A DNA stretch of 64,000 nucleotides from positions 248,001 to 312,000 of the forward strand of contig NZ_JAIWPJ010000004.1 of the NCBI RefSeq assembly GCF_020515625.1. The letters are read 5' to 3'. Every line of letters starts with the position of its first letter. Positions within the stretch are counted from its first letter, which is position 1. Shown here piece by piece: positions 1 to 64,000 of the stretch. Both the position numbers and the translations under genes were made by a program. This DNA is from Natrinema amylolyticum (GTDB lineage: Archaea > Halobacteriota > Halobacteria > Halobacteriales > Natrialbaceae). The notes beneath the pieces were generated by a model. It made no database searches. It was not told the origin of the DNA and was given only the letters and a program-made list of their open reading frames with translations.

Positions 1-1072
1 ATCGAAATGAAGTGCGCCGGATCAAGCGATTTGTACGGGAACGGATACGGAACGAACTGGCGACTAGTCCTATACAAACATATGGGCGTAATAAGGAACT
101 TCAAGAGAGAACCCGACATTTACGGTGTTAGTGGAACCATCCCTGTCAGTAAATAACATGAATCACCGATCAGACGGGACGTTCGCAATGAAGATAGCGC
201 CAAAAACGGCTATATTCGGGTCGCAACGAGAGGGTCGACAACGGCGTCGTCGACCGGAACGAGTCACAGGAGGGCACCGATCAGTGTACCCGTATCGAAC
301 GGTGAACGATCACTTCGATCGTACCGGCCATTTCCCCTCGGAACGACTTGAGGATGCTCACAGACTCCCATCCGTGTGCCAGAGTCGATTTGCACGTAGG
401 TATGGTTGGCTTCCATGATCCGCTCGGGATAGCGGAAACGGTCGAGGTGCGCGAGCCAGACATACTCGTGTCTGGCATTGTGTTTGTTCGACGGACGGGA
501 GTCGACCTGCGTCCGACCCCGCGTACCCCATGTCGCGAAGTCAGTTGATACGCGAGCGGTCCGCCTCAGAGAGGAACACGTACCAGCGGTGGACGGTGTC
601 GGTGACTCGAATAGCTTGCGCTGTAACGTAACCGACTCCAGAGTTATCTGTGAGCGTTGCTCAGGCTGACTGATATCCGGTCGGAGAGTCTACAGGTATA
701 GCAGGGCGAGTGACTTAGGACTCGACCCCAAGGGTGAAGCCCGCCGAGAAATATATAAATATATTATACTTATGAAGGGAGGATACTTTTAAAAATATTT
801 GAAACACCGATATGAAATAATTAGTAGAAAGGAACTGCGACTCCTCTCAAAACCTGCCATAGGCGGTGAGACGGGAGTTGTCGGGTCGTGGGGGGTGCCG
901 ATCCTCACGGGCGCACCGAACGTTCGGGTGTTACTTCCAGCCGACTTCAAGAGAAGAAGATCGAGGGGAATTAAATTCACCTGCGTCCGTTTGCCCACGT
1001 TTCGGGCGCTCGGACAAAACGGTGAAGCCGCAGGGTGCGACCCTGAGGTACTTCACTATCTGTTCGTGGTGC
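1..1072. other. Intergenic stretch without a supportable gene
   Basis: I see no convincing gene here. On the minus strand between about 280 and 600 several short frames read like pieces of one protein but are broken by stops and frame changes, so a decayed gene is possible; I do not recognise the family. Around 745-800 the DNA becomes very AT-rich, unlike the rest of the stretch. Confidence 0.4.
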
Positions 1073-1465
1073 CTATGCATCGAGGTTCCCCTTCGAGTCC
1101 AGAATCTCGGTGAAGTGGTCGACGAACAGCGACGTCCGCTTCGAATGGCCGTCGTCGGTCGTCTCCTCGAGCGGTGCGTTCTCGAGGTTCGTCGCGAACT
1201 CCGGAGTGTGAGGGAGTTCTCCGACTACCTCGCGAACGTCGAACGTGATCGCGTTCTCGTCGTCTGTGTCGAGCCACGCGGCCGCGGTCTGTTGGTCGGT
1301 GTACTCAATGGTGTACGTCTCCCCGCCGGCCAACTTGACGATGTGCTTCATGGAATCGATCTCGAGGCTGTGATCGTCGCGCTTCAAATAGAGCGTCTCG
1401 TCGGCGATTCGGGGTTCGTATCGGGGTTGGTCTGTCGTTATGTGGTGACTGGAATCATAAGTCAT
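1073..1465 (-). CDS. Hypothetical haloarchaeal protein, 130 aa
   Basis: A 130-residue acidic protein with no signal peptide or membrane segment, so probably cytoplasmic. I do not recognise its family. The start is chosen because an AT-rich TATA-like stretch lies about 20-25 nt upstream (plus-strand 1470-1490), the usual distance for a leaderless haloarchaeal transcript. The acidic composition is typical of expressed haloarchaeal proteins. It stands alone: the next feature upstream on this strand is a decayed transposase. No function is inferred. Confidence 0.55.
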   Translation of the reverse strand: MTYDSSHHITTDQPRYEPRIADETLYLKRDDHSLEIDSMKHIVKLAGGETYTIEYTDQQTAAAWLDTDDENAITFDVREVVGELPHTPEFATNLENAPLEETTDDGHSKRTSLFVDHFTEILDSKGNLDA

Positions 1466-1564
1466 GAAGAGATAAATAACGTGTTTGTTTATTTCCCTGT
1501 CTGGTACTGTCTAGTTCTGAACCGCCACGACTGGCGTTTTTCCGTCGGGAGTTCGATGCAGTCT

Positions 1565-1996
1565 ATGACGGATGCAGTAATGTGCGAGCGGTTCAATCCA
1601 CTCACGGGCGCTCGCCCGACTGCCCACCTACGAGTTGCGGAAGCGACCAACGCACATTTCGATGTGTGAAACCACGGTTCAATGGGGTTTCGTTCGTATA
1701 GTTAACTGGACGACTCAGTCCAAACCTCGAGATTGCCGTCCGATAGACGAATTGATCGATGAGAAACTCAGACCCGGATAGATTGTGTCTCTCGCGGATT
1801 TTCTGGAAAATGCAGCCGCCAGATTGGTGTCGTGCCAGCCAAATAGCTCGGTTTCGAGAATCAACTGTAATTCGATATTTATTGCAGTATACACCCAAGA
1901 CCACTCACCGTTTCTTTCGACAACGGTTTCGTCAACAGTGACCCGTAACGGCATCACCGTCCGCTCGTTCTTCTCAACAACCTGTTCGTTCCTCAA
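1565..1996 (-). pseudogene. Decayed DDE transposase, IS6/ISH14-like
   Basis: Two minus-strand frames together read as a haloarchaeal IS6-type transposase. The first (to 1996) carries the 'VDET' catalytic-aspartate region followed by 'NGEWSWVY'. The second (from about 1800 down) carries the 'IRERHNLS..FLIDQFVYRTA' region and a degenerate 'VNYT' segment. The reading frame shifts near 1800, and further downstream a conserved Trp position is a TAG stop. The gene is therefore inactive. No terminal repeats were recognised. A remnant of the same kind lies at about 50285-50590 on the other strand. Confidence 0.7.
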
Positions 1997-2032
1997 CTGG
2001 ATCGACGAGACAGTGACAAGACGGAGAGGATG

Positions 2033-2806
2033 TCATGAAAACTTGGTGTTGAGTTCGATGACGTTCGCCGCCCGCTTGACGCTCTCAGCGAGTTCACCGT
2101 GGAGGTAGTCGTCCGTGATCCGACTGGCTGGTCCAGTGACGCTGACGGCGCCAACCACTGATGTTCCGTTTCGAACGGGCGCAGCGACACAGCGGAGCCC
2201 CTCGATATTTTCCTCGTCGTCGATCGCGTACCTCCGCTCGGCAGTCTCCTCGAGTTCCTCGTAAAGACTGGCCTGATCCGTGATCGTTTTCGGCCCTCTT
2301 CGTTCGAACGTCGCCTCACTGATAATTTCCTTCTGTCTGTCAACCGGGAGAAATGCGAGGATGGCCTTTCCGAGCGAGGTCGAGTACATCGGTTGCTTCC
2401 CGCCGGCGCGCGAGGCCGTCTCGACGGCTTGGTTTCCCATTGCTTTGTAGAGATACGACACGTGTCCGTGTTCCTCGATCCCGAACTGCGCGATCTCTTT
2501 TGTTTCGTCCGCCAATTCGTCGACGGCGTCGACGATCACGTCGTAGTTAGCAACCTGATTGCGGACGTCATTGGCCATATCCAGTACCTGCAAGCTCAGC
2601 CGGTAGCCGTTGTCTTCGCGGACGATGATCTCCTCGCTCTCGAGGGTCTGGAGGTGGCTGTGGATCGTGCTCTTCGAGTGGCCGAGTTCGTCGGCGAGTT
2701 CGGTTACGCTGGGCCGGTCGTTCTTCCGTACGGCGTCGAGAACAGTAAAGGCAATCTCGACTGATTGGATCCGGCGTCCGGTGCGTTCGTCGGGGGTATT
2801 TGCCAT
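2033..2806 (-). CDS. IclR-family transcriptional regulator
   Basis: A 257-aa regulator with an N-terminal winged helix (residues about 10-75: 'SVTELADELGHSKSTIHSHL' type recognition region) and a C-terminal IclR effector domain (about 85-255) with the family's 'GLRCVAAPVRNG' and 'VGAVSVTGP' motifs. IclR proteins bind small metabolites, often sugar acids or aromatic acids, and control adjacent catabolic genes. It is closely similar along its whole length to the regulator at 40047-40820. A GTTCC-N7-GGAAC palindrome lies 35 nt upstream of its start and recurs at the other gene. Neighbouring sugar-acid genes suggest a hexuronate or aldonate inducer; the actual ligand is unknown. Confidence 0.93.
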   Translation of the reverse strand: MANTPDERTGRRIQSVEIAFTVLDAVRKNDRPSVTELADELGHSKSTIHSHLQTLESEEIIVREDNGYRLSLQVLDMANDVRNQVANYDVIVDAVDELADETKEIAQFGIEEHGHVSYLYKAMGNQAVETASRAGGKQPMYSTSLGKAILAFLPVDRQKEIISEATFERRGPKTITDQASLYEELEETAERRYAIDDEENIEGLRCVAAPVRNGTSVVGAVSVTGPASRITDDYLHGELAESVKRAANVIELNTKFS

Positions 2807-2840
2807 ACTGAAACGTAGTAGGTTTCTCCCACATAAGCTT

Positions 2841-2857
2841 GTTCCTCAGAGGGGAAC
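2841..2857. promoter_or_regulatory. GTTCC-N7-GGAAC palindrome upstream of IclR gene
   Basis: A perfect inverted repeat with 5-bp arms and a 7-nt centre lies 35 nt upstream of the IclR start at 2806. The same arms and spacing occur upstream of the paralogous IclR gene (39996-40012). Autoregulatory operator is the likeliest meaning; this is an inference from position and recurrence. Confidence 0.45.
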
Positions 2858-3433
2858 CCCTTCTCGTTGAATCCATCGGCTTTCGAGTGAAGAAATCCGG
2901 TCGTTTAACATCGCCATTCGTGACGACTTCCGGATCAGGTGGGAAAGCCACTCACTATCAATCGCTTTCCGGCCGTGACCGCTCTTTAGGCGATCATCCC
3001 AACGGTACCGACTTCCCCTCCAAGAACGAATTTAGTATTCCCCGCATACAAACACCACTGTGAGTCCCAAATATGGCTGTTTTAGGGGTGCAGTACCGAG
3101 GCGGCTAAAAATTTGATTTGCTCTCTCTCGACCGAAAGGCCCATTCCTTACACTCATATGTATGTGATTTACAACCCCCTCACACATACATATAGATGTA
3201 AAATTCGGGAAGGGGGAACTAAAGTAGCTGAAAATGGCCTGGATATGGATCAGTGGTTGAATATGATATAATTTAATTACTATACATGGTCATTTTATCT
3301 ATATCTAATGAATAAACATCAGCAGATGGCGAATCCAGAGCGAAGATGTTGCAAGAGAAAGTATATGTTTGCCACCCACAGCGCTTCTTCGCAGATGGGA
3401 GGCGGAATTTAGGAACAGGGACAGGGAATAGAC
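2858..3433. other. Intergenic region with an inverted repeat at 3154-3194
   Basis: No gene is visible. The arms ATATGTATGTGA (about 3156-3166) and TCACACATACATAT (about 3179-3193) form an inverted repeat with one 2-nt interruption around an AC-rich centre. It could be an operator or a transcript-end hairpin after the dehydratase gene, which ends at 3434 on the minus strand. Confidence 0.35.
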
Positions 3434-4510
3434 TTACTCGGCCTCGGGCGCTGGCGTTGTCTGCGTCGGTTCCGTACGGACCGTATCGACGACACCGCGG
3501 AGATATCCGATGGTAAATCCGCGTCCTCGGTGTCGCCAGTCGTCATCACCCACCATCTTTGGTACGTGGTCGGGAATGACTGGCCCTTCGAAACCGACAT
3601 CGTGGAGCACTCTTACCGCGTCAGCGGTATCGAAGTTGCCCTTATCGACGAACGTCTCGTGGAACTTCGGCATCGTGCCGACGACATCACGGAAGTGGAT
3701 AAAGACAATCTGGTCGCGCTCGCCGAATCGACGGATGACCTCGGTAACATCCTCACCCATCTGTGAGAAACAGCCCAGACAGAGCTTCAATCCGTGATTG
3801 TCGCTTGGGACGAGTTCCATGCCCTTTTCGAAGTTCTCTACATTGCGGAACAGGCGCGGAATGCCTCCGAGCGATTCGAGACTCGGCGGATCGACCGGGT
3901 GGAGTGCCAGATCGACACCTGCCTCCTCGGCTACCGGAAGAACGGTCTCGAGGAAGTACTTATAGTTGTCCCAAAATTCGTCCTCGGTATACTCACGGTC
4001 GATACTGGGTGCGAGCTCGTTCGGGTTGTCCAGTTCATCGTAATCGAAGGCAGTAGATTCGGCGCCACCCCGGTCTTCAACAGGGGAAGTACGCATCGGA
4101 ACGACGCTGCGGGGGTTCCACTGATATCCCAAGATTGGGATGCCAGCCTCTCCGAGATTTCGAATTAGGGTCGTAATCTGATCGAGCGCCTCGTCCGCAC
4201 CGTCACGGCCGAACATGATGTCACCGTACATCGAATACGGGAGTGATTGAATACCCGTGAAGGACAGCCCCGCGTCCTCGATCCGCTCTCGAGCGGCCAT
4301 AAGTTCCGAAACGGACGGAATCTGGTTTGGACCGACTGCAATCGTATCAGTTCCATCACGGTCGTTGAATTCGTCGGGTTCCTCCTCCGTATCGGCGTGA
4401 TCTACGAAAATATCCGTTGCACCCAGTTGACGAATATACCGTAATCGGGGTTCTGAAAGGGATCGTGTCCGAACGCCAACGCGGACATCAGCACTACTGT
4501 TCTGGCTCAT
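3434..4510 (-). CDS. uxuA: Mannonate dehydratase-like TIM-barrel enzyme
   Basis: A 358-aa soluble protein of the UxuA/xylose-isomerase-like TIM-barrel superfamily. UxuA dehydrates D-mannonate to 2-keto-3-deoxygluconate in hexuronate breakdown. Visible family features are 'LALHPVDPP' (about residue 205), 'LKLCLGCFSQMG' with the conserved metal-binding Cys region (about 245), 'IVFIHFRDV' (about 270) and 'DHVPKM' near the C terminus, all matching the mannonate dehydratase metal-site pattern. Length is within the family range. It stands between an IclR regulator and a TRAP transporter for acidic sugars, which fits. Other dehydratases or isomerases of the same fold remain possible. Confidence 0.75.
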   Translation of the reverse strand: MSQNSSADVRVGVRTRSLSEPRLRYIRQLGATDIFVDHADTEEEPDEFNDRDGTDTIAVGPNQIPSVSELMAARERIEDAGLSFTGIQSLPYSMYGDIMFGRDGADEALDQITTLIRNLGEAGIPILGYQWNPRSVVPMRTSPVEDRGGAESTAFDYDELDNPNELAPSIDREYTEDEFWDNYKYFLETVLPVAEEAGVDLALHPVDPPSLESLGGIPRLFRNVENFEKGMELVPSDNHGLKLCLGCFSQMGEDVTEVIRRFGERDQIVFIHFRDVVGTMPKFHETFVDKGNFDTADAVRVLHDVGFEGPVIPDHVPKMVGDDDWRHRGRGFTIGYLRGVVDTVRTEPTQTTPAPEAE

Positions 4511-4642
4511 ACGTTATACCTATCTCGAGATGACTAAACTGTTACGAAGACTGCAGCGACCGCGAACTTGGTGCAATAATAAGTAATTATTGTTTATATT
4601 TTATATTGAAAATGGTAGATATTTATATATTGGAGAGTTCAG

Positions 4643-4797
4643 AAAGCTAGGTATACCCGCTTGCTATGGGACAGCAATACGGGCTACGTTTTCGAAGAGC
4701 TACGACAGGTGGCGCAATAGTCCCTCAGGCAACTCTGAAGCTATGCGGTGGCCGACTCGTAGTCTGGTAGTTCACCACACTTGATTGCGCCATCTGT
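4643..4797. repeat. Structured intergenic element, copy 1
   Basis: About 150 nt clearly homologous to 17412-17563. Conserved parts are a hairpin TTGCT/AGCAA (4661-4677), the string GAGCTACGAC near 4697-4706, a long-range stem TGGCGCA (4710-4716) with TGCGCCA (4786-4792), an inner hairpin TCAG/CTGA (4725-4738) and GACT/AGTC (4754-4764). The inner hairpin sequence differs between copies but pairing is kept, which suggests an RNA structure. There is no open frame. Strand is unknown. Confidence 0.55.
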
Positions 4798-4934
4798 TTA
4801 TCCGCCGCGTAGAAGCATAAACTCTGCTATCCATCCCCTATTTGTGCGAAAATCATTATAGTTAGACTCTGCTTCAGAGATCGATATCTTCTGGAACTGG
4901 TTCATGACGTTCGACCAATGATACTATGTTATGA

Positions 4935-5372
4935 TTATATCGTCGTTACAGTAACCGGTCCATCGAATTGGAGGATAACGGATTGGGCCACATCGCCGAA
5001 AACTGCTTTTCCGGCCGGGGAGCGCTTCTTTCCGCTAATGAAGATCTGGGCGCACTTTTCTTCCTCAGCTACTTGGATGAGGCCCTCTGGAATTGTCCCA
5101 ACGAGACCGATTGTTCTATATGGGACATCGTCACCGAACGCATCGCGCGCAATATCTTTCGCTTCGGTCTTTGCGATTTGCTCCATTTCGTCGATGCTTT
5201 CGATTTGCCTCTCCGAGTTTGCCTGCCGTTGAACGTTATTCTGTATTTTTTTCTCATCTATTATCCTGCAAAATATAATCTCGGTATCCGTTCCGGTAAC
5301 GTGTCGCTTTGCTGTACGGAGTAATTTTTGATCCGGTTCATCGCCTGTTTGGGCAACAAGCACTGTATCCAT
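4935..5372 (-). CDS. Universal stress protein (UspA family)
   Basis: A 145-aa single-domain UspA-type protein. The N terminus 'MDTVLVAQTGD' gives the first beta strand, and the C-terminal 'FGDVAQSVI..DGPVTV' region is the usual Usp end. The nucleotide-binding loop is atypical: 'ISGKKRSPAGK' stands where G-x2-G-x9-GS is usual, but the glycines are only partly kept, so ATP binding is uncertain. Usp proteins are small cytoplasmic stress or signalling proteins. A promoter-like AT-rich stretch lies just upstream near 5385-5400. It stands between sugar-acid genes and the TRAP operon without overlap. A second Usp gene lies at 36054-36572. Confidence 0.85.
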   Translation of the reverse strand: MDTVLVAQTGDEPDQKLLRTAKRHVTGTDTEIIFCRIIDEKKIQNNVQRQANSERQIESIDEMEQIAKTEAKDIARDAFGDDVPYRTIGLVGTIPEGLIQVAEEEKCAQIFISGKKRSPAGKAVFGDVAQSVILQFDGPVTVTTI

Positions 5373-5977
5373 ACTATCTGTACTATTGTGAAGATATATA
5401 AAACCCAGCCTGCGGTGAGACGCTATTTGGATGCAGTTGTGAGACCACGTAGACGATCTCCGCGCTTCGACCGTCTAAATCTACTTGAGAATAGATCTGA
5501 AGCGGTCTCTACTCAGTAGTTCGACCAAAATTACGTATTACAGACCAACTACGCCCATATTTGATTCCAGCGTATATGTCGATTTGCCCGGCATCAGATC
5601 TACGAGTCCTGCACAGAAAGACACTGAAAGATTACTGCATCGTTCGCTTCACTCTCCGCGATATAGCAGTGACTGAGCAACCAGTGAGTCGCTGCGTGCT
5701 TGCACACTTGTCAACCGCTATCTTCTCCCATAGTCGGTTGAATACGTCTGTGACTTTAGCGCAAATTGAACGCTTTGCCACTGCTGAGAGACCGGCTAAT
5801 TTCTAGAAATCGAACGGTTAGTAGCAGGAGGTAATTCTCGATGAGGTCTCTTCAGACGATATCTCGGATATTTCGGCTGAGTCTAATCAGCAACTGTTTA
5901 CGTAGTTCTCGGAGCACTAAGCCGTTATATACCGGAGGTTATCTGCTGTGATGAACGTACGAAAACGGGAAACTAGA
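5373..5977. other. Intergenic region, no gene recognised
   Basis: About 600 nt between the stress-protein gene and the end of the TRAP operon. Only short frames without recognisable protein features are present. Its AT content is higher than that of the neighbouring genes, which suits a spacer or decayed DNA. Confidence 0.4.
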
Positions 5978-7273
5978 TCAGAAGAAGTAGTTGTTCGGGA
6001 CGTAGAGCGAAACTTCAGGCACGAGGGCGACAATCAAGATAACGACTAGTAATGGAATGTAGAACAAGACCATCGCGCGCATGACAGTTTCGAGCGAAGC
6101 ATCGGTCACCTTTTCCAGAACGAAAAGGACCGATCCCAGCGGCGGCGTCACGACGCCGGTCATGAGTGAGAGGATCATCACGATCCCGAAGTGGATCGGA
6201 TCGATTCCGAGTGTCCCAATGATCGGCATGAGGATCGGAACCATGATCATGATCGTCGCAGTGATGCTCATGAACGTCCCGATGAGCATGAACAGCGGAA
6301 CGAAGATCAGGATTGCCACTGTCGGATCCGTCGTAAATCCTGTAATGGCGTCAGCTAACAATATTGGAATTCGGAGCTGCAGCGCGACAAGACCGTAGAG
6401 CATAGCGAGAGAGATGATGAACAGAATAGAGAACGTCTCAACCATCCCGTCTCGGAATTCCTCAAGCAGTATCCCTCCGGTGAGAGAACCCTGATAGAAG
6501 CCCAGTCCGATTGCGTAGAGGACTGCGACTGCGCCAGCCTCCGTCGCGGTGAACATCCCCGAGAGAATACCGCCGACGATGAATACAGGGATCACTAGCG
6601 CAGGGAGAGCGTTGATGAACTCTTGACCGATCGACCGGAGTCCGACGGCCTCGCCCTTCCCGTATCCTTTCCACCGGACGACGAGATACGTGAAGACGGA
6701 AAGGACAACCGCAAGTAGCAGTCCGGGTACAATTCCGGCGAGGAATAGCGCCCCAATGGACTCTTCCGCTAACACGCCGTAGAGAATGATCGGCACACTC
6801 GGCGGAATGATTGGTCCGATGATCGAGGACGCGCCAGTGACACCGATTGCCGTCTTTTTATCGTATCCTTGATCGCGCATCGCGTTGTACTCGACCCGGC
6901 CGAGCCCTGCAGCGTCAGCGACCGCCAATCCGGACATCCCGGAGAAGATGACGCTTGCGCCGATATTGACCTGCGCAATTCCGCCTCTGACCCGGCCGAA
7001 TACCGCGTTCGCGAAGTCGAAGACCTCGGAGGTCATATCCGTCCTATTCATCAATCGACCTAACATGAGATAGAACGGAACTGCGAGTAACGTAAACGAG
7101 TTCAGGCCGTGCATCAACTGATTTGACATCAAGCCGAAATTAAGGGGTGGACCAAACGGGGAGAGCATGATAAGGACACATGCTGATCCGATCGCGACCG
7201 CGACGGGCATGCCGAGCGCATAGAGGACCAGCAGTCCGCCGAGGAAGATGAGTCCGATCAGTAATAGCTCCAT
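5978..7273 (-). CDS. dctM: TRAP transporter large permease (DctM)
   Basis: A 431-aa membrane protein with about a dozen hydrophobic segments, the typical size and pattern of the DctM subunit. It moves the substrate through the membrane using the sodium or proton gradient. Signature regions include 'AVPFYLMLGRLMN' (about 60), 'GASSIIGPIIPPSVPIILYG' (about 150) and 'MTGVVTPPLGSVLF' (about 365). It is the last gene of a three-gene minus-strand operon and starts 1 nt after the DctQ stop. Neighbouring sugar-acid enzymes suggest a hexuronate or related carboxylate substrate; this is an inference. Confidence 0.95.
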   Translation of the reverse strand: MELLLIGLIFLGGLLVLYALGMPVAVAIGSACVLIMLSPFGPPLNFGLMSNQLMHGLNSFTLLAVPFYLMLGRLMNRTDMTSEVFDFANAVFGRVRGGIAQVNIGASVIFSGMSGLAVADAAGLGRVEYNAMRDQGYDKKTAIGVTGASSIIGPIIPPSVPIILYGVLAEESIGALFLAGIVPGLLLAVVLSVFTYLVVRWKGYGKGEAVGLRSIGQEFINALPALVIPVFIVGGILSGMFTATEAGAVAVLYAIGLGFYQGSLTGGILLEEFRDGMVETFSILFIISLAMLYGLVALQLRIPILLADAITGFTTDPTVAILIFVPLFMLIGTFMSITATIMIMVPILMPIIGTLGIDPIHFGIVMILSLMTGVVTPPLGSVLFVLEKVTDASLETVMRAMVLFYIPLLVVILIVALVPEVSLYVPNNYFF

Positions 7274-7274
7274 C

Positions 7275-7841
7275 TTATTCTCCCTCCTTGTTCGCGCGGT
7301 TTTCTTTGTTCATGAGTTGTTGACTGAAATTGGTTCTCGTTAGCAGAGAGCGCAGATTGATTAGTTCGTAGAACACCATCATCCCGATGAATACCGTTAT
7401 TGATCCGTATATCCATCCCTGGTGTACCTGACCTACAGCCATCATAGGCGTATCCCAGTTCTGAAGCGACGCACGAAAGCCGGCATACCCCAACATGATT
7501 AGGAAGACAATCGTCAAGACCTGCGCAAGGATATCGACGATTGATCCGATCACCGGAGATCGTTTTTCGAGCTGGGTAGAGACGATTGTCATCTTGATAT
7601 GTTCGCCGTTTCTGGAGGCAACTGCAGCCCCACCGTATGTCCCGACTATGAGCAAATATCGTGCGAGCGGTTCCGTCCACCATGCGCCCCCGCTGACCGG
7701 GAGATTGAGTACACGGACGATTATCTGAAATACTGTCAAAACCAACATCATAATAAAAATAAATGTGGCTACATTTAATACGATCCAATCGTACCATGTA
7801 TCTCTTTTCAATCCCAGTGATTGGTCGATATCCATGTTCAA
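7275..7841 (-). CDS. dctQ: TRAP transporter small permease (DctQ)
   Basis: A 188-aa protein with four transmembrane segments (about residues 18-45, 55-75, 95-120 and 135-165), the usual DctQ architecture. The motif 'SGGAWWTEPLARYLLI' in the second segment is characteristic. DctQ pairs with DctM and the binding protein. It lies 56 nt downstream of dctP and is followed almost directly by dctM, so the three are co-transcribed. An AT-rich stretch upstream could carry an internal promoter, but I see no strong evidence for one. Confidence 0.93.
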   Translation of the reverse strand: MNMDIDQSLGLKRDTWYDWIVLNVATFIFIMMLVLTVFQIIVRVLNLPVSGGAWWTEPLARYLLIVGTYGGAAVASRNGEHIKMTIVSTQLEKRSPVIGSIVDILAQVLTIVFLIMLGYAGFRASLQNWDTPMMAVGQVHQGWIYGSITVFIGMMVFYELINLRSLLTRTNFSQQLMNKENRANKEGE

Positions 7842-7897
7842 TAGTAATGATCGCGATAATATAATAGCACCGATTCAGTGAGACTACGTTACTTTAC

Positions 7898-8938
7898 TCA
7901 GATGTTACGCCAGTCCTCCCACGAACCGGCATACGTCTCTTCGAATAACTGTTCGATAGCAGGAGCGGCTGCCTCATAGAACGCCTCTGAATCGACATCT
8001 TCGATGATTTCCATGCCGTTTTCGCTGGCCTGAGTAAGTAGTTCTTCTTCCGAGTCACGGGCCCACTGCGTTGCCTCTTCGGAAACTTCAGTGACAATCT
8101 CGTCGATCATATCCTGCTGAGACTGATCCAGTCCCTCATAGAAACTGGTACTAACGTACATCTGTCCACTCTGCGGGAGATGGCTCGTTTTACTGTAGTA
8201 GTCCTGCACTTCCCAGAGGCTAAGCGAGGCGATTTGGGCTGGTGGACCTTCAGAAGCTTCAACAACGCCCTGCTGAAGGCCTGAATAGAGTTCGTCGAGT
8301 GAGACAGGTGATGGACTCGCACCGACGGCTTCCCACGCTTTCACCCATGAATCATGACTCGGAAGCCGGAGATCCATCCCTTGAACGTCCTCAGGAGTGC
8401 GAACTGGCTCGTTCGACGTGTAATGACGCATCCCTCTGTAGACTCGAGGACCAGCGACCTTTATCCCTGCTTCCTCAAGGGCCGGGTATACTTCTTCCTG
8501 AAACTGGTCCGACTGCATGATCCGCTGCTGGTGCTCGAAACTATCGAGGACGTACGGCGAGTTGAAGAAGTAGTACTCGGGTGCGTGCATGTCGTAAGCG
8601 TCTGACCCGCCGGTATACATGTCAACTGCCCCCTGGTTCATCAGATCGAACGTTTCGGTTTCTGACCCGTACGAACCGCCGTAGGAGAACTCGACGGTGA
8701 TATCTCCGTCCGATTCCTCTTCGATGCGGTCTTTGAACTGTTTGCCCGCGTAAACCAGCGAAGTTCCCTCTTCCATCACACTTGCCATCGTGATGGTAGT
8801 TCCGCCACTGCTACCATCCCCACCCATACACCCAGCAAGAGTTGCTAGTCCAGATGCACCAATACCCATCTTGACGGCTTGACGCCGCGTCATATTACTC
8901 AAACGGCTCTCCTTCCCAGAAGTCTGTTTGCCAGACAT
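7898..8938 (-). CDS. dctP: TRAP transporter substrate-binding protein (DctP)
   Basis: A 346-aa secreted lipoprotein. The N terminus has a twin-arginine signal ('MTRRQAVKMG') and a lipobox LAGC near residue 36, so it is likely exported by Tat and anchored to the membrane. The mature part follows the DctP fold, with 'TITMASVMEEG', 'GAVDMYTGG' and 'YRGMRHYTSNEPV' regions and the conserved Arg expected to bind a carboxylate. I start at the Met at 8938, not further upstream, because a TATA-like box at 8962-8968 would then give a leaderless message. It is first in the dctPQM operon and is divergent from the aldehyde dehydrogenase. Confidence 0.93.
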   Translation of the reverse strand: MSGKQTSGKESRLSNMTRRQAVKMGIGASGLATLAGCMGGDGSSGGTTITMASVMEEGTSLVYAGKQFKDRIEEESDGDITVEFSYGGSYGSETETFDLMNQGAVDMYTGGSDAYDMHAPEYYFFNSPYVLDSFEHQQRIMQSDQFQEEVYPALEEAGIKVAGPRVYRGMRHYTSNEPVRTPEDVQGMDLRLPSHDSWVKAWEAVGASPSPVSLDELYSGLQQGVVEASEGPPAQIASLSLWEVQDYYSKTSHLPQSGQMYVSTSFYEGLDQSQQDMIDEIVTEVSEEATQWARDSEEELLTQASENGMEIIEDVDSEAFYEAAAPAIEQLFEETYAGSWEDWRNI

Positions 8939-8979
8939 AGTCAACCCGAAACAGCGGAGGGATATAAATCTAATCAATA

Positions 8980-9336
8980 TTAGGTCGATTCGAGTACATC
9001 CATCTGCCTGGTCAGTGGGTACACATCTTCAATAGGAGCCACAATAACGACGCTGTCGTCACAGTTACTGCGGCGACAGGCCGTCTCAAGGGCATCGGCC
9101 ACGAGAACCAACGCGTGTCCGATGACATCCGAAACATTGCGTCCACTCTCGACGGGAGGACTACTCGCCTGTGACCAGTACGGCAACTCAATCGCGAACC
9201 TCTCGATCGACGAGTCCAGTCTCCCGTTTCTCTCGTGACTGCCTGTCGGAGAGAGTTGCCAGACGGACCCGTCCTCAATTTCGTGCAGGCATACACGCAC
9301 ATTATCACGAATCCGTGCCGGCGAGACCGCCGTCAC
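8980..9336 (-). CDS. Possible small protein, 118 aa, doubtful
   Basis: An open frame fills the divergent gap between dctP and the aldehyde dehydrogenase gene. The composition is plausible for a protein (beta strand 'DDSVVIVAPIEDV', helix 'IGHALVLVADALE') but I do not recognise a family. It would have to end just 41 nt before dctP and it covers the region where the dctP promoter should lie, which argues against it. Treat as tentative. Confidence 0.25.
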   Translation of the reverse strand: MTAVSPARIRDNVRVCLHEIEDGSVWQLSPTGSHERNGRLDSSIERFAIELPYWSQASSPPVESGRNVSDVIGHALVLVADALETACRRSNCDDSVVIVAPIEDVYPLTRQMDVLEST

Positions 9337-9399
9337 CGGTCTGGTAGTATTGCCGGGAAAGAAACCTTCGTAAAGAGAACAGCAAAACGACTAGTCCGA

Positions 9400-10851
9400 A
9401 TGCCAACAGCGCACCGAAACTATGTCGATGGAGAATGGGTCGAATCGCGTTCCGGAGACACGTTCGAAGTACTAAATCCCGCAAACACGACCGAGGTCGT
9501 CGGCAAGTTTCAGTCGTCGACCTCCGAAGACGCTGAAGAAGCAGTTGAGGCCGCAGTCGCCGCTGAGGACGAGTGGGCGTCGACGCCCGGCCCGTCCCGC
9601 GGCGCGATCCTCAAGGAAACGGCGCAGATCCTCGAGGACCAGAAGGACGAACTGACCGAGACACTGGTTCGGGAGGAAGGGAAGACGCTCAGCGAGGCCG
9701 GTGGCGAGGTTCAGCGCGCGATCGACATCTTCTACTACTACGCACAGAAGGCCAGCGACCTCGGCGGCACCGTCAAGTCACCTAGCGGCGAAGACAAGAA
9801 CCTCTACACCAAACACGAGCCGCTCGGCACCGTCGCGCTGATCACGCCGTGGAACTATCCCATCGCGATCCCGGCCTGGAAGCTGGCACCCGCGCTGGCG
9901 GCCGGCAACACGGCCGTCCTCAAGCCCGCCTCGGCGGCGCCGACCGTCGCCTCGAAGCTGCTCGAGGCGCTCGACGAAGCGGGACTGCCCGACGGCGTCG
10001 CGAACTACGTCACCGGCTCCGGGAGCGAGGTCGGCGGCGTGCTGACCGACCACGAGGGCGTCGACGCCGTCTCCTTTACCGGGAGCACGCAGGTCGGGAC
10101 CGCCGTCGCACAAGCCGCCGCGGACGACCTCAAACGCGTCCAGTGTGAGATGGGCGGCAAGAACCCGACGGTCGTGATGCCCAGCGCGGACGTCGACGAG
10201 GCGGTCGACATCGTCGGCGCCGGCGCGTTCGGAACCACGGGCCAGTCCTGTACCGCGGCCTCCCGCGCGATCGTCCATGAGGACGTCTACGACGAGTTCG
10301 TCGATGCCATCGCCGATTACGCCGAGAACCTCAAGGTCGGGCCAGGTGTCGATGATCCGGACATGGGCCCCCACGTGACGGAGAGCGAACTCAAGGGAAG
10401 CCTCGAGTACATTGACATCGCCGAAGACGAAGGCGCGACCCTAGTCGCCGGCGGCAACGCGCTCACCGACGACGAGTACGCCGACGGCCACTACATCGAG
10501 CCGACGGTCTTCGCCGACGTGGAAAACGACATGCGCATCGCCCAAGAAGAAGTCTTCGGGCCGGTGCTGTCGGTGCTGAAGGTTAGCAGCTTCGAGGAGG
10601 GCCTCGAGGTCGCCAACGACATCGACTACGGCCTCTCGGCGAGTATCGTCACGCAGGACCTCACCGAGGCCAACCAGTTCGCCGAGAACGTCGAGTCGGG
10701 CGTCGCGAAGGTCAACGAGAAGACGACCGGGCTCGAACTGCACGTTCCCTTCGGCGGCTATAAACAGTCCTCGACGGACACCTATCGCGAGCAGGGCGAC
10801 GCTGGACTGGACTTCTTCACGTCGACGAAGACGGTCTACATGAACTACTAA
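9400..10851 (+). CDS. Aldehyde dehydrogenase, 2,5-dioxopentanoate type
   Basis: A 483-aa NAD(P)-dependent aldehyde dehydrogenase of normal length. Visible motifs are 'ITPWNYPIAIP' (about 150), 'FTGSTQVG' in the cofactor site, the general-base Glu in 'CEMGGKNP' (about 250), the catalytic Cys in 'GQSCTAASR' (about 285) and 'EEVFGPVLSV' (about 385). It resembles haloarchaeal 2-oxoglutarate semialdehyde dehydrogenases that finish oxidative pentose or hexuronate breakdown. The start at 9400 (MPTAHRNYVDGEW) fits the family; longer upstream versions add unrelated residues. A DapA-family lyase follows 486 nt downstream, which would supply this substrate. Substrate assignment is inferred. Confidence 0.88.
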   Translation: MPTAHRNYVDGEWVESRSGDTFEVLNPANTTEVVGKFQSSTSEDAEEAVEAAVAAEDEWASTPGPSRGAILKETAQILEDQKDELTETLVREEGKTLSEAGGEVQRAIDIFYYYAQKASDLGGTVKSPSGEDKNLYTKHEPLGTVALITPWNYPIAIPAWKLAPALAAGNTAVLKPASAAPTVASKLLEALDEAGLPDGVANYVTGSGSEVGGVLTDHEGVDAVSFTGSTQVGTAVAQAAADDLKRVQCEMGGKNPTVVMPSADVDEAVDIVGAGAFGTTGQSCTAASRAIVHEDVYDEFVDAIADYAENLKVGPGVDDPDMGPHVTESELKGSLEYIDIAEDEGATLVAGGNALTDDEYADGHYIEPTVFADVENDMRIAQEEVFGPVLSVLKVSSFEEGLEVANDIDYGLSASIVTQDLTEANQFAENVESGVAKVNEKTTGLELHVPFGGYKQSSTDTYREQGDAGLDFFTSTKTVYMNY

Positions 10852-11337
10852 CCCGTCGACGATCCGTCCCAAACACTCGTTTCGATGTCGATTCTTTTTG
10901 GCGATCGATTCGCCATTCGGTTCCACGCCGACACCGTTCGGCATCGGTCGCTCGGTCGCTCGATTCGATTGTTCCGTCTCGAGACGGCAATTTCGATTCC
11001 TCGTTTCTACTGCGCCGAGGGACTTGTCGTCTCGCTGAAGCAGTTCATCTGCCGACCTCGACGTTGTCGCAGGCGTTCTCCACCCCGAAATCCCACTATA
11101 GCGACACTGCTGCCCATCCCACGCTGAAGACGGGTTCGCTCGCGTTTACGATTCGAGGCAAATGTGCGCTGTGTCTTCGAAGAGTGCAGCGGTATCTCAT
11201 GGCCGTGACCGGCGTCGGCAGGACTGCGACCCGGTTGCGGACACTGCTCTGCTCCTTATCGCGTCTCTATCTGGTATATACTGCACGGGCCAATTTTAAG
11301 CGATGGATTTATACTCTCCGCGATACATCTATTTATT
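10852..11337. promoter_or_regulatory. Intergenic region with the lyase promoter
   Basis: No gene is seen. A TATA-like stretch around 11303-11316 (GGATTTATACTC) lies about 25-35 nt before the lyase start, so the lyase seems to have its own promoter and a very short leader. Confidence 0.5.
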
Positions 11338-12276
11338 ATGTCATTGCCAGCCAAGCAGGTACGGAGCCGCCTCCGTGGCGTTGCTGTCGGTCTGTTGACG
11401 CCATTCGATGACGACCTCGAGATCGAACACGAGAAGATCGCTGAGAACGCCCGAGAGCTGTACGACGAAGGGATTCGGACGTTCTTAGCGACCGCGAACA
11501 TCAGCGAATATCACTCGCTGTCGGCGAGCGAGCGCGTCGACGTGGCCGAGACGAGCGTCGACGCGCTCCCGTCGGACGCGTGCGTCCTCGCGGGCGTCGG
11601 CGGCAGCACCCGGGACGCACAGGAATTGATTCAAGCGTACGATCGCATCGACGTCGACGCGATGATGATCATGCCGCCGGACCACACCTATCTCCACGAA
11701 CAGGGACTACTGGAGTACTATCGTGACCTCTCCTCGGTGACGGAGACGCCACTCGTCCCCTACGTCCGCGGCTTCGATCCGTCCGTCGACTACCTCGTCG
11801 GCCTTTCCCGCGTCGAGGGCGTCGTCGGGGTCAAGTACGCGCTGAAGGACCCGGTCAAGCTCGGGGCGGCCGTCGAGGCCAGCGACGACGACGTCGTCTG
11901 GGTCGACGGCCTCGCGGAACCGTACGCCGTTTCGTTCTGGGCCGAGGGCGCAGAGGGCTTCTCCGCGGGCGTCAGTAACTTCCGACCGGAAATCGGGCTC
12001 GAACTGTTCGACGCGCTCTCCGAGGGCGACTGGGAGCGTGCCAGCCGACTCCGGAACATCTGCCTGCCGTACCAGAACTTCCGGGACGAGACCGGTCAGG
12101 ACAACGAGATCGAGGGCGCGATCAGCGTCTCGGCGGTCAAAAAGGGACTCGAACTCGCCGGCCTCAACGGGGGCAACGTCCGAGCACCGATTCGATCGCT
12201 CGCACCCAAAGAGGAGCAGAAGGCCGAACGACTGTACAGTCAACTCGAGGACGACATCGAATCTCTCATCGAGTAA
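11338..12276 (+). CDS. DapA-superfamily lyase (keto-deoxy sugar acid dehydratase or aldolase)
   Basis: A 312-aa (beta/alpha)8 enzyme of the dihydrodipicolinate synthase/N-acetylneuraminate lyase superfamily. The Schiff-base Lys is in 'VGVKYALKD' (about 165), the partner Tyr in 'LVPYVRG' (about 140), and a degenerate GTxGE-like region is 'ATANISEYHSLS' (about 50). The lysine biosynthesis enzyme has a clearer GTTGE motif, so a catabolic role is likelier. In bacteria, members acting on 2-keto-3-deoxy-L-arabinonate or 5-keto-4-deoxyglucarate produce 2-oxoglutarate semialdehyde, the substrate of the type of dehydrogenase upstream. A KDG aldolase is the alternative. Context supports sugar-acid catabolism. 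Confidence 0.82.
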   Translation: MSLPAKQVRSRLRGVAVGLLTPFDDDLEIEHEKIAENARELYDEGIRTFLATANISEYHSLSASERVDVAETSVDALPSDACVLAGVGGSTRDAQELIQAYDRIDVDAMMIMPPDHTYLHEQGLLEYYRDLSSVTETPLVPYVRGFDPSVDYLVGLSRVEGVVGVKYALKDPVKLGAAVEASDDDVVWVDGLAEPYAVSFWAEGAEGFSAGVSNFRPEIGLELFDALSEGDWERASRLRNICLPYQNFRDETGQDNEIEGAISVSAVKKGLELAGLNGGNVRAPIRSLAPKEEQKAERLYSQLEDDIESLIE

Positions 12277-13045
12277 CGCGAGACCGGACCCGAAAGCGAG
12301 CAGTAGCCAGTCGTACAGTAGTTTCGAGCACCACCGTTTTGCAGCCAGTACAGGCATTCACGGGCGACGCCGCAGCCGCGCGGAACTGACCGTCACTCCC
12401 CGCGGCCGATCGCTCGTCTCACAGCCCCGGGTTCGGTCCGCGAGAAGGCACGCGACCGATACCGACTCGTTCCGCAGAGAGGAACGGTTTCGTCGCGATC
12501 GACGTGGCTGTCTCCCCGCGGTTCATGCGCTGTCGACTCTCTGGCCCGCCGGCCGGTGACCGAGACCGTTACGATCGCGTGTATTCGCCGAATTATCATC
12601 CGAGGAGTCCGTGATCGGCATCTGGAGTCGTCGTCTCCGGTCCCCGACATCCGCTGTGACCGATCCGGGACGGGATCGCCGGCGACTGGATTCGGACATC
12701 GGGAATCGCCAGTATCAGCTGCCCACGGCACAGATATAGCGACCCTTGCCGCCGATTGATTTCGAACGGCGGGTCGACCCAGTCTCGAGACGGCATGTTC
12801 GACGCCTATTCACCTATTTTCGCCCGTATTTTTACATCCATACGAGTGTAATGGTTCCCGGTGAGAGAACTGCTCTCGCTCTCGCTTCGGGTTGGATTCT
12901 CTCCGATAACTCGTCGAAAACCACCCAACGGAAGCGATCCGATCGGAGCAATCGATGCGAACGGGGATGATGGAGCTACTCGGCGCGGTGTGACGGAGGC
13001 TGGAGCTACTCGACGGCGATGGCGTGACGGGCCGCCAATCGGCTG
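12277..13045. other. Convergent gap without a gene
   Basis: About 770 nt between the lyase and the ThuA gene, which point towards each other. No convincing coding frame. It contains one TTACA-N10-TGTAA palindrome (12832-12851), reported separately, directly after an AT-rich tract. Confidence 0.45.
12832..12851. promoter_or_regulatory. TTACA-N10-TGTAA palindrome
   Basis: Same arms and spacing as sites at 16728, 39692 and 39729 and near-matches at 49040 and 49077. Unlike the IclR-gene sites it lies between two gene ends, so it may be a leftover operator or an unannotated promoter. Confidence 0.3.
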
Positions 13046-13678
13046 CTACCGCTCTCTGGCGGCCCACGAGAGGCCGTGTCTGAGAAGCGTTCGGACGTCA
13101 TCGGGATCGAACGCGTCGGTATCGTGCCCGAGCGAGCAGTAGAAGACGCGTCCATCCCCCTCGGAACGGACCCAGGCAGCCGGCATCGTTCCCATCGATT
13201 CGTGCGTGAACTCCGCGAGAACGTCGACGCGATCCTCGTTCCAGTCGAGTTGGTACGGTTCGTCGTACGTTCGAACAGTCTCGACGTCGGCCGTCACCGG
13301 ATGGTTCTGGTCGACGATTTCGACCTCGAGGTCGGTCATCTCGGGGTGCGTGACGAACCGCCCGCCGATGAGCGACGCCAGGTCGTCGCACGGGTCGTCG
13401 ACGAAGGAGTCGACGTCCGCTGCGCAGTGGATGCCGACGTATCCCCCGCCGCCGGTGACGAACGAGCGGATCGCCGCGAGCTGTTCGTCGGTCCAGTCGG
13501 CCTTCGTCGTGTAGTCGACGAGGACGTCGTAGGCGTCGAGTTCGAGGACCGCATCGCGGTCGGTCGTCCGGTTGAGTTCGGCGACGCCGTCGAAGACGTC
13601 CGCGAGCACCGGTCCGATCGTCGCGAACTCGTGAAACTCGAACTCGTTACCGCCGATCGCCAGCGCGTCGATATGCAT
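13046..13678 (-). CDS. ThuA-domain protein (trehalose-utilization family)
   Basis: A 210-aa single-domain protein of the ThuA family, which has a class I glutamine-amidotransferase-like fold. Typical segments are 'YDVLVDYT', 'FVTGGGGYVGIHCAAD' (about 75-90, the elbow region), 'GGRFVTHPEM' and 'DEPYQLDW', ending with 'VFYCSLGHD'. ThuA proteins occur with sugar uptake and oxidation genes; the related ThuAB pair acts on trehalose-type disaccharides, but most members have no known reaction. The start at 13678 (MHIDALAIGG) begins the first beta strand. It is divergent from the interrupted carbohydrate-binding-like gene, with 138 nt between the starts. Confidence 0.87.
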   Translation of the reverse strand: MHIDALAIGGNEFEFHEFATIGPVLADVFDGVAELNRTTDRDAVLELDAYDVLVDYTTKADWTDEQLAAIRSFVTGGGGYVGIHCAADVDSFVDDPCDDLASLIGGRFVTHPEMTDLEVEIVDQNHPVTADVETVRTYDEPYQLDWNEDRVDVLAEFTHESMGTMPAAWVRSEGDGRVFYCSLGHDTDAFDPDDVRTLLRHGLSWAARER

Positions 13679-13816
13679 ACGGCACCGTTCTCGAGGGCGT
13701 CTCTTACTTGTTTCGTCTAATTGAACCGTACAGCGCACTCTCGGAGACGGGAGACGGCCGAACGGTGGTAAGAGAATCGCCCCGATTTGTCACTGGACCG
13801 TTCCAAGGAGTCGTAC

Positions 13817-14488
13817 ATGAAGGAGTACACGATCCGTCGAACAACGACTGACGTTCCCCTTACCAGAGCCGTCTCCGGAACGCCCTGGGACGACGCCGCC
13901 GCGTTCCGCATCGACGAATTCTCCTGACACGACGGCGGGCCGAAGCCCCTCACGACGGGGCGAGCTCTCTACGACGATCGGGCGATCTACCTGCAGTACC
14001 ACGTCGAAGACACCGATATCACGGCCGACGTGACCGACCTCAACGGCCCGACCTACCGGGACAGCTCGGTCGAATTCTTCGCCGATCCGACCCCGGACGA
14101 CGACTCGCGATACCTCAACTTCGAGCCGAACTGCTGCGGCCAGTTCAAACTTGCCTGGCAGGAACGCGACTGGGAGGAACGCGGGATCGGCCGCGACCTC
14201 GTCTCGAGCGACGTCGCCGAGAAAATCGACGTGGAGACGTCCGTTTCCGGCCCGACGAAAGACCCCGACTCGAACGACGAGGAGTGGTGGCTCGCCGCTG
14301 CACTCCCTGTCGACGCGCTCGAGTCGCTTACCGGCGTGAGCCTCGAGCCGACGTCGGGAACGGAGTGGCGGGGGAACTTCTATCGGAGCGGCGTCCCGAC
14401 GGCTCAGAAGGCGACGTGGAACCCGATCGAGAAACCGGAGCCGGACTACCACTCGCCGGAGTACTTCGGCCGACTTCGATTCGAGTAG
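13817..14488 (+). pseudogene. Carbohydrate-binding-like (CBM9-type) protein gene with in-frame TGA
   Basis: A 224-codon frame open except for one TGA at 13925-13927 (codon 37). The N-terminal part ends '..FRIDEFS', and after the TGA the frame runs on with 'HDGGPKPLTTGRALYDD' and 'SVEFFADP', matching the beta-sandwich domain of CBM9-like proteins that accompany glycoside hydrolases. A Trp is expected at the stop, so one TGG to TGA change explains it. Downstream sequence is otherwise intact and shows no further stops. This is either a very recent pseudogene or a sequencing error; a shorter protein starting at the Met at 14030 would lack the first strands. No signal peptide is seen. Confidence 0.7.
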
Positions 14489-14652
14489 CGCCGTCGGTAG
14501 CGGATCGCGAGGACTCGAGTGTCGGCAACGGTAGTCGGATCGATACGACCACCATCTCGCTGTCGGCGCCACGCCGTGGATACCGCAGGATCGCCGCGGG
14601 GGTGCGAACGACCGACAGTATTTATGCCACTGCATCGCCGTAGTCGGACCTG

Positions 14653-16350
14653 ATGACTCCGACTGACGATAGTCCGCCAACCGAGACCGGCAGTGAACAG
14701 CTCTACGACGCGCTCGTCGACGCCGGAATCGACCTCCTCGTCGGGCTCCCCGGAACGCAGACGCTGCCGCTGGATCGAACCGTCGACCGACGGGACGACA
14801 TCAGGTACATGATGGCCCGCCACGAGACCGCGATCCCCCACGTCGCGTGGGGCCACTACGAGGCCGGCGGCGACGTGGCCGCGACGCTGACCGTTCCGGG
14901 ACCCGGTGACACGAACGCGATGCACGGACTGAAGAACGCGCTCGACGACCGCGTTCCCCTGATCCATATCGCCGCGGACGCCGATCCCGAGGATCGCGGC
15001 AAGGGACCGATCCACGAGATCGAACCCGACACGTACGATAACGTCGTCAAAGAGAACTACTCGATCAAGCGCCCGGTCGAGTTCCATCAGGCGGTCCGGA
15101 CGGGGATCGAAACCGCGCTGACGCCGCCGTGCGGCCCGGTCCGACTCGGCGTTCCGAAGCCGCTCCTCGACGCCGAGTTCCGCTCGCCGCCGGTGACGAT
15201 CGATCCACCGACGAGTCGCTTCGACGGCGACGAGGAGTATCGGGCCGCGACGCGACTGCTCGCCGACGCCGAGCGACCGGTCGTCTCCCTCGGCGTCGGC
15301 GCCCGCCGATCGGGCGATCCCGACGCGATTCGGGCCCTCGTCGAGCGTCTCGACGCAGCCGTGGTCACGTCCTACAAGGGGAAAGGCGTCTTTCCCGAGG
15401 ACGATCCGCGCTGGCTCGGAACCACGGGCAGTCACCTCCCGGCGGGAGCGGAACGTGCGCTCGAGGCCGCGGACGTCGTGCTCGCGCTCGGCACCCGGTT
15501 CGACGGCGTGACAACTGCCGACTGGTCACTACCCATGGGCGAGTCGCTCGTCCACGTAACCCTCGACTCGAGTCGGATCGACGTCGCCTACGATTCGGAT
15601 GTCGCGATCGTCGCGGACGTCGCCAGTGCGGTCGATCGGTTGCGGGACGGCCTCCGATCCGAGGCTCCTCGACCGGACGGTGCGTGGGACGGGGCGGCCG
15701 TCGGTGACCGCGTCCGTGCGGAGTATGACGAACAACTCAGTGACAGCGGCTTGCTCGAGGACGACGTACCGATCGCGACGGCAGGCGCGCTCCGGACGCT
15801 CCGCGACGTCCTGCCCCGCGAGACCGTCGTGACGACGGATATCGGCGGATTTCGGCTCTGGGCCAAGCAGACCTTCGAGACGTCCGAACCGGAGACGTAC
15901 GTCACTGCCGGCTCGTGGGCCGGAATGGGCGTCGGTATTCCGGCCGCGATCGGTGCGAAACTCGCGAGACCGGAGCGGCCGGTCGTCGCGCTGACGGGCG
16001 ACGGCGGGGCCATGATGTGTCTGCAGGAACTACACACGGCAGCGGCGTACGATCTGGACGTGCTCACGATCCTCTTCAACAACGAGGACTACGGAATCAT
16101 CAGTAAGTCGCCCGCGATCGACCAGTACGCCGAGGGCCACCGATTCGACTGGTCCTCCCCCGACTTCGTCGCTATTGCGGAGGGCTTCGGCTGTCGGAGC
16201 GAGACGGTGCAGACGCTCTCGGGGCTCGAGAGCGCCGTCGACGCCGCACTAGCACGGGAGGACGGGCCGGAACTGATCGACGTCCGCGTCGATCCCGACG
16301 AGCCGACGGCCGCGTCGGTCGCCGACTACGACTCCGAACTGGAGTTCTGA
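14653..16350 (+). CDS. Thiamine diphosphate-dependent enzyme (acetolactate synthase large-subunit family)
   Basis: A 565-aa enzyme with the three-domain architecture of the ThDP-dependent decarboxylase family. The N-terminal pyrimidine domain has the catalytic Glu in 'ARHETAIPHVAWG' (about 55). A central Rossmann-like domain carries 'RPVVSLGVGA' (about 215). The C-terminal diphosphate domain has 'TGDGGAMMCLQE' and 'NNEDYG', which bind Mg and ThDP. Typical acetolactate synthases act with a regulatory subunit gene next door; none is present. The place in a sugar-acid locus suggests catabolism, for instance of a 2-keto acid or glyoxylate-type intermediate. The exact substrate cannot be told. Confidence 0.83.
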   Translation: MTPTDDSPPTETGSEQLYDALVDAGIDLLVGLPGTQTLPLDRTVDRRDDIRYMMARHETAIPHVAWGHYEAGGDVAATLTVPGPGDTNAMHGLKNALDDRVPLIHIAADADPEDRGKGPIHEIEPDTYDNVVKENYSIKRPVEFHQAVRTGIETALTPPCGPVRLGVPKPLLDAEFRSPPVTIDPPTSRFDGDEEYRAATRLLADAERPVVSLGVGARRSGDPDAIRALVERLDAAVVTSYKGKGVFPEDDPRWLGTTGSHLPAGAERALEAADVVLALGTRFDGVTTADWSLPMGESLVHVTLDSSRIDVAYDSDVAIVADVASAVDRLRDGLRSEAPRPDGAWDGAAVGDRVRAEYDEQLSDSGLLEDDVPIATAGALRTLRDVLPRETVVTTDIGGFRLWAKQTFETSEPETYVTAGSWAGMGVGIPAAIGAKLARPERPVVALTGDGGAMMCLQELHTAAAYDLDVLTILFNNEDYGIISKSPAIDQYAEGHRFDWSSPDFVAIAEGFGCRSETVQTLSGLESAVDAALAREDGPELIDVRVDPDEPTAASVADYDSELEF

Positions 16351-16727
16351 ACGTTCCCACGCGGACGATGCGACGTGCGCTCGCGAATCGAGAGATGAGT
16401 TTGAAACGCGATTCACCGATAGCTGGTTTGCGTACAGAACGGCCTGCTACCGGAGAACCATTACTCGTACAAACGGCCTCGATAGCGGTCTGGTTCCGTA
16501 GTTTCGTCAGTCGCTCCGAACGGATGGTCCGGACTCGAGGCAAACTGGAACCAGGTAGTGTTAGGTGTTCCTCTTTCGGGAATGTATAAATTTAGCTCCT
16601 CTTGGCGTCGTTTGTACGGATTATAACGTTTATACGGATTACAACGTTTCTTGATCCGAATTTACAGGAGAGAAATAGCGATCTCGAGACGGGAGACTCA
16701 GGATAGAACCGGATGTAGCTGGATGAA

Positions 16728-16747
16728 TTACAACCGTAATGGTGTAA
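16728..16747. promoter_or_regulatory. TTACA-N10-TGTAA palindrome
   Basis: Perfect 5-bp arms with 10-nt spacing, as at 12832, 39692 and 39729. No gene starts within 1 kb downstream on the plus strand, so its target is unclear. Confidence 0.3.
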
Positions 16748-16958
16748 CGGTTCGGACAGGGAGAATCGATATTTCATTGTTGTTCGGAAAGGAACGCAGT
16801 CAGACGAATACGCCGTTGCAATATGGAGGAGCGGTATCGGTGCCGTCGAATACGCGATTCGCTTGGCGACGAATCGTCGGCCCCGTACTATAGATAGACC
16901 GTTGTGATGATTCGAACGTGTAGTCGCATACTTCGGACCCCCGACGAACCGAGCAGAT

Positions 16959-17015
16959 ATCTCGGTCGAAGAGGGAGACGTCGGATCTCGGTCAAAGAGG
17001 GAGATATCGAGAATA
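16959..17015. repeat. Tandem duplication of about 28 nt
   Basis: Two adjacent units share ATCTCGGTCRAAGAGGGAGA and differ at a few positions. It lies at the edge of the origin region; no coding role is visible. Confidence 0.5.
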
Positions 17016-17308
17016 CGTCTCTGATGACAAAGAGCCGTATGCGTCTTCGGTGATAAAGGCCGTGAGCAGAGTGACTGTGCGATTGTTCTCCCTGAGTCGG
17101 ATCAGACGAGAACAGTATAACAGATCCTGAAAAGAGGTTTCTGCTCTGGAAAACGGGAACCCATTTTCACACCAGGAAGGTTGACTATGCATATAGGAAG
17201 GAGATACCATCGAACGGAAAGGCGATGAGGAAATACACGGGCGGACGACGAACTCAGGACTGAGACTGCGCTATTCGATATGAAACACCGAGTATATCGG
17301 GACCAGTG

Positions 17309-17359
17309 CCACTGCATCCGCGTTCAGAGACGCCCACTGCGTCCGTGTTCAGAGACGCT
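17309..17359. repeat. Tandem repeat of 25-26 nt resembling the orc-linked repeats
   Basis: Two adjacent units, each CCACTGCRTCCGYGTTCAG followed by AGACGC. The core is similar to the repeat family around the first orc gene (ACCACTCCGTCCGCTGTTCT at 19607), so these may be degenerate members of that family. Confidence 0.45.
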
Positions 17360-17411
17360 CAGCTCCCGTCCGTATACTCAGACGAATGTACCGACGTCGA
17401 TCAATGAGAGC

Positions 17412-17563
17412 CGAAAGGCTAGTGTATCCGCTTGCTACGGGACAGCACGGGACTAGCTTTTCGGAGAGCTACGACAAGTGGCGCAGGGTACCCCGACCGG
17501 TTTCGGGGCCAGAGCAGCGGCCGACTCATAGTCTGGTACCGGACTGCATCTGTGAGCGCCATG
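17412..17563. repeat. Structured intergenic element, copy 2
   Basis: Homologous to 4643-4797 over about 150 nt. Here the inner hairpin is CCCCGA/TCGGGG (17491-17508) in place of TCAG/CTGA, the outer stem is TGGCGC (17479-17484) with GCGCCA (17556-17561), and the TGCT/AGCA hairpin and GACT/AGTC stem are retained. No open frame. It lies just outside the orc-linked repeats. Confidence 0.55.
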
Positions 17564-17704
17564 TGATGAGCTATCCCGTCAGAATATAAGCTCTATCATC
17601 TGTCTACTATATACATATAAATCGTGACGGTTACGACTCATCGTGAAGTTACGACTCGGCTAGTAGCGAGGCCGTCTTCCAGAGTGAATCGGTGATGAAA
17701 CACC

Positions 17705-17742
17705 ACCGTGTCCGCTGTTCTATGCACCGTGCTCGCTGTTCT
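17705..17742 (+). repeat. Origin repeat family B, two copies in tandem
   Basis: ACCGTGTCCGCTGTTCT (17706-17721) followed by ACCGTGCTCGCTGTTCT (17726-17742). They share the core CCGCTGTTCT with copies at 17840, 18069 and 19607, all clustered around the orc gene at 18140. Likely initiator-binding (ORB-like) elements. Confidence 0.6.
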
Positions 17743-17839
17743 GTCATATCTGTTCGGTCTGGAGAAACGACTCACTCAGGCTACACCGGTGGGAACTGAT
17801 GAGATCATTCAAAGAGCAGTAAAAGAGGACACACCCACC

Positions 17840-17858
17840 CCACTATGTCCGCTGTTCT
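17840..17858 (+). repeat. Origin repeat family B
   Basis: CCACTATGTCCGCTGTTCT, the best match to the family consensus CCACTnnGTCCGCTGTTCT. It lies about 280 nt upstream of the first orc gene in an AT-rich region. Confidence 0.6.
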
Positions 17859-18057
17859 CTTCCGAAAATCAGATGAGTTGACGAATGAGAATATATTACA
17901 TTCTGTGAAACGTAGAAATATAAAGCAGGAGTTGCCATTTGGACTAGCTCACACCAACCCCTATTAAATATTCCTCTTTCTAGAGCTTCCTTCTAATGGG
18001 CGTCCTTCTCAGAGAGATTACTGCGGACATGGTGGGGTGGGTGTGTACCGGAGTCTA

Positions 18058-18109
18058 ATATAAACCACGAGAACAGCGGACACTCCGGACAGTGTGGTTT
18101 TATAAACCA
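18058..18109. promoter_or_regulatory. orc promoter region with a palindrome enclosing an origin repeat
   Basis: TATAAACCAC (18060-18069) and GTGGTTTTATA (18093-18104) form an inverted repeat. Between them is a reverse-orientation family B repeat (AGAACAGCGGACA at 18069-18082). The second arm contains the TATA-like TTTTATAAA, about 35 nt before the orc start at 18140. This fits autoregulation of the initiator gene by its own product. Confidence 0.5.
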
Positions 18110-18139
18110 TGCTGCTAGAGGGACGCACAGACAACCCGA

Positions 18140-19399
18140 ATGAGTCTCTTCGAACGCGACACTGAAATCTACAGAAATCGCGATGCGTTACGAGAAGATT
18201 ACCAGCCGAAACAGCTCGTCGGTCGTGACGAAGAAATTCAAATGTATCAGGCTGCGTTACAGCCCGTAATCAACGGTGAGCAGCCAAACAACGTCTTTCT
18301 CTACGGGAAAACCGGTGTCGGAAAGACTGCAGCCACCAGATATCTCCTCTCTCACCTCGAGGAAGACGCCGGACAGTACGACGACATCGATCTCCATCTC
18401 ACTTTTCTCAACTGTGACGGTCTCACATCGTCATACCAAATCGCGACGCGGCTGGTCAACGAACTTCGAGACGAGCCGAACCAGATCAGTACCACTGGGT
18501 ATCCCCGGGCGACGGTCTACGAAATGCTATGGGACGACCTCGACGAAATCGGCGGCACCAATCTGATCGTCCTCGACGAAGTCGACCACGTCGACGACGA
18601 TTCGATCCTCTATCAACTTCCTCGAGCCCGTGCGAACAACAATCTCTCTGCGGCGAAGATCGGAATCATCGGCATCTCGAACGACTTCTCGTTCCGCGAT
18701 GACCTCTCCCCGAAAGTCAAAAGCTCGCTCTGTGAACAGGAGATTCACTTCCCCGCCTACGACGCGGGCGATCTCCAGAAGATCCTCGAACAGCGTGCGG
18801 CAGTCGCGTTTCACGATGACGTCCTCGACGACGCAGTGATTCCATTGTGTGCAGCGTACGGCGCAAAAGACGCCGGTGATGCCCGTCAGTCGATCGATCT
18901 CCTCATGAAGGCCGGCGATCTCGCTCGAGAAGAGGACGAGGCAACGATCGTCACTGAGAGCCACGTAGAGGCGGGTCGCCACGACTTGGAACGCGGACGT
19001 ATCGAAGAGGGTATTAACGGGCTCACGCAACACGGCCACCTGGTACTGTACTCGTTGCTTACGCTCCATCTCCAGGACGAAACGCCGATTCGGTCTCGGG
19101 ACGTCCGTCCCCGCTACACCAACTTCGCACAGCGGGCCGGACGAGATCCGCTCGTCCCGCGTCGAATGCGCGATCATCTGTCGGAACTCGCTATGCTCGG
19201 ACTCGTTTCGGTCACTGAGCGTAATGAAGGTCGGCGTGGAGGAACGTATCGCGAGTATACGCTCGACATGGACGTCGAACTCATCGTTTCATCACTCGAT
19301 GAGATCGTCGACGATGTCGGTGTCCACGACTCCATTCAAGATCATTTGATTGATGCCGACGCGACCGATGAGAATACATCATTATCTGAATATTATTGA
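18140..19399 (+). CDS. Orc1/Cdc6-type replication initiator (first copy)
   Basis: A 419-aa AAA+ initiator. Walker A is 'GKTGVGKT' (about 57-64), Walker B 'LIVLDEVD' (about 147), sensor 1 'GISND' (about 178) and sensor 2 'GDARQSIDLL' (about 250). A C-terminal winged helix (about 300-400) would contact origin DNA. All ATPase residues are present, so it should be functional. It binds origin repeats as an ATP-controlled initiator and recruits the MCM helicase. Family B repeats lie on both sides of the gene. It differs strongly from the neighbouring initiator at 20013-21368, which has its own repeat family. Confidence 0.95.
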   Translation: MSLFERDTEIYRNRDALREDYQPKQLVGRDEEIQMYQAALQPVINGEQPNNVFLYGKTGVGKTAATRYLLSHLEEDAGQYDDIDLHLTFLNCDGLTSSYQIATRLVNELRDEPNQISTTGYPRATVYEMLWDDLDEIGGTNLIVLDEVDHVDDDSILYQLPRARANNNLSAAKIGIIGISNDFSFRDDLSPKVKSSLCEQEIHFPAYDAGDLQKILEQRAAVAFHDDVLDDAVIPLCAAYGAKDAGDARQSIDLLMKAGDLAREEDEATIVTESHVEAGRHDLERGRIEEGINGLTQHGHLVLYSLLTLHLQDETPIRSRDVRPRYTNFAQRAGRDPLVPRRMRDHLSELAMLGLVSVTERNEGRRGGTYREYTLDMDVELIVSSLDEIVDDVGVHDSIQDHLIDADATDENTSLSEYY

Positions 19400-19606
19400 C
19401 TATCTCTATACTATCGGATAAGAATTATCAGGGGCCAGTGTTACGTGATTCATCCCGACCTACACCACTATGTCCGGAGTAACCTCGGTCTTCAGGGCCA
19501 GTAGGTGGAGTATTTATGATAGTTAGATAGAAAGACATATTGCAGAACGCTATCGTTCTATCGAAGCTCACTCTACTACATATATAACAGATATATTACG
19601 GTCAGT

Positions 19607-19626
19607 ACCACTCCGTCCGCTGTTCT
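19607..19626 (+). repeat. Origin repeat family B, downstream copy
   Basis: ACCACTCCGTCCGCTGTTCT, matching the copies upstream of the first orc gene. It borders the AT-rich tract between the two orc genes. Confidence 0.6.
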
Positions 19627-19893
19627 GCCTCTGTCAGAAGCCGATCGGTTGTAGAGCGGACCGCGTACGATTCTTCCGTACACTGTTCAGTTGTTCCCGG
19701 TTCTGAGACTATCGTCGAGTTCGGGACCGAACGGGGAACACTTCGATAAAGGTGTGTCTGGTTTCTCAGTAATTGAAAAACCGCTAATAGACGAAATCGT
19801 CACTGCTCGAGTGGAAATAGGACGACTATCTACCCATATCCCATAGCCACACATTGCTATATTTCCGTCTCTCAGCGGTTATTAGCCGATATC

Positions 19894-19943
19894 ACACATC
19901 GATAGAGGTGTGTGTAGTACTGAGAAAACACATCGATAGAGGT
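19894..19943 (+). repeat. Origin repeat family A, two direct copies
   Basis: CACACATCGATAGAGGTGTG (19894-19913) and AACACATCGATAGAGGTG (19926-19943). The core CACATCGATAGAGG recurs six more times upstream of the second orc gene. These two sit downstream of that gene's 3' end, on the side facing the AT-rich tract. Confidence 0.7.
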
Positions 19944-20012
19944 GCCCGCCAGACCAAACGATGTTACAGCGATAGCGAGGCGAAATCCCACAGCTGTAGC
20001 CGTCGGAGGATG

Positions 20013-21368
20013 TCACGTCTCGTTTCGAACCTGTGCATTGACGACGCTCGTCACCTCTTCCGATGAGACGATGCCGATACGGGAATCTTCTCGAAGCGTT
20101 TCGAGGATCGTTCCGGGCCGTTCGCCGAACTGGAACTCGAGGAACATTCCGGAACTCGGTCCGTGGCTCCGGCGTTCGAAGTCGACGAGCGAGTACGTCG
20201 TCATCTCTTTCATCTTGTTGACGTAGGTCTCCTGGTGATACTGTTCGGCATCGATCGCGTCCGTGAGGAACTGATATACTCTGTATCCGGTCGTACTGCG
20301 AGCGGATTCGTCGTCGGTCTCAGACGCCACTGCTGCCGTCGCATAGAGACACAATTTCTTCTGCGTACTGATACCGCGGACGACTTCGAGGACCCGGTTC
20401 TTCTCGACCTTGTCCTGCGCTTCCCGAACGTGATCTTCACCGACACTTCCGTCACCTTCACGTTCTGCGAGCTCGCCGGCGACGCGCATCAGATCGATCG
20501 CCTTCCGAGCATCGCCGTGAGTCTGGGCCGCAAAGGCCGCCGCCAGCGGGATAACGTCCTCGTCGAGAACGTCCTCGTAGAAGGCGTCCCGACGGCGACG
20601 GAGGATCGACTGCAGCTGGTTCGCATCGTAGTCGTCGAAATGGACGTCTTCGGGCGTGAACGAACTCAGGGCGCGACTGCCAACTGATTCCATCATTTTC
20701 GTATCGTTAGAGATCGCGACGACGGAGACGTGCGCGGTGAGATCGTTCGTCGCACCGGCTCGTGAGAGTTGATAGAGCAGTCGAGAGAACGCCGGTTCTT
20801 GTTTGTCTCGCCGCCCGACGAGCATATCGAGTTCGTCGAGGACGAACACCGCTGAATCGAAGTTCTCGTTGACGATACGATAGAGTTCGTCCCACTTTTC
20901 TTTCGTCGCGACACCGTGTTTCGGGACTTCGACCGCGACGTCGGCTTCGTCTGCAGCGCGACTCGCTAGTTCGTAGACTGCGACGCCGAGGGTATCGAGA
21001 TCCTGGCAGTTGACTTCGATCGTTCCGAATCGGATATCGCGCGTCTCACAGATTTTACTGATATTCTTACAGACGGCTTTCGTGATGAGTGACTTCCCAG
21101 TCCCTGAGGGGCCGTAGAGAAAGAGATTCGGCGGACGGTTGTCGCCGAGAGCGACACGGAGCATTTTAGTGACTTCTTGGAGCTGCTCGTCGCGGCCGAC
21201 GATCCGATCTTCTTCGACGATATGGTTCGGATCGAGGAGCGATCGATCGCGAATGAGCCCCTCCTGTTGATCGAACTCCAGCAACATGTCCTCGATCGAC
21301 TGTGATCCCTCCTCCGACGTCCCCGCCCCATCTCGAGGATCCTCGAAGTCGTCCATACGGTGGCTCAT
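20013..21368 (-). CDS. Orc1/Cdc6-type replication initiator (second copy)
   Basis: A 451-aa AAA+ initiator on the strand opposite to the first. Walker A is 'GPSGTGKS' (about 85-92), Walker B 'VFVLDELD' (about 170), sensor 1 'AISNDT' (about 205) and sensor 2 'GDARKAIDLM' (about 275). A winged helix occupies about 330-445. The first 50 residues are acidic and variable, as in many haloarchaeal Orc proteins. The start is taken at the Met at 21368; one five codons upstream is also possible. A family A repeat (21394-21410) sits right before the start, so repression by its own product is plausible. Confidence 0.95.
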   Translation of the reverse strand: MSHRMDDFEDPRDGAGTSEEGSQSIEDMLLEFDQQEGLIRDRSLLDPNHIVEEDRIVGRDEQLQEVTKMLRVALGDNRPPNLFLYGPSGTGKSLITKAVCKNISKICETRDIRFGTIEVNCQDLDTLGVAVYELASRAADEADVAVEVPKHGVATKEKWDELYRIVNENFDSAVFVLDELDMLVGRRDKQEPAFSRLLYQLSRAGATNDLTAHVSVVAISNDTKMMESVGSRALSSFTPEDVHFDDYDANQLQSILRRRRDAFYEDVLDEDVIPLAAAFAAQTHGDARKAIDLMRVAGELAEREGDGSVGEDHVREAQDKVEKNRVLEVVRGISTQKKLCLYATAAVASETDDESARSTTGYRVYQFLTDAIDAEQYHQETYVNKMKEMTTYSLVDFERRSHGPSSGMFLEFQFGERPGTILETLREDSRIGIVSSEEVTSVVNAQVRNET

Positions 21369-21393
21369 ACAGGGGAGGACCAAAAGTGTTGGC

Positions 21394-21410
21394 CACCTCT
21401 ATCGATGTGT
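21394..21410 (-). repeat. Origin repeat family A, promoter-proximal copy
   Basis: CACCTCTATCGATGTGT, inverted relative to the copies at 19894-19943. It lies 25 nt upstream of the second orc start, overlapping the expected promoter. Confidence 0.7.
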
Positions 21411-21540
21411 GACTTCCGGATTAACGGCTGATCCGCCGTAATTTTACGGAATGGGTGCGACAAGCATAGGAATAGAATGAAACGAACGACGAAGTGTTCC
21501 AAGGCGAGTCGATTCGACCGAGACGGTTCCGGAGACAGAC

Positions 21541-21739
21541 ACCCCTCTATCGATGTGTTTGCGGCCGCGAGGGGAAGGGGGTGATTGACGACCCTCAACG
21601 ATACTCGACCGATACTAGAACCTCGCTCTCCAGGTATTACGCAGAAGAGGGACTGAAGCGCGCTTTTCCGTTCTCTATTATACTATATTCCTAGACTAGA
21701 CCTAGACTAGAGACCCCCACACCCCTCTATCGATGTGTT
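21541..21739 (-). repeat. Origin repeat family A, two copies (21541-21559, 21721-21739)
   Basis: Both read ACCCCTCTATCGATGTGTT and are exactly 180 nt apart. They have the same orientation as the promoter-proximal copy. Confidence 0.7.
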
Positions 21740-21916
21740 CGATGTGTTTCGACTCGTTCGTATTCCGTTGCTTTCTCACCAACACTGTCTTCGTACTCTC
21801 TTACGGACAGAGTTCTCTCTAAACATGCTTCTTACCCCATTCAAAACCCATATTTCAGTAAATCATCTCCTCTCCCTCTACTGGGATCCCGTTCTCCCTC
21901 CGTCCCTTTACTACAA

Positions 21917-22125
21917 AACACATCGATAGAGGGGTGTCTCTGCATCTCGTCTCGTTCTCTCGCTCCCTCGAGTAATAGCGTCGCTACTCCAAACAGATCG
22001 ATAGAGGTGAGTATTTCAGTTTTCTCTCGGTTCTTTCTCAATCCTCTCTCAGTTTTCTTCCGATTGGTGGCCGCCCCGCTCGAGACGCGGGTGACTTTTG
22101 GAAAAACACATCGATAGAGGGGTGT
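21917..22125 (+). repeat. Origin repeat family A, three copies (21917, 21991, 22103)
   Basis: AACACATCGATAGAGGGGTGT at 21917-21937, a diverged AAACAGATCGATAGAGGTG at 21991-22009, and AACACATCGATAGAGGGGTGT at 22105-22125. They are inverted relative to the 21394-21739 group. The stretch between the two groups (about 21740-21915) is pyrimidine-rich and may be the unwinding region. Confidence 0.7.
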
Positions 22126-22325
22126 CCAGATCGGTTTCGTCTGTTATTGCTTCTTCTACTGCAGTTCGCTGGTACGATTCATTCACCCTCGCAGTCTCGC
22201 ACTGGTAGCCCAGCCGATCGTGTGGTGTTACTGGGCTAACTAATCAGCCTAACCGAATAGGCTACTTAGTTGGGAAGGTCCCTGTCCGACAGCGGGCTTG
22301 GTCTCTTCACTTGCTGTCAGTTCCG

Positions 22326-22619
22326 TCACTCCGATTTCGCGAGTAATTCGCCGACGTACTGATCTTCCCACTCTCGACGAGCCTCGAGCTCACGCCGTCC
22401 GCGGGCCGTGATCGTGTAGTAATTCGTCCGCTGGTCGAGTTCGCCTTTCTCGACGAGGCCCTTATCGACGACATCGTCGAGGTTCGGATAGAGACGTCCG
22501 TGATGGATTTCTTTCTCGTAGTACTTCTCGAGTTCCTCTTTGATCGCGAGTCCGTGTGGGTCGTCTTGGCCGGCGATCGTGTACAGGAGGTCACGCTGGA
22601 AGCCTGTGAGATCGTACAT
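22326..22619 (-). CDS. PadR-family winged-helix regulator
   Basis: A 97-aa single-domain protein matching the PadR winged helix: 'GFQRDLLYTIAGQD', 'GLAIKEELEKYY', 'HHGRLYPNLDDVVDKGLVEKG' and 'NYYTITARGRREL'. The GRLYP motif in the recognition region is diagnostic. PadR proteins are dimeric repressors responding to small molecules or, in haloarchaea, to unknown signals. It has no C-terminal dimerisation helix of the classical large PadR type, which is usual for haloarchaeal short versions. It borders the origin region; its target is unknown. Confidence 0.88.
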   Translation of the reverse strand: MYDLTGFQRDLLYTIAGQDDPHGLAIKEELEKYYEKEIHHGRLYPNLDDVVDKGLVEKGELDQRTNYYTITARGRRELEARREWEDQYVGELLAKSE

Positions 22620-22947
22620 ATCGGAATTTCCATCTATTGACTGATAAGGATCCCGGAAATAGTTGAAAGAACGGAGATCGGTTCTGTCTCTGTACCGATT
22701 ATTTTCAGTTCGATCCTCACTACCGAATTCTCAGTATCGGTGAGTATCTGCCTGTTGAGAGTATCCATCTGTCGAGCCACTACCGCTCAGGAGGAGCGTT
22801 CGGCGATTGAGCGTCGTGACCATTAGGTATCGCACGGAAAGTGAGAGGAAAGTGGTTGGGGTAGTCCAAGTAAGCCGAATCGAGGCCTGTTTAATCGCTT
22901 CATATCTTGATGCAAAGTTTATCCCCGAAGTCGTTCGCTGTCGACGT

Positions 22948-23271
22948 ATGGCACGCGATGCTCCGGGACAAAACGGAACCGAGACAGAGAGAAAACTGCC
23001 GAACCTCGTGACGATCGTCGGTCGTGGTGTTCCCTCGAACTACGAGATCACCGTCGACGGCGAGATCGAGATGATGAATGCTGATCACCGCGAAGAGGCA
23101 ACGATCATCTCCGGCGGAACGGTGGAAGGTTCGATCGAGGTCGGCGTCCAGCGGTACCGCTTTTCCGGCCAGATGGCGAACGTTCGGCTGGTCGATTGGA
23201 ACGGTATCGAAGCTCCCGATTCTCCGAGCACTCCAGCGGTCAATATCGAGTACGGCGCTGCGAAGAGATAA
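22948..23271 (+). CDS. Conserved haloarchaeal hypothetical protein, 107 aa
   Basis: A small soluble protein whose core alternates short beta strands ('LVTIVGRGVPSNYEITVDGEIEM', 'VEGSIEVGVQRYRFSG', 'ANVRLVDW'). The pattern resembles haloarchaeal proteins of unknown function. The start at 22948 is preferred to longer frames because a TATA-like GTTTATCC lies about 26 nt upstream, giving a leaderless message. No catalytic motif, cysteine cluster or membrane segment. It stands alone between the PadR and pirin genes. Confidence 0.65.
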   Translation: MARDAPGQNGTETERKLPNLVTIVGRGVPSNYEITVDGEIEMMNADHREEATIISGGTVEGSIEVGVQRYRFSGQMANVRLVDWNGIEAPDSPSTPAVNIEYGAAKR

Positions 23272-23326
23272 CAGTATACTGCGGTAGGGGAAAACCACAT
23301 GAAAAGCATGGACTCCGGGCGTTTGA

Positions 23327-24097
23327 CTAACGGCCGATCGTCCCCTGGCGGGTGATCGGAGCCGCAGGGTTGATACAGAATGCGACGATGATCGAGTCCT
23401 CAGAAGCGGTCACGGACACATCGCCCTCGTCGGTCACCAGTCCACTTTCCGTGTAGCCGATACTGGTTTCCTCATCCCCGGCCGTGACTGCCCCGTCGAA
23501 CACGTAGACGTAGGTATCCCATTCCGAACGGGAGGGCAGTGTGACGGTCGCGCCAGCCTCGAGTCGGCAGTCGTAGAAGTGGACGTCGTTGCGGACGTAC
23601 AGGGGGGCATCGCTGTCTTCGGGGCCGAAGAGATGGCGCCACGCGTTGGGTGTTTGTTCGGGGATGGGTTCATGCTGGATACCGGGCTCCAAGTCGAGGC
23701 TGTGCGGGCGGACGAATATCTGCAGCATCCGCAGTGGCGGGTCGTCCGCGGTAGTCTCCTCGGCGTGCCAGAAACCACTGCCGGCGTTCATCACCATCAG
23801 GTGGTCGGAATCGGTGACGAGAGCGTTGCCCTGCCGGTCGTCGTGGCGCATCACACCATCGGGTACCCACGAGATAATTTCCTCGTTTCGATGCTGGTGC
23901 ATCCGGATCAGCGTTCCCGGGTCCATGAACGACTCGACGACGGTCGCCAGCGGACCGTAGCCGTGGTCGTCGTGATTCGGGAGCGCGTGACCGGGGAAAT
24001 TGAGATGGATCCTGAACTTGCCCTGATTCTGTGAGATATCCGTTCGCGGCGCTGTATGGATCTGTGGCTGCGTTCGAGTTGACGCCGAATCGTCCAT
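23327..24097 (-). CDS. Pirin-family cupin protein
   Basis: A 256-aa bicupin of the pirin family. The N-terminal cupin has the metal-ligand pattern 'GTLIRMHQHRNEEIISW' (about 62-78), with two His and a Glu, followed by 'NAGSGFWHAEE' carrying another His. The region 'LRMLQIFVRPHSLDLEPG' is typical of pirins. The C-terminal cupin is degenerate. Some pirins act as iron-dependent quercetin dioxygenases, others as regulators; function here cannot be decided. The start at 24097 fits a TATA-like element about 25-30 nt upstream (near 24125). Confidence 0.9.
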   Translation of the reverse strand: MDDSASTRTQPQIHTAPRTDISQNQGKFRIHLNFPGHALPNHDDHGYGPLATVVESFMDPGTLIRMHQHRNEEIISWVPDGVMRHDDRQGNALVTDSDHLMVMNAGSGFWHAEETTADDPPLRMLQIFVRPHSLDLEPGIQHEPIPEQTPNAWRHLFGPEDSDAPLYVRNDVHFYDCRLEAGATVTLPSRSEWDTYVYVFDGAVTAGDEETSIGYTESGLVTDEGDVSVTASEDSIIVAFCINPAAPITRQGTIGR

Positions 24098-24358
24098 TAC
24101 AGCCCAGTTAGGGCTGCGAGAGCTATATGCGTTCTGCGCGTCTCGGATTCCGGTTGCAATTCCTTCACGAGTGGAGAGATGATCCCCGGAGCGTCTCTCC
24201 AACGTGATTCGTCTCGGCGTCTCTTCGAGATGGCTCGAGATCGGGACCTAACGAGGTGTACCGGGACGATTCGAAGCTGTAGAGAAGTAGCGTTTGAACC
24301 ACGCGAAGACCGCTCGCTCCGCTCACGGCCTTCTCTCGTTCAAATTACCACCAAACTA
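24098..24358. other. Gap between pirin and tRNA, no gene
   Basis: Contains the pirin promoter near 24118-24131. The rest has low-complexity haloarchaeal sequence without a supported gene. Confidence 0.4.
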
Positions 24359-24420
24359 TTTTCACGGATTCAGTACTCCCTCCTCGTCATACTCGTCGGT
24401 CGTCGTTGAATCCGTGAAAA
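24359..24420. repeat. 14-bp perfect inverted repeat at the tRNA 3' end
   Basis: TTTTCACGGATTCA (24359-24372) and TGAATCCGTGAAAA (24407-24420) enclose 34 nt. On the tRNA's own strand this begins 1 nt after its 3' end with an oligo-T run, so it could serve as terminator or 3' processing signal. An integration-related scar is the alternative. Confidence 0.5.
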
Positions 24421-24421
24421 G

Positions 24422-24496
24422 TAGCGGGAGGTAGATTTGAACTACCGGTCTGCGGGTTATGAGCCCGCCGGAATCTCCTGGCTATCCCATCCCGCT
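24422..24496 (-). tRNA. Initiator tRNA-Met (CAT)
   Basis: 75 nt with a complete cloverleaf on the minus strand. The anticodon loop reads CTCATAA between stems ending GGG and CCC, the three G-C pairs typical of initiators. The acceptor stem begins A-G-C-G-G-G and ends with T-A, giving the A1-U72 pair of archaeal initiator tRNAs. The T arm is GGTAGTTCAAATCTACC. No intron. An essential gene, which supports a chromosomal location. Confidence 0.95.
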
Positions 24497-24723
24497 ACAT
24501 CTCTTTACTTGTCGGCCACGATTAAGGGTTGTCATTCGGTCGTCGTCCGCGAAATCTGTGGCTGTAGTAACTGGAATACAGGACATCCCGAAATATGAGT
24601 TCTCAGTTAGCAGAGTGAGGGGATGAACACATTGCATATCTGAACGCGCATCAAATTCACGTCGTCGTCGACCAGCGGCGATCCTCGAGCCGTCAACGAC
24701 CGGATATCGATTCGTCTCCGCCG
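24497..24723. other. Gap without a gene
   Basis: It holds the tRNA promoter region directly upstream (above 24497) and the 3' end of the flavoprotein operon. Nothing further is recognised. Confidence 0.4.
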
Positions 24724-25632
24724 TTAGGTACTCTCGATTTCACGCGCCGCTCGGAGAATCAGGTCGTCGTCGATATGTTCGAGCAGTTGCTTCTGACCGC
24801 GCTCACGCCGCTGTTCGATCTCCTCATCGGAGAGATACGATGCGAGTCTGCGATCGATCTCCCGTTCACGGAGTTCGGTGAGTCGCTCGTCCCCGAGGCC
24901 GTGGTCGTCGGGCAGTCTGTCGTCGAACTGCTCTCGCCACCGGTCTCGGTCGCGCCACTCGTCCTCGAGTTCCGCGTCCATGCGCATCCAGTCGTAGTAA
25001 TTCGCCAGTGGGTCGGGATAGCCTTGCTCCCGTCGAACGGCCTCGACGACGGTGATCCCGACCCGTGTGCCGTGTCCGGCGGCCATGATCGCTTGGTAGC
25101 CGGTCTCTCCGTACGGTGATGCGATGAAGAGCCCGTCGACCGGCGTGGTGCCGTCGCTCTCGGCGTAACTCTTGTCGAAATGCACGTGTTCCTCGCCGTC
25201 GTGCTCGTGCGTCTCGAACATCGCCGTCTCGTCGTCGAGACCGCGCATATACTCGCCATCGTAGCGCGTGGCCGCGACCACCCGGCGAGCGGTGACCCGC
25301 TCCCCGTCTTGGAGACCGATAACGAACCCGTCTCCGTCGTCGACCCGCTCGACTGACTCGACGAGGTCGGAGACGATCTCACACCCTGCCCGCTCGGCGT
25401 GGTCGTGTAGCAGCCCGTACAGCGTCTCGATGTCGATCCCTGCCGGGAAGCCGAGATAGTTCTCGAGGTGTGCACATCGCTGAATCGAGGAGCGCCCGCG
25501 ATCGAAGATGACCGTGTCCAGGCCATACCGGGCGGTGAAAACGCCCGCTGCACAGCCCGCGGGACCGCCGCCGACGATGACGACGTCGTGATCGAACGTC
25601 GTCTCCGCTCGCGCAGTCTCGGTCGCACTCAT
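24724..25632 (-). CDS. FAD/NAD(P)-dependent oxidoreductase, thioredoxin-reductase-like
   Basis: A 302-aa flavoprotein. The FAD-binding dinucleotide fold is 'VVIVGGGPAGCAAG' (about 19-32), and a second conserved segment is 'VDGLFIASPYGETGYQAIMAAGHG' (about 165-190). The redox CxxC of true thioredoxin reductases is absent, and the C-terminal 80 residues are charged and helical, unlike the family. It is the last gene of the iron-type operon: its ATG overlaps the stop of the binding-protein gene by 4 nt. A role as ferric-siderophore reductase, freeing iron after uptake, is a reasonable inference from position only. Confidence 0.8.
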   Translation of the reverse strand: MSATETARAETTFDHDVVIVGGGPAGCAAGVFTARYGLDTVIFDRGRSSIQRCAHLENYLGFPAGIDIETLYGLLHDHAERAGCEIVSDLVESVERVDDGDGFVIGLQDGERVTARRVVAATRYDGEYMRGLDDETAMFETHEHDGEEHVHFDKSYAESDGTTPVDGLFIASPYGETGYQAIMAAGHGTRVGITVVEAVRREQGYPDPLANYYDWMRMDAELEDEWRDRDRWREQFDDRLPDDHGLGDERLTELREREIDRRLASYLSDEEIEQRRERGQKQLLEHIDDDLILRAAREIEST

Positions 25633-26789
25633 TGGTCGAACTCCCCGTTGACGATGTCCGCGACTCGCTGTCGGTCAAACAGCTGTTCATCTCCAAACTC
25701 GTCCGGATACAGTTCGCGAGCCGCCCGCTCGAGCTGAAACAGGTGGATGATCGGCCCCTGATAAGTCAGGCCACCGTAGATGACGCGATCGTTCTGCACT
25801 GCCTGCAGTTCGCTCGCGACGTCGTGGGTCCGGAGGTGGGAGACGATTTCGTCGTCGAAGTACTCCTGTGTGATTTCGCCTTGAATCCTGATGGCGATGG
25901 CGTCCGGGTCGATGTCTAACAGTAATTCGTAATCGATGCTGCCGCCGCCGGCCTGCGCGTCCGCGATGCCGCGCTGAGCGAGAGCGTCTCCGACGTCTAG
26001 GTCGTTCCAGTGTTTGGACTGCGTCCCGGAGCCGATCAGGTACGGATAGAACGATTCCGGCGGTATCTCTGCCGGATAGAGGACCGCGATGTCCGGCGTT
26101 TCGTTCGGGATCCGTGCTCGAACGTCAGCGAGCACTTCGTCGTGATACTCCTCGAAGGCCTCGTACCGGGCCTGCTCTCGGAACACCTGCGCGACCTTCT
26201 CGAACGCTTCGTACATCGTGTAGTCCGCGTAGTCGTGCCAGTCGTAGACGCGAGAGAAGATCGTGTTGCCGACGAACGGAGCGACGGTGTCTCGGATCTC
26301 GTCGACGTCGGCCTGACTCCACTGGAGGCGGTTCACCATGAAGTTCGGATCGATGAGATGGACGTCGCTCTCGAGCTCGTAAAAGACCTCTTTGCCGGTA
26401 CCGTCCTGATAGAGTTCGGTGAGGTCGCCCTCGTCGACGGAGACGCCGGGAAGTTCTTCGTACAGATGGATCCCGAACCGGTCACTGACCCCGATTGCCG
26501 AGAGCCCGTCGCTCTGGCCGAGTGCGACGCCCATATCTGCGTAATCACCGGTGTACGGAACCCAGGTTTCGGGAACCCCGTCGAACTCGACGGTACCCAC
26601 GGGCTCCATCGTCACGGAGTATGATCCGCTCGTGTCGTCCGCTGATTCCGTTCCCGGATCGCCCGTACAGCCGGCGAGCAGTCCGCCGCCGATCACGGTG
26701 CCGCCGTATTTCAGCGCGTCTCTGCGTGTCGGTACGTCCGTCGTGCTATCGGTATCGTCTCTCATGAGTCGATCGTGTTCATCGGTCAT
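25629..26789 (-). CDS. ABC transporter substrate-binding protein, iron/siderophore type (third paralogue)
   Basis: A 386-aa Tat lipoprotein with 'TRRDALKYGG' and lipobox LAGC near residue 41. The mature part follows the helical-backbone FepB/BtuF-like fold: 'GVALGQSDGLSAIG' (about 100), 'LYEELPGVSVD', 'VHLIDPNFM' and 'LLLDIDPDAIAIRIQG' (about 285). It shares a motif layout with the two upstream proteins, in particular 'SYSVTMEPVGTVEFD' after the lipobox. It binds a ferric chelate or a related ligand outside the cell. Its stop overlaps the flavoprotein start, and it begins 2 nt after the 57-aa gene. Confidence 0.9.
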   Translation of the reverse strand: MTDEHDRLMRDDTDSTTDVPTRRDALKYGGTVIGGGLLAGCTGDPGTESADDTSGSYSVTMEPVGTVEFDGVPETWVPYTGDYADMGVALGQSDGLSAIGVSDRFGIHLYEELPGVSVDEGDLTELYQDGTGKEVFYELESDVHLIDPNFMVNRLQWSQADVDEIRDTVAPFVGNTIFSRVYDWHDYADYTMYEAFEKVAQVFREQARYEAFEEYHDEVLADVRARIPNETPDIAVLYPAEIPPESFYPYLIGSGTQSKHWNDLDVGDALAQRGIADAQAGGGSIDYELLLDIDPDAIAIRIQGEITQEYFDDEIVSHLRTHDVASELQAVQNDRVIYGGLTYQGPIIHLFQLERAARELYPDEFGDEQLFDRQRVADIVNGEFDQ

Positions 26790-26791
26790 GG

Positions 26792-26965
26792 TTATCGTCT
26801 GACCCTCACCGGATTCTCGGCGGCGATGAACGGCTCTCCGTCTCCGTCAGCGAACGCCAGTCCGCCACACTCACTTCGACAGACTCGCCACGACGGCAGG
26901 GCGGGGATGTCGTACTCTTCCGGATCACGGAACGCGCCCGCAATCGCCCACTCTCGAGCGCGCAT
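26792..26965 (-). CDS. Small operon-embedded protein, 57 aa
   Basis: A short frame between the second and third binding-protein genes. Its ATG (26963-26965) follows the upstream stop directly and its TAA (26792-26794) lies 2 nt before the next ATG, so it fits tightly into the operon with no spare sequence. It has 57 residues, no membrane segment, and one CxxxC pair ('VCRSECGG'). I do not recognise the family. The exact fit is the main evidence that it is real. Confidence 0.7.
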   Translation of the reverse strand: MRAREWAIAGAFRDPEEYDIPALPSWRVCRSECGGLAFADGDGEPFIAAENPVRVRR

Positions 26966-28147
26966 TCACCGATCACCCGTGATGATCTCTGCGACCGCCT
27001 GCCGGTCGAATAGCTGCTCGCCTTCGGGAATCTCCGGATACGGCCCCTCGGTGTAGGCCGGCCACTCGCCGAAAACATCGGGGTAGAGTTGTTTCGCTGT
27101 CATCTCCAACTGGAACAGGTTCAGAATCGGCCCCTGGTAGCGGGCCCCCTGCGGGTAGACGCGCTCGTTTCGGACCGCCGAGAGCTTGCTGCCGGCGGAG
27201 TGGTTCCGTAACGCCGATCGAATCCCGGACAGATCCGTGTCGGGGTGCATCCCGCCCAGCGAGAAGAGAACGTCCGGATCGGCCTCGAGCAGTACTTCCA
27301 TGTCGATCATGTCGCCCGAGGAGACGCCATCGCCCAGCGCGCCGATTGGACCGAGCGGGCGCACGTGCGCCGTCAGAAATCCGGGCGTGTCAAGCGTGTA
27401 GGCGTACATGCTCTCGATATCGCTCATTCCCGCCATGACTACGGTTGGGCGTTCCTGTTTCGGGGGCAGATCCGTCTCGATCGTGTCCAACAGGGACGTG
27501 TGTATCTCCGCGAGCGCCTCGTACCGCTCCTCCTCGCGGAACACCGCTGCGACCTTCTCGAACATTTCCCAGAGGCCGTAGTACTCGTAGCGGTCGGCCC
27601 AGTTTGACGGCGGCTCGTCGTGTCTGTCGCTGTACTTGTTTCCGAACCACGGGGACACGGTCTCATCGATCTCCTCGACGTCCTCCGCGTTCCAGCTATC
27701 GAGGGCGTTGACACTCGCCGGATCGGCCAGGTGGACGTCGCTGTCGAGATCGTAGAGCATCTCCTTGCTCGGATCCCACGAGGAGTACAACCCGGTCCAG
27801 TCGAGCGTAACGCCGGGCAGTCGCGGCGTGAACTGATTCCACAGTTTGTCGTAGTACTCGGGGGCGTGCATCGCGTTGACGTCGTTCCCGCGGCCGAGGG
27901 CGAAGGCCATCCCGGCGTGGTGGGTCAGCCGCGTGAAGATGCCCTCCGGTGGCGAGTCGAACGACACCTCGCCCATCGGTGCCATCGTCACCGAGTACGA
28001 TTCACTGCTGGCCGTCTCGTCCCCGCCGCTCTGTTCGGCCAGATCCGAACATCCCGCGAGGGCGACACCGGCTGCGAGCGTCCCGCCGTATTTCAGTGCG
28101 TCTCTGCGCGTCGGTGCCTCAGTCGTTCTGTCAGTGTCGTCACTCAT
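26966..28147 (-). CDS. ABC transporter substrate-binding protein, iron/siderophore type (second paralogue)
   Basis: A 393-aa Tat lipoprotein: 'TRRDALKYGG' and a C in 'VALAGCS' near residue 33. After it comes the same layout as in its paralogues ('SYSVTMAPMGEVSFD', 'AFALGRGNDVNAM', 'LLEADPDVLFSLGG'). The ligand pocket differs most from the other two, for example 'HAPEYYDKLW' where they have different residues, so it may bind another chelate. Start and stop are fixed by a 4-nt overlap with the first paralogue and direct contact with the 57-aa gene. Confidence 0.9.
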   Translation of the reverse strand: MSDDTDRTTEAPTRRDALKYGGTLAAGVALAGCSDLAEQSGGDETASSESYSVTMAPMGEVSFDSPPEGIFTRLTHHAGMAFALGRGNDVNAMHAPEYYDKLWNQFTPRLPGVTLDWTGLYSSWDPSKEMLYDLDSDVHLADPASVNALDSWNAEDVEEIDETVSPWFGNKYSDRHDEPPSNWADRYEYYGLWEMFEKVAAVFREEERYEALAEIHTSLLDTIETDLPPKQERPTVVMAGMSDIESMYAYTLDTPGFLTAHVRPLGPIGALGDGVSSGDMIDMEVLLEADPDVLFSLGGMHPDTDLSGIRSALRNHSAGSKLSAVRNERVYPQGARYQGPILNLFQLEMTAKQLYPDVFGEWPAYTEGPYPEIPEGEQLFDRQAVAEIITGDR

Positions 28148-29307
28148 CGTTCGAACTCCCCGGTGATGATGTCCGCGACCGCCTGTCGGTCGAAGAGTTG
28201 TTCGTCACCGGTCACGTCGCCGAACTCCTCGGGAAACAGTTGCTTCGCCGCTCGCTCGGTCAGGAAGAGATTGTGAATTGGCCCCTGATTGAGGTAGCCG
28301 CCGCGATACACCCGCCCGTTCTGTACGGCAGTGAGTTCGCTCCCGACGGGATGGCTCTGCATGTAGTCGAGAACGGTGTCGCGGAACGCCGTGGCGGACT
28401 GTCGTTCGTGGCCGCGGACGAGAATCACGTCGGGATCGATCTCGAGTAAGTTCTCGTAGTCGAGTTCACCGCGGTTCGTGGTGCTGAGGTTGTCGATATC
28501 CGTCCCCGACAGCGCGTCGTGGACGCCGAGATCGCGCCACTGTTTCTTGCTCGTCCCCGCATCGCCGAGCCGATACGGCGAGAACGTCTCCGGTTCGTCG
28601 GTCCCCTCGAAGGTGAGGAAGACCTCCGGTCGGTCGTCACTGGGCGGCAGCCGCTCCTGAATCGACGTGATAAACTCGGTGTGCAGTTCGCTGAATGCCT
28701 CGTAGCGATCCTGCTGCTGGAAGACTTCGGCCACTTTCTCGAACGCTTCGTACAGCGTGTAGTAGCGGTAATCGTGCCAGTTGTCCGATCGGCGGAAGAT
28801 CAGATTCCCAACGAACGGCGCGACGTTCGTCGCGATCTCGTCGACGTCTCCCTCGCTCCAGTCGAACCAATTGACCAGCATCTGGGGGTCGTACAGGTGG
28901 ACGTCGCTCTCGAGTTCGTAGAACTCCTCTTTGGTTCGGACCTCCGGATATTGCTCGATGACGTCTCGGTCGATGGTGACGTCGGGAAGTTCGTCGTAAA
29001 CGTAGGTGTAGTAGCGATCCGCACCACCGACGCCGGTCAACCCGTCGGCCTGACCCAGTGCAACGGCCATATCGGCGTAGCCGCCGTCGTATGCGGCCCA
29101 TCGTTCGGGTACCTGATCGAACGCGACGCTTCCCATCGGTTCCATCGACACCGAGTACGATTCGTCCCCGGCCGTCTCTGTCTCCGCCGCTCCCTCCTGT
29201 CCGACTAACTCCGAACACCCTGCTAGCAGTCCACTTCCAACAGCTGTACTGCCGTACGTTACGAAATCCCGCCGCGTCGGTTTGCCGCGTATCGTTTCGT
29301 CTCCCAT
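28144..29307 (-). CDS. ABC transporter substrate-binding protein, iron/siderophore type (first paralogue)
   Basis: A 387-aa Tat lipoprotein beginning 'MGDETIRGKPTRRDF' with lipobox LAGC near residue 31. It has the FepB-like layout ('MAVALGQADGLTGVG', 'LLEIDPDVILVRGHE'). The start at 29307 is preferred because a TATA-like TTATAATAAG at 29331-29340 lies about 25 nt upstream, between two iron-box palindromes. It is the first gene of an operon of three binding proteins, a 57-aa protein and a flavoprotein, and its stop overlaps the next start. Regulation by iron through a DtxR-type repressor is likely. Confidence 0.92.
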   Translation of the reverse strand: MGDETIRGKPTRRDFVTYGSTAVGSGLLAGCSELVGQEGAAETETAGDESYSVSMEPMGSVAFDQVPERWAAYDGGYADMAVALGQADGLTGVGGADRYYTYVYDELPDVTIDRDVIEQYPEVRTKEEFYELESDVHLYDPQMLVNWFDWSEGDVDEIATNVAPFVGNLIFRRSDNWHDYRYYTLYEAFEKVAEVFQQQDRYEAFSELHTEFITSIQERLPPSDDRPEVFLTFEGTDEPETFSPYRLGDAGTSKKQWRDLGVHDALSGTDIDNLSTTNRGELDYENLLEIDPDVILVRGHERQSATAFRDTVLDYMQSHPVGSELTAVQNGRVYRGGYLNQGPIHNLFLTERAAKQLFPEEFGDVTGDEQLFDRQAVADIITGEFER

Positions 29308-29313
29308 TATGCT

Positions 29314-29364
29314 TTTAGGCTCGCCTAAATTATAATAAGTCCTCCGATTGTTAGGCCAGCCTAA
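29314..29364. promoter_or_regulatory. Iron-responsive promoter with two TTAGGC-N2-GCCTAA boxes
   Basis: TTTAGGCTCGCCTAAA (29314-29329) and TTAGGCCAGCCTAA (29351-29364) flank the TATA-like element at 29331-29340. Such TTAGG/CCTAA palindromes are known targets of haloarchaeal DtxR-family iron regulators. The pair would let a repressor block both promoter recognition and start. Confidence 0.75.
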
Positions 29365-29365
29365 A

Positions 29366-29532
29366 CACCTGTTCGTCCTCGACCGCTCCGTGAGAGGCGG
29401 GGTCGACGAAGAACTCGGAGAGGTCGTCCATCTCACCGCCTGCACGCCCCACAGATCGGCAGACAGGCACTCCGCTGCGAGCAACTCCCCGCGAGTGCTC
29501 CACTCCGAGACCAGAGCTGCGGAACAGTCGAA
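29366..29532 (-). pseudogene. Possible 3' remnant of the interrupted ATPase gene
   Basis: Minus-strand DNA between the IS right end and the iron boxes. One frame contains 'GELLAAECLSADLWGVQAV', which resembles the C-terminal region of FecE/BtuD-type ATPases ('..LLTAE.L..VFGV.A'). Another ends 'FFVDPASHGAVEDEQ' like their last strand. No single frame covers both, so it is decayed. This assignment is weak. Confidence 0.3.
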
Positions 29533-30883
<1,351 letters not shown>

Positions 30884-31016
30884 TACGATTGAAATTAGAC
30901 ACGATTTCTTAAGTCTCTAGTGAAATATCAGGCCGTGCTATCGTCGGTGGATTGTGGCGCTAAGTGACGGCGCGTATCCACGGCCTGAAGGCCGTGGCAT
31001 TGCACCTGTTCAACCT

Positions 31017-31242
31017 GTAACGGCCGCGAGACTCGCCCATCGTCGGTCTCGAGTTCCGCCTCGAGCACCGATCGCTCGCTCTCACCATCGATGATCGGCT
31101 CGTCCGAACTCGAATATCGAAACACCAGTTCCGATCCGGAGAGTGTATTCGGAGTGGACCCGTCAGCCGTGGCCGACGATTCGTCGATGATCGCGTCTCC
31201 CGTGTCGCTCGTTTGTCGCGTGTCCGCGATGTCGTATTCCAT
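31017..31242 (-). pseudogene. 5' fragment of an ABC transporter ATPase gene
   Basis: The ATG overlaps the stop region of the FecCD permease gene, the normal place for the ATPase of such operons. Residues about 33-54 ('LSGSELVFRYSSSDEPIIDG') match the first strands of ABC ATPases just before Walker A. No Walker A, signature or Walker B follows; the frame continues with unrelated sequence and is then cut by the IS at 31016. If the IS is removed at the proposed ends, the frame runs on to about 29366 without a stop, but still lacks the catalytic core. So an internal deletion seems to have come before the IS insertion. Confidence 0.6.
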
Positions 31243-32373
31243 TCAGATTTCACCCATGTTCTCCTGTTTGCGCATCAAATAGAGGAAGTACGGCCCGCCG
31301 AGGAGGCCGGTGACGATGCCGACGGGGACCTGTGTGGGACTCAGTGCGAGTCGTGCGCCCACGTCGGCACTGACCATCAGCGCCGGACCGATGAACAGGC
31401 AGCCGATAATCAGTTTCTTCGAGTCGCTCCCGACGAGGTTCCGCACCATATGCGGAACGATGAGTCCGACGAATCCGACGATGCCGGCGACGGCGATGCT
31501 CGCCGCTGCCGCGAGGACGGCGACGCCCGACAGTGCGAACCGGACCTTCTCGATCGACATTCCCAGGGACTTCGCCGTCTGCTCACCCAGCAGGAGGACG
31601 TTCATTTGGCGTGAACCGGCGATAGAGAGCAACACCACTACGAACGTCCACGGGAGTATGAGTCGAACCTGTTCCCAATCGGTTCCGGTAAGCGACCCCG
31701 TGGTCCACGCGATGGCCGACTGGACGACACCGATATCGTCGGCGAAGAAAAACAGCGCCGTCTGCAGCGAGCCGAAGACGGTCCCGACGATGACACCGGC
31801 GAGGACCAGCCGAACCGGTGAGGTCCCGTTCTTCCAGGCGATCACGTAGACGATGAGAAACGCGCCCGCTCCGCCGAGAGCGGCGATCAGGGGGAGAAAC
31901 GCCGTCAGACTCCCGAACACGACGAGCGTCAGTAGGATCATGAGCCCTGCTCCGGAGGAGACACCGAGAATGAAGGGACTCGCGAGTTCGTTTCGGGTCA
32001 CCGCTTGAAAGATCGCCCCCGAGACCCCGAGATTCATTCCGACGAGGACTGCGACGAACACCCGCGGGAGGCGGATATTCCAGACGATCAGGCTTTCGGT
32101 CCGCATCTCTGGCATCGCCTCACCCAGCAAGAACGCGTCCCAGGCCTGCGGATTGAATATCACGTTCGGATTGAATAGCGCATACCACGCCTCCGTAGCC
32201 GTCATTGAATAGGCCCCGTAGCTCACCTGAATTAATCCACCAACCAATACGATAGCGAGACTGCCGAACACCACCATGACGAGATTCGGATCGAGGAGCC
32301 AGCCGAATCGCGTTCGGTTTAGCGCCGACGCCGCGACTCGTTCCGTTCCGGCCTTCGACTTTTTTCCGCTCAT
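31243..32373 (-). CDS. FecCD-family ABC transporter permease (iron/siderophore/B12 type)
   Basis: A 376-aa integral membrane protein with about ten transmembrane segments. It carries the FecCD hallmarks 'RLPRVFVAVLVGMNLGVSGAIFQAVTRNELASPFILGVSSGAG' in pieces from about 100 to 145, and 'AGIVGFVGLIVPHMVR' with 'GADVGARL'-like sequence near the C terminus. FecCD permeases form a homodimeric channel for ferric chelates or cobalamin. Its ATG overlaps the stop of the 63-aa gene (ATGA). Its ATPase partner directly downstream is a remnant, so it must use another ATPase or be inactive. Confidence 0.93.
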   Translation of the reverse strand: MSGKKSKAGTERVAASALNRTRFGWLLDPNLVMVVFGSLAIVLVGGLIQVSYGAYSMTATEAWYALFNPNVIFNPQAWDAFLLGEAMPEMRTESLIVWNIRLPRVFVAVLVGMNLGVSGAIFQAVTRNELASPFILGVSSGAGLMILLTLVVFGSLTAFLPLIAALGGAGAFLIVYVIAWKNGTSPVRLVLAGVIVGTVFGSLQTALFFFADDIGVVQSAIAWTTGSLTGTDWEQVRLILPWTFVVVLLSIAGSRQMNVLLLGEQTAKSLGMSIEKVRFALSGVAVLAAAASIAVAGIVGFVGLIVPHMVRNLVGSDSKKLIIGCLFIGPALMVSADVGARLALSPTQVPVGIVTGLLGGPYFLYLMRKQENMGEI

Positions 32374-32561
32374 TGCGGACGTATATCGGCCGATTCGATC
32401 GAACCGAACTCCGTGGAACCGGACAGTCGTTGACCGGTTGACTTCCCATTATCACCGACCAGTTCCGACCACCCTGTGTGGTACACACTATCAACTACTG
32501 CTCCGGTCTTCAGGTGTTTCTCGCGAACTATCACCTTGACCTCGCCCAATTCATCTTTCAT
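32370..32561 (-). CDS. Small protein translationally coupled to the permease, 63 aa
   Basis: This frame starts directly downstream of an iron-box promoter and ends in an ATGA overlap with the permease start, which strongly suggests a real first gene of the operon. The protein has 63 residues, is soluble and charged, and starts 'MKDELGEVKVIVREKHLKTG'. I do not recognise the family. The position suggests a role in metal or chelate uptake or in its control. Confidence 0.65.
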   Translation of the reverse strand: MKDELGEVKVIVREKHLKTGAVVDSVYHTGWSELVGDNGKSTGQRLSGSTEFGSIESADIRPQ

Positions 32562-32566
32562 ACCGC

Positions 32567-32614
32567 TTTAGGCCCACCTAAACATTAAAACCGTTTCTAT
32601 TTAGGTCGGCCTAA
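32567..32614. promoter_or_regulatory. Second iron-responsive promoter with two boxes
   Basis: TTTAGGCCCACCTAAA (32567-32582) and TTAGGTCGGCCTAA (32601-32614) flank a TATA-like TTTTAATG (minus strand, about 32584-32593), before the 63-aa gene start at 32561. The arrangement box-TATA-box is the same as at 29314-29364, so both operons are likely under one iron regulator. Confidence 0.75.
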
Positions 32615-32631
32615 AATCTGCCCCGATACTG

Positions 32632-33633
32632 TCAGTGAGGAGCACCGCATTGCGGACACATCGGTGGCCCCGCTTCGGGAAGCGAGGCTCCACAGTGGGA
32701 ACACTCGTCGCCGTCCGGAGCGGTTATCTCACTAACGACTGCCTCGGTTCCGTTCCGGATCGCCTCGACCGTCCCGATTTCGTCGGACGGGGGACCTACC
32801 GAGCTATCGTCGCGTCCGTCAGTCGCAAAGCGGACTCGGTCGACGAGGAATCGCTCGGCATCGTCATCTGTTGTCGACGGCATTTCCGGTATCGCCTCGT
32901 CCGATTCCGACCGGGCAAGCAATCCCAACGCCTCGGCTGCTCGTCCCCGTACATAGGGGCTCTCATCGTCTAATCGATCGGCCAAGGCAGTCTGACTCTC
33001 GGACAACGCACTCGGATACTCACACCCGACCACGACGAGCGCAGTACAGAGGTGATATCGCACGAGTTCGCTCGAGTCAGTGAGATGCCCAGTCAGGTCT
33101 GCGACGTGATGACGGAGTCGATCCTGGTCGCCCAACGCTACGTATTCGAGCGCTTTCGCCAGTTTCTCTCTCACTTCGGGTTCGTCGAACGAGAGGCCAA
33201 TTCGCAGGTCCGCGAGCACCTCGGGCGACGCGACTGAGTCCGGACGCTCCAGTGCGACGTAGCCGAGCGCCTCCGCCGAACGAGCGCGGACGTAATAGAA
33301 CTCGTCTTCGTCGGCCAACCGGTCAGCGAGCGGTGAGACGACGGCCGAGCCCGCCTTCGGGTCGGCCTCGGCAACGGCGACGAACAGTTTCGCGGTCGTC
33401 AGACGGACCGATCGCTCTTCGTCGGTCAGAAACCGCGTCAGTGTCGTGAGTACGGGCTCGAGGGTAGTCGGTCGTTCTTCGGCGATCTGCCGGAGCTTCC
33501 GAAGCACTGTTTTCTGGCGCTCGGTATCATCCCGTCTGAGCTGCTTGAGATGGGTCACGGCCCTCTCCTGGCTTCCGTCGTCCAGAGCGGCCGTGATCCG
33601 GTCTATCGGCGGCGGCTGTGTCGAATCGTCCAT
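32632..33633 (-). CDS. HEAT-repeat protein with C-terminal zinc ribbon
   Basis: A 333-aa protein built of about six HEAT-like helical repeats (residues about 15-240), for example 'EFYYVRARSAEALGYVALERPD' and 'SPYVRGRAAEALGLLA', followed by a linker and a CxxC...CxxC zinc ribbon at the very end ('CSHCGAS', 'CPQCGAPH'). HEAT repeats are protein-binding scaffolds; short zinc ribbons at the C terminus are frequent in haloarchaeal proteins. The start at 33633 (MDDSTQPPP) is chosen because upstream codons look non-coding. Its 3' end lies next to the iron promoter, but it points away from it, so a functional link is not implied. Confidence 0.8.
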   Translation of the reverse strand: MDDSTQPPPIDRITAALDDGSQERAVTHLKQLRRDDTERQKTVLRKLRQIAEERPTTLEPVLTTLTRFLTDEERSVRLTTAKLFVAVAEADPKAGSAVVSPLADRLADEDEFYYVRARSAEALGYVALERPDSVASPEVLADLRIGLSFDEPEVREKLAKALEYVALGDQDRLRHHVADLTGHLTDSSELVRYHLCTALVVVGCEYPSALSESQTALADRLDDESPYVRGRAAEALGLLARSESDEAIPEMPSTTDDDAERFLVDRVRFATDGRDDSSVGPPSDEIGTVEAIRNGTEAVVSEITAPDGDECSHCGASLPEAGPPMCPQCGAPH

Positions 33634-34520
33634 AGGTGCGTCTGAGCGTATCGGTAGTTTCGACCGTCGCATACAATAAAATCCACTGTTGAATCCAGTG
33701 TTCGTTGGCTGGGCCGGCGACATAACCCCTTCCCTGTGACGGAGACTGTGTGATCGCTGCATCGAGTTGGTCCGGTGGACTCGAGAGCGAACGCCCGGGG
33801 TTCGTTTCGGAATTATTGAACTGACTCGAACTCGAGGTCGTGAGCCGTGCACCCGGTTGCTCGAGCGAGGTTTCTTTTCCGAAGTCAGTGGTGTTCGGGT
33901 GACGATACAGGGACTGACGTATCGACCGAACGAGAGAAACATATGGAATAATATACTATCCACTACCTATACGAATATATACTATTCTCTTCAGGTGCCG
34001 TTCGACGGATCGTGAGCGTGTTTCCCGTCACATACTGTCCGTTCATCCGCGTCTCCTTTCTCTCCAATTCGGTAGCTGAAACCGGCTCTCAGCGCTCCGA
34101 ATCGGTTCGAAAGTGGAATCAATCACGACGCCGAATTCGAACTGGCTGCTTATTGTACTTTTGCACTCCATTTCGAGACATCTCCCAATATAATTCTAAA
34201 ACTCGCAAAAGTAAGTGCGCCATATGATAAAATTACCTTACAGATAGAATTATATGCCGTGACCGATACCTATCGAGACACTATATTTGTATATGAAATA
34301 TATAATAATATTCCAGTGAATGATATGTAGATGGTACGTTGGGGGATTCCCCTCTCAGGGCTGTTCGTAAGTCGTTCGCTACCAACGCGGGGTGATACCG
34401 TGACGGCAGCGGCGACGACCTCGCTCGGCCGCCGCTTCGGCGGCGTTCCGCGTTTCGATTAGTCGTATCGATCAGTGCGCGTCTGTGAGTATTTTCGATG
34501 CCACCTCTACTGACACGGAC
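33634..34520. other. Intergenic stretch without a recognised gene
   Basis: Nearly 900 nt. It becomes AT-rich between about 33930 and 34340. A GC-rich hairpin GCCGCC-GCTTC-GGCGGC (about 34427-34444) lies close to the end of the MFS gene and may mark transcript ends. No coding frame with protein-like features. Confidence 0.45.
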
Positions 34521-35750
34521 TCAGTCGTTCGGCTGCGTTGCGGGCGTTGTTCCGGGGTTCGAGCGCTGTCGGAGCCCCACGACAACGAAGAGGACCATGA
34601 GCGCGAATCCGAGCCCACCGATCGCCAGCAGCGCCTGGCCGGTGCCCAGTCGCGCGATCAGCGGTTCGGCCGCGATCGGTGAGATGAACATACCGAGGAA
34701 CTGCGTCGTCGTGACGCCACTGAGAGCCCGACCGCGGTACTGCTCGGTGACGCGCGCTGCCACCCAGTAGTTTATCGTCGGCGTAAGCAGTATCAGTCCG
34801 GCGCCCGCGATGACGATCCCTGTGACGATGATCCAGTAACTCTCGGTCACACTGGCGACGATGAATCCGATTCCGGTCGCGGCGAAGATGCCGGCGATGA
34901 TCGAGATGGGACTGAATCGCTCGCGGATACGATCGAAGTTCAGCGACACGAGCCCGGCGACGATCGAGACGATTGCGATCGCGATCCCAGTCATCGTGCC
35001 GCTGACCGACGTGACCATCTGTAGGTAGAACGGAATCTCGACGTTGATCTGGTTGTACCCGATCATACCGATGAACATGGTCAGATAGACGCCTGTCAGG
35101 AACGCGAGGGGGAGTTCGCCGAGGATGTTACGCAATTCGGTGAGTGACGGCAGCGAAGAGCCATCGCTCGCCGTCTCGACGTCGGGTTCGTCGATGAAGC
35201 GGACGACGAGCGGGACCATGAGCAGCGCGATGAGATAGGTGAGGAACACGGTCCGCCAATTGAGGTCGGCCATGATACCGCCGGCGATCATGGCGACCGC
35301 GGCTCCGAACGGCATCATCGCGCCCTGCCAGCCCATCACGGTCTCTCGGCGCTTGCCCGTGAAGTAGTCCGCGATCAGCGTCGTGACGCTCACCATGATC
35401 CCGGCGACGGCGATCCCGAGGAAGATTCGGGTTCCGAGGATCAGGTACAGCGAATCGAGGAAATAGGCCAAACTGGGCCCGATTCCGTAGATAATCATCG
35501 AGACGATTAGGACGGACTTTCGGCCGTAGCGGTCGACGAGCACGCCGATGATCGGCGCGAAGATGGCGATAATCAAACCAGTCAATGTACTGACTAGTTG
35601 AGCGAGGACGCCGGCGTTTGGCACCGACGGGAACGCCGCTTCGATCGCCGGCAACACCGGATTGACGATTCCACCCGAGAGTGCGGGCAACGTGGCCGCC
35701 AGCATGAGCGTCGCGATCGTCGCCCACGGAGTCGACTGTCGGTCCGTCAT
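34521..35750 (-). CDS. Major facilitator superfamily transporter
   Basis: A 409-aa membrane protein with 12 predicted transmembrane segments. The loop between segments 2 and 3 has the MFS motif A-like 'GVLVDRYGRKSVLI' (about 65-78), and 'RIFLGIAVAGIM' follows in segment 4. The layout resembles the DHA1-type drug or metabolite exporters. The substrate cannot be read from sequence. It is transcribed alone, 300 nt from the stress protein gene. Confidence 0.92.
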   Translation of the reverse strand: MTDRQSTPWATIATLMLAATLPALSGGIVNPVLPAIEAAFPSVPNAGVLAQLVSTLTGLIIAIFAPIIGVLVDRYGRKSVLIVSMIIYGIGPSLAYFLDSLYLILGTRIFLGIAVAGIMVSVTTLIADYFTGKRRETVMGWQGAMMPFGAAVAMIAGGIMADLNWRTVFLTYLIALLMVPLVVRFIDEPDVETASDGSSLPSLTELRNILGELPLAFLTGVYLTMFIGMIGYNQINVEIPFYLQMVTSVSGTMTGIAIAIVSIVAGLVSLNFDRIRERFSPISIIAGIFAATGIGFIVASVTESYWIIVTGIVIAGAGLILLTPTINYWVAARVTEQYRGRALSGVTTTQFLGMFISPIAAEPLIARLGTGQALLAIGGLGFALMVLFVVVGLRQRSNPGTTPATQPND

Positions 35751-36053
35751 TGCGACACCACTCCGTCGGCCATCGGGTCAATCGTCCGTGTCTGTCGCGT
35801 CGATCGGTCCGTGAGCGGATTGGAACCGTTCCGGCGTCGGTTCCGTCGCCTTCTCGAACAGCTATTCGAGCCGATAGCACTCGCTCTATTGATCATATCT
35901 GACATTTTGTGTCGTCCGTGTGTCTGGTAATCGAACCCAGCGTGTAGAAAAACATTTACATTAACTATAGTAAAGCATTACGGTTGCGGTGAACACGTCT
36001 GTTAGAGGTGGGAGGGGAGCTGAAGAACCGGATACCGTTCGATACCGTACCCG

Positions 36054-36572
36054 TCAGGCGTCGCGGACGAACGTGACCGGACACGGAGCCGAAAGCAGAA
36101 CGTCCTGTGCGACGCTTCCGAAGACGACCTTGTCCGTCGGCGACCGGTGTCGACCGCCGATAACGATCCGATCGGCGTCGCTCTCCCTCGCGAGCGTGAC
36201 GAGGGCCTCTCCCGAATCGCCGATCACACCGCGCGTCTCGGCCGTGACGCCGGAACTCTCTAAGCGATCGACGACTGCCCGGACGGTTTCGTGCCGAGTG
36301 ATGGCATCGTCGACGTCGGAACCGTCGGCGTCGGCGATCTCGGACCGATCCAGCACGTCGTCGTATTCGTCGTCCGAGAGTACGGTCGGTCGGTGCTGCC
36401 CGGCGATCGGTAATGCGCTCTCCGAGATCGTCCCCGACTCCGCCGGGACCACGTGCGCGACCGTCACGAGTGCATCGACCGGCTCGGCGAGCTCGACCGC
36501 GGTTGATGTCAACTGTTCGACTCGCGTCTCATCGCGATTCCCGACCGCGAGGAGGATAGTTTCCAGTGCCAC
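36054..36572 (-). CDS. Universal stress protein (UspA family)
   Basis: A 172-aa UspA-fold protein. It starts 'METILLAVGNRDE'-like (here MALETILLAVGNRDE) and ends with the ATP-binding pattern 'IVIGGRHRSPTDKVVFGSVAQDVL' followed by 'PVTFVRD', so nucleotide binding is likely, unlike the Usp at 4935-5372. The middle part is longer and acidic. It is downstream of the GH3 gene on the same strand with a gap of about 100 nt, so co-transcription is possible. Confidence 0.9.
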   Translation of the reverse strand: MALETILLAVGNRDETRVEQLTSTAVELAEPVDALVTVAHVVPAESGTISESALPIAGQHRPTVLSDDEYDDVLDRSEIADADGSDVDDAITRHETVRAVVDRLESSGVTAETRGVIGDSGEALVTLARESDADRIVIGGRHRSPTDKVVFGSVAQDVLLSAPCPVTFVRDA

Positions 36573-36675
36573 GGGGCTGGCTACTCAGTTCGACTGCAAA
36601 AGGGTACGCATGGCCACAAACGATGCCGTCAATGAGTGCTCGAGACCGAGCGCGGGGTTGGTCGGTGGCCCGTTT

Positions 36676-38775
36676 CTACACGTCTACGTCGAACGTCGCC
36701 CGAACGTCCCGCGAGGAGCGGCCGACGAGCACAGTGTTCGGTCCGTCAGCGATCGTCCAGCCGTCAGTCTCGTCGTAATACGCGAAGTCGTCACGGTCGA
36801 GCGAGACGGTCACTGTCGCCTCTTCGCCGGACTCGAGCGTCACCTTCTCGAAGCCGACGAGTTCGCGGTCGGGACAGTCGACTGGGGCCGCCGACTTCCG
36901 CGCGTACACCTGGGCGACCTCCGTCCCGATCCGATCGCTAACGTTGCGGAGGTCGACGGTGACCTCGTACCCGTCGTCGGTCTCGCTGACGGTCGCGTCG
37001 TCGTACTTGACGGTCGCGTACGACAGGCCGTGCCCGAAGGGGAACAGCGGCTCGATCTCGCGATCGTCGAAGTATCGGTAGCCGACGAAGACGCCCTCAT
37101 CGTATCGGGCTTCGCCGTCTACGCCGGGGAAGGCCGCTTCGTCGGCCGTCGGGTAGTCCACGGCAGAGCGGCCGAACGTGACCGGGAGCCGACCGCCCGG
37201 ATCGGCGTCGCCGAACAGGACCGCTGCGAGCGCCTCGCCGTCGGCTTGGCCCGGATACCAGGTTTCAAGGACAGCGTCGACCGCATCGAGCCAGGGGAGT
37301 TCGACGGGGCCGCTGGTTCGGAGAACGACGACGGTCCGGTCGGCCCCCTCGGCAACGGCCGAAATGAGCTCGTTCTGGTCGCCGGGAAGTTCGATGTGGT
37401 CTCGGTCTTTGAACTCCGTAGCGTTATCCTGTGCGACGATCACTGCGCAGTCGGCGGTTTCCGCGGCCGACACGGCGTCGTCGATGCTTGCGTCCGCAGC
37501 ATCGGTGACTGACTCGTCCACGTCCGCATCGTCGAAGAACGACGATTCGGCGATCGGCGGAACGCCCCGCTCGAACGAGAGGTCGGCCGCTCGCTCCGCG
37601 AGCCCGTCGTGCGGGCTGGTCTCAGTGATCGGTGACACCTCCGACGAGCCGCCCCCGCCCAGTTTGGCGGCGTCGGCGTTCGGCCCGATTAGCGCGATCG
37701 AATCGCTCTCGTCGAGGGGCAACGCGCCGTCGTTGGTCAGCATAACGGTCCCGTCGACCGCGATCTCTCGCGCCAGCTGGCGGTGCTCGGGCGTGTCGAG
37801 TTCGCCCTCGTGTTCGTCGTCCTCGAAGCGGCCGACCGATTCCATCAGGCGCAGTAGTCGCGAAATCTTCTCGTCGAGGATCGACTCGTCGACCGCACCG
37901 GACTCGATGGCTTCCCGAAGCGGCTCACCGAAGTAGGCCGGCACGTCCGGAATGGGCGGCAGTTCGCCGTCCTCGTCGTCCGGACCGTCCGCGTCGTCAT
38001 CCGCCTCGTCTGGGAGATACGCCTCAAGTTCGACGCCCGGCATCTCGATATCGAGCCCGGCCAGCGCCGCTTCGACGGTGCTCCGGGTTCCCCACCAGTC
38101 GGAGACGACCAGGCCGTCGAACCCCCACTCGCCTTTCAGTACGTCCGAGAGGAGGCGTTCGTGGTCGCTCATGTGAACGCCGTTGACTCGGTTGTACGCG
38201 GTCATCACCGATAGAACGTCGGCCTCTTCGACCGCTGCACGAAACGCCGGCAAGTAAATCTCTCGTAACGCTCGCTCGCTCACCTCGGCGCTCACCTCGT
38301 AGCGGTTCGTCTCCTGGTTGTTCGCGACGTAGTGTTTGACCATTGCCGCGACGCCCTCGGACTGGATCCCGTCGATAGTCCCGACGCCCATCCGGGCGGT
38401 GAGATGCGGATCTTCGCTGTAGTATTCGAAATTCCGTCCCCCGTGCGGTGTCCGAATGATGTTGACGCCCGGTCCGAGCACGACGTCCTGATCGTGTGCG
38501 GCGGCTTCTCGGCCGAGTGCGGTACCGAACGATCGGGCCACGCTCGAGTCCCACGAGGACGCGAGTGCGATCGACGAGGGGAACGCGGTGGCCTGCTCGC
38601 CCAGTGCTCGTACGCCGAGGGGGCCGTCGACCATCGTCAGTTCGGGAATGCCGACCCGATCGTTACCGGGCACGTAGCCGGTCGCCTTCCCGTTCGGATC
38701 GAGAGACCCGTGGACGAGATCGATCTTCTCCTCGAGCGTGAGGTCGTCGACGAGTGATGCGCTATCGGACTGCAT
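36676..38775 (-). CDS. Glycoside hydrolase family 3, beta-glucosidase/xylosidase type
   Basis: A 699-aa enzyme with the three GH3 parts. The N-terminal barrel (about 1-280) carries 'MVKHYVANNQE' (about 145) and the nucleophile Asp in 'LVVSDWWGTRS' (about 226). The middle alpha/beta sandwich starts with 'IALIGPNADAAKLGGGGS' (about 365). A fibronectin-III-like domain forms the C terminus ('YPDRELVGFEKV'-like region). No signal peptide, so it acts in the cytoplasm on imported oligosaccharides. An acidic insert with runs of D (about 255-270) is visible. TATA-like TTATAA lies near 38830. Confidence 0.92.
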   Translation of the reverse strand: MQSDSASLVDDLTLEEKIDLVHGSLDPNGKATGYVPGNDRVGIPELTMVDGPLGVRALGEQATAFPSSIALASSWDSSVARSFGTALGREAAAHDQDVVLGPGVNIIRTPHGGRNFEYYSEDPHLTARMGVGTIDGIQSEGVAAMVKHYVANNQETNRYEVSAEVSERALREIYLPAFRAAVEEADVLSVMTAYNRVNGVHMSDHERLLSDVLKGEWGFDGLVVSDWWGTRSTVEAALAGLDIEMPGVELEAYLPDEADDDADGPDDEDGELPPIPDVPAYFGEPLREAIESGAVDESILDEKISRLLRLMESVGRFEDDEHEGELDTPEHRQLAREIAVDGTVMLTNDGALPLDESDSIALIGPNADAAKLGGGGSSEVSPITETSPHDGLAERAADLSFERGVPPIAESSFFDDADVDESVTDAADASIDDAVSAAETADCAVIVAQDNATEFKDRDHIELPGDQNELISAVAEGADRTVVVLRTSGPVELPWLDAVDAVLETWYPGQADGEALAAVLFGDADPGGRLPVTFGRSAVDYPTADEAAFPGVDGEARYDEGVFVGYRYFDDREIEPLFPFGHGLSYATVKYDDATVSETDDGYEVTVDLRNVSDRIGTEVAQVYARKSAAPVDCPDRELVGFEKVTLESGEEATVTVSLDRDDFAYYDETDGWTIADGPNTVLVGRSSRDVRATFDVDV

Positions 38776-38924
38776 TCTATCGCTCCTCCGTGTGCTCCAT
38801 ACAGTTAGTACGAAATCGATTCATGGGTTATAATACTACGGTCTCCGGGAAAGACCGCTCGTTCGATCGCCGTTCGGACTTGCGGACCAAACTTATAAGC
38901 GCCTCTCTCGGCAACGGTGTATTG

Positions 38925-39002
38925 ATGGTACGACTAGCAGTACTTCGACGCCGATCGAATCACGGACAGCGGACGGACGACCGAGGTGCTGTCTACCGAT
39001 GA
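38925..39002 (+). CDS. Possible 25-codon leader frame overlapping the next gene
   Basis: It starts about 30 nt after a TATA-like element (38890-38898), the position expected for a leaderless message, and ends in an ATGA overlap with the 116-aa gene. Rich in Arg, and no family is known. It may only be the 5' leader of that gene. Confidence 0.3.
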   Translation: MVRLAVLRRRSNHGQRTDDRGAVYR

Positions 39003-39349
39003 CCGACGAAACCGACCGATCGAACGACGACACCGGGACCGACGATGCGGAATACGCGAAGTTCTGGGTGAACACGGAGGACGACTACGAGCCGGTCGAC
39101 GTCACGAACGTCAAAGAGGAGTGGGAGAACCTGACGATCTACCTCCCCGACGGGCTCCGGAACGAGATCGAACTGGCCTTTCGGGAGGCCAGCTACGAAT
39201 GCATGCGCACCGAAAACTACGATCTCCAAAAGCTGCGTGACTTCTACCCGCTTTTGATCGTCCTCGGACTCGAGAGTCTGGAGAGTATTGAAGGTCAGGA
39301 CATCACTGATATCCTCGCGTACAGCGCCGTCGAGTACGAGCTCGAGTAG
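38999..39349 (+). CDS. Conserved haloarchaeal hypothetical protein, 116 aa
   Basis: An acidic protein of 116 residues with a variable first 20 and a conserved-looking helical body ('LTIYLPDGLRNEIELAFREASYECM', 'LRDFYPLLIVLGLESLE'). I do not recognise a function; the 'YLPDGLRNEIE' part resembles short regulator-like or sigma-antagonist-like haloarchaeal proteins only in style. No membrane segment. It is divergent from the GH3 gene with shared upstream DNA of about 220 nt. The ATG lies in an ATGA overlap with a short upstream frame. Confidence 0.6.
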   Translation: MTDETDRSNDDTGTDDAEYAKFWVNTEDDYEPVDVTNVKEEWENLTIYLPDGLRNEIELAFREASYECMRTENYDLQKLRDFYPLLIVLGLESLESIEGQDITDILAYSAVEYELE

Positions 39350-39594
39350 GTGGAGCGCCTGCCAAGCGAGTCGAAAGTACTCGCGGTGGCCCGGTGAACG
39401 GGGAAATATCGATTCCGAACACCAATTTACATATATATGTATGTAATGCGCCTGCTCGGACTATTCGAGTCCATCTCAAAAATCGGCCTGTAAGTACGGA
39501 AGGTATTACTCTCAATACTTCCTTCGATCGAGTTGTTCTTCTAGTGATTTCCCAGTTGAACGATTGATAAGAGTAAATTCGGTGACTAAAATCA

Positions 39595-39619
39595 TCTCTC
39601 TCTCTCTCTCTCTCTCTCT
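39595..39619. repeat. (TC)n microsatellite, about 12 units
   Basis: An uninterrupted dinucleotide run in noncoding DNA, about 450 nt upstream of the IclR gene. Such tracts are prone to length change. Confidence 0.8.
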
Positions 39620-39691
39620 TTCAGGAGCAACCAAGCGAGCATAGATATTACATATTATAGATGAGTCTACTAGTTCCCTTACGGAGAATAA

Positions 39692-39748
39692 TTACAACAC
39701 TATGGTTGTAACTCCAACGAAATATCCTTACATCCTCACGTTTGTAAT
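39692..39748. promoter_or_regulatory. Pair of TTACA-N10-TGTAA palindromes, 37 nt apart
   Basis: TTACAACACTATGGTTGTAA (39692-39711) and TTACATCCTCACGTTTGTAA (39729-39748). The start-to-start distance is 37 nt, the same as in the pair at 49040-49096. Both pairs lie about 300 nt upstream of an IclR gene. Likely binding sites for a dimeric regulator. Confidence 0.55.
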
Positions 39749-39995
39749 TTGGTTGCAGTTGGTCCCGAATATTCTATTGTTGCCATCGCGGATAAGAATA
39801 ATTCAGCTCCTTTCCGGCGTATCCCGGGTTCTGAGCGTAGGTTCGTCAGTGGGGAACATGTAATACGGAAGCGTTGCTCAGCCCGATAGAATGATACGAG
39901 TTGGAACATCAGGATTTTTCGTAATATAGCGGAGAATTGTTATCGTATTGGAAATGGAACGCAGTAGAACTGTTCCATTCTCCCTCCAGCATTTT

Positions 39996-40012
39996 GTTCC
40001 CACCTCGGGAAC
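39996..40012. promoter_or_regulatory. GTTCC-N7-GGAAC palindrome upstream of IclR gene
   Basis: GTTCCCACCTCGGGAAC, 34 nt before the IclR start at 40047. The same arms, spacing and distance as at 2841-2857 for the paralogous gene. A wider inverted pair GGAAC/GTTCC lies nearby (39957-39976). Confidence 0.5.
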
Positions 40013-40046
40013 ATTCTTATGTACCTGGGAGATAATTCGCATACAT

Positions 40047-40820
40047 ATGGCAAACCCAATCGAAGAACGTCGCGGCCGACGGATACAGTCGGTAGAGATC
40101 GCTTTCAGTATCATCGAAGTTATCCAAAATCGCGGCCAAATTGGGGTTACCGAGATCGCAGAGGAACTGGATCACTCGAAGAGTACCATCTACAGTCACC
40201 TCAAGACACTCGAAGAGCAGAAACTGCTTGTCAAGGAGGTCGACGGTTACCGGCTCAGTCTCAAAATCCTTGATATGGCGAAGGATGTTCGAAGTCAGAT
40301 CGGCAACTACGACATAATCAAGAGCGAACTCGACGAACTGGCTGAGGAGACGGGTGAGATTGGGCATTTCGGTGTTGAGGAGCACGGAAAAGTGTCGTAT
40401 CTATACAAATCGGCTGGCGAGCAGGCTGTCGAGACGATATCGCACGCGGGTATGCAACAGCCGATGTACTCGACGTCACTCGGGAAATCGATCCTCGCGT
40501 ACCTACCGGCGGAGCGGGCAGAGAAGATCGTCCAGTCGGTAGACCTCGAGGCGAAAACGTCCGAGACGATCACCACTCCGGAGAAACTGTATGAGGAACT
40601 CGACCGCATCGAGGAACGTGAGTACGCTATCGACGACGAGGAAAACATCGAGGGATTGCGATGTGTCGCCGCACCGGTCAGGAATGGAGAGACCGTACTT
40701 GGTGCCATCAGCGTCACGGGACCGTCGAGTCGAGTCACTGATGAGCGTCTTCATGGCGATCTCGCGGACAGCGTCCAGCGGGCTGCGAACATCATCGAGC
40801 TCAACACGAAGTTCTCATAA
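40047..40820 (+). CDS. IclR-family transcriptional regulator
   Basis: A 257-aa regulator, the same length as the one at 2033-2806 and very similar to it. The winged helix is in residues about 8-75 ('GVTEIAEELDHSKSTIYSHL') and the effector domain follows, with 'MQQPMYSTSLGKSILAYLP' (about 135) and 'GLRCVAAPVRNG' (about 205). The start MANPIEERRGRR matches the paralogue; longer frames add noncoding sequence. It is encoded just before a carbohydrate ABC transporter in the same direction, which is the probable target. The effector is probably a sugar or a sugar acid. Confidence 0.93.
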   Translation: MANPIEERRGRRIQSVEIAFSIIEVIQNRGQIGVTEIAEELDHSKSTIYSHLKTLEEQKLLVKEVDGYRLSLKILDMAKDVRSQIGNYDIIKSELDELAEETGEIGHFGVEEHGKVSYLYKSAGEQAVETISHAGMQQPMYSTSLGKSILAYLPAERAEKIVQSVDLEAKTSETITTPEKLYEELDRIEEREYAIDDEENIEGLRCVAAPVRNGETVLGAISVTGPSSRVTDERLHGDLADSVQRAANIIELNTKFS

Positions 40821-41298
40821 CCGAAGCCGCCCGACTGCGCGGCGACTATTGGTGATAAGTACGGAGAGAGGTGATTACCCGTTCGCGATAGCCCAAGAGA
40901 GATCTGAGAACGATGTAGAACAGTACTGATGTCCTCGCTCCTCCTTCTCCTCGAAGGTCACTCCGAACAAATTTCTCTCGTACCATCGGTGAGAAGGGGT
41001 GAGACCTCAATCGGTCTACTCGCGTTCCTCCAGACCACCGGTTCGATCGCCTCGTCCACGCGTGTTTCAAGTGCTATCGCTCGCTCGATTCGGCAGAACA
41101 CCGCCTTTGGCCTCGCGGCGGTGGCTTGCTCCTCCCGTGCGACGACGGCGGTCTCACCAGTCGCGACGGTGCCCCCCAGTTTGAATTCCAGAACCGGATT
41201 ACCTCCTCAGCTGACTGATCATTTGCTGTGATTATAGTGTAGGAGAAAATCACTTAATACCCAACATTTATATTCTACTGTGATAACGACCATGGTGT
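40821..41298. promoter_or_regulatory. Gap containing the ABC operon promoter
   Basis: No gene that I can support. The AT-rich part near 41255-41280 (ACATTTATATTC) fits a TATA element about 25 nt before the binding-protein start. Confidence 0.45.
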
Positions 41299-42723
41299 AT
41301 GGTATCAGACCGTGATATGTCTCGACGAAACGTATTGAAAGTCGCCTCCGTAACCGGCGCAGCATCCCTCGCGGGATGTATTGGCGGTTCCGGAAGCGAA
41401 TCAGAAGGTCCGTCGGGGACGCTCGGTGACTGGAGTCTCGACATCAACTCCCCAGATCCAGTCCAAGATCGTATCAGTGGTGCAGAGTGGACACCTCCAG
41501 AGTACGACGACGAGGCGGTCGCCAACGGGTTCGACCGCATGAATCTGGGCGGAATGGAGAACGATCCCGCGACGGGCTGGTTCGAGGACTACTTCAACGA
41601 GAAAACGGGGATTACGTCGACACCTGTTACGGTTCCATCGGCAGATGCCGTCTCAAAAATGCGGACACTGCTTTCCTCTCAGTCGGAAAGCCCGGCCGTC
41701 CTGCAGATTTCACAGGAATTCTTCATGGACTTCGTGTCCCAGGGATGGCTAGAGCCCGTTGATAATCTCTGGACAGAGGAAGCGTATGAACTGTTCCCGC
41801 CGTACTTTCAGGACCAGCTCACTACGGATGTCGACCAATCACTCGACGGGGAGCATACGTACATCAGCGTGGCGATTTCTGAAGCCCATGGACTTAATTA
41901 CAACCCTACCGTCCTCCAAGAGCTAGGATTTGACGCTGATTTCTACGACAGTGCTACCTGGGCAGACATTCGAGAAGTGTGTGAAGAGGCAGATTCACAC
42001 AGCGGCGACTACCACGGTTGGGTCTGGTACGGGAGCGGTAATCGGTACCCTGTTTACCCCTTCCTTCGCCAAACGTGGTCGAGAGGCGGTAGTTTTGTCC
42101 AGGATGACGGGACAGTAGTCGTTAATAACGATGCGGCTGTAACCACGCTGGAATGGCAGAGCCAGATGATCGCTGACGGTCTCCTTCCGGATGTAATGCA
42201 GTACGGTGAAGGCGGTCCCTCGGACCTCTTCCTCGGTGGCAACCTCGCTGGATTCGGCGGTAGTATCGGGCTTATGGGACTCGCCCGAGAAGAATGGGGC
42301 GAAGACACCGATCAGTACGATATTGCGCTCCTCCCACGAGGAGAGAACGGCGAGCACGTTAGCTACATGAATACCGACTTCTTGGCGATCAACCGCTTCG
42401 CACCTCCCGAAAAGAAGCGCGCCGGGATGGTGTTCATGGATGGCGGACGCAGTGCTATCGCCAGCGCACAGGAGTACGATCAGGAAGGGAACTACCCGGC
42501 CAACACGATGGCGTGGGAACACGAACTGCTCTCCGATGCACAATATAAAGAAACGGCCCAGCGAATCGGCGAAACGGCGAAGGTAGAACTGTGGCCCAAC
42601 CAGATCGAGACATACGATTCACTGGTCACGCAACTTCAGGAAGCGTGGCTCGGGCAGAAATCCCCTCAAGAGGCTCTCGACTCGGCGCAGTCGGAGGTCG
42701 ACAGCATTCTTGAGCAGAACTGA
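41299..42723 (+). CDS. Carbohydrate ABC transporter substrate-binding protein
   Basis: A 474-aa Tat lipoprotein: 'MSRRNVLKVASVTG' and lipobox LAGC near residue 30. The mature part is of the family-1 (MalE/UgpB-like) extracellular sugar-binding type. Typical regions are 'VLQISQEFFMDFVSQGWLEPVDNLW' in the first lobe and 'WNYGSGNRYPVYPF'-like aromatic residues for sugar stacking. The ending 'AWLGQKSPQEALDSAQSEVDSIL' is diagnostic of this family. It heads the operon of binding protein, two permeases and ATPase. The sugar cannot be named; nearby GH3 genes suggest a plant oligosaccharide or pentose. Confidence 0.93.
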   Translation: MVSDRDMSRRNVLKVASVTGAASLAGCIGGSGSESEGPSGTLGDWSLDINSPDPVQDRISGAEWTPPEYDDEAVANGFDRMNLGGMENDPATGWFEDYFNEKTGITSTPVTVPSADAVSKMRTLLSSQSESPAVLQISQEFFMDFVSQGWLEPVDNLWTEEAYELFPPYFQDQLTTDVDQSLDGEHTYISVAISEAHGLNYNPTVLQELGFDADFYDSATWADIREVCEEADSHSGDYHGWVWYGSGNRYPVYPFLRQTWSRGGSFVQDDGTVVVNNDAAVTTLEWQSQMIADGLLPDVMQYGEGGPSDLFLGGNLAGFGGSIGLMGLAREEWGEDTDQYDIALLPRGENGEHVSYMNTDFLAINRFAPPEKKRAGMVFMDGGRSAIASAQEYDQEGNYPANTMAWEHELLSDAQYKETAQRIGETAKVELWPNQIETYDSLVTQLQEAWLGQKSPQEALDSAQSEVDSILEQN

Positions 42724-42836
42724 GTTCGGTACTACTGGGATGCAGAACCGATCGATTGCGATCTGCGCAGTTCTGCATCAGACCCAATTTATAGAGAATA
42801 ACTAAAATTAAATTTAAAAAATAAAGTATAAATAAA

Positions 42837-43808
42837 ATGACTACAAGAGAACTAATAAACTTCGTCCGCGAGGGGGCTTTCGGCCGCTTCAGCGGGGAAG
42901 AAACGGGCGAGATCGGTCCAATACGGGAATTCATCAATGACCACTTCATGCTCTTTGTGCTCACGCCACCGTTGTTCGTGTTGGGCACGCTGGTACTGCT
43001 CCCTTCGAGCTACCTGCTGTGGTCGAGCGTTCACGAAGCTCGGACATGGGGGTCCGACGTGTTCGTCGGTCTCGAGAACTACGTGGCGATATTCCAAGAT
43101 CCCATGTTCTATCTTTCCCTCCAACACTCTGTCATGTATGTGATAGGGTCAGTGTCGCTCGCGTTCGTTCTGGGCCTTACAGCGGCTCTCGCGATCAACC
43201 AGGTCGCATCGAAACGTGTGAGGAGCACATTCACTGTGCTCATCCTGCTCGCGTGGGCAGTCCCACTCGTCGTTACTGGCCTCATCTGGCGATTCATGCT
43301 CCACGCCGACTACGGGATTGTCAATTCGCTTTTGATAGAAGCTGGAGTGATTTCGACGAAGCTCGGGTTCGTTTCGGATCCATCGCTGGCCTTCATCTCG
43401 GTCGTCGTCGTGGACGCCTGGGCACGTGCCCCGTTCGCGGCAATCCTCCTCTTGGCGGGTCTCCAAACGATTCCTGACGACCTCTATGAAGCTGCGAGGG
43501 TGGACGGTGCAAACTTCTTCCAGAAGTTCCGTCACATCACGATCCCGCACCTGAAACCGCAGGCGGCTATCGCCCTCGTGATCATGTCGATGTTCGCGTT
43601 CCGGACGTTCTCTATCGTCTTCGCACTCACTGGAGGAGGTCCAGCGAACTCCACGCGAGTACTGGCAACGTACATTTATCAAGCCGGTATCAACCAGGGT
43701 AACGTCGGATACGCCTCCGCGCTATCGGTCGTCATGATCCTCATAACGATGGTGTTCGTCACGTTCTACGTCCTACAAATCCAAGAAGACGCACTCGAAA
43801 CTGCATAA
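42837..43808 (+). CDS. Sugar ABC transporter permease, MalF type
   Basis: A 323-aa membrane protein with six main transmembrane segments, preceded by a soluble N-terminal stretch of about 40 residues. The EAA loop that docks to the ATPase reads 'EAARVDGANFFQKFRHITIPHL' (about 222-243), interrupted by no stop. It forms the channel with the second permease, which starts 10 nt downstream. A gap of 113 nt separates it from the binding-protein gene, with an AT-rich end that might allow extra transcription starts. Confidence 0.94.
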   Translation: MTTRELINFVREGAFGRFSGEETGEIGPIREFINDHFMLFVLTPPLFVLGTLVLLPSSYLLWSSVHEARTWGSDVFVGLENYVAIFQDPMFYLSLQHSVMYVIGSVSLAFVLGLTAALAINQVASKRVRSTFTVLILLAWAVPLVVTGLIWRFMLHADYGIVNSLLIEAGVISTKLGFVSDPSLAFISVVVVDAWARAPFAAILLLAGLQTIPDDLYEAARVDGANFFQKFRHITIPHLKPQAAIALVIMSMFAFRTFSIVFALTGGGPANSTRVLATYIYQAGINQGNVGYASALSVVMILITMVFVTFYVLQIQEDALETA

Positions 43809-43818
43809 TTATAACACA

Positions 43819-44721
43819 ATGTCGATCACTAACCGAATTATGGATACGGATCAGCAGTACAGGATCAGTCAATCAATTGGGAGGTTTCTCCAGAGCAAGT
43901 ACGTCATCACAGCGGTTCTCACGTCGTTAGTACTCTACTTCACGTTCCCCATCTACTGGACCTTTGTTTCCAGTCTGAAGACGCTCGACGGGATCCACAA
44001 GTTCCCACCGAGTCTCGTACCGGGAGGAGGGGAACTCGTCGATCCAATCTGGATAAACTACACTACCCTCCTGTTCGAGAAGTCATTCAACATGTTCACG
44101 TTGAATAGCCTCTTCGTAGCTCTCGCGACGACCGTAATCGTTGTCACCTTCGGGACGCTCGCAGGCTACGGGTTCTCGCGATTCCGATTCCCGTACGATG
44201 ATTACGTTTTCATCGGGATCCTCGGCGCACGGCTCCTCCCGCCGATTGGGATGCTCGTGCCATTCTACCGGATGTTCGGTCAGTTGAACCTGATCGATAC
44301 CCGTCTCGCACTTATCGTTGTCTACACGTACATGAACCTCCCGCTGGTGATTTGGCTCATGCGAAATTACTTCATCTCGATTCCTGCAGATCTCGACGAA
44401 GCGGCCTATATCGATGGCTCCACACGGTTTCAGACGTTCAAGGATATCATCCTCCCGCTCGCGAAACCGGGGGTCGCTGCGTGCGCGATTCTGACGTTCC
44501 TATTCTCGTGGCGAGAGTTCCTGTTCGCCTTCGCGCTCACATTTACGCCCGGTGCAAAGACGATCCCTGTCGGTGCGATGATGATGATCGAGGACGTCGT
44601 CGTTCTGTGGAACTATTTGGCTGCCGGTGGCTTCATCGCCATGCTTCCGGCGCTGCTGTTCGTCATCCTCTTCCAGCGCCATATCGTCAGCGGGCTGACC
44701 GCAGGAGCGGTTAAAGGATAG
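43819..44721 (+). CDS. Sugar ABC transporter permease, MalG type
   Basis: A 300-aa membrane protein with six transmembrane segments. The EAA loop is 'EAAYIDGSTRFQTFKDIILPL' (about 193-213). The C-terminal 'LLFVILFQRHIVSGLTAGAVKG' is the standard MalG-type ending. It pairs with the preceding permease. Spacing and direction agree with one transcript. Confidence 0.94.
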   Translation: MSITNRIMDTDQQYRISQSIGRFLQSKYVITAVLTSLVLYFTFPIYWTFVSSLKTLDGIHKFPPSLVPGGGELVDPIWINYTTLLFEKSFNMFTLNSLFVALATTVIVVTFGTLAGYGFSRFRFPYDDYVFIGILGARLLPPIGMLVPFYRMFGQLNLIDTRLALIVVYTYMNLPLVIWLMRNYFISIPADLDEAAYIDGSTRFQTFKDIILPLAKPGVAACAILTFLFSWREFLFAFALTFTPGAKTIPVGAMMMIEDVVVLWNYLAAGGFIAMLPALLFVILFQRHIVSGLTAGAVKG

Positions 44722-44794
44722 ACTTAATAATCATGCATGACACTCCCAAACAGCGATACAGTCTCAAAAATAGACTCAACACGGTACTCCAACA

Positions 44795-45985
44795 ATGAGC
44801 GAGCCAAAAGAGAAATCGAGTGACGAGAAGAGCATGACCGTTCCAGCTAACGATATTACAAACGAGTCGTATCTCGAGATCGATAGCCTAACCAAGATTT
44901 ACGACGACGGAGACGATGGTGTTGTCGCCGTCGACGATATGAATATCGACATCGCCGACGGGGAATTCCTAGTGTTCGTCGGACCTAGCGGCTGTGGGAA
45001 GACAACGACGCTCCGTTCAATCGCCGGTCTTGAGGAGATTACGGAGGGACAGATCATCATCGACGGCGAGAACGTCGAGGGACAGGCTCCTCGCGAGCGG
45101 GACGTCGCCATGGTCTTCCAGACGTACGCGCTGTATCCGCATATGAGTGTCCGCGAGAACATGGAGTATCCGTTGAAGGTGAGAGGGATGCCAGAGGACG
45201 AACGAAAGCGACGCGTTCAGGAGAGCGCGGAACTCCTCGAAATCACGGAGCTACTTGACCGGCAGCCGAAGGACCTCTCCGGAGGACAACAGCAGCGCGT
45301 CGCGCTCGGCCGTGCAATCGTCCGCGAGCCTCGCGTCTTCCTGTTCGACGAGCCACTTTCGAACTTAGATGCAAAGCTGCGCGTCCACATGCGGACGGAG
45401 CTGAACAAGCTTCACAACCAGATCGGGAAGACGTCTATATACGTTACCCACGACCAGGCGGAAGCGATGACACTCGGCGATCGCATCGTCGTCATGGACG
45501 AGGGTGAAGTGCAGCAGGTCGCACCACCCCAGCAGGTGTACGATCATCCCATAAACGAGTTCGTTGCCGGGTTTATCGGGAGCCCTCAGATGAACTTCTT
45601 TGACGCGACGGTAGACCCGAACGCTGGCGAGATCAGAACCGATGCATTCACGCTCCCATACCCCGAGTGGATGCGAGAGCAGATCGGCCGTGATAGTGAG
45701 TTCGATGCCCGGTTCGGCGTCCGTCCCGAAGACATTAAAGTTGAAGCGGCTTCTCGAGACGTGACCGCCGAGAGCCATGCGACAGCTGACGTCGTCGTTG
45801 TCGAGGAGATGGGTTCCGACTTCTTCCTTACACTCACTAACAACGGCATCGAGTATCAGGCCATCGTCGAGCCAAATACCGACATCAGACGGGGTGATAC
45901 GATCAGTCTCGACTTCAATCTCAATAAGTGCCATTTATTCGACAGTGAATCTGGCGAATCCCTCGTCCATACCTCCGGCCGGTAA
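44795..45985 (+). CDS. Sugar ABC transporter ATPase (UgpC/MalK/MsmK type)
   Basis: A 396-aa ATPase. Walker A is 'GPSGCGKTTT' (about 64-73), the Q loop 'MVFQTYALYPHMSV' (about 107), the signature 'LSGGQQQRVALGRA' (about 163), Walker B 'VFLFDEPLSNLDAKLR' (about 183) and the H loop 'YVTHDQAEAM' (about 217). A C-terminal TOBE-like regulatory domain (about 255-390) marks it as a carbohydrate importer ATPase. It is the last gene of the operon; a hairpin with a pyrimidine tail follows. Confidence 0.95.
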   Translation: MSEPKEKSSDEKSMTVPANDITNESYLEIDSLTKIYDDGDDGVVAVDDMNIDIADGEFLVFVGPSGCGKTTTLRSIAGLEEITEGQIIIDGENVEGQAPRERDVAMVFQTYALYPHMSVRENMEYPLKVRGMPEDERKRRVQESAELLEITELLDRQPKDLSGGQQQRVALGRAIVREPRVFLFDEPLSNLDAKLRVHMRTELNKLHNQIGKTSIYVTHDQAEAMTLGDRIVVMDEGEVQQVAPPQQVYDHPINEFVAGFIGSPQMNFFDATVDPNAGEIRTDAFTLPYPEWMREQIGRDSEFDARFGVRPEDIKVEAASRDVTAESHATADVVVVEEMGSDFFLTLTNNGIEYQAIVEPNTDIRRGDTISLDFNLNKCHLFDSESGESLVHTSGR

Positions 45986-46008
45986 TTCACACTTGTCGTC
46001 CGGCTACT

Positions 46009-46041
46009 AGCGAGAAGTAATACGATTTCTCGCTCTCTCTT
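46009..46041 (+). terminator. Hairpin with pyrimidine tail after the ABC operon
   Basis: AGCGAGAA (46009-46016) and TTCTCGCT (46027-46034) pair perfectly over 8 bp and are followed by CTCTCTT. It lies 24 nt after the ATPase stop. Haloarchaeal terminators are mainly T-rich, so this call is moderate. Confidence 0.45.
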
Positions 46042-46278
46042 CTGATCAGCTAATTTTCACCGGTGTCTCCGTCTTCTTTGCTTCTCAGCCATCGGTGAAT
46101 GGTCCCCCCAGAAGAGCGTTGTCATAATACTGTTTGTCTTCCCTCTCTCGTAGCGAAACACACCTTCGTGGATCCCGGTTCGGAGGTGCATTCTGGACGA
46201 AGAGTACTACGGCTTTGCCCGTTCTGTCGTCGACGTCGATCTGTTAGTCCATTCCATGAGAAGGTCTCCCAATGATTT

Positions 46279-47550
46279 ATGAATCTGGATATAATGATGG
46301 CTGATATGGACATAACCGACGTCCAAGGGTACGCATTATCCTCTCCTATCGAGCCGGCACAAGACCGCCCCTTCCACGGTGGAACACGGCGTCTGAACAA
46401 ACGTGATGTCGTACTCGTCGTTATCGAGACGCAGGACGGGCGTCGCGGATTCGCGACGGCTGGTGCGAGCAGCTCTGCCATGCGTGAGTACTTTGAGGGT
46501 GATTCTCAGGGAACCTTTGCAGACGTCGTCGGTGGTGCGGTCGCCGACGCGCTGGAGGGCGAAACGATCAACGAAATAACGGACTCACATGACCTCCTCT
46601 CTGACTCCAACCTCCCCGCTCACCTCCGTACGGAAGCGATCTCAGCGGTCGACGTGGCTCTGTGGGACCTGCGCGGCAAGGAACTCGGCACACCGGTCTA
46701 TGAACTGCTCGCAGACGACTACGGTACCGAGCCGTCAACGGAGATGCCGCTCTATGCCAGTGGCGGAATGTACATGGAGCCTGAGGGCTATGCCGAACAG
46801 GCCGAAGTGCTCGAGGCGGAGGGCTTCTTCGGCTACAAGTACCGGCCGGGAATCGGTCCGGACGGGGATCGCCGGACGGTCGAGCTTCTCGCGGACACGA
46901 CCGATGAAATGGAGTTCATGCTCGATTCTCATACCTGGTGGAAGCTCCGTCGACAATACGGGGAAGAGGTAGTACGGGACTTAGTTAAGCACGCTACGGA
47001 CCACGGAGCATATTGGATTGAGGAACCAGTCGAACCGGACGATCACGCGGGCTATACCGCGCTTGCAGAGACCGGCGCACCTCTCGCGGGGGGTGAGAGT
47101 AAAGAATCCCCTGCGGATCTCGTCGCGCTCGGCGAAACCGGTGCCGTCGACTTTCTGCAGGGTGATGTCCGCCACCACGAGGGGTTCTCCGGGTGCGCCC
47201 CGGCGATCGAGTTCTGCAACGGCAGGGATGTCGAGTTCGTCCCCCACAACTTCGGTACGTGGCTCGGCCTCCTCGCGAACGCGCACCTCGTCGCAGCCGC
47301 ACCCGATGTTCGCCTGCTGGAGTATCCCGTCTTCGAAAACGATCCACTAATTGACGGCCAGCCCGACCCTGGAATGTATCCGTTCGAGTTAGCGTTCGAC
47401 ATCATCGAGGGAGAGCCGACCATTGACGATGGGATACTGACGGTTCCGGACAAACCTGGCCTCGGTATCGACGTGAACCTCGATATTATTTCGGACTATC
47501 CGTTCGTTGAAGGCCCGTGGACGGAGTTCCATTACAATGGGGACGAATAG
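46279..47550 (+). CDS. Enolase-superfamily sugar-acid dehydratase (mandelate racemase/muconate lactonizing group)
   Basis: A 423-aa enzyme with the enolase-superfamily capping domain (about 1-140, including 'VDVALWDLRGKELGTPVYELL') and a barrel. Metal ligands are visible as Asp in 'MLDSHTWW' (about 215), Glu in 'WIEEPVEPDD' (about 252) and Glu in 'AGGESKESP' (about 276). A base Lys is in 'FGYKYRPG' and a His in 'VPHNFGTW' (about 322). Members dehydrate aldonates such as gluconate, galactonate or xylonate to 2-keto-3-deoxy acids. The internal Met at 46297 is an alternative start. Position after a sugar transporter suits such a role; the exact sugar acid is unknown. Confidence 0.88.
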   Translation: MNLDIMMADMDITDVQGYALSSPIEPAQDRPFHGGTRRLNKRDVVLVVIETQDGRRGFATAGASSSAMREYFEGDSQGTFADVVGGAVADALEGETINEITDSHDLLSDSNLPAHLRTEAISAVDVALWDLRGKELGTPVYELLADDYGTEPSTEMPLYASGGMYMEPEGYAEQAEVLEAEGFFGYKYRPGIGPDGDRRTVELLADTTDEMEFMLDSHTWWKLRRQYGEEVVRDLVKHATDHGAYWIEEPVEPDDHAGYTALAETGAPLAGGESKESPADLVALGETGAVDFLQGDVRHHEGFSGCAPAIEFCNGRDVEFVPHNFGTWLGLLANAHLVAAAPDVRLLEYPVFENDPLIDGQPDPGMYPFELAFDIIEGEPTIDDGILTVPDKPGLGIDVNLDIISDYPFVEGPWTEFHYNGDE

Positions 47551-47559
47551 AATACGATA

Positions 47560-47610
47560 CTAAGCACCGGCGTGTGTCCACGGCCCAAAGGCCGTGTATT
47601 GCGCCTCTCC
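47560..47610. mobile_element. Solo left end of an IS200/IS605-type element
   Basis: The palindrome CACGGCC-CAAA-GGCCGTG (47579-47596) and its flanks (TAAGn4GGCGnGTnTCCACGG before, ATTGCnCCT after) align with the left end of the element at 29533-31016. No tnpB follows on either side, so this is a leftover end or a nonautonomous fragment. Confidence 0.6.
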
Positions 47611-47784
47611 AACGTATGATCCCGCAGCGGCGAATAGAACGATAGCCGAATTCGCCATTATGACGAGCGTGAGCATCGCGGCGGAGAGAAGCGTACTCGA
47701 GACGAGGTACAATCGGTCGCTGACGCAGTCGGTCGAGAATACCGCTCGGAAGTCGTCCGTACCTGTACACGAGTCAGAGGACGG
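47606..47784 (-). pseudogene. Fragment of a membrane protein gene
   Basis: A minus-strand frame without a start codon. It includes one strongly hydrophobic segment ('LLSAAMLTLVIMANSAIVLF') and then runs into the solo IS end. It is probably the remnant of a gene cut by the IS. Family unknown. Confidence 0.3.
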
Positions 47785-48223
47785 TCAATAGCAACTCTGG
47801 TGATCTGAGTGAGAATCTGTAGCTCGTCTGCAACTGCGAGAGTAATATCGGATAGCTTATTCGAACGCTGATCGAGGGCGGCCAGCCGAAGTCACGACGA
47901 TCGACGTTTTTCTGCGCCCATCCGCCCAAAGCGTTTCCACAATCCGTATCGGCGTTGAAGCGGAGTGAGAGTACTGTCTAATTTCAATTTCTCCGTTTCT
48001 GTATCGACTCACTCGAGTTCCCACTCGTCAGTACTAGACCGAGTATCTCACGAGTTTTCTCGGCTGGTCCATCCTTCCGCTTATATCCTAACGCTCGGGA
48101 TTCCTCCGCCTTCTGGCGGAGGTGGATGGCAATCGTTCTCCTCTGAAGCGCCTCATTCGACTCGGGGTTCGTCATTTGACGTGGATACCTTTATTATATG
48201 TCGTACTGATAGTGCGGTGTACG
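47785..48223. other. Noncoding stretch with an IS-type hairpin
   Basis: The part from about 48085 to 48130 has the form of a right end of an IS200/IS605 element in plus orientation: hairpin CCTCCGCC-TTCT-GGCGGAGG (48103-48122) followed by TGGATGGCAA. No transposase gene is near. The rest holds nothing I can name. Confidence 0.45.
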
Positions 48224-48325
48224 ATGCGCTGCAACAGTTGTAACTGCACGTTGGTTGCGCCATACGAATATCCCCTATTCATGTGCGAGGAGTGTGGGTA
48301 TGTTCCACCACAGGGAGCCGACTAA
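48224..48325 (+). CDS. Possible tiny zinc-ribbon protein, 33 aa
   Basis: A 33-residue frame with cysteines arranged as CNSCNC near the start and CEEC near the end, so a single small zinc site is possible. The ending 'CGYVPPQGAD' resembles haloarchaeal small CxxC proteins. A TATA-like TTTATTATATG lies about 30 nt upstream (48189-48200), giving a leaderless start. No partner genes. Confidence 0.5.
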   Translation: MRCNSCNCTLVAPYEYPLFMCEECGYVPPQGAD

Positions 48326-49039
48326 CGCTGTACGAAAACAGCTATTGGGAGTCATCAGTGTTTAGTATCGCTTCGGCTATTCCTTTCGAACAGTGATAGA
48401 GTACTGCCGTCGATCTCAGTAATCCGTTCCGACGTTCTATAGTTCCTCGCACGCCAGTTCTCGTCTACCGTCGTCTCCAATTTGCTGATATCCGGATGGG
48501 CCATGAGCGGCAGTTCATCGCTCAGTTGAGCGTCGTTTCAATTTATCGCCATACTGATGCTCAGACCACTACCCGATCCCATCACTAATTCTCTCACAGA
48601 GAAAATAATACACACTTCCCGCAGTTAACAACCTCGATAAACCTGCACTCAGTTCCTAGAAACCAGGGGAAAATAAACGAAACTAGCCTGCGGCAACCCT
48701 CAATACCTCCGATATCGCGGTATTCGAATCTATCTTGAATTCTCTACGAGTGAATTTCCTGTAGAGCGGATAAGCGTTTTCCGTCAGCCAACTGATCGTG
48801 TGGCTCCGGAGATCGTCGGTAGTTCGCTGTCAGCCGTTGGATTCCGATAGCGCACTCACCATGATTACATCGTCCGAATCGGATCAGACAGCCTTCGTTC
48901 TCTTATAGATCAGATTTATTATTGCAGGTGAATTTTTCCTCCGGTCACTGTTCACAACCGTAATCCCGCAAACATTTCCCCTTAAATCGACCGCTTTCCA
49001 GTACTAATTTTGTGCTCTTTCTCTGATTCCATGTATCGC
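48326..49039. other. Intergenic region, nothing recognised
   Basis: AT content rises towards the right end. Only short random frames are present. The IclR regulatory sites start directly after. Confidence 0.45.
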
Positions 49040-49096
49040 TTACGATAGTATGGCTGTAAATTACTTCTAAAGCCATTTACGATACCACAGTTGTGA
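49040..49096. promoter_or_regulatory. Pair of TTACG-N10-TGTRA palindromes, 37 nt apart
   Basis: TTACGATAGTATGGCTGTAA (49040-49059) and TTACGATACCACAGTTGTGA (49077-49096). They keep the arms with one or two changes and the exact 37-nt spacing of the pair at 39692-39748. They lie about 260 nt upstream of the IclR start. Confidence 0.5.
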
Positions 49097-49355
49097 AAAT
49101 ATCTGACTATCACTGCCTTGTCGAAGATGTGATGATTTCTCTATTGGAGAAATCCCCCTCAGATCAGTGCTGCGGCCTGTGAAGGGAGCGCGTTTTGTCT
49201 TGAACACCGTACCATCGCTCGGTTTGGGAGGACCAGAACACCGATGGGAACTGATATCGCGTTTCGTCCTCTACTCTTTGAGCAGCGGTATACATCATAA
49301 ATCTGCTATCTTGGCCGTTGTCTTCCATTATTCTCTATTAAAGAAAACTATTATA

Positions 49356-50138
49356 ATGGCGCGTATCGAACCGGTGGCTGTGGGATACAAAGCCAAACAC
49401 CCGGTCAAGGCGACCGAAACGACTCTCCAGATCATCGACCTCCTCCAAGAGATAAACAAAGCGGGCGTGACAGAACTCGCCACGAAACTCGACCTCGCTC
49501 CCAGTGCCGTTCACAACCACCTCAGCACGCTTCAGGAGCACCGATACGTCGTCAAAGACGGATCAAAGTACCGACTAGGGCTCCGGTTTCTCGAGTTAGG
49601 TGGATACACGCGCCACCGGATGGAACTCTATAATACGGCGAAACCGGAACTCAAACCGCTGGCAAAGGAGACGGGCGAAAAGACGAACCTCATGGTCGAA
49701 GAGCACGGGCTCGGAATCTATATCTACCGCTCTATGGGGAACGAAGCAATTCAGATCGATACGTACACGGGTGAGTCCGCATATCTCCATAACACTGCGC
49801 TTGGAAAGGCAATTTTAGCTCATCTTCCGAAAGAACGAGTGCAGGAGATTGTCGACCGCCACGGACTTCCGTCCGCGACCGAGCGAACGATCACAGACGT
49901 CGATGAACTGTTCGAAGCGCTTGCGGAGATTCGAGACCGAGGCTTTGCCTTCGACGATGAAGAGCGGATAAACGGACTCCGATGCGTTGCAGTTCCGCTC
50001 TTGGATGACGAGGAGGCCATAGGTGCGATAAGCGTCACCGGCCCGAGGAGTCGGATGACTGATGAACGGTTCCGAGAAGAGATACCCAATAAACTCTCTC
50101 AGAAGGCGAACCTGATTGAACTCGATTTGAGCTACTGA
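49356..50138 (+). CDS. IclR-family transcriptional regulator (third)
   Basis: A 260-aa regulator with the winged helix in residues about 15-80 ('GVTELATKLDLAPSAVHNHL') and the effector domain after ('YLHNTALGKAILAHLP' about 140, 'GLRCVAVPLLDDEEAIGAISVTGP' about 210). It is more distant from the other two IclR proteins. The start at 49356 (MARIEPVAVGYKAKHPVKATE) is chosen because upstream residues look noncoding. Neighbours are an IS scar and a GH3 gene; a target among the enolase-type dehydratase, GH3 and transporter genes is plausible. Confidence 0.93.
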   Translation: MARIEPVAVGYKAKHPVKATETTLQIIDLLQEINKAGVTELATKLDLAPSAVHNHLSTLQEHRYVVKDGSKYRLGLRFLELGGYTRHRMELYNTAKPELKPLAKETGEKTNLMVEEHGLGIYIYRSMGNEAIQIDTYTGESAYLHNTALGKAILAHLPKERVQEIVDRHGLPSATERTITDVDELFEALAEIRDRGFAFDDEERINGLRCVAVPLLDDEEAIGAISVTGPRSRMTDERFREEIPNKLSQKANLIELDLSY

Positions 50139-50284
50139 TCGTTTCGTCTCTTGATCGATGATCCATAGCGGCGGTCGTTCGTCTCGACAGCGGAACGCGA
50201 AGCGTTCTGAGGAGGGTGACGCCGCTGCTGACCGCTACTAATAAAAAATTTGCCAATATAAACGAGGGATATTATTAGGAACAA

Positions 50285-50590
50285 AATGCAATACTCATTC
50301 TCGATATCGCAGTTTTCGGACGGCGAGGCACCGATCCAGCCGCTGGGTTTCTGCATTGGTTGACCGAGAAATACGTTCTCTCTGATACCGCGTTTCTCGT
50401 TGATGGCTGCGGCTATCTGGCAGCTCTCTTGAGTAGGATGAGCGGTCAGGTCGACTATATCGATCGAAATTGTATCGAAACGTGGTTTCAAACGCTCAAA
50501 ATGTTCGTTGACCGCTTCTGCAACTCATGGTCGGCAGTCGGTCGAGCGTCAGAGCATGGGTTGAACAGTTTGGACACTACTATCCTATGA
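50285..50590 (+). pseudogene. Remnant of an IS6-type transposase
   Basis: One frame reads 'RRGTDPAAGFLHWLTEKY', then 'FLVDGCGYLAAL', 'VDYIDRNCIETWFQTLKMFVDRF' and 'NSWSAVGRAS'. This matches the middle and C-terminal part of haloarchaeal IS6-type transposases, including the D and E catalytic regions. Start and end are missing. It is the plus-strand counterpart of the remnant at 1565-1996 and better preserved. Confidence 0.7.
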
Positions 50591-51021
50591 GGAGACCGAC
50601 CAGTCACTGAAAAGATGAATACCAGAGACGGTGCTCCGCTAGACGATGACGACGTTCGATAGTATATGAATAGAATATATATTATATATATTACTATTTC
50701 TCCCAAACCCTTATAGCGAATATAGCGAAAATCCCGGTTATACTCGCCTAATACGTGATATTATCGCTTCGAACCGTATCGTCCCGCTGGTGAATCGAAT
50801 ATAGAAAACACCCTTAGATAAGCTCATATACGGGTATTAGTCCGATATCTATATAGATGTCAATTCAATCTGAAATATATGCTATCTGCCTTCTTCGTCA
50901 AAGTACCCGATAATGAGCATGTATCTTCCGAGCAAATAATTCAACGAGGCATCGGGCGACTCGACTCGAGACGATCGGCGGATCCCGGCGCTTATTACGC
51001 GCCTCACGAAATCATTCGCGA
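50591..51021. promoter_or_regulatory. AT-rich promoter region of the GH3 gene
   Basis: No gene is visible. A TATA-like element (CGCTTATTACGC at about 50989-51000) lies roughly 25-30 nt before the GH3 start. Two AT-rich tracts at 50660-50700 and 50800-50890 are unexplained. Confidence 0.4.
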
Positions 51022-53271
51022 ATGGTTGACGAGGCGACGCCGACGTACGAAGACGGTGATGCGTCCGTCGACGAGCGGGTAGCCGATCTCCTCGATCGCA
51101 TGACGCTCGCGGAGAAAACCGGACAGCTGACCGGCGTCTTCTCGTCCGACGCCCGCGCCGATCCCTACGGGAGTCACACGCTCAAAGACCTCGAGTCTCT
51201 CGTTCGCGAACGACGGATCGGGTGGGTCACTCCGTTCGCGACCGGCTTCTCGACGCACAACAGTCCGGCCGTCGTCCCTCGCATCGCAAACCGCTTACAG
51301 CGGATCGCGCGCGAAGAGACCAGACTCGGGATTCCGCTGCTCGTCCCGGTCGATGCAGTCCACGGTCACGCGAACGTCGCAGGAGCGACCGTCTTTCCAC
51401 ACAACTTGGGGATGGCGGCAACGTGGAATCCGGCACTGGTTCGGCGGGCCGCTCGCGTGACGGCGACAGAGATGCGTGCGACCGGCGCGACGGTCAACTA
51501 CTCACCCAATGCGGACGTCGCCCGGGAACCGCGGTGGGGACGGACCTATGAGACCTACGGCGAAGCCCCCCATCTCGTCGGTGAACTGGCGGCGGCGGAA
51601 ATCGACGGGCTGCAGGGCGGAATGGACGACGCTGGACTCGGCGGCTCGAACTCGGTTGCGGCGACCGTCAAACACTTCCCGGCCTATAGCGCCCCGCAGC
51701 GAGGGGAAGACGCGGCACCGAACGACGTCTCGATGAGCACGCTCCGCCGGGTGTTCGTCCCGCCGTTCGAACGCGCGATCGACGCCGGCGCGGCCGCGGT
51801 GATGCCGTCGTACAGTTCGGTCGACGGCGAACCGATCCACGGCTCTCGTCGCTTCTTGACCGACTTGCTGCGCGAGGAACTCGGATTCGAGGGCCTCGTC
51901 CTCTCGGACTGGCACGGCGTCGCGTTCCTTTACAGTCAACACCGGACTACACCGTCGCTGAAAGCCGCGGTCGATCAGGCGACGCGGGCGGGGCTCGACG
52001 TGGCCTCGATCGGCGGCCGAGAGTACGCGGATCTACTGGTCGACTCGGTCGAAGCGGGCACGATATCCGAGACGCGACTCGACGAGAGCGTTCGCCGGGT
52101 CCTCGAACTCAAGTTCCGTCTCGGGCTGTTCGACGATCCCTACGTAGACCCAAGCAACGGCCGCGACGTAGTCGGCAGGAGCGCCCATCGAGACCTCTCA
52201 CTGACGAGCGCACGCGAATCGCTCGTTCTCCTTCAGAACGACGACGTGTTACCGTTCGGCGACGAGACCGAGGAACTCCTGGTGACGGGACCGAACGCCG
52301 ACTCCCTCGATACGCTCTGTGGAGGCTGGACCGTCGCCGGCCTCTCGCGGAATCACGGGACGACGGTCCGCGACGGCCTCGAGACGGTGACTGACACGGA
52401 GACGACGGTCTCGTTCGAACCCGGTGCGTCAATCAGTTCGGCGACGGATATCGACGCGGCCGCCGACGCCGCCGCCGCGGCTGACGCGGCAGTCGTCGTC
52501 CTTGGGGAGAACTGGTACGTCCACGAGTTCGGGCCGGAGTCCATGACGGGGACGAACGACGAGTTCCCGACGCGAAGTCAGCTCGAGCTTCCGGCGGCAC
52601 AGACGCGACTGCTCGAGCGCGTCGCGGAAACGGGGACGCCGACGGTCGCGGTCGTTGTCGCGGGACGGCCGCTGGCGATACGACCGGAGAGTCGGCTCGC
52701 CGATGCCGTTTTGATGGGATTCTATCCGGGGTACGAGGGTGGCCGGGCGATCGCCGATATCCTCGTCGGGGAGGCGAACCCCTCCGGGAGACTCCCGATT
52801 TCGATCCCGAAATCCGTCGGGCACCTGCCGACGGTCCACGACTACTGTCCGTCCCCGCGGCCGCTCGGCGATGATAATCATCCGCCCGCGTACGATCCGC
52901 TGTTCACATTCGGCCACGGCCTGAGTTACACCGATTTCGAATACGAGTCGCTCACCTGCTCCGACGACCGTCTGGACCCTGCGGACGACCTCACAGTGAC
53001 GGCAACGGTGTCGAACCGCGGCTCGCGAACCGGGACGGAAGTCGTCCAACTCTTCGTTCGTGATGTGGTCAGTTCTCGCGTGACACCGGTTCGGGAACTG
53101 ACCGGGTTCGAACGGCTCTCGATAGCGCCCGGTGAACGGAACCGAGCGACGTTTACGCTCACTCCGTCGGATCTGGGCATCATCCGTTCCGACGGGACGT
53201 CCGTCGTCGAACCGGGGCGATTCGAGGCGATGAGCGGCGGTTTGTCGGCCGATTTCACCGTCACGGAGTGA
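51022..53271 (+). CDS. Glycoside hydrolase family 3 (second copy)
   Basis: A 749-aa enzyme with the GH3 three-domain layout. The N-terminal barrel shows 'GIPLLVPVDAVHGHANV' (about 110), 'VKHFPAYSAPQRGEDAAP' (about 214) and the nucleophile Asp in 'LVLSDWHGVAFLYS' (about 295). The middle domain has 'LLVTGPNADSLDTLCGGW' (about 417) and a second motif 'TFGHGLSYTDFEYESL' (about 632); a fibronectin-III-like domain ends the protein. It is more like beta-glucosidases of the exo-glucanase type than the first GH3. No signal peptide; cytoplasmic. Confidence 0.93.
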   Translation: MVDEATPTYEDGDASVDERVADLLDRMTLAEKTGQLTGVFSSDARADPYGSHTLKDLESLVRERRIGWVTPFATGFSTHNSPAVVPRIANRLQRIAREETRLGIPLLVPVDAVHGHANVAGATVFPHNLGMAATWNPALVRRAARVTATEMRATGATVNYSPNADVAREPRWGRTYETYGEAPHLVGELAAAEIDGLQGGMDDAGLGGSNSVAATVKHFPAYSAPQRGEDAAPNDVSMSTLRRVFVPPFERAIDAGAAAVMPSYSSVDGEPIHGSRRFLTDLLREELGFEGLVLSDWHGVAFLYSQHRTTPSLKAAVDQATRAGLDVASIGGREYADLLVDSVEAGTISETRLDESVRRVLELKFRLGLFDDPYVDPSNGRDVVGRSAHRDLSLTSARESLVLLQNDDVLPFGDETEELLVTGPNADSLDTLCGGWTVAGLSRNHGTTVRDGLETVTDTETTVSFEPGASISSATDIDAAADAAAAADAAVVVLGENWYVHEFGPESMTGTNDEFPTRSQLELPAAQTRLLERVAETGTPTVAVVVAGRPLAIRPESRLADAVLMGFYPGYEGGRAIADILVGEANPSGRLPISIPKSVGHLPTVHDYCPSPRPLGDDNHPPAYDPLFTFGHGLSYTDFEYESLTCSDDRLDPADDLTVTATVSNRGSRTGTEVVQLFVRDVVSSRVTPVRELTGFERLSIAPGERNRATFTLTPSDLGIIRSDGTSVVEPGRFEAMSGGLSADFTVTE

Positions 53272-53365
53272 ATCCCCTTCTTTGTCCGGCGGAGACGAAT
53301 TAATTTCGCAGTCGCTGTCCCTCTGAACGTCAAGCGTTTATGGGGGAAGACCGAGATATGAATCC

Positions 53366-56300
53366 ATGGAATCCCCCGGCTCGGCACCGGATATCACTCG
53401 GGAGGAGGTGCGGGGTGTCTTCGCGCAGTTCAAGCAGCCGTCGACACCGATCACTGCCGACGACGTCGCCGACACTCTCGACTGTTCGCGGCAAACTGCA
53501 CGACACGGTCTGGCGGACCTCGTCGACCGCGGTGAACTCCGGACTCGGAAGCTCGCTGATACGACACGAGTCTGGTGGCAGTCCGAACCCGGACAGCTAT
53601 CCGAGGAACCTGATAGAGCGGAGTTCGCTTCCTTCGTGAGCGCCGTCGAGGACTACGCCATTTTCATGCTCGATCCCGACGGGACCGTCGTCAGTTGGAA
53701 CGAGGGCGCGGAACGGATCAAGGGATATCGGGAGGACGAGATCGTCGGCGAACACTTCTCGACCTTCTACACGGACGCCAATACCGTCGAGGGAGTGCCC
53801 GAGCAAAACCTCGAGGCGGCGACGGACGCGGGTCGGGTCGAAGATGAGGGCTGGCGCGTCCGCAAGGACGGCACTCGATTCTGGGCGCACGTCACCATCA
53901 CCGCGATTCGCGACGATGACGGGACGCTCCGGGGATTCACGAAGGTCACGCGCGACATGACCGAGCGGCGCGAATACGAACAGCGACTGCGACGGGAACG
54001 CGATCTCACCGAGCAGATCCTCGAGACCGTTCCGGTCAGTATCTGCGTACTGACCGCTGACGGTGAGTTCGTCCGCGCGAACCAGCGAATGCTCGATCGG
54101 ATCGAGGCTACGGAATCGGAACTCGCCGATTACAGCATCGATTCGTGGGAGATCTACGACGAGACCGGAGATCCAATTCCGATCGAAGAGTGGCCATGGA
54201 CGCGGGCCATCGATACCGGCGAACCCGTTTACGAGTATCAGTGTCAGGTCGAACTCCCGGGAATCGGTCGCCGGTGGCTTTCGCTCAATGCCGCGCCGCT
54301 CGAGGAGGGAGAACGGGACGAGACGCGAGTCGTCGTGTCCGTGGACGACATCACCGAGCAGAAAGAACGCGAACGGCAGCTTCGCCGCCAGTACACCCAG
54401 ACCGAGCAACTGTTGCGAACCGCACCGGTCGCCATCGCAGTACAGGACGCCGACGGTGAGACGGTGATGGCGAATCAGCGGGCACAAGATGCCCTCGGCC
54501 TTTCGGAACAGGAACTCATCGAGGAACCCGACGATGCCGATGACTGGGTGATCTACGATGCGGATGGCGAACCCGTTGCCCCGGAGGAGACGCCGGCTGC
54601 CCGCGTTTTAGCGACCGGGAACGCAGTGGTCGACGAAGAGCTCACGATCGATCCGCCGGACGGGGACCGAATCCGGTTCCGGGTGAACGCTGCACCGCTT
54701 TTCGGCTCCGACGGGTCGATCGACCGCGTCGTCACGGCCGCGAAGGACATCACCGAGCTCAAAGAACGCGAACGGCAACTCGAACGGCGCAAGACGGAAC
54801 TCGAGACCGAGCTGAGTCAGATCCTGGATCGGATCTCCGACGCCTTCTACGCGCTCGACGACGAGTGGCGGTTCACCCACCTCAACGAGCAGGCCGCCGA
54901 AATCATGGACCAGTCCAGGGACGCGGTGCTCGGCCGAGAACTGTGGGAGGTGTTCCCCGATGCGACGGAGGGCGTGCACTGGGAAGAGTTTCAGACAGCG
55001 ATGGAGACCCAGGAGCCGGTCAGCTTCGACGTATACAGTGACACTCTCGAGGCTTGGTTCGAGTTCAATGTGTATCCGTCCGAGTCGGGACTGTCGATCT
55101 ACTTCCGCGACGTGACCGACCGGGTCGAACGGGAACGAGAACTGGCGAAGTACGAAACCATCGTCGAGACGATCAACGACGGCATCTACGTCAAAGACGA
55201 GGAGGGATACTTCACGATGGTCAACGACGCGTACGCGGAGATGACCGGCTATGACCGCGACGAGCTCGTCGGGGCACACGCATCACTGGTCGTCGACGAA
55301 GCCACGATCGACCAGTCGGGAGAGAGAATGGGGACGGCCGACGACCGGGCGGGGACGCCGCGCATGGAAGCGGATATCAAGACCGCAGCGGGTGACCGCA
55401 TCCCCGCTGAGGGGACGTTCGCGACGTTACGAACCGGGGACGAGCGGGAAGAAATCGGTGTCGTCCGAGACATCACCGATCGGAAGGAGCGCGAGCGGGC
55501 GCTCCGCGAGCGTGAACGCCGCCTCAAACGGTACAAGGAGTACACCGACGATATCTTGGACGCCGTCGATGACGTCTTTTACTTACTCGACGAGAACGGC
55601 GATCTGCAGCGGTGGAACGAGAGCCTCAGTGACGTAACGGGGTTCTCGGAGGGCGAGATCGGATCGATGAACGCGCTGGAGTTCTTCGGTGAGCCCGAGC
55701 GCGAGACCATCGCGGCCGCGATCGAGGACGGCTTCGAGACCGGGGACGTGCAAGTGGAAGCGGAATTCCGTACCAAGAGCGGGGAGCGCGTTCCGTACGA
55801 GTTCGTCGCATCGACGCTCGAAGACCCCGACGGGAACGTCGTTCTCGCGGGTCTCGGCCGAGATATCACCGACCGCCGGGAGTACGAGCGCATGCTCGAG
55901 GAGTCCAACGAACGGCTCGAACAGTTCGCCTACGCCGCGTCACACGACCTTCAGGAACCACTGCGGATGATCACGAGCTACCTGCAACTCCTCGAAAACC
56001 GCTACGCTGACGACCTCGACGAGGACGCGGCGGAGTTCATCGAGTTCGCCGTCGATGGCGCGGAACGGATGCGCGAGATGACCGAGGGTCTGTTGCAGTA
56101 CTCGCGGGTCGAAACGCAGGGCGACCCGTTCGAACCGATCGATCTGGACGACGTTCTCGAACACGCGATCGAGAACCTCGAACTCAAGATCGAAGAGACC
56201 CGCGCGGAGATCGAGTCAGAATCGCTTCCGCAGGTCCTCGGAGATAGCAGCCAACTCCAGCAAGTCTTCCAGAACCTGATCAGTAACGCGATCGAGTACA

Positions 56301-56575
56301 GCGGCGACGAGCCACCGCAGGTCCGGATCGCTGCCGAGCGAGACGGGTCTGAATACGAGATCTCGGTCCGCGACGAGGGGATCGGGATCGATCCCGCGGA
56401 TCAGGACCAGATCTTCGACGTCTTCCAGCGCCTTCACAGCCACGAGGAGCATCCGGGAACGGGGATCGGCCTCTCGCTCTGTCAGCGGATCATCGAGCGC
56501 CACGGTGGCGAGATCCGGGTCGACTCCGAACCTGGCGAGGGAGCGACGTTCTCCTTTACGCTTCCCCCAGCGTGA
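53366..56575 (+). CDS. Multi-PAS sensor histidine kinase with N-terminal winged helix
   Basis: A 1069-aa soluble sensor kinase. Residues about 8-75 form a winged-helix-like DNA-binding domain ('ITADDVADTLDCSRQTARHGLADL'). Six PAS domains follow, from about 85 to 845, several with typical 'YFRDVTDR' or 'RDITDRKERER' ends. The HisKA dimerisation domain has the phosphoacceptor His in 'YAASHDLQEPLRMI' (about 859), and the HATPase domain shows 'QVFQNLISNAIEYSG' (N box) and 'GTGIGLSLCQRI' (G box). There is no membrane segment, so it senses internal signals such as redox state, oxygen or light. No response regulator is encoded next to it. The N-terminal HTH is unusual for a kinase. Confidence 0.93.
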   Translation: MESPGSAPDITREEVRGVFAQFKQPSTPITADDVADTLDCSRQTARHGLADLVDRGELRTRKLADTTRVWWQSEPGQLSEEPDRAEFASFVSAVEDYAIFMLDPDGTVVSWNEGAERIKGYREDEIVGEHFSTFYTDANTVEGVPEQNLEAATDAGRVEDEGWRVRKDGTRFWAHVTITAIRDDDGTLRGFTKVTRDMTERREYEQRLRRERDLTEQILETVPVSICVLTADGEFVRANQRMLDRIEATESELADYSIDSWEIYDETGDPIPIEEWPWTRAIDTGEPVYEYQCQVELPGIGRRWLSLNAAPLEEGERDETRVVVSVDDITEQKERERQLRRQYTQTEQLLRTAPVAIAVQDADGETVMANQRAQDALGLSEQELIEEPDDADDWVIYDADGEPVAPEETPAARVLATGNAVVDEELTIDPPDGDRIRFRVNAAPLFGSDGSIDRVVTAAKDITELKERERQLERRKTELETELSQILDRISDAFYALDDEWRFTHLNEQAAEIMDQSRDAVLGRELWEVFPDATEGVHWEEFQTAMETQEPVSFDVYSDTLEAWFEFNVYPSESGLSIYFRDVTDRVERERELAKYETIVETINDGIYVKDEEGYFTMVNDAYAEMTGYDRDELVGAHASLVVDEATIDQSGERMGTADDRAGTPRMEADIKTAAGDRIPAEGTFATLRTGDEREEIGVVRDITDRKERERALRERERRLKRYKEYTDDILDAVDDVFYLLDENGDLQRWNESLSDVTGFSEGEIGSMNALEFFGEPERETIAAAIEDGFETGDVQVEAEFRTKSGERVPYEFVASTLEDPDGNVVLAGLGRDITDRREYERMLEESNERLEQFAYAASHDLQEPLRMITSYLQLLENRYADDLDEDAAEFIEFAVDGAERMREMTEGLLQYSRVETQGDPFEPIDLDDVLEHAIENLELKIEETRAEIESESLPQVLGDSSQLQQVFQNLISNAIEYSGDEPPQVRIAAERDGSEYEISVRDEGIGIDPADQDQIFDVFQRLHSHEEHPGTGIGLSLCQRIIERHGGEIRVDSEPGEGATFSFTLPPA

Positions 56576-56669
56576 TCCCGCCGTATTGGGATCAGCACGA
56601 CGAGCGGTGTCACTAGACGGCGATGAACTGGTCGCGTGTGTACTCGCCGGCAGTCCACGTTTGATCGTC

Positions 56670-57240
56670 CTTCGAAGAATATCGTTCGGCAAAGTGCGGA
56701 TCAGACGGCGTCCTCCACAGCTCGAGTCCGCCGCCGATGTCGATCACTTCGTTGGTGATGTAGTCCGGTTCTCTACTGGCGGGGCAGCGAACGAGCCCCG
56801 CGATCTCGCTCACGTTAGCGAACCGCTCGACCGGGACGTCCGCACGGAGATTGGCTTGGATCTCATCGGAAATCGCCACCACCATCTCCGTCAGTGTGAA
56901 GCCATGCATAATGCAGTTCGCCGTCGTTTTCGCGTCCGACAACTCGAGCGCACGTGACTGCGAGCGTGCAATCGGACGTGATTCCAGCGTCGTTGACGAG
57001 GACATCGATCGGACCGAACGACTCCTGAACTGCCTTGCGCATCGCATCGACCTCGTCACGGTTCGTGATATCGGCCTGAATTAGATGAGCCGTCCCCTCG
57101 GTATCCGCTTCCGGAATCGCGTTAGCGACCTCGTAGATAGCCGCCTCCGACGACCGATAGTTTACGATCCCGGTCGAGCTACGACGGCCCCGCTCACGGG
57201 CGGCCCCGCGTTCCGTGCCACACGAGCTACCGGTGACGAG
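56670..57240 (-). pseudogene. Decayed short-chain dehydrogenase (FabG-like)
   Basis: The C-terminal part in one frame reads 'GFTLTEMVVAISDEIQANLRAD', 'VPVERFANVSEIAGLVRC' and 'YITNEVIDIGGGLEL', a clear match to 3-oxoacyl-ACP or acetoacetyl-CoA reductases. The N-terminal part in another frame reads 'VNYRSSEAAIYEVANAI' and 'DEVDAMRKAVQESFGPIDVLVNDAG'. Between them the active-site segment with Ser and Tyr-x3-Lys is deleted. The cofactor-binding start is also damaged ('VTGSSCGTE..'). So it is a pseudogene with at least one frameshift and an internal deletion. Confidence 0.75.
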
Positions 57241-57308
57241 TCATGTCCGGCCTGCGAGCGGTCAGCGAGACGGCTGTTCCAGCTCGGCCGACCGCTCTCT
57301 GATCCACA

Positions 57309-57917
57309 CTATTGGTGTCGCTCCAGCAGTGGCTGCTGATCGTTCCGGGAATCATACGTGACGGTTTCTCCCGTATCCGCGCCGACCGCAGTAAGCCACT
57401 CGTTGACAGTGTATGTCCGTGCGGCGTCTGTCCGTGGCTGTTCCGTATAGGGGACAACTCCCCGGAGGGGTGCTGTCTCCGGGCCCGTCTCTGTCTCAGT
57501 GGGGTCGTCCTCGTAGAGCGCCAGTGCCACGAGCGGAACTCGTACTCGCTCGCGCGGTTCGTCGGAGCCGATTCCGAGCGGTGACGGTGGAATCTCCTGT
57601 CGACGGAATGCCGGCTCGAGCGTCACGCCGTGCCGTTCGGCCCAACGTTCGAACTCAGCCACGAGCTCGCGTCGCGTCGACTCACGCGTGTCGTCCGTTT
57701 CGACGACTGCATGCCGTTCTGGCGGCCATGGGCGGAGTTGATGGGTGTTGATGTGCCCGCGGTCGCAGAGCTGCTGCAGCCGGTTGACGATAGCAGTGAT
57801 CGTCTCGGCAGTCGGTCCCGGAACGGTAGACCGCACGTAGCAGTCAACCCGGAGATCTGTCTGCGTCTCGGTGGGGACGATCGGGGATTCCGCGAGGTCA
57901 CCGGCTGGCATACCCAT
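57309..57917 (-). CDS. Haloarchaeal HTH-associated protein of unknown function, 202 aa
   Basis: A protein of about 200 residues whose start overlaps the end of the upstream small HTH gene (57898), so both form one unit. It has a first part with 'DLRVDCYVRSTVPGPTAETITAIVNRLQQL' and a second with 'VRVPLVALALYEDD' and 'YTVNEWLTAV'. Such HTH plus unknown-domain pairs are common in haloarchaea; I do not recognise a defined function. The Met at 57911 is an alternative start. No signal or membrane segment. Confidence 0.65.
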   Translation of the reverse strand: MGMPAGDLAESPIVPTETQTDLRVDCYVRSTVPGPTAETITAIVNRLQQLCDRGHINTHQLRPWPPERHAVVETDDTRESTRRELVAEFERWAERHGVTLEPAFRRQEIPPSPLGIGSDEPRERVRVPLVALALYEDDPTETETGPETAPLRGVVPYTEQPRTDAARTYTVNEWLTAVGADTGETVTYDSRNDQQPLLERHQ

Positions 57918-58110
57918 CCTCCGTCCGATAGACGAGATCCTTTTCAACGAGCGACTCGAGCACGGCGAAGAGTGTGAGCTTGGACAGTCCGAGACGCTCT
58001 CGGAGGTCGGTCGCTGTCGCGTCCTCCGTCAGGAGGGACAGATAGACGAGCTTCGTCTGTGGTGATGTGAGATCGTCCGGTATCGCGATCAGCTGCTGAC
58101 TCGTGGACAT
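57898..58110 (-). CDS. Small winged-helix regulator, TrmB-like HTH, 70 aa
   Basis: A 70-aa protein that consists of one winged helix ('PQTKLVYLSLLTEDATATDLRERLGLSKLTLFAVLESLVEKDLVYRTEDGYAS'-type layout, positions about 14-69). It is similar to the N-terminal domain of TrmB-type regulators and lacks an effector domain. The ATG at 58110 sits about 25 nt after a TATA-like ATTTATACG (58133-58141), which favours it over a GTG one codon upstream. The downstream gene overlaps its end, so a two-gene regulator unit is likely. Confidence 0.75.
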   Translation of the reverse strand: MSTSQQLIAIPDDLTSPQTKLVYLSLLTEDATATDLRERLGLSKLTLFAVLESLVEKDLVYRTEDGYASR

Positions 58111-58534
58111 CACCGTCTACTCCCACAACTCGACGTATAAATACAGAGTGAGACACAGGCACATGCAGGGAGGAAAATCAATGGATAGAACAGTGACAAT
58201 AAAGTGGTATTACCGATGAATAGCTAGCGGACGATCGAGAGCAGGCCGCAGGAGGAGAAGAACCGCGACTGTGGCTCAGTGCCATTCACGAGTGACCGCT
58301 CTTCAGCGGCCGGCCGTGTGCGGGACAGCGGGATATACGATCCGGACCAATCGCATTCTGATACCTGTAGTACGAGGAGAAAGCCGTCTACCCAACGCAG
58401 TTGGGACTCTGCCGAGGTCAACTGATCACGCGTAGTCGAGGGAAAGCAGAATTACCCGTGACTCATCTAGGAGTTAGTGATAATACCGGTGAAAACCCTA
58501 CTTCCAGTTAATAAATCGTTGAGAAGTCAGCAGA
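58111..58534. other. Gap without a gene
   Basis: Holds the promoter of the HTH gene at its left edge. Nothing else is recognised. Confidence 0.4.
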
Positions 58535-59172
58535 ATGAGTGGAGAAGGTATTAAACTGAGAGTAACCTCACCTGCGCTCGTACTGGAAAATAGCATTTCT
58601 GAGTCCTGTGGGTGGCCGACATCAGTTCTCATCGCGGGCAGTGCGGACGTGACCCCGATCACGCTCGCGCCAGTCTACATCTCGCCGATGGTCGCTGGTC
58701 TGGCAGTCTACCTCTCTCAAGATATCCCGCTGTCAGATGTCGGACTTCGACGAGGACGACTCCGATGGCTCGTCACGGCTACCTCTTATGGGAACTCGCT
58801 CTGGAGGGCTTCTGGAAGGTATCGTTCGCGACTGGTGCTCTGTGGGGTGTCTGACATACGCCCATGATCGTCGCCGGGTACAACACCCCATCGTTTCCCT
58901 ACATCGGTGTTCTCGCCATGACGATCGCGTGTCTCTCCTCCTCACCGGTTTACTCATTGTCGTCGTCCGTGCTCGCCGCGGCCCTTCTCCACGGTGTGTT
59001 CAACGGTTCGGCCGGTCTCGTCCCCGCGTATGCGGCCGCGAATGGGCTAGTCCTCGAGGAGTTGGTTGCAAACCCCGTCGGTGCTGCTGGCGTGCTCGCG
59101 TTCGGTCTCGCTCTGGGCGTGATCGCAATCTTCGATACGCCTGTACTGTCTCGGAACGAACTCTCGAGGTGA
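58535..59172 (+). pseudogene. Decayed CPBP-family intramembrane protease gene
   Basis: Residues in one frame ('LAPVYISPMVAGLAVYLS') and, after a frame change near 58760, another ('GYLLWELALEGFWKVSFATGALWGV', then 'HTPMIVAGYNTPSFPY', 'LAAALLHGVFNGS') together match CPBP/Abi proteins. The catalytic EE of 'EExGWRGYL' is lost at the frame change. An in-frame TGA (58852-58854) replaces the Trp of the 'WGxWHTP' motif. Three defects make it non-functional. Confidence 0.75.
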
Positions 59173-59729
59173 CGATAAGTTCGAGTGCCTGAAGCGTGGA
59201 ACGGAACTCTACACGGATAGTGTACTGGATAGGCCACCAGTCACCTGGTCCGCAACGCAGGGACCGTGAACGCGAGCAGCCAATTCCGGCCTACGCGTTA
59301 CGCTCGGTGGTCGCCCTCGCTGAGTAGGAGGAGACAGTACGACCGGCAACGGGTATCGCCGTCAGTCGGGAGCAGGCGACGGTTCACTCGTAAACGGTGT
59401 CTCTCGCGAATCGAAAAGCGACGAGTCCGACGAGGGCGAGAGGGACGCCCCTCGCCGGAGACCACGGTAGGATGCCAGTGGGCGCTGATTGGATCGCGGT
59501 CTGTCGCGCACAGCGGGTTGCGCGACAGATAACATGTTCGGGGGGAGTATTATCAACTTCTACCCGATTCCCAGTCGCTCGAAATCGTCCCGTCTGTTCG
59601 AACAACTCTCGAGCATTCATCAAGGGCGGGTGCTACGTGGTCGTTTTTCCTGCTGGTCCTCGGACGGTATGTATATCGTCTCGCCATTCGAATACTCCGT
59701 GTTCGACACCGCTGTTCGAACCGCAGGTG
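59173..59729. other. Intergenic region without a recognised gene
   Basis: Frames here are short and unlike proteins. A Shine-Dalgarno-like AGGTG lies directly before the GH15 fragment start at 59730. Confidence 0.4.
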
Positions 59730-59912
59730 ATGTCGGTGACTGAGTCCAGTGTGTATCCCCCGATCGAAGCCTACAGCGTCATCGGCAACCTCGAAACGCG
59801 TGCGCTCATTACACCGAACGGATCGGTCGACTGGTTTCTTTTCTCGCACCTCGAGTCGCCGAGCATTCTCGCCGCCGAGTGCGGCGGTCGGTTCGGGATA
59901 TCATGTCATTGA
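59730..59912 (+). pseudogene. Truncated GH15-type glucoamylase/trehalase gene
   Basis: A 60-codon fragment with the family's start 'YPPIEAYSVIGNLETRALITPNGSVDWFLF' region (in shorter motifs: YPPIEAYSVIGNLETRAL and GSVDWF), followed by 'ESPSILAAECGGRFG'. Full-length members have about 600 residues, so the catalytic barrel is lost. It stops just before the rRNA promoters. Either a gene remnant left by rearrangement next to the rRNA operon, or a start of a gene replaced by it. Confidence 0.7.
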
Positions 59913-59947
59913 ATAGTGGGTGTGGCACCAACTACCTTTGGACCTCC

Positions 59948-60063
59948 GGTTCGTAGGCCTTAAGTAGTAATCAGCGATTGTGATTATATACGAAGAAGGA
60001 GGCGGCGTGCGTGGTGCACTCCGCTGGCCTGGATGGTTCCGATCCAAAGGGGTTATATACTCC
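59948..60063 (+). promoter_or_regulatory. Tandem rRNA promoters
   Basis: At least three TATA-like boxes: TTAAGTA (59960-59966, preceded by TTCGTAGGCC), GATTATATAC (59982-59991) and GGTTATATAC (60051-60060). Haloarchaeal rRNA operons typically have several such promoters in series upstream of 16S. Confidence 0.7.
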
Positions 60064-60134
60064 GGAGGGTACGAATACATCCGCAAGAGATGAGGATTCC
60101 ACCCCTGCGGTCCGCCGTACAGATGGGATCTGAT

Positions 60135-60162
60135 GTTAGCCTTGGTAGTTCGGTGACGCCCG
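60135..60162 (+). other. 5' half of the 16S processing stem (bulge-helix-bulge)
   Basis: GTTAGCCTTGGTAGTTC (60135-60151) pairs perfectly with 61849-61865. It is followed by GGTG, a 3-nt bulge ACG and CCCG. With the downstream half it forms the canonical 4-bp central helix with two 3-nt bulges that the archaeal splicing endonuclease cuts. Confidence 0.85.
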
Positions 60163-60270
60163 CTTGGTCATCCGACCAGCGTCATCGAACGTGGACCATT
60201 GTGTGAGTGTGTACAACATTCACCGCCAACAGACCCTCCTCCACCCTATAGTGGGGGAGATCAATATAGC

Positions 60271-61743
<1,473 letters not shown>

Positions 61744-61837
61744 ACAGACCGGGACCAGGCCGTCGTGCCTGGCCCACCTTAACTCGTGGCGCTTTGCGCC
61801 ACGCGGTTCACGTTCGATCGACCACCGTATGGCCGAT

Positions 61838-61865
61838 CGGGCACCTTTGAACTACCAAGGCTAAC
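61838..61865 (+). other. 3' half of the 16S processing stem (bulge-helix-bulge)
   Basis: CGGG, CACC, a TTT bulge, then GAACTACCAAGGCTAAC, complementary to 60135-60162. Confidence 0.85.
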
Positions 61866-61899
61866 GCTTCATCCCTGTCCGCCCAGTGTGGGCGGACGT

Positions 61900-61971
61900 G
61901 GGCCCATAGCTCAGTGGTAGAGTGCCTCCTTTGCAAGGAGGATGCCCAGGGTTCGAATCCCTGTGGGTCCA
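61900..61971 (+). tRNA. tRNA-Ala (TGC)
   Basis: 72 nt in the 16S-23S spacer. Acceptor arms GGGCCCA and TGGGTCC with discriminator A, anticodon loop TTTGCAA and T arm CAGGGTTCGAATCCCTG. No intron. tRNA-Ala in this spacer is the rule in haloarchaea. Confidence 0.97.
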
Positions 61972-62202
61972 TGTCTCGGAGGACAACCGAATCGTGCCCC
62001 TTAAGTGGGAGACGCGACTTCGGTTTAATCCGAACAACGAACCAATGCACCACCCCGTGTAAACGCGGGTGGGAAGGGTTAATGCATGCCGCGTCTACGG
62101 CGTGCAGATGAGACCGTGTGTACGTGTAGTCCAGGCGTCCACTGGACCCGTTCCCGGGTCACTACGTGATCGCACTCTGTGCGATCGCCGATCCGATGAA
62201 CG

Positions 62203-64000
62203 TGGCTACTGTGCCAGCTGGTGGATCGCTCGGCTTGAGAGCTGATGAAGGACGTGCCAAGCTGCGATAAGCCCAAGGGAGCCGCACGGAGGCGAAGAAC
62301 TTGGGATCTCCGAATGGGAATCCCCACCGCAATTGCTTCGCGCAATGGGGAACGTCGAGAATTGAAACATCTTAGTATCGACAGGAAAAGAAAGCAAACG
62401 CGATGTCGTTAGTAATGGCGAATAAACGCGACACAGTCCAAACCGAAGCCTTCACGGGCAATGTGGTGTTCGGGCTGACTCTCATCAGCAGAACGGCGAC
62501 GCGAAGTCTCTTGGAATAGAGCACGAAACAGGGTGACAGTCCCGTACCGTCGACAAGTACGCTGTGCGTCAGTCCCAGAGTATCGGGGGTTGGATATCCC
62601 TCGTGAATATCGCGGGCATCGACCGCGAAGACTAAACACTCCTCAAGACCGATAGCGAACAAGTAGCGTGAGCGAACGCTGAAAAGCACCCCACGAAGGG
62701 AGGTGCAATAGGGCGTGAAATCAGTTGGCGATGGAGCGACAGGGCACACAAGGTCCCGGACAAAATGAATCAGGTGCGAACCTGTAGTAAGAAGTTTGGG
62801 AAGCCGGTGTTCTGTCGTACGTTTTGAAAAACGAACCAGGGAGTGTGCCTGTTTGACGAGTCTAACTCGATTATCGAGGAAGGCGCAGGGAAACCGATAT
62901 GGCCGCAGTGCTTTGCACCAGGGCCACCGTGTTCAAGCGCGGGGAGTCAAACGGGCACGACCCGAAACCGGACGATCTAGGCGTGGGCAAGATGAAGCGT
63001 GCCGAAAGGCACGTGGAAGTCTGTTAGAGTTGGTGTCCTACAATACCCTCTCGTGACCTACGTCTAGGGGTGAAAGGCCCATCGAGTCCGGAAACAGCTG
63101 GTTCCAACCGAAACATGTCGAAGCATGACCTCTGCCGAGGTAGTTTGTGGGGTAGAGCGACGGATTGGGGGACCGCACTCCGAGAGGAGTGCGCCCCCCT
63201 GTCCAACTCCGAACCTACAAACGCCGTTTGACGCAGGGAGTCCGGTGCACGGGGTAAGCCTGTGTACCGTGAGGGAGACAACCCAGAGCTGGGTTAAGGT
63301 CCCCAAGTGTAGACTAAGTGCGATCGAAGGTGGTCTCAAGCCCTAGACAGCCGGGAGGTGAGCTTAGAAGCAGCTACCCTCTAAGAAAAGCGTAACAGCT
63401 TACCGGCCGAGGTTTGAGGCGCCCAAAATGATCGGGGCTCAAGTCTACCACCGAGACCTAGCAGTGCGGTTCATACCGCAATCTTGTAGGTTGGCGTTCT
63501 GTTCGGGTGGAAGCACGGGTGAGAACTCGTGTGGACCGTTCAGTAACGAAAATCCTGGTCATAGTAGCAGCGTTAGTCGGGTTAGAACCCCGACGGCCGA
63601 ACGAGTAAGGGTTCCTCAGCAATGCTGATCAGCTGAGGGTTAGCCGGTCCTAAGTCAGCCCGTAAGTCGAAGCTGACAACAGGGAAATAGGTTAATATTC
63701 CTATGCCAGTGTGCACTCAAAGCTGACGCTTTGGGGCCGCCTGAGCCGGGTTTTCGCCCGGTCGAACTGTCGAAGAGCGTGGAAGCCGTAATGGCACGAA
63801 GCGTTCGAATGGCAGAATCGCGCAAGTCAGGTCTACCCAGAGCCCGTGAAAAAGCGAGCACACTGTCCGTACCGAGATCCGACACAGGTACTCATGGCGG
63901 CGAAAGCCAAGGTCTGTCGGGATCAACCGACGTTAGGGAATTCGGCAAGTTAGTCCCGTACGTTCGCAATAAGGGATGCCTGCCTCGCGAAGAGGCAGGT
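62203..64000 (+). rRNA. 23S ribosomal RNA, 5' part
   Basis: Starts near 62203 at TGGCTACTGTGCCAGCTGG and proceeds with GGACGTGCCAAGCTGCGATAAGCC, typical of haloarchaeal 23S rRNA. The gene runs past the window end, so about 1100 nt are missing. The exact 5' end is accurate to a few nucleotides. Confidence 0.95.

Follow-up and report, generated by a model that had tools for sequence, protein, structure and literature searches.

The 64,000-base window analyzed here (the whole stretch of DNA under study, bases 248001-312000 of the 313-kb contig C4 in a haloarchaeal genome of 4.7 Mb, whose nearest named relatives are Natrinema) contains a locus that, judging from its sequence, very probably consists of two complete haloarchaeal megaplasmid origins, placed tail to tail and joined by replicon fusion or by module capture. 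Haloarchaea are thought to gain many origins per replicon through the capture of extrachromosomal elements. At the present locus, which is conserved, two origins that each form the sole orc locus on other megaplasmids lie within 4.5 kb and can be dismantled individually. Replicon fusion and shared control are thereby made directly testable, as are the specificity of initiators for their origins, dual firing of adjacent origins, the titrating role proposed for downstream ORBs, and the possible exclusion of two incompatibility groups by a fused replicon.

The genome harbors about a dozen genes of the orc1/cdc6 family, two of which define the locus:

18140..19399, plus strand: orcA, Orc1/Cdc6 initiator of the oriP-cdc6K (pHH400) type, 419 aa
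20013..21383, minus strand: orcB, Orc1/Cdc6 initiator of the pL131 type, 456 aa from a TTG start; alternative ATG at 21368

These two genes are arranged tail to tail, and both are intact (without a frameshift or stop). Their TIGR02928 profile scores (437.6 bits for orcA and 424.3 bits for orcB) are far over the cut-off of 181.3, and the Pfam domains Cdc6_lid and Cdc6_C (winged helix) are present in both products. OrcA, longer than 300 aa and carrying both an AAA+ and a winged-helix domain, displays Walker A (GKTGVGKT) and Walker B (LIVLDEVD) motifs; the corresponding motifs of OrcB are GPSGTGKS and VFVLDELD. An earlier proposal, made from the sequence alone, that two different initiators are encoded here is upheld by these scores and by a mutual identity of only ~30%. 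The same proposal placed the second gene at 20013-21368 on the minus strand; the ATG at 21368 is a possible start, and the TTG start extends the gene to 21383. A recent duplication giving rise to both genes was considered and rejected, because the two proteins are 30% identical and their ORBs are unrelated.

Upstream of orcA, and again in the gap between the genes, are copies of a repeat (‘ORB-A’) with the core AGAACAGCGGACA, to which the best copies add a G-string (..GTGGGGTGGG). The core GTCCGCTGTTCT occurs exactly at 17710, 17847 and 19615 and, in the opposite orientation, at 18070(-), with a variant at 17731. The elements of module A are as follows:

17700..17721, minus strand: predicted ORB-A copy
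17721..17742, minus strand: predicted ORB-A copy, diverged (AGAACAGCGAGCA)
17829..17860, minus strand: predicted ORB-A with G-string, left arm of the ori-A inverted pair
17861..18014, no strand: AT-rich stretch (38-39% GC) within the inverted ORB-A pair, likely ori-A unwinding element
17930..17950, plus strand: conserved 21-bp block AGTTGCCATTTGGACTAGCTC in the AT-rich stretch
18015..18046, plus strand: predicted degenerate ORB-A with G-string (ACTGCGGACATGGTGGGGTGGG), right arm of the inverted pair
18070..18099, plus strand: predicted ORB-A directly upstream of the orcA TATA-like TTTTATAAACC
19605..19626, minus strand: predicted downstream ORB-A, in the gap

Ori-A has the canonical layout, in which DNA of low GC content is enclosed by two inverted ORBs with G-strings (17829-17860 and 18015-18046) directly upstream of the orc gene. 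The right arm, a degenerate copy composed of ACTGCGGACA and a G-string, is the inverted mate of the left (32 nt, 88%) and is kept in four other genomes, with the same form in other species that carry both modules. In an alignment of five genomes, the inverted pair, the AT-rich stretch and the promoter ORB are all conserved, and the 21-bp block is identical in all five; other genera display a TACGGACTARCTC-like version of this block at about -200 to -220. The copy at 18070..18099 is probably an autoregulatory site for orcA.

Module B is built around an unrelated repeat (‘ORB-B’; CACATCGATAGAGG / AACACATCGATAGAGGGGTGT), which is present as seven exact copies, one copy with 1 mismatch and a ninth, diverged copy (19738-19757, 2 mismatches) whose position is conserved in relatives:

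19738..19757, plus strand: predicted downstream ORB-B, diverged
19894..19913, plus strand: predicted downstream ORB-B
19928..19947, plus strand: predicted downstream ORB-B
21391..21410, minus strand: predicted ORB-B ~23 bp upstream of the orcB ATG
21539..21558, minus strand: predicted ORB-B of ori-B
21719..21738, minus strand: predicted ORB-B of ori-B, left of the inversion point
21739..21917, no strand: stretch separating the opposed ORB-B clusters, 45-49% GC, likely ori-B unwinding region
21918..21937, plus strand: predicted ORB-B of ori-B, right of the inversion point
21993..22012, plus strand: predicted ORB-B of ori-B, 1 mismatch
22106..22125, plus strand: predicted ORB-B of ori-B

Upstream of orcB, three ORBs point one way and three the other, an arrangement that is also found in species possessing orcB only, and the elements of ori-B are conserved across the species in which the two modules are paired. 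The site nearest to the gene (21391..21410) probably acts in the autoregulation of orcB. The sequence-only reading had described this layout as two copies downstream, three reversed and three forward; that description is correct except that the extra downstream copy at 19738-19757 was overlooked, as was the degenerate ORB-A at 18015-18046, while all of the copies that it did list are borne out. Its view that the layout is unusually rich finds no support, since orcB-only origins mostly display the same 6-10 ORBs flanking the gene on both sides.

That these repeats arise by chance can be rejected, both from comparison of their counts with simulations and from their genome-wide restriction to this locus. 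At up to 1 mismatch, the 64-kb window contains 8 ORB-B sites (0.025 expected) and 4 ORB-A sites (0.125 expected), and across the entire genome every exact ORB-B site (7/7) and every exact 13-mer ORB-A site (3/3) falls within this locus. Sites of the two families meet in the gap between the genes without interleaving, and the original observation of two repeat families, each tied to one gene, is confirmed. The accompanying description of an AT-rich gap needs correction: GC content is lowest at 17850-17999 (38-39%) and 19500-19599 (33%), in a contig of 61% GC. The GC skew of the contig displays no sharp switch at the locus and was uninformative as a signal for an origin. The contig terminates in the only assembled rRNA operon, and parts of its sequence are similar to megaplasmids found in relatives.

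Comparison with the origins of related species, which had been proposed as a check, revealed that both modules exist complete and alone elsewhere. In Halostagnicola larsenii, module A provides the sole orc gene of one megaplasmid (CP007056) and module B that of a different one (CP007057); module B also occurs alone on CP084470 of N. salinisoli. Each ORB motif travels with its gene: ORB-B was found in 30 of 30 surveyed orcB loci (one of which, L062, has a single copy) and ORB-A in 26 of 26 orcA loci of at least 74% identity, while loci holding only one module lack the motif of the other (at up to 1 mismatch), and relatives of OrcA with 63% identity or less lack ORB-A. The linkage is not perfect, given the single copy at L062 and an orcB relative of 82% identity (G021; locus L144) that has no ORB-B at up to 1 mismatch. 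Among 125 genomes of the family, orcB (at least 82% identity) is present in 37 and orcA (at least 74%) in 27; both are found in 14, adjacent in 6 of these and on different contigs in the other 8, and none of the 125 carries two copies of either family. Two putative plasmid groups that are compatible with one another would give such a pattern of co-occurrence.

The two modules adjoin only in six genomes of the Natrinema group, five of which display the tail-to-tail arrangement (the species of the window plus G072, G076, G077 and G078, which match Natrinema sp. SYSU A 869, N. versiforme JCM 10478, N. versiforme BOL5-4 and N. zhouii), and the sixth (G066) a head-to-head arrangement. The pair in the window shares its context, with a gene for a TPP enzyme beside orcA (TPP enzyme-orcA-orcB), with the pairs in G076, G077 and G078. 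Between paired genomes, dS ranges from 0.2 to 1.2 and dN/dS for orcA and orcB from 0.03 to 0.08, corresponding to strong purifying selection and marking the pair as old and under constraint. The OrcA proteins of the six paired genomes group in one clade (support 91/86), and a single clade of the six paired orcB genes is rejected (AU test on DNA, p=0.009). This history is most simply read as module A having arrived once next to a B origin already in residence, with exchange, loss and rearrangement thereafter; an A-type origin would have joined a B-type replicon in Natrinema, either via fusion of plasmids or via capture of an origin module.

By analogy with known haloarchaeal origins, each Orc protein in this strain would bind the inverted, G-string-bearing ORBs that precede its own gene, upon which the AT-rich DNA between them would open and MCM would be loaded. 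The promoter ORB in each module would allow autoregulation, and the ORBs located in the gap, downstream of each gene, may titrate the matching Orc and hold initiation down. If both origins fire, the inner forks would meet within about 4 kb, and since the origins are separated by only ~3.5-4 kb the pair would behave as one bidirectional initiation zone.

The same anatomy would be displayed if only one module initiated replication while its partner stayed dormant, retained as a reserve origin or for incompatibility and regulation. This arrangement is possible, if somewhat doubtful: oriC4 and oriC5 of H. hispanica are documented inactive or dormant orc-linked origins (PMC3528665), a dormant origin is documented for Hfx. 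mediterranei (PMC4595724), and the right ORB arm of module A is degenerate. However, that arm looks the same in the other paired species, both orc genes are under strong purifying selection, and the ORBs and internal elements of ori-A and ori-B are conserved among those species. The pair could also be a neutral by-product of cointegrate formation in which one module is already decaying, and an IS200/IS605-TnpB insertion in the gap of the paired locus of Natrinema sp. SYSU A 869, together with the rearranged order in G066, is in keeping with this reading; the age of the pair, the constraint upon it and the absence of any frameshift or stop in either gene make that explanation improbable.

A true composite origin, in which both Orcs are required jointly and act on both repeat families, was the other half of the original proposal. 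The close spacing of the modules and the presence of both ORB families in a shared gap are consistent with joint action, but each module stands complete on other replicons that have no further orc locus, the two motifs are unrelated and do not interleave, and the partners separate in evolution. A composite origin is accordingly rejected as highly improbable, and the part of the proposal that is well supported is that of two origins placed side by side.

The pairing of unlike initiators extends beyond this particular combination. In G001, an orcA gene (74%) is convergent with a 49% relative of orcB, and in G104 an orcA gene (78%) is convergent with a 62% relative of orcA; in both cases the partner gene is accompanied by a different ORB family of its own, copies of which lie upstream of that gene and in the gap. 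In 33 genomes, orc genes separated by less than 4 kb form 12 pairs, of which 8 are convergent, 3 tandem and 1 divergent, as compared to a random expectation of 1 in 4 for the convergent orientation. Four of the 8 convergent pairs correspond to the Natrinema pair, and up to five separate combinations are represented. The excess is suggestive, and it is not proven because several of the pairs share ancestry. A broader and, at present, rather unlikely idea is that selection has repeatedly favored the tail-to-tail pairing of two unlike initiator modules in haloarchaeal megaplasmids: fused replicons might retain both origins only where these function as a single initiation zone, the two titration clusters coming together in the shared gap, and might exclude two plasmid incompatibility groups.

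The individual parts of two adjoining origins all have counterparts among known systems. OrcA is 74.1% identical to the initiator of oriP-cdc6K on pHH400 of Haloarcula hispanica, where the same ORB-A is found upstream and downstream of the gene (7 sites around cdc6K); unlike the present locus, pHH400 has a single orc gene and no B module. For that system, ARS activity has been published, and a knockout was not obtained (PMC3528665). Because the published threshold for a family is an Orc identity of at least 80% (PMC3528665), module A is termed ‘oriP-cdc6K type’ rather than a strict family member, even though the ORB motif is shared. Module B surpasses that threshold: OrcB is 85.5% identical to the initiator of the Natronomonas pharaonis pL131 orc locus, where 9 ORB-B sites flank the gene on both sides; in contrast to the arrangement described here, that gene is the sole orc of its plasmid and is not accompanied by an A module.

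The oriC2-cdc6E/oriC2D locus of H. hispanica, where the initiator gene is preceded by an origin and followed by an ORB cluster, serves as the model for the downstream ORBs of both modules, but comprises one initiator and one ORB family; its downstream cluster restrains oriC2, probably by titrating Cdc6E (PMC3936714). The same study indicates that haloarchaeal origins depend on a co-located cdc6 gene and that one origin per replicon suffices (PMC3936714). Two candidate origins, with different ORB families at one locus, have been described next to a single orc gene for Hla_3512 and Hwa_HQ2959A (PMC3528665, Fig. 3), whose shared ORB (TAACAGCGGAAACAGTGGGGTGGGGGGGT) resembles ORB-A; unlike the present case, each has one orc gene, which leaves the second ORB family without an initiator beside it. 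Adjacent pairs of unlike orc genes were not found in the literature searched, which is not proof of their absence. Thus, the component parts of the locus are of known kinds, and the conserved adjacency of unlike, complete origins is, as far as that literature shows, new.

Alignment of the AT-rich part of ori-A, the candidate origin upstream of orcA, identified a conserved element at the following position:

window 17930-17950, conserved 21-bp block

This block, which is identical in all five of the five Natrinema-group genomes aligned, is not an ORB (a predicted origin repeat and putative Orc binding site). When more distant orcA upstream regions (loci L154-L218) were compared, a GGACTARCTC-like form of the block was found in 14 of 59 loci, approximately 200-220 bases 5' of orcA.

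Two sets of RNA genes lie to the right of the paired origins:

window 24422-24496, minus strand, tRNA-Met gene, 2.3 kb from ori-B (the candidate origin upstream of orcB)
window 60271-64000, continuing to the end of contig C4, rRNA operon (16S, tRNA-Ala, 23S)

A search for tRNA genes close to the paired origins of relatives found none. The rRNA operon starts 38 kb beyond the two origins on their right-hand side and extends as far as the contig end; because its 16S gene is the sole one detected in the whole assembly, C4 may be broken or collapsed at that end.

The A and B modules (each comprising gene, origin and ORBs) also vary among relatives:

L149, 10947-12630, IS200/IS605 tnpA and TnpB between both orc genes, Natrinema sp. 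SYSU A 869
L113, 7587-12352, A and B modules head to head, genome G066

The insertion accounts for the longer gap between the orc genes of Natrinema sp. SYSU A 869. The modules of G066 stand head to head, whereas those of the window are tail to tail, an arrangement which implies either that the module order was rearranged or that A and B were joined more than once.

Closely spaced orc pairs were also found in other genomes:

L129, 7945-12750, convergent pair of unlike orc genes
L130, 8276-12336, convergent pair of unlike orc genes
G055, contig C2, 54211-57048, tandem pair
G101, contig C5, 15138-19625, tandem pair
G084, contig C1, 3549362-3554048, tandem pair

In both convergent pairs, each partner has a separate ORB family, and copies of each family lie within the gap.
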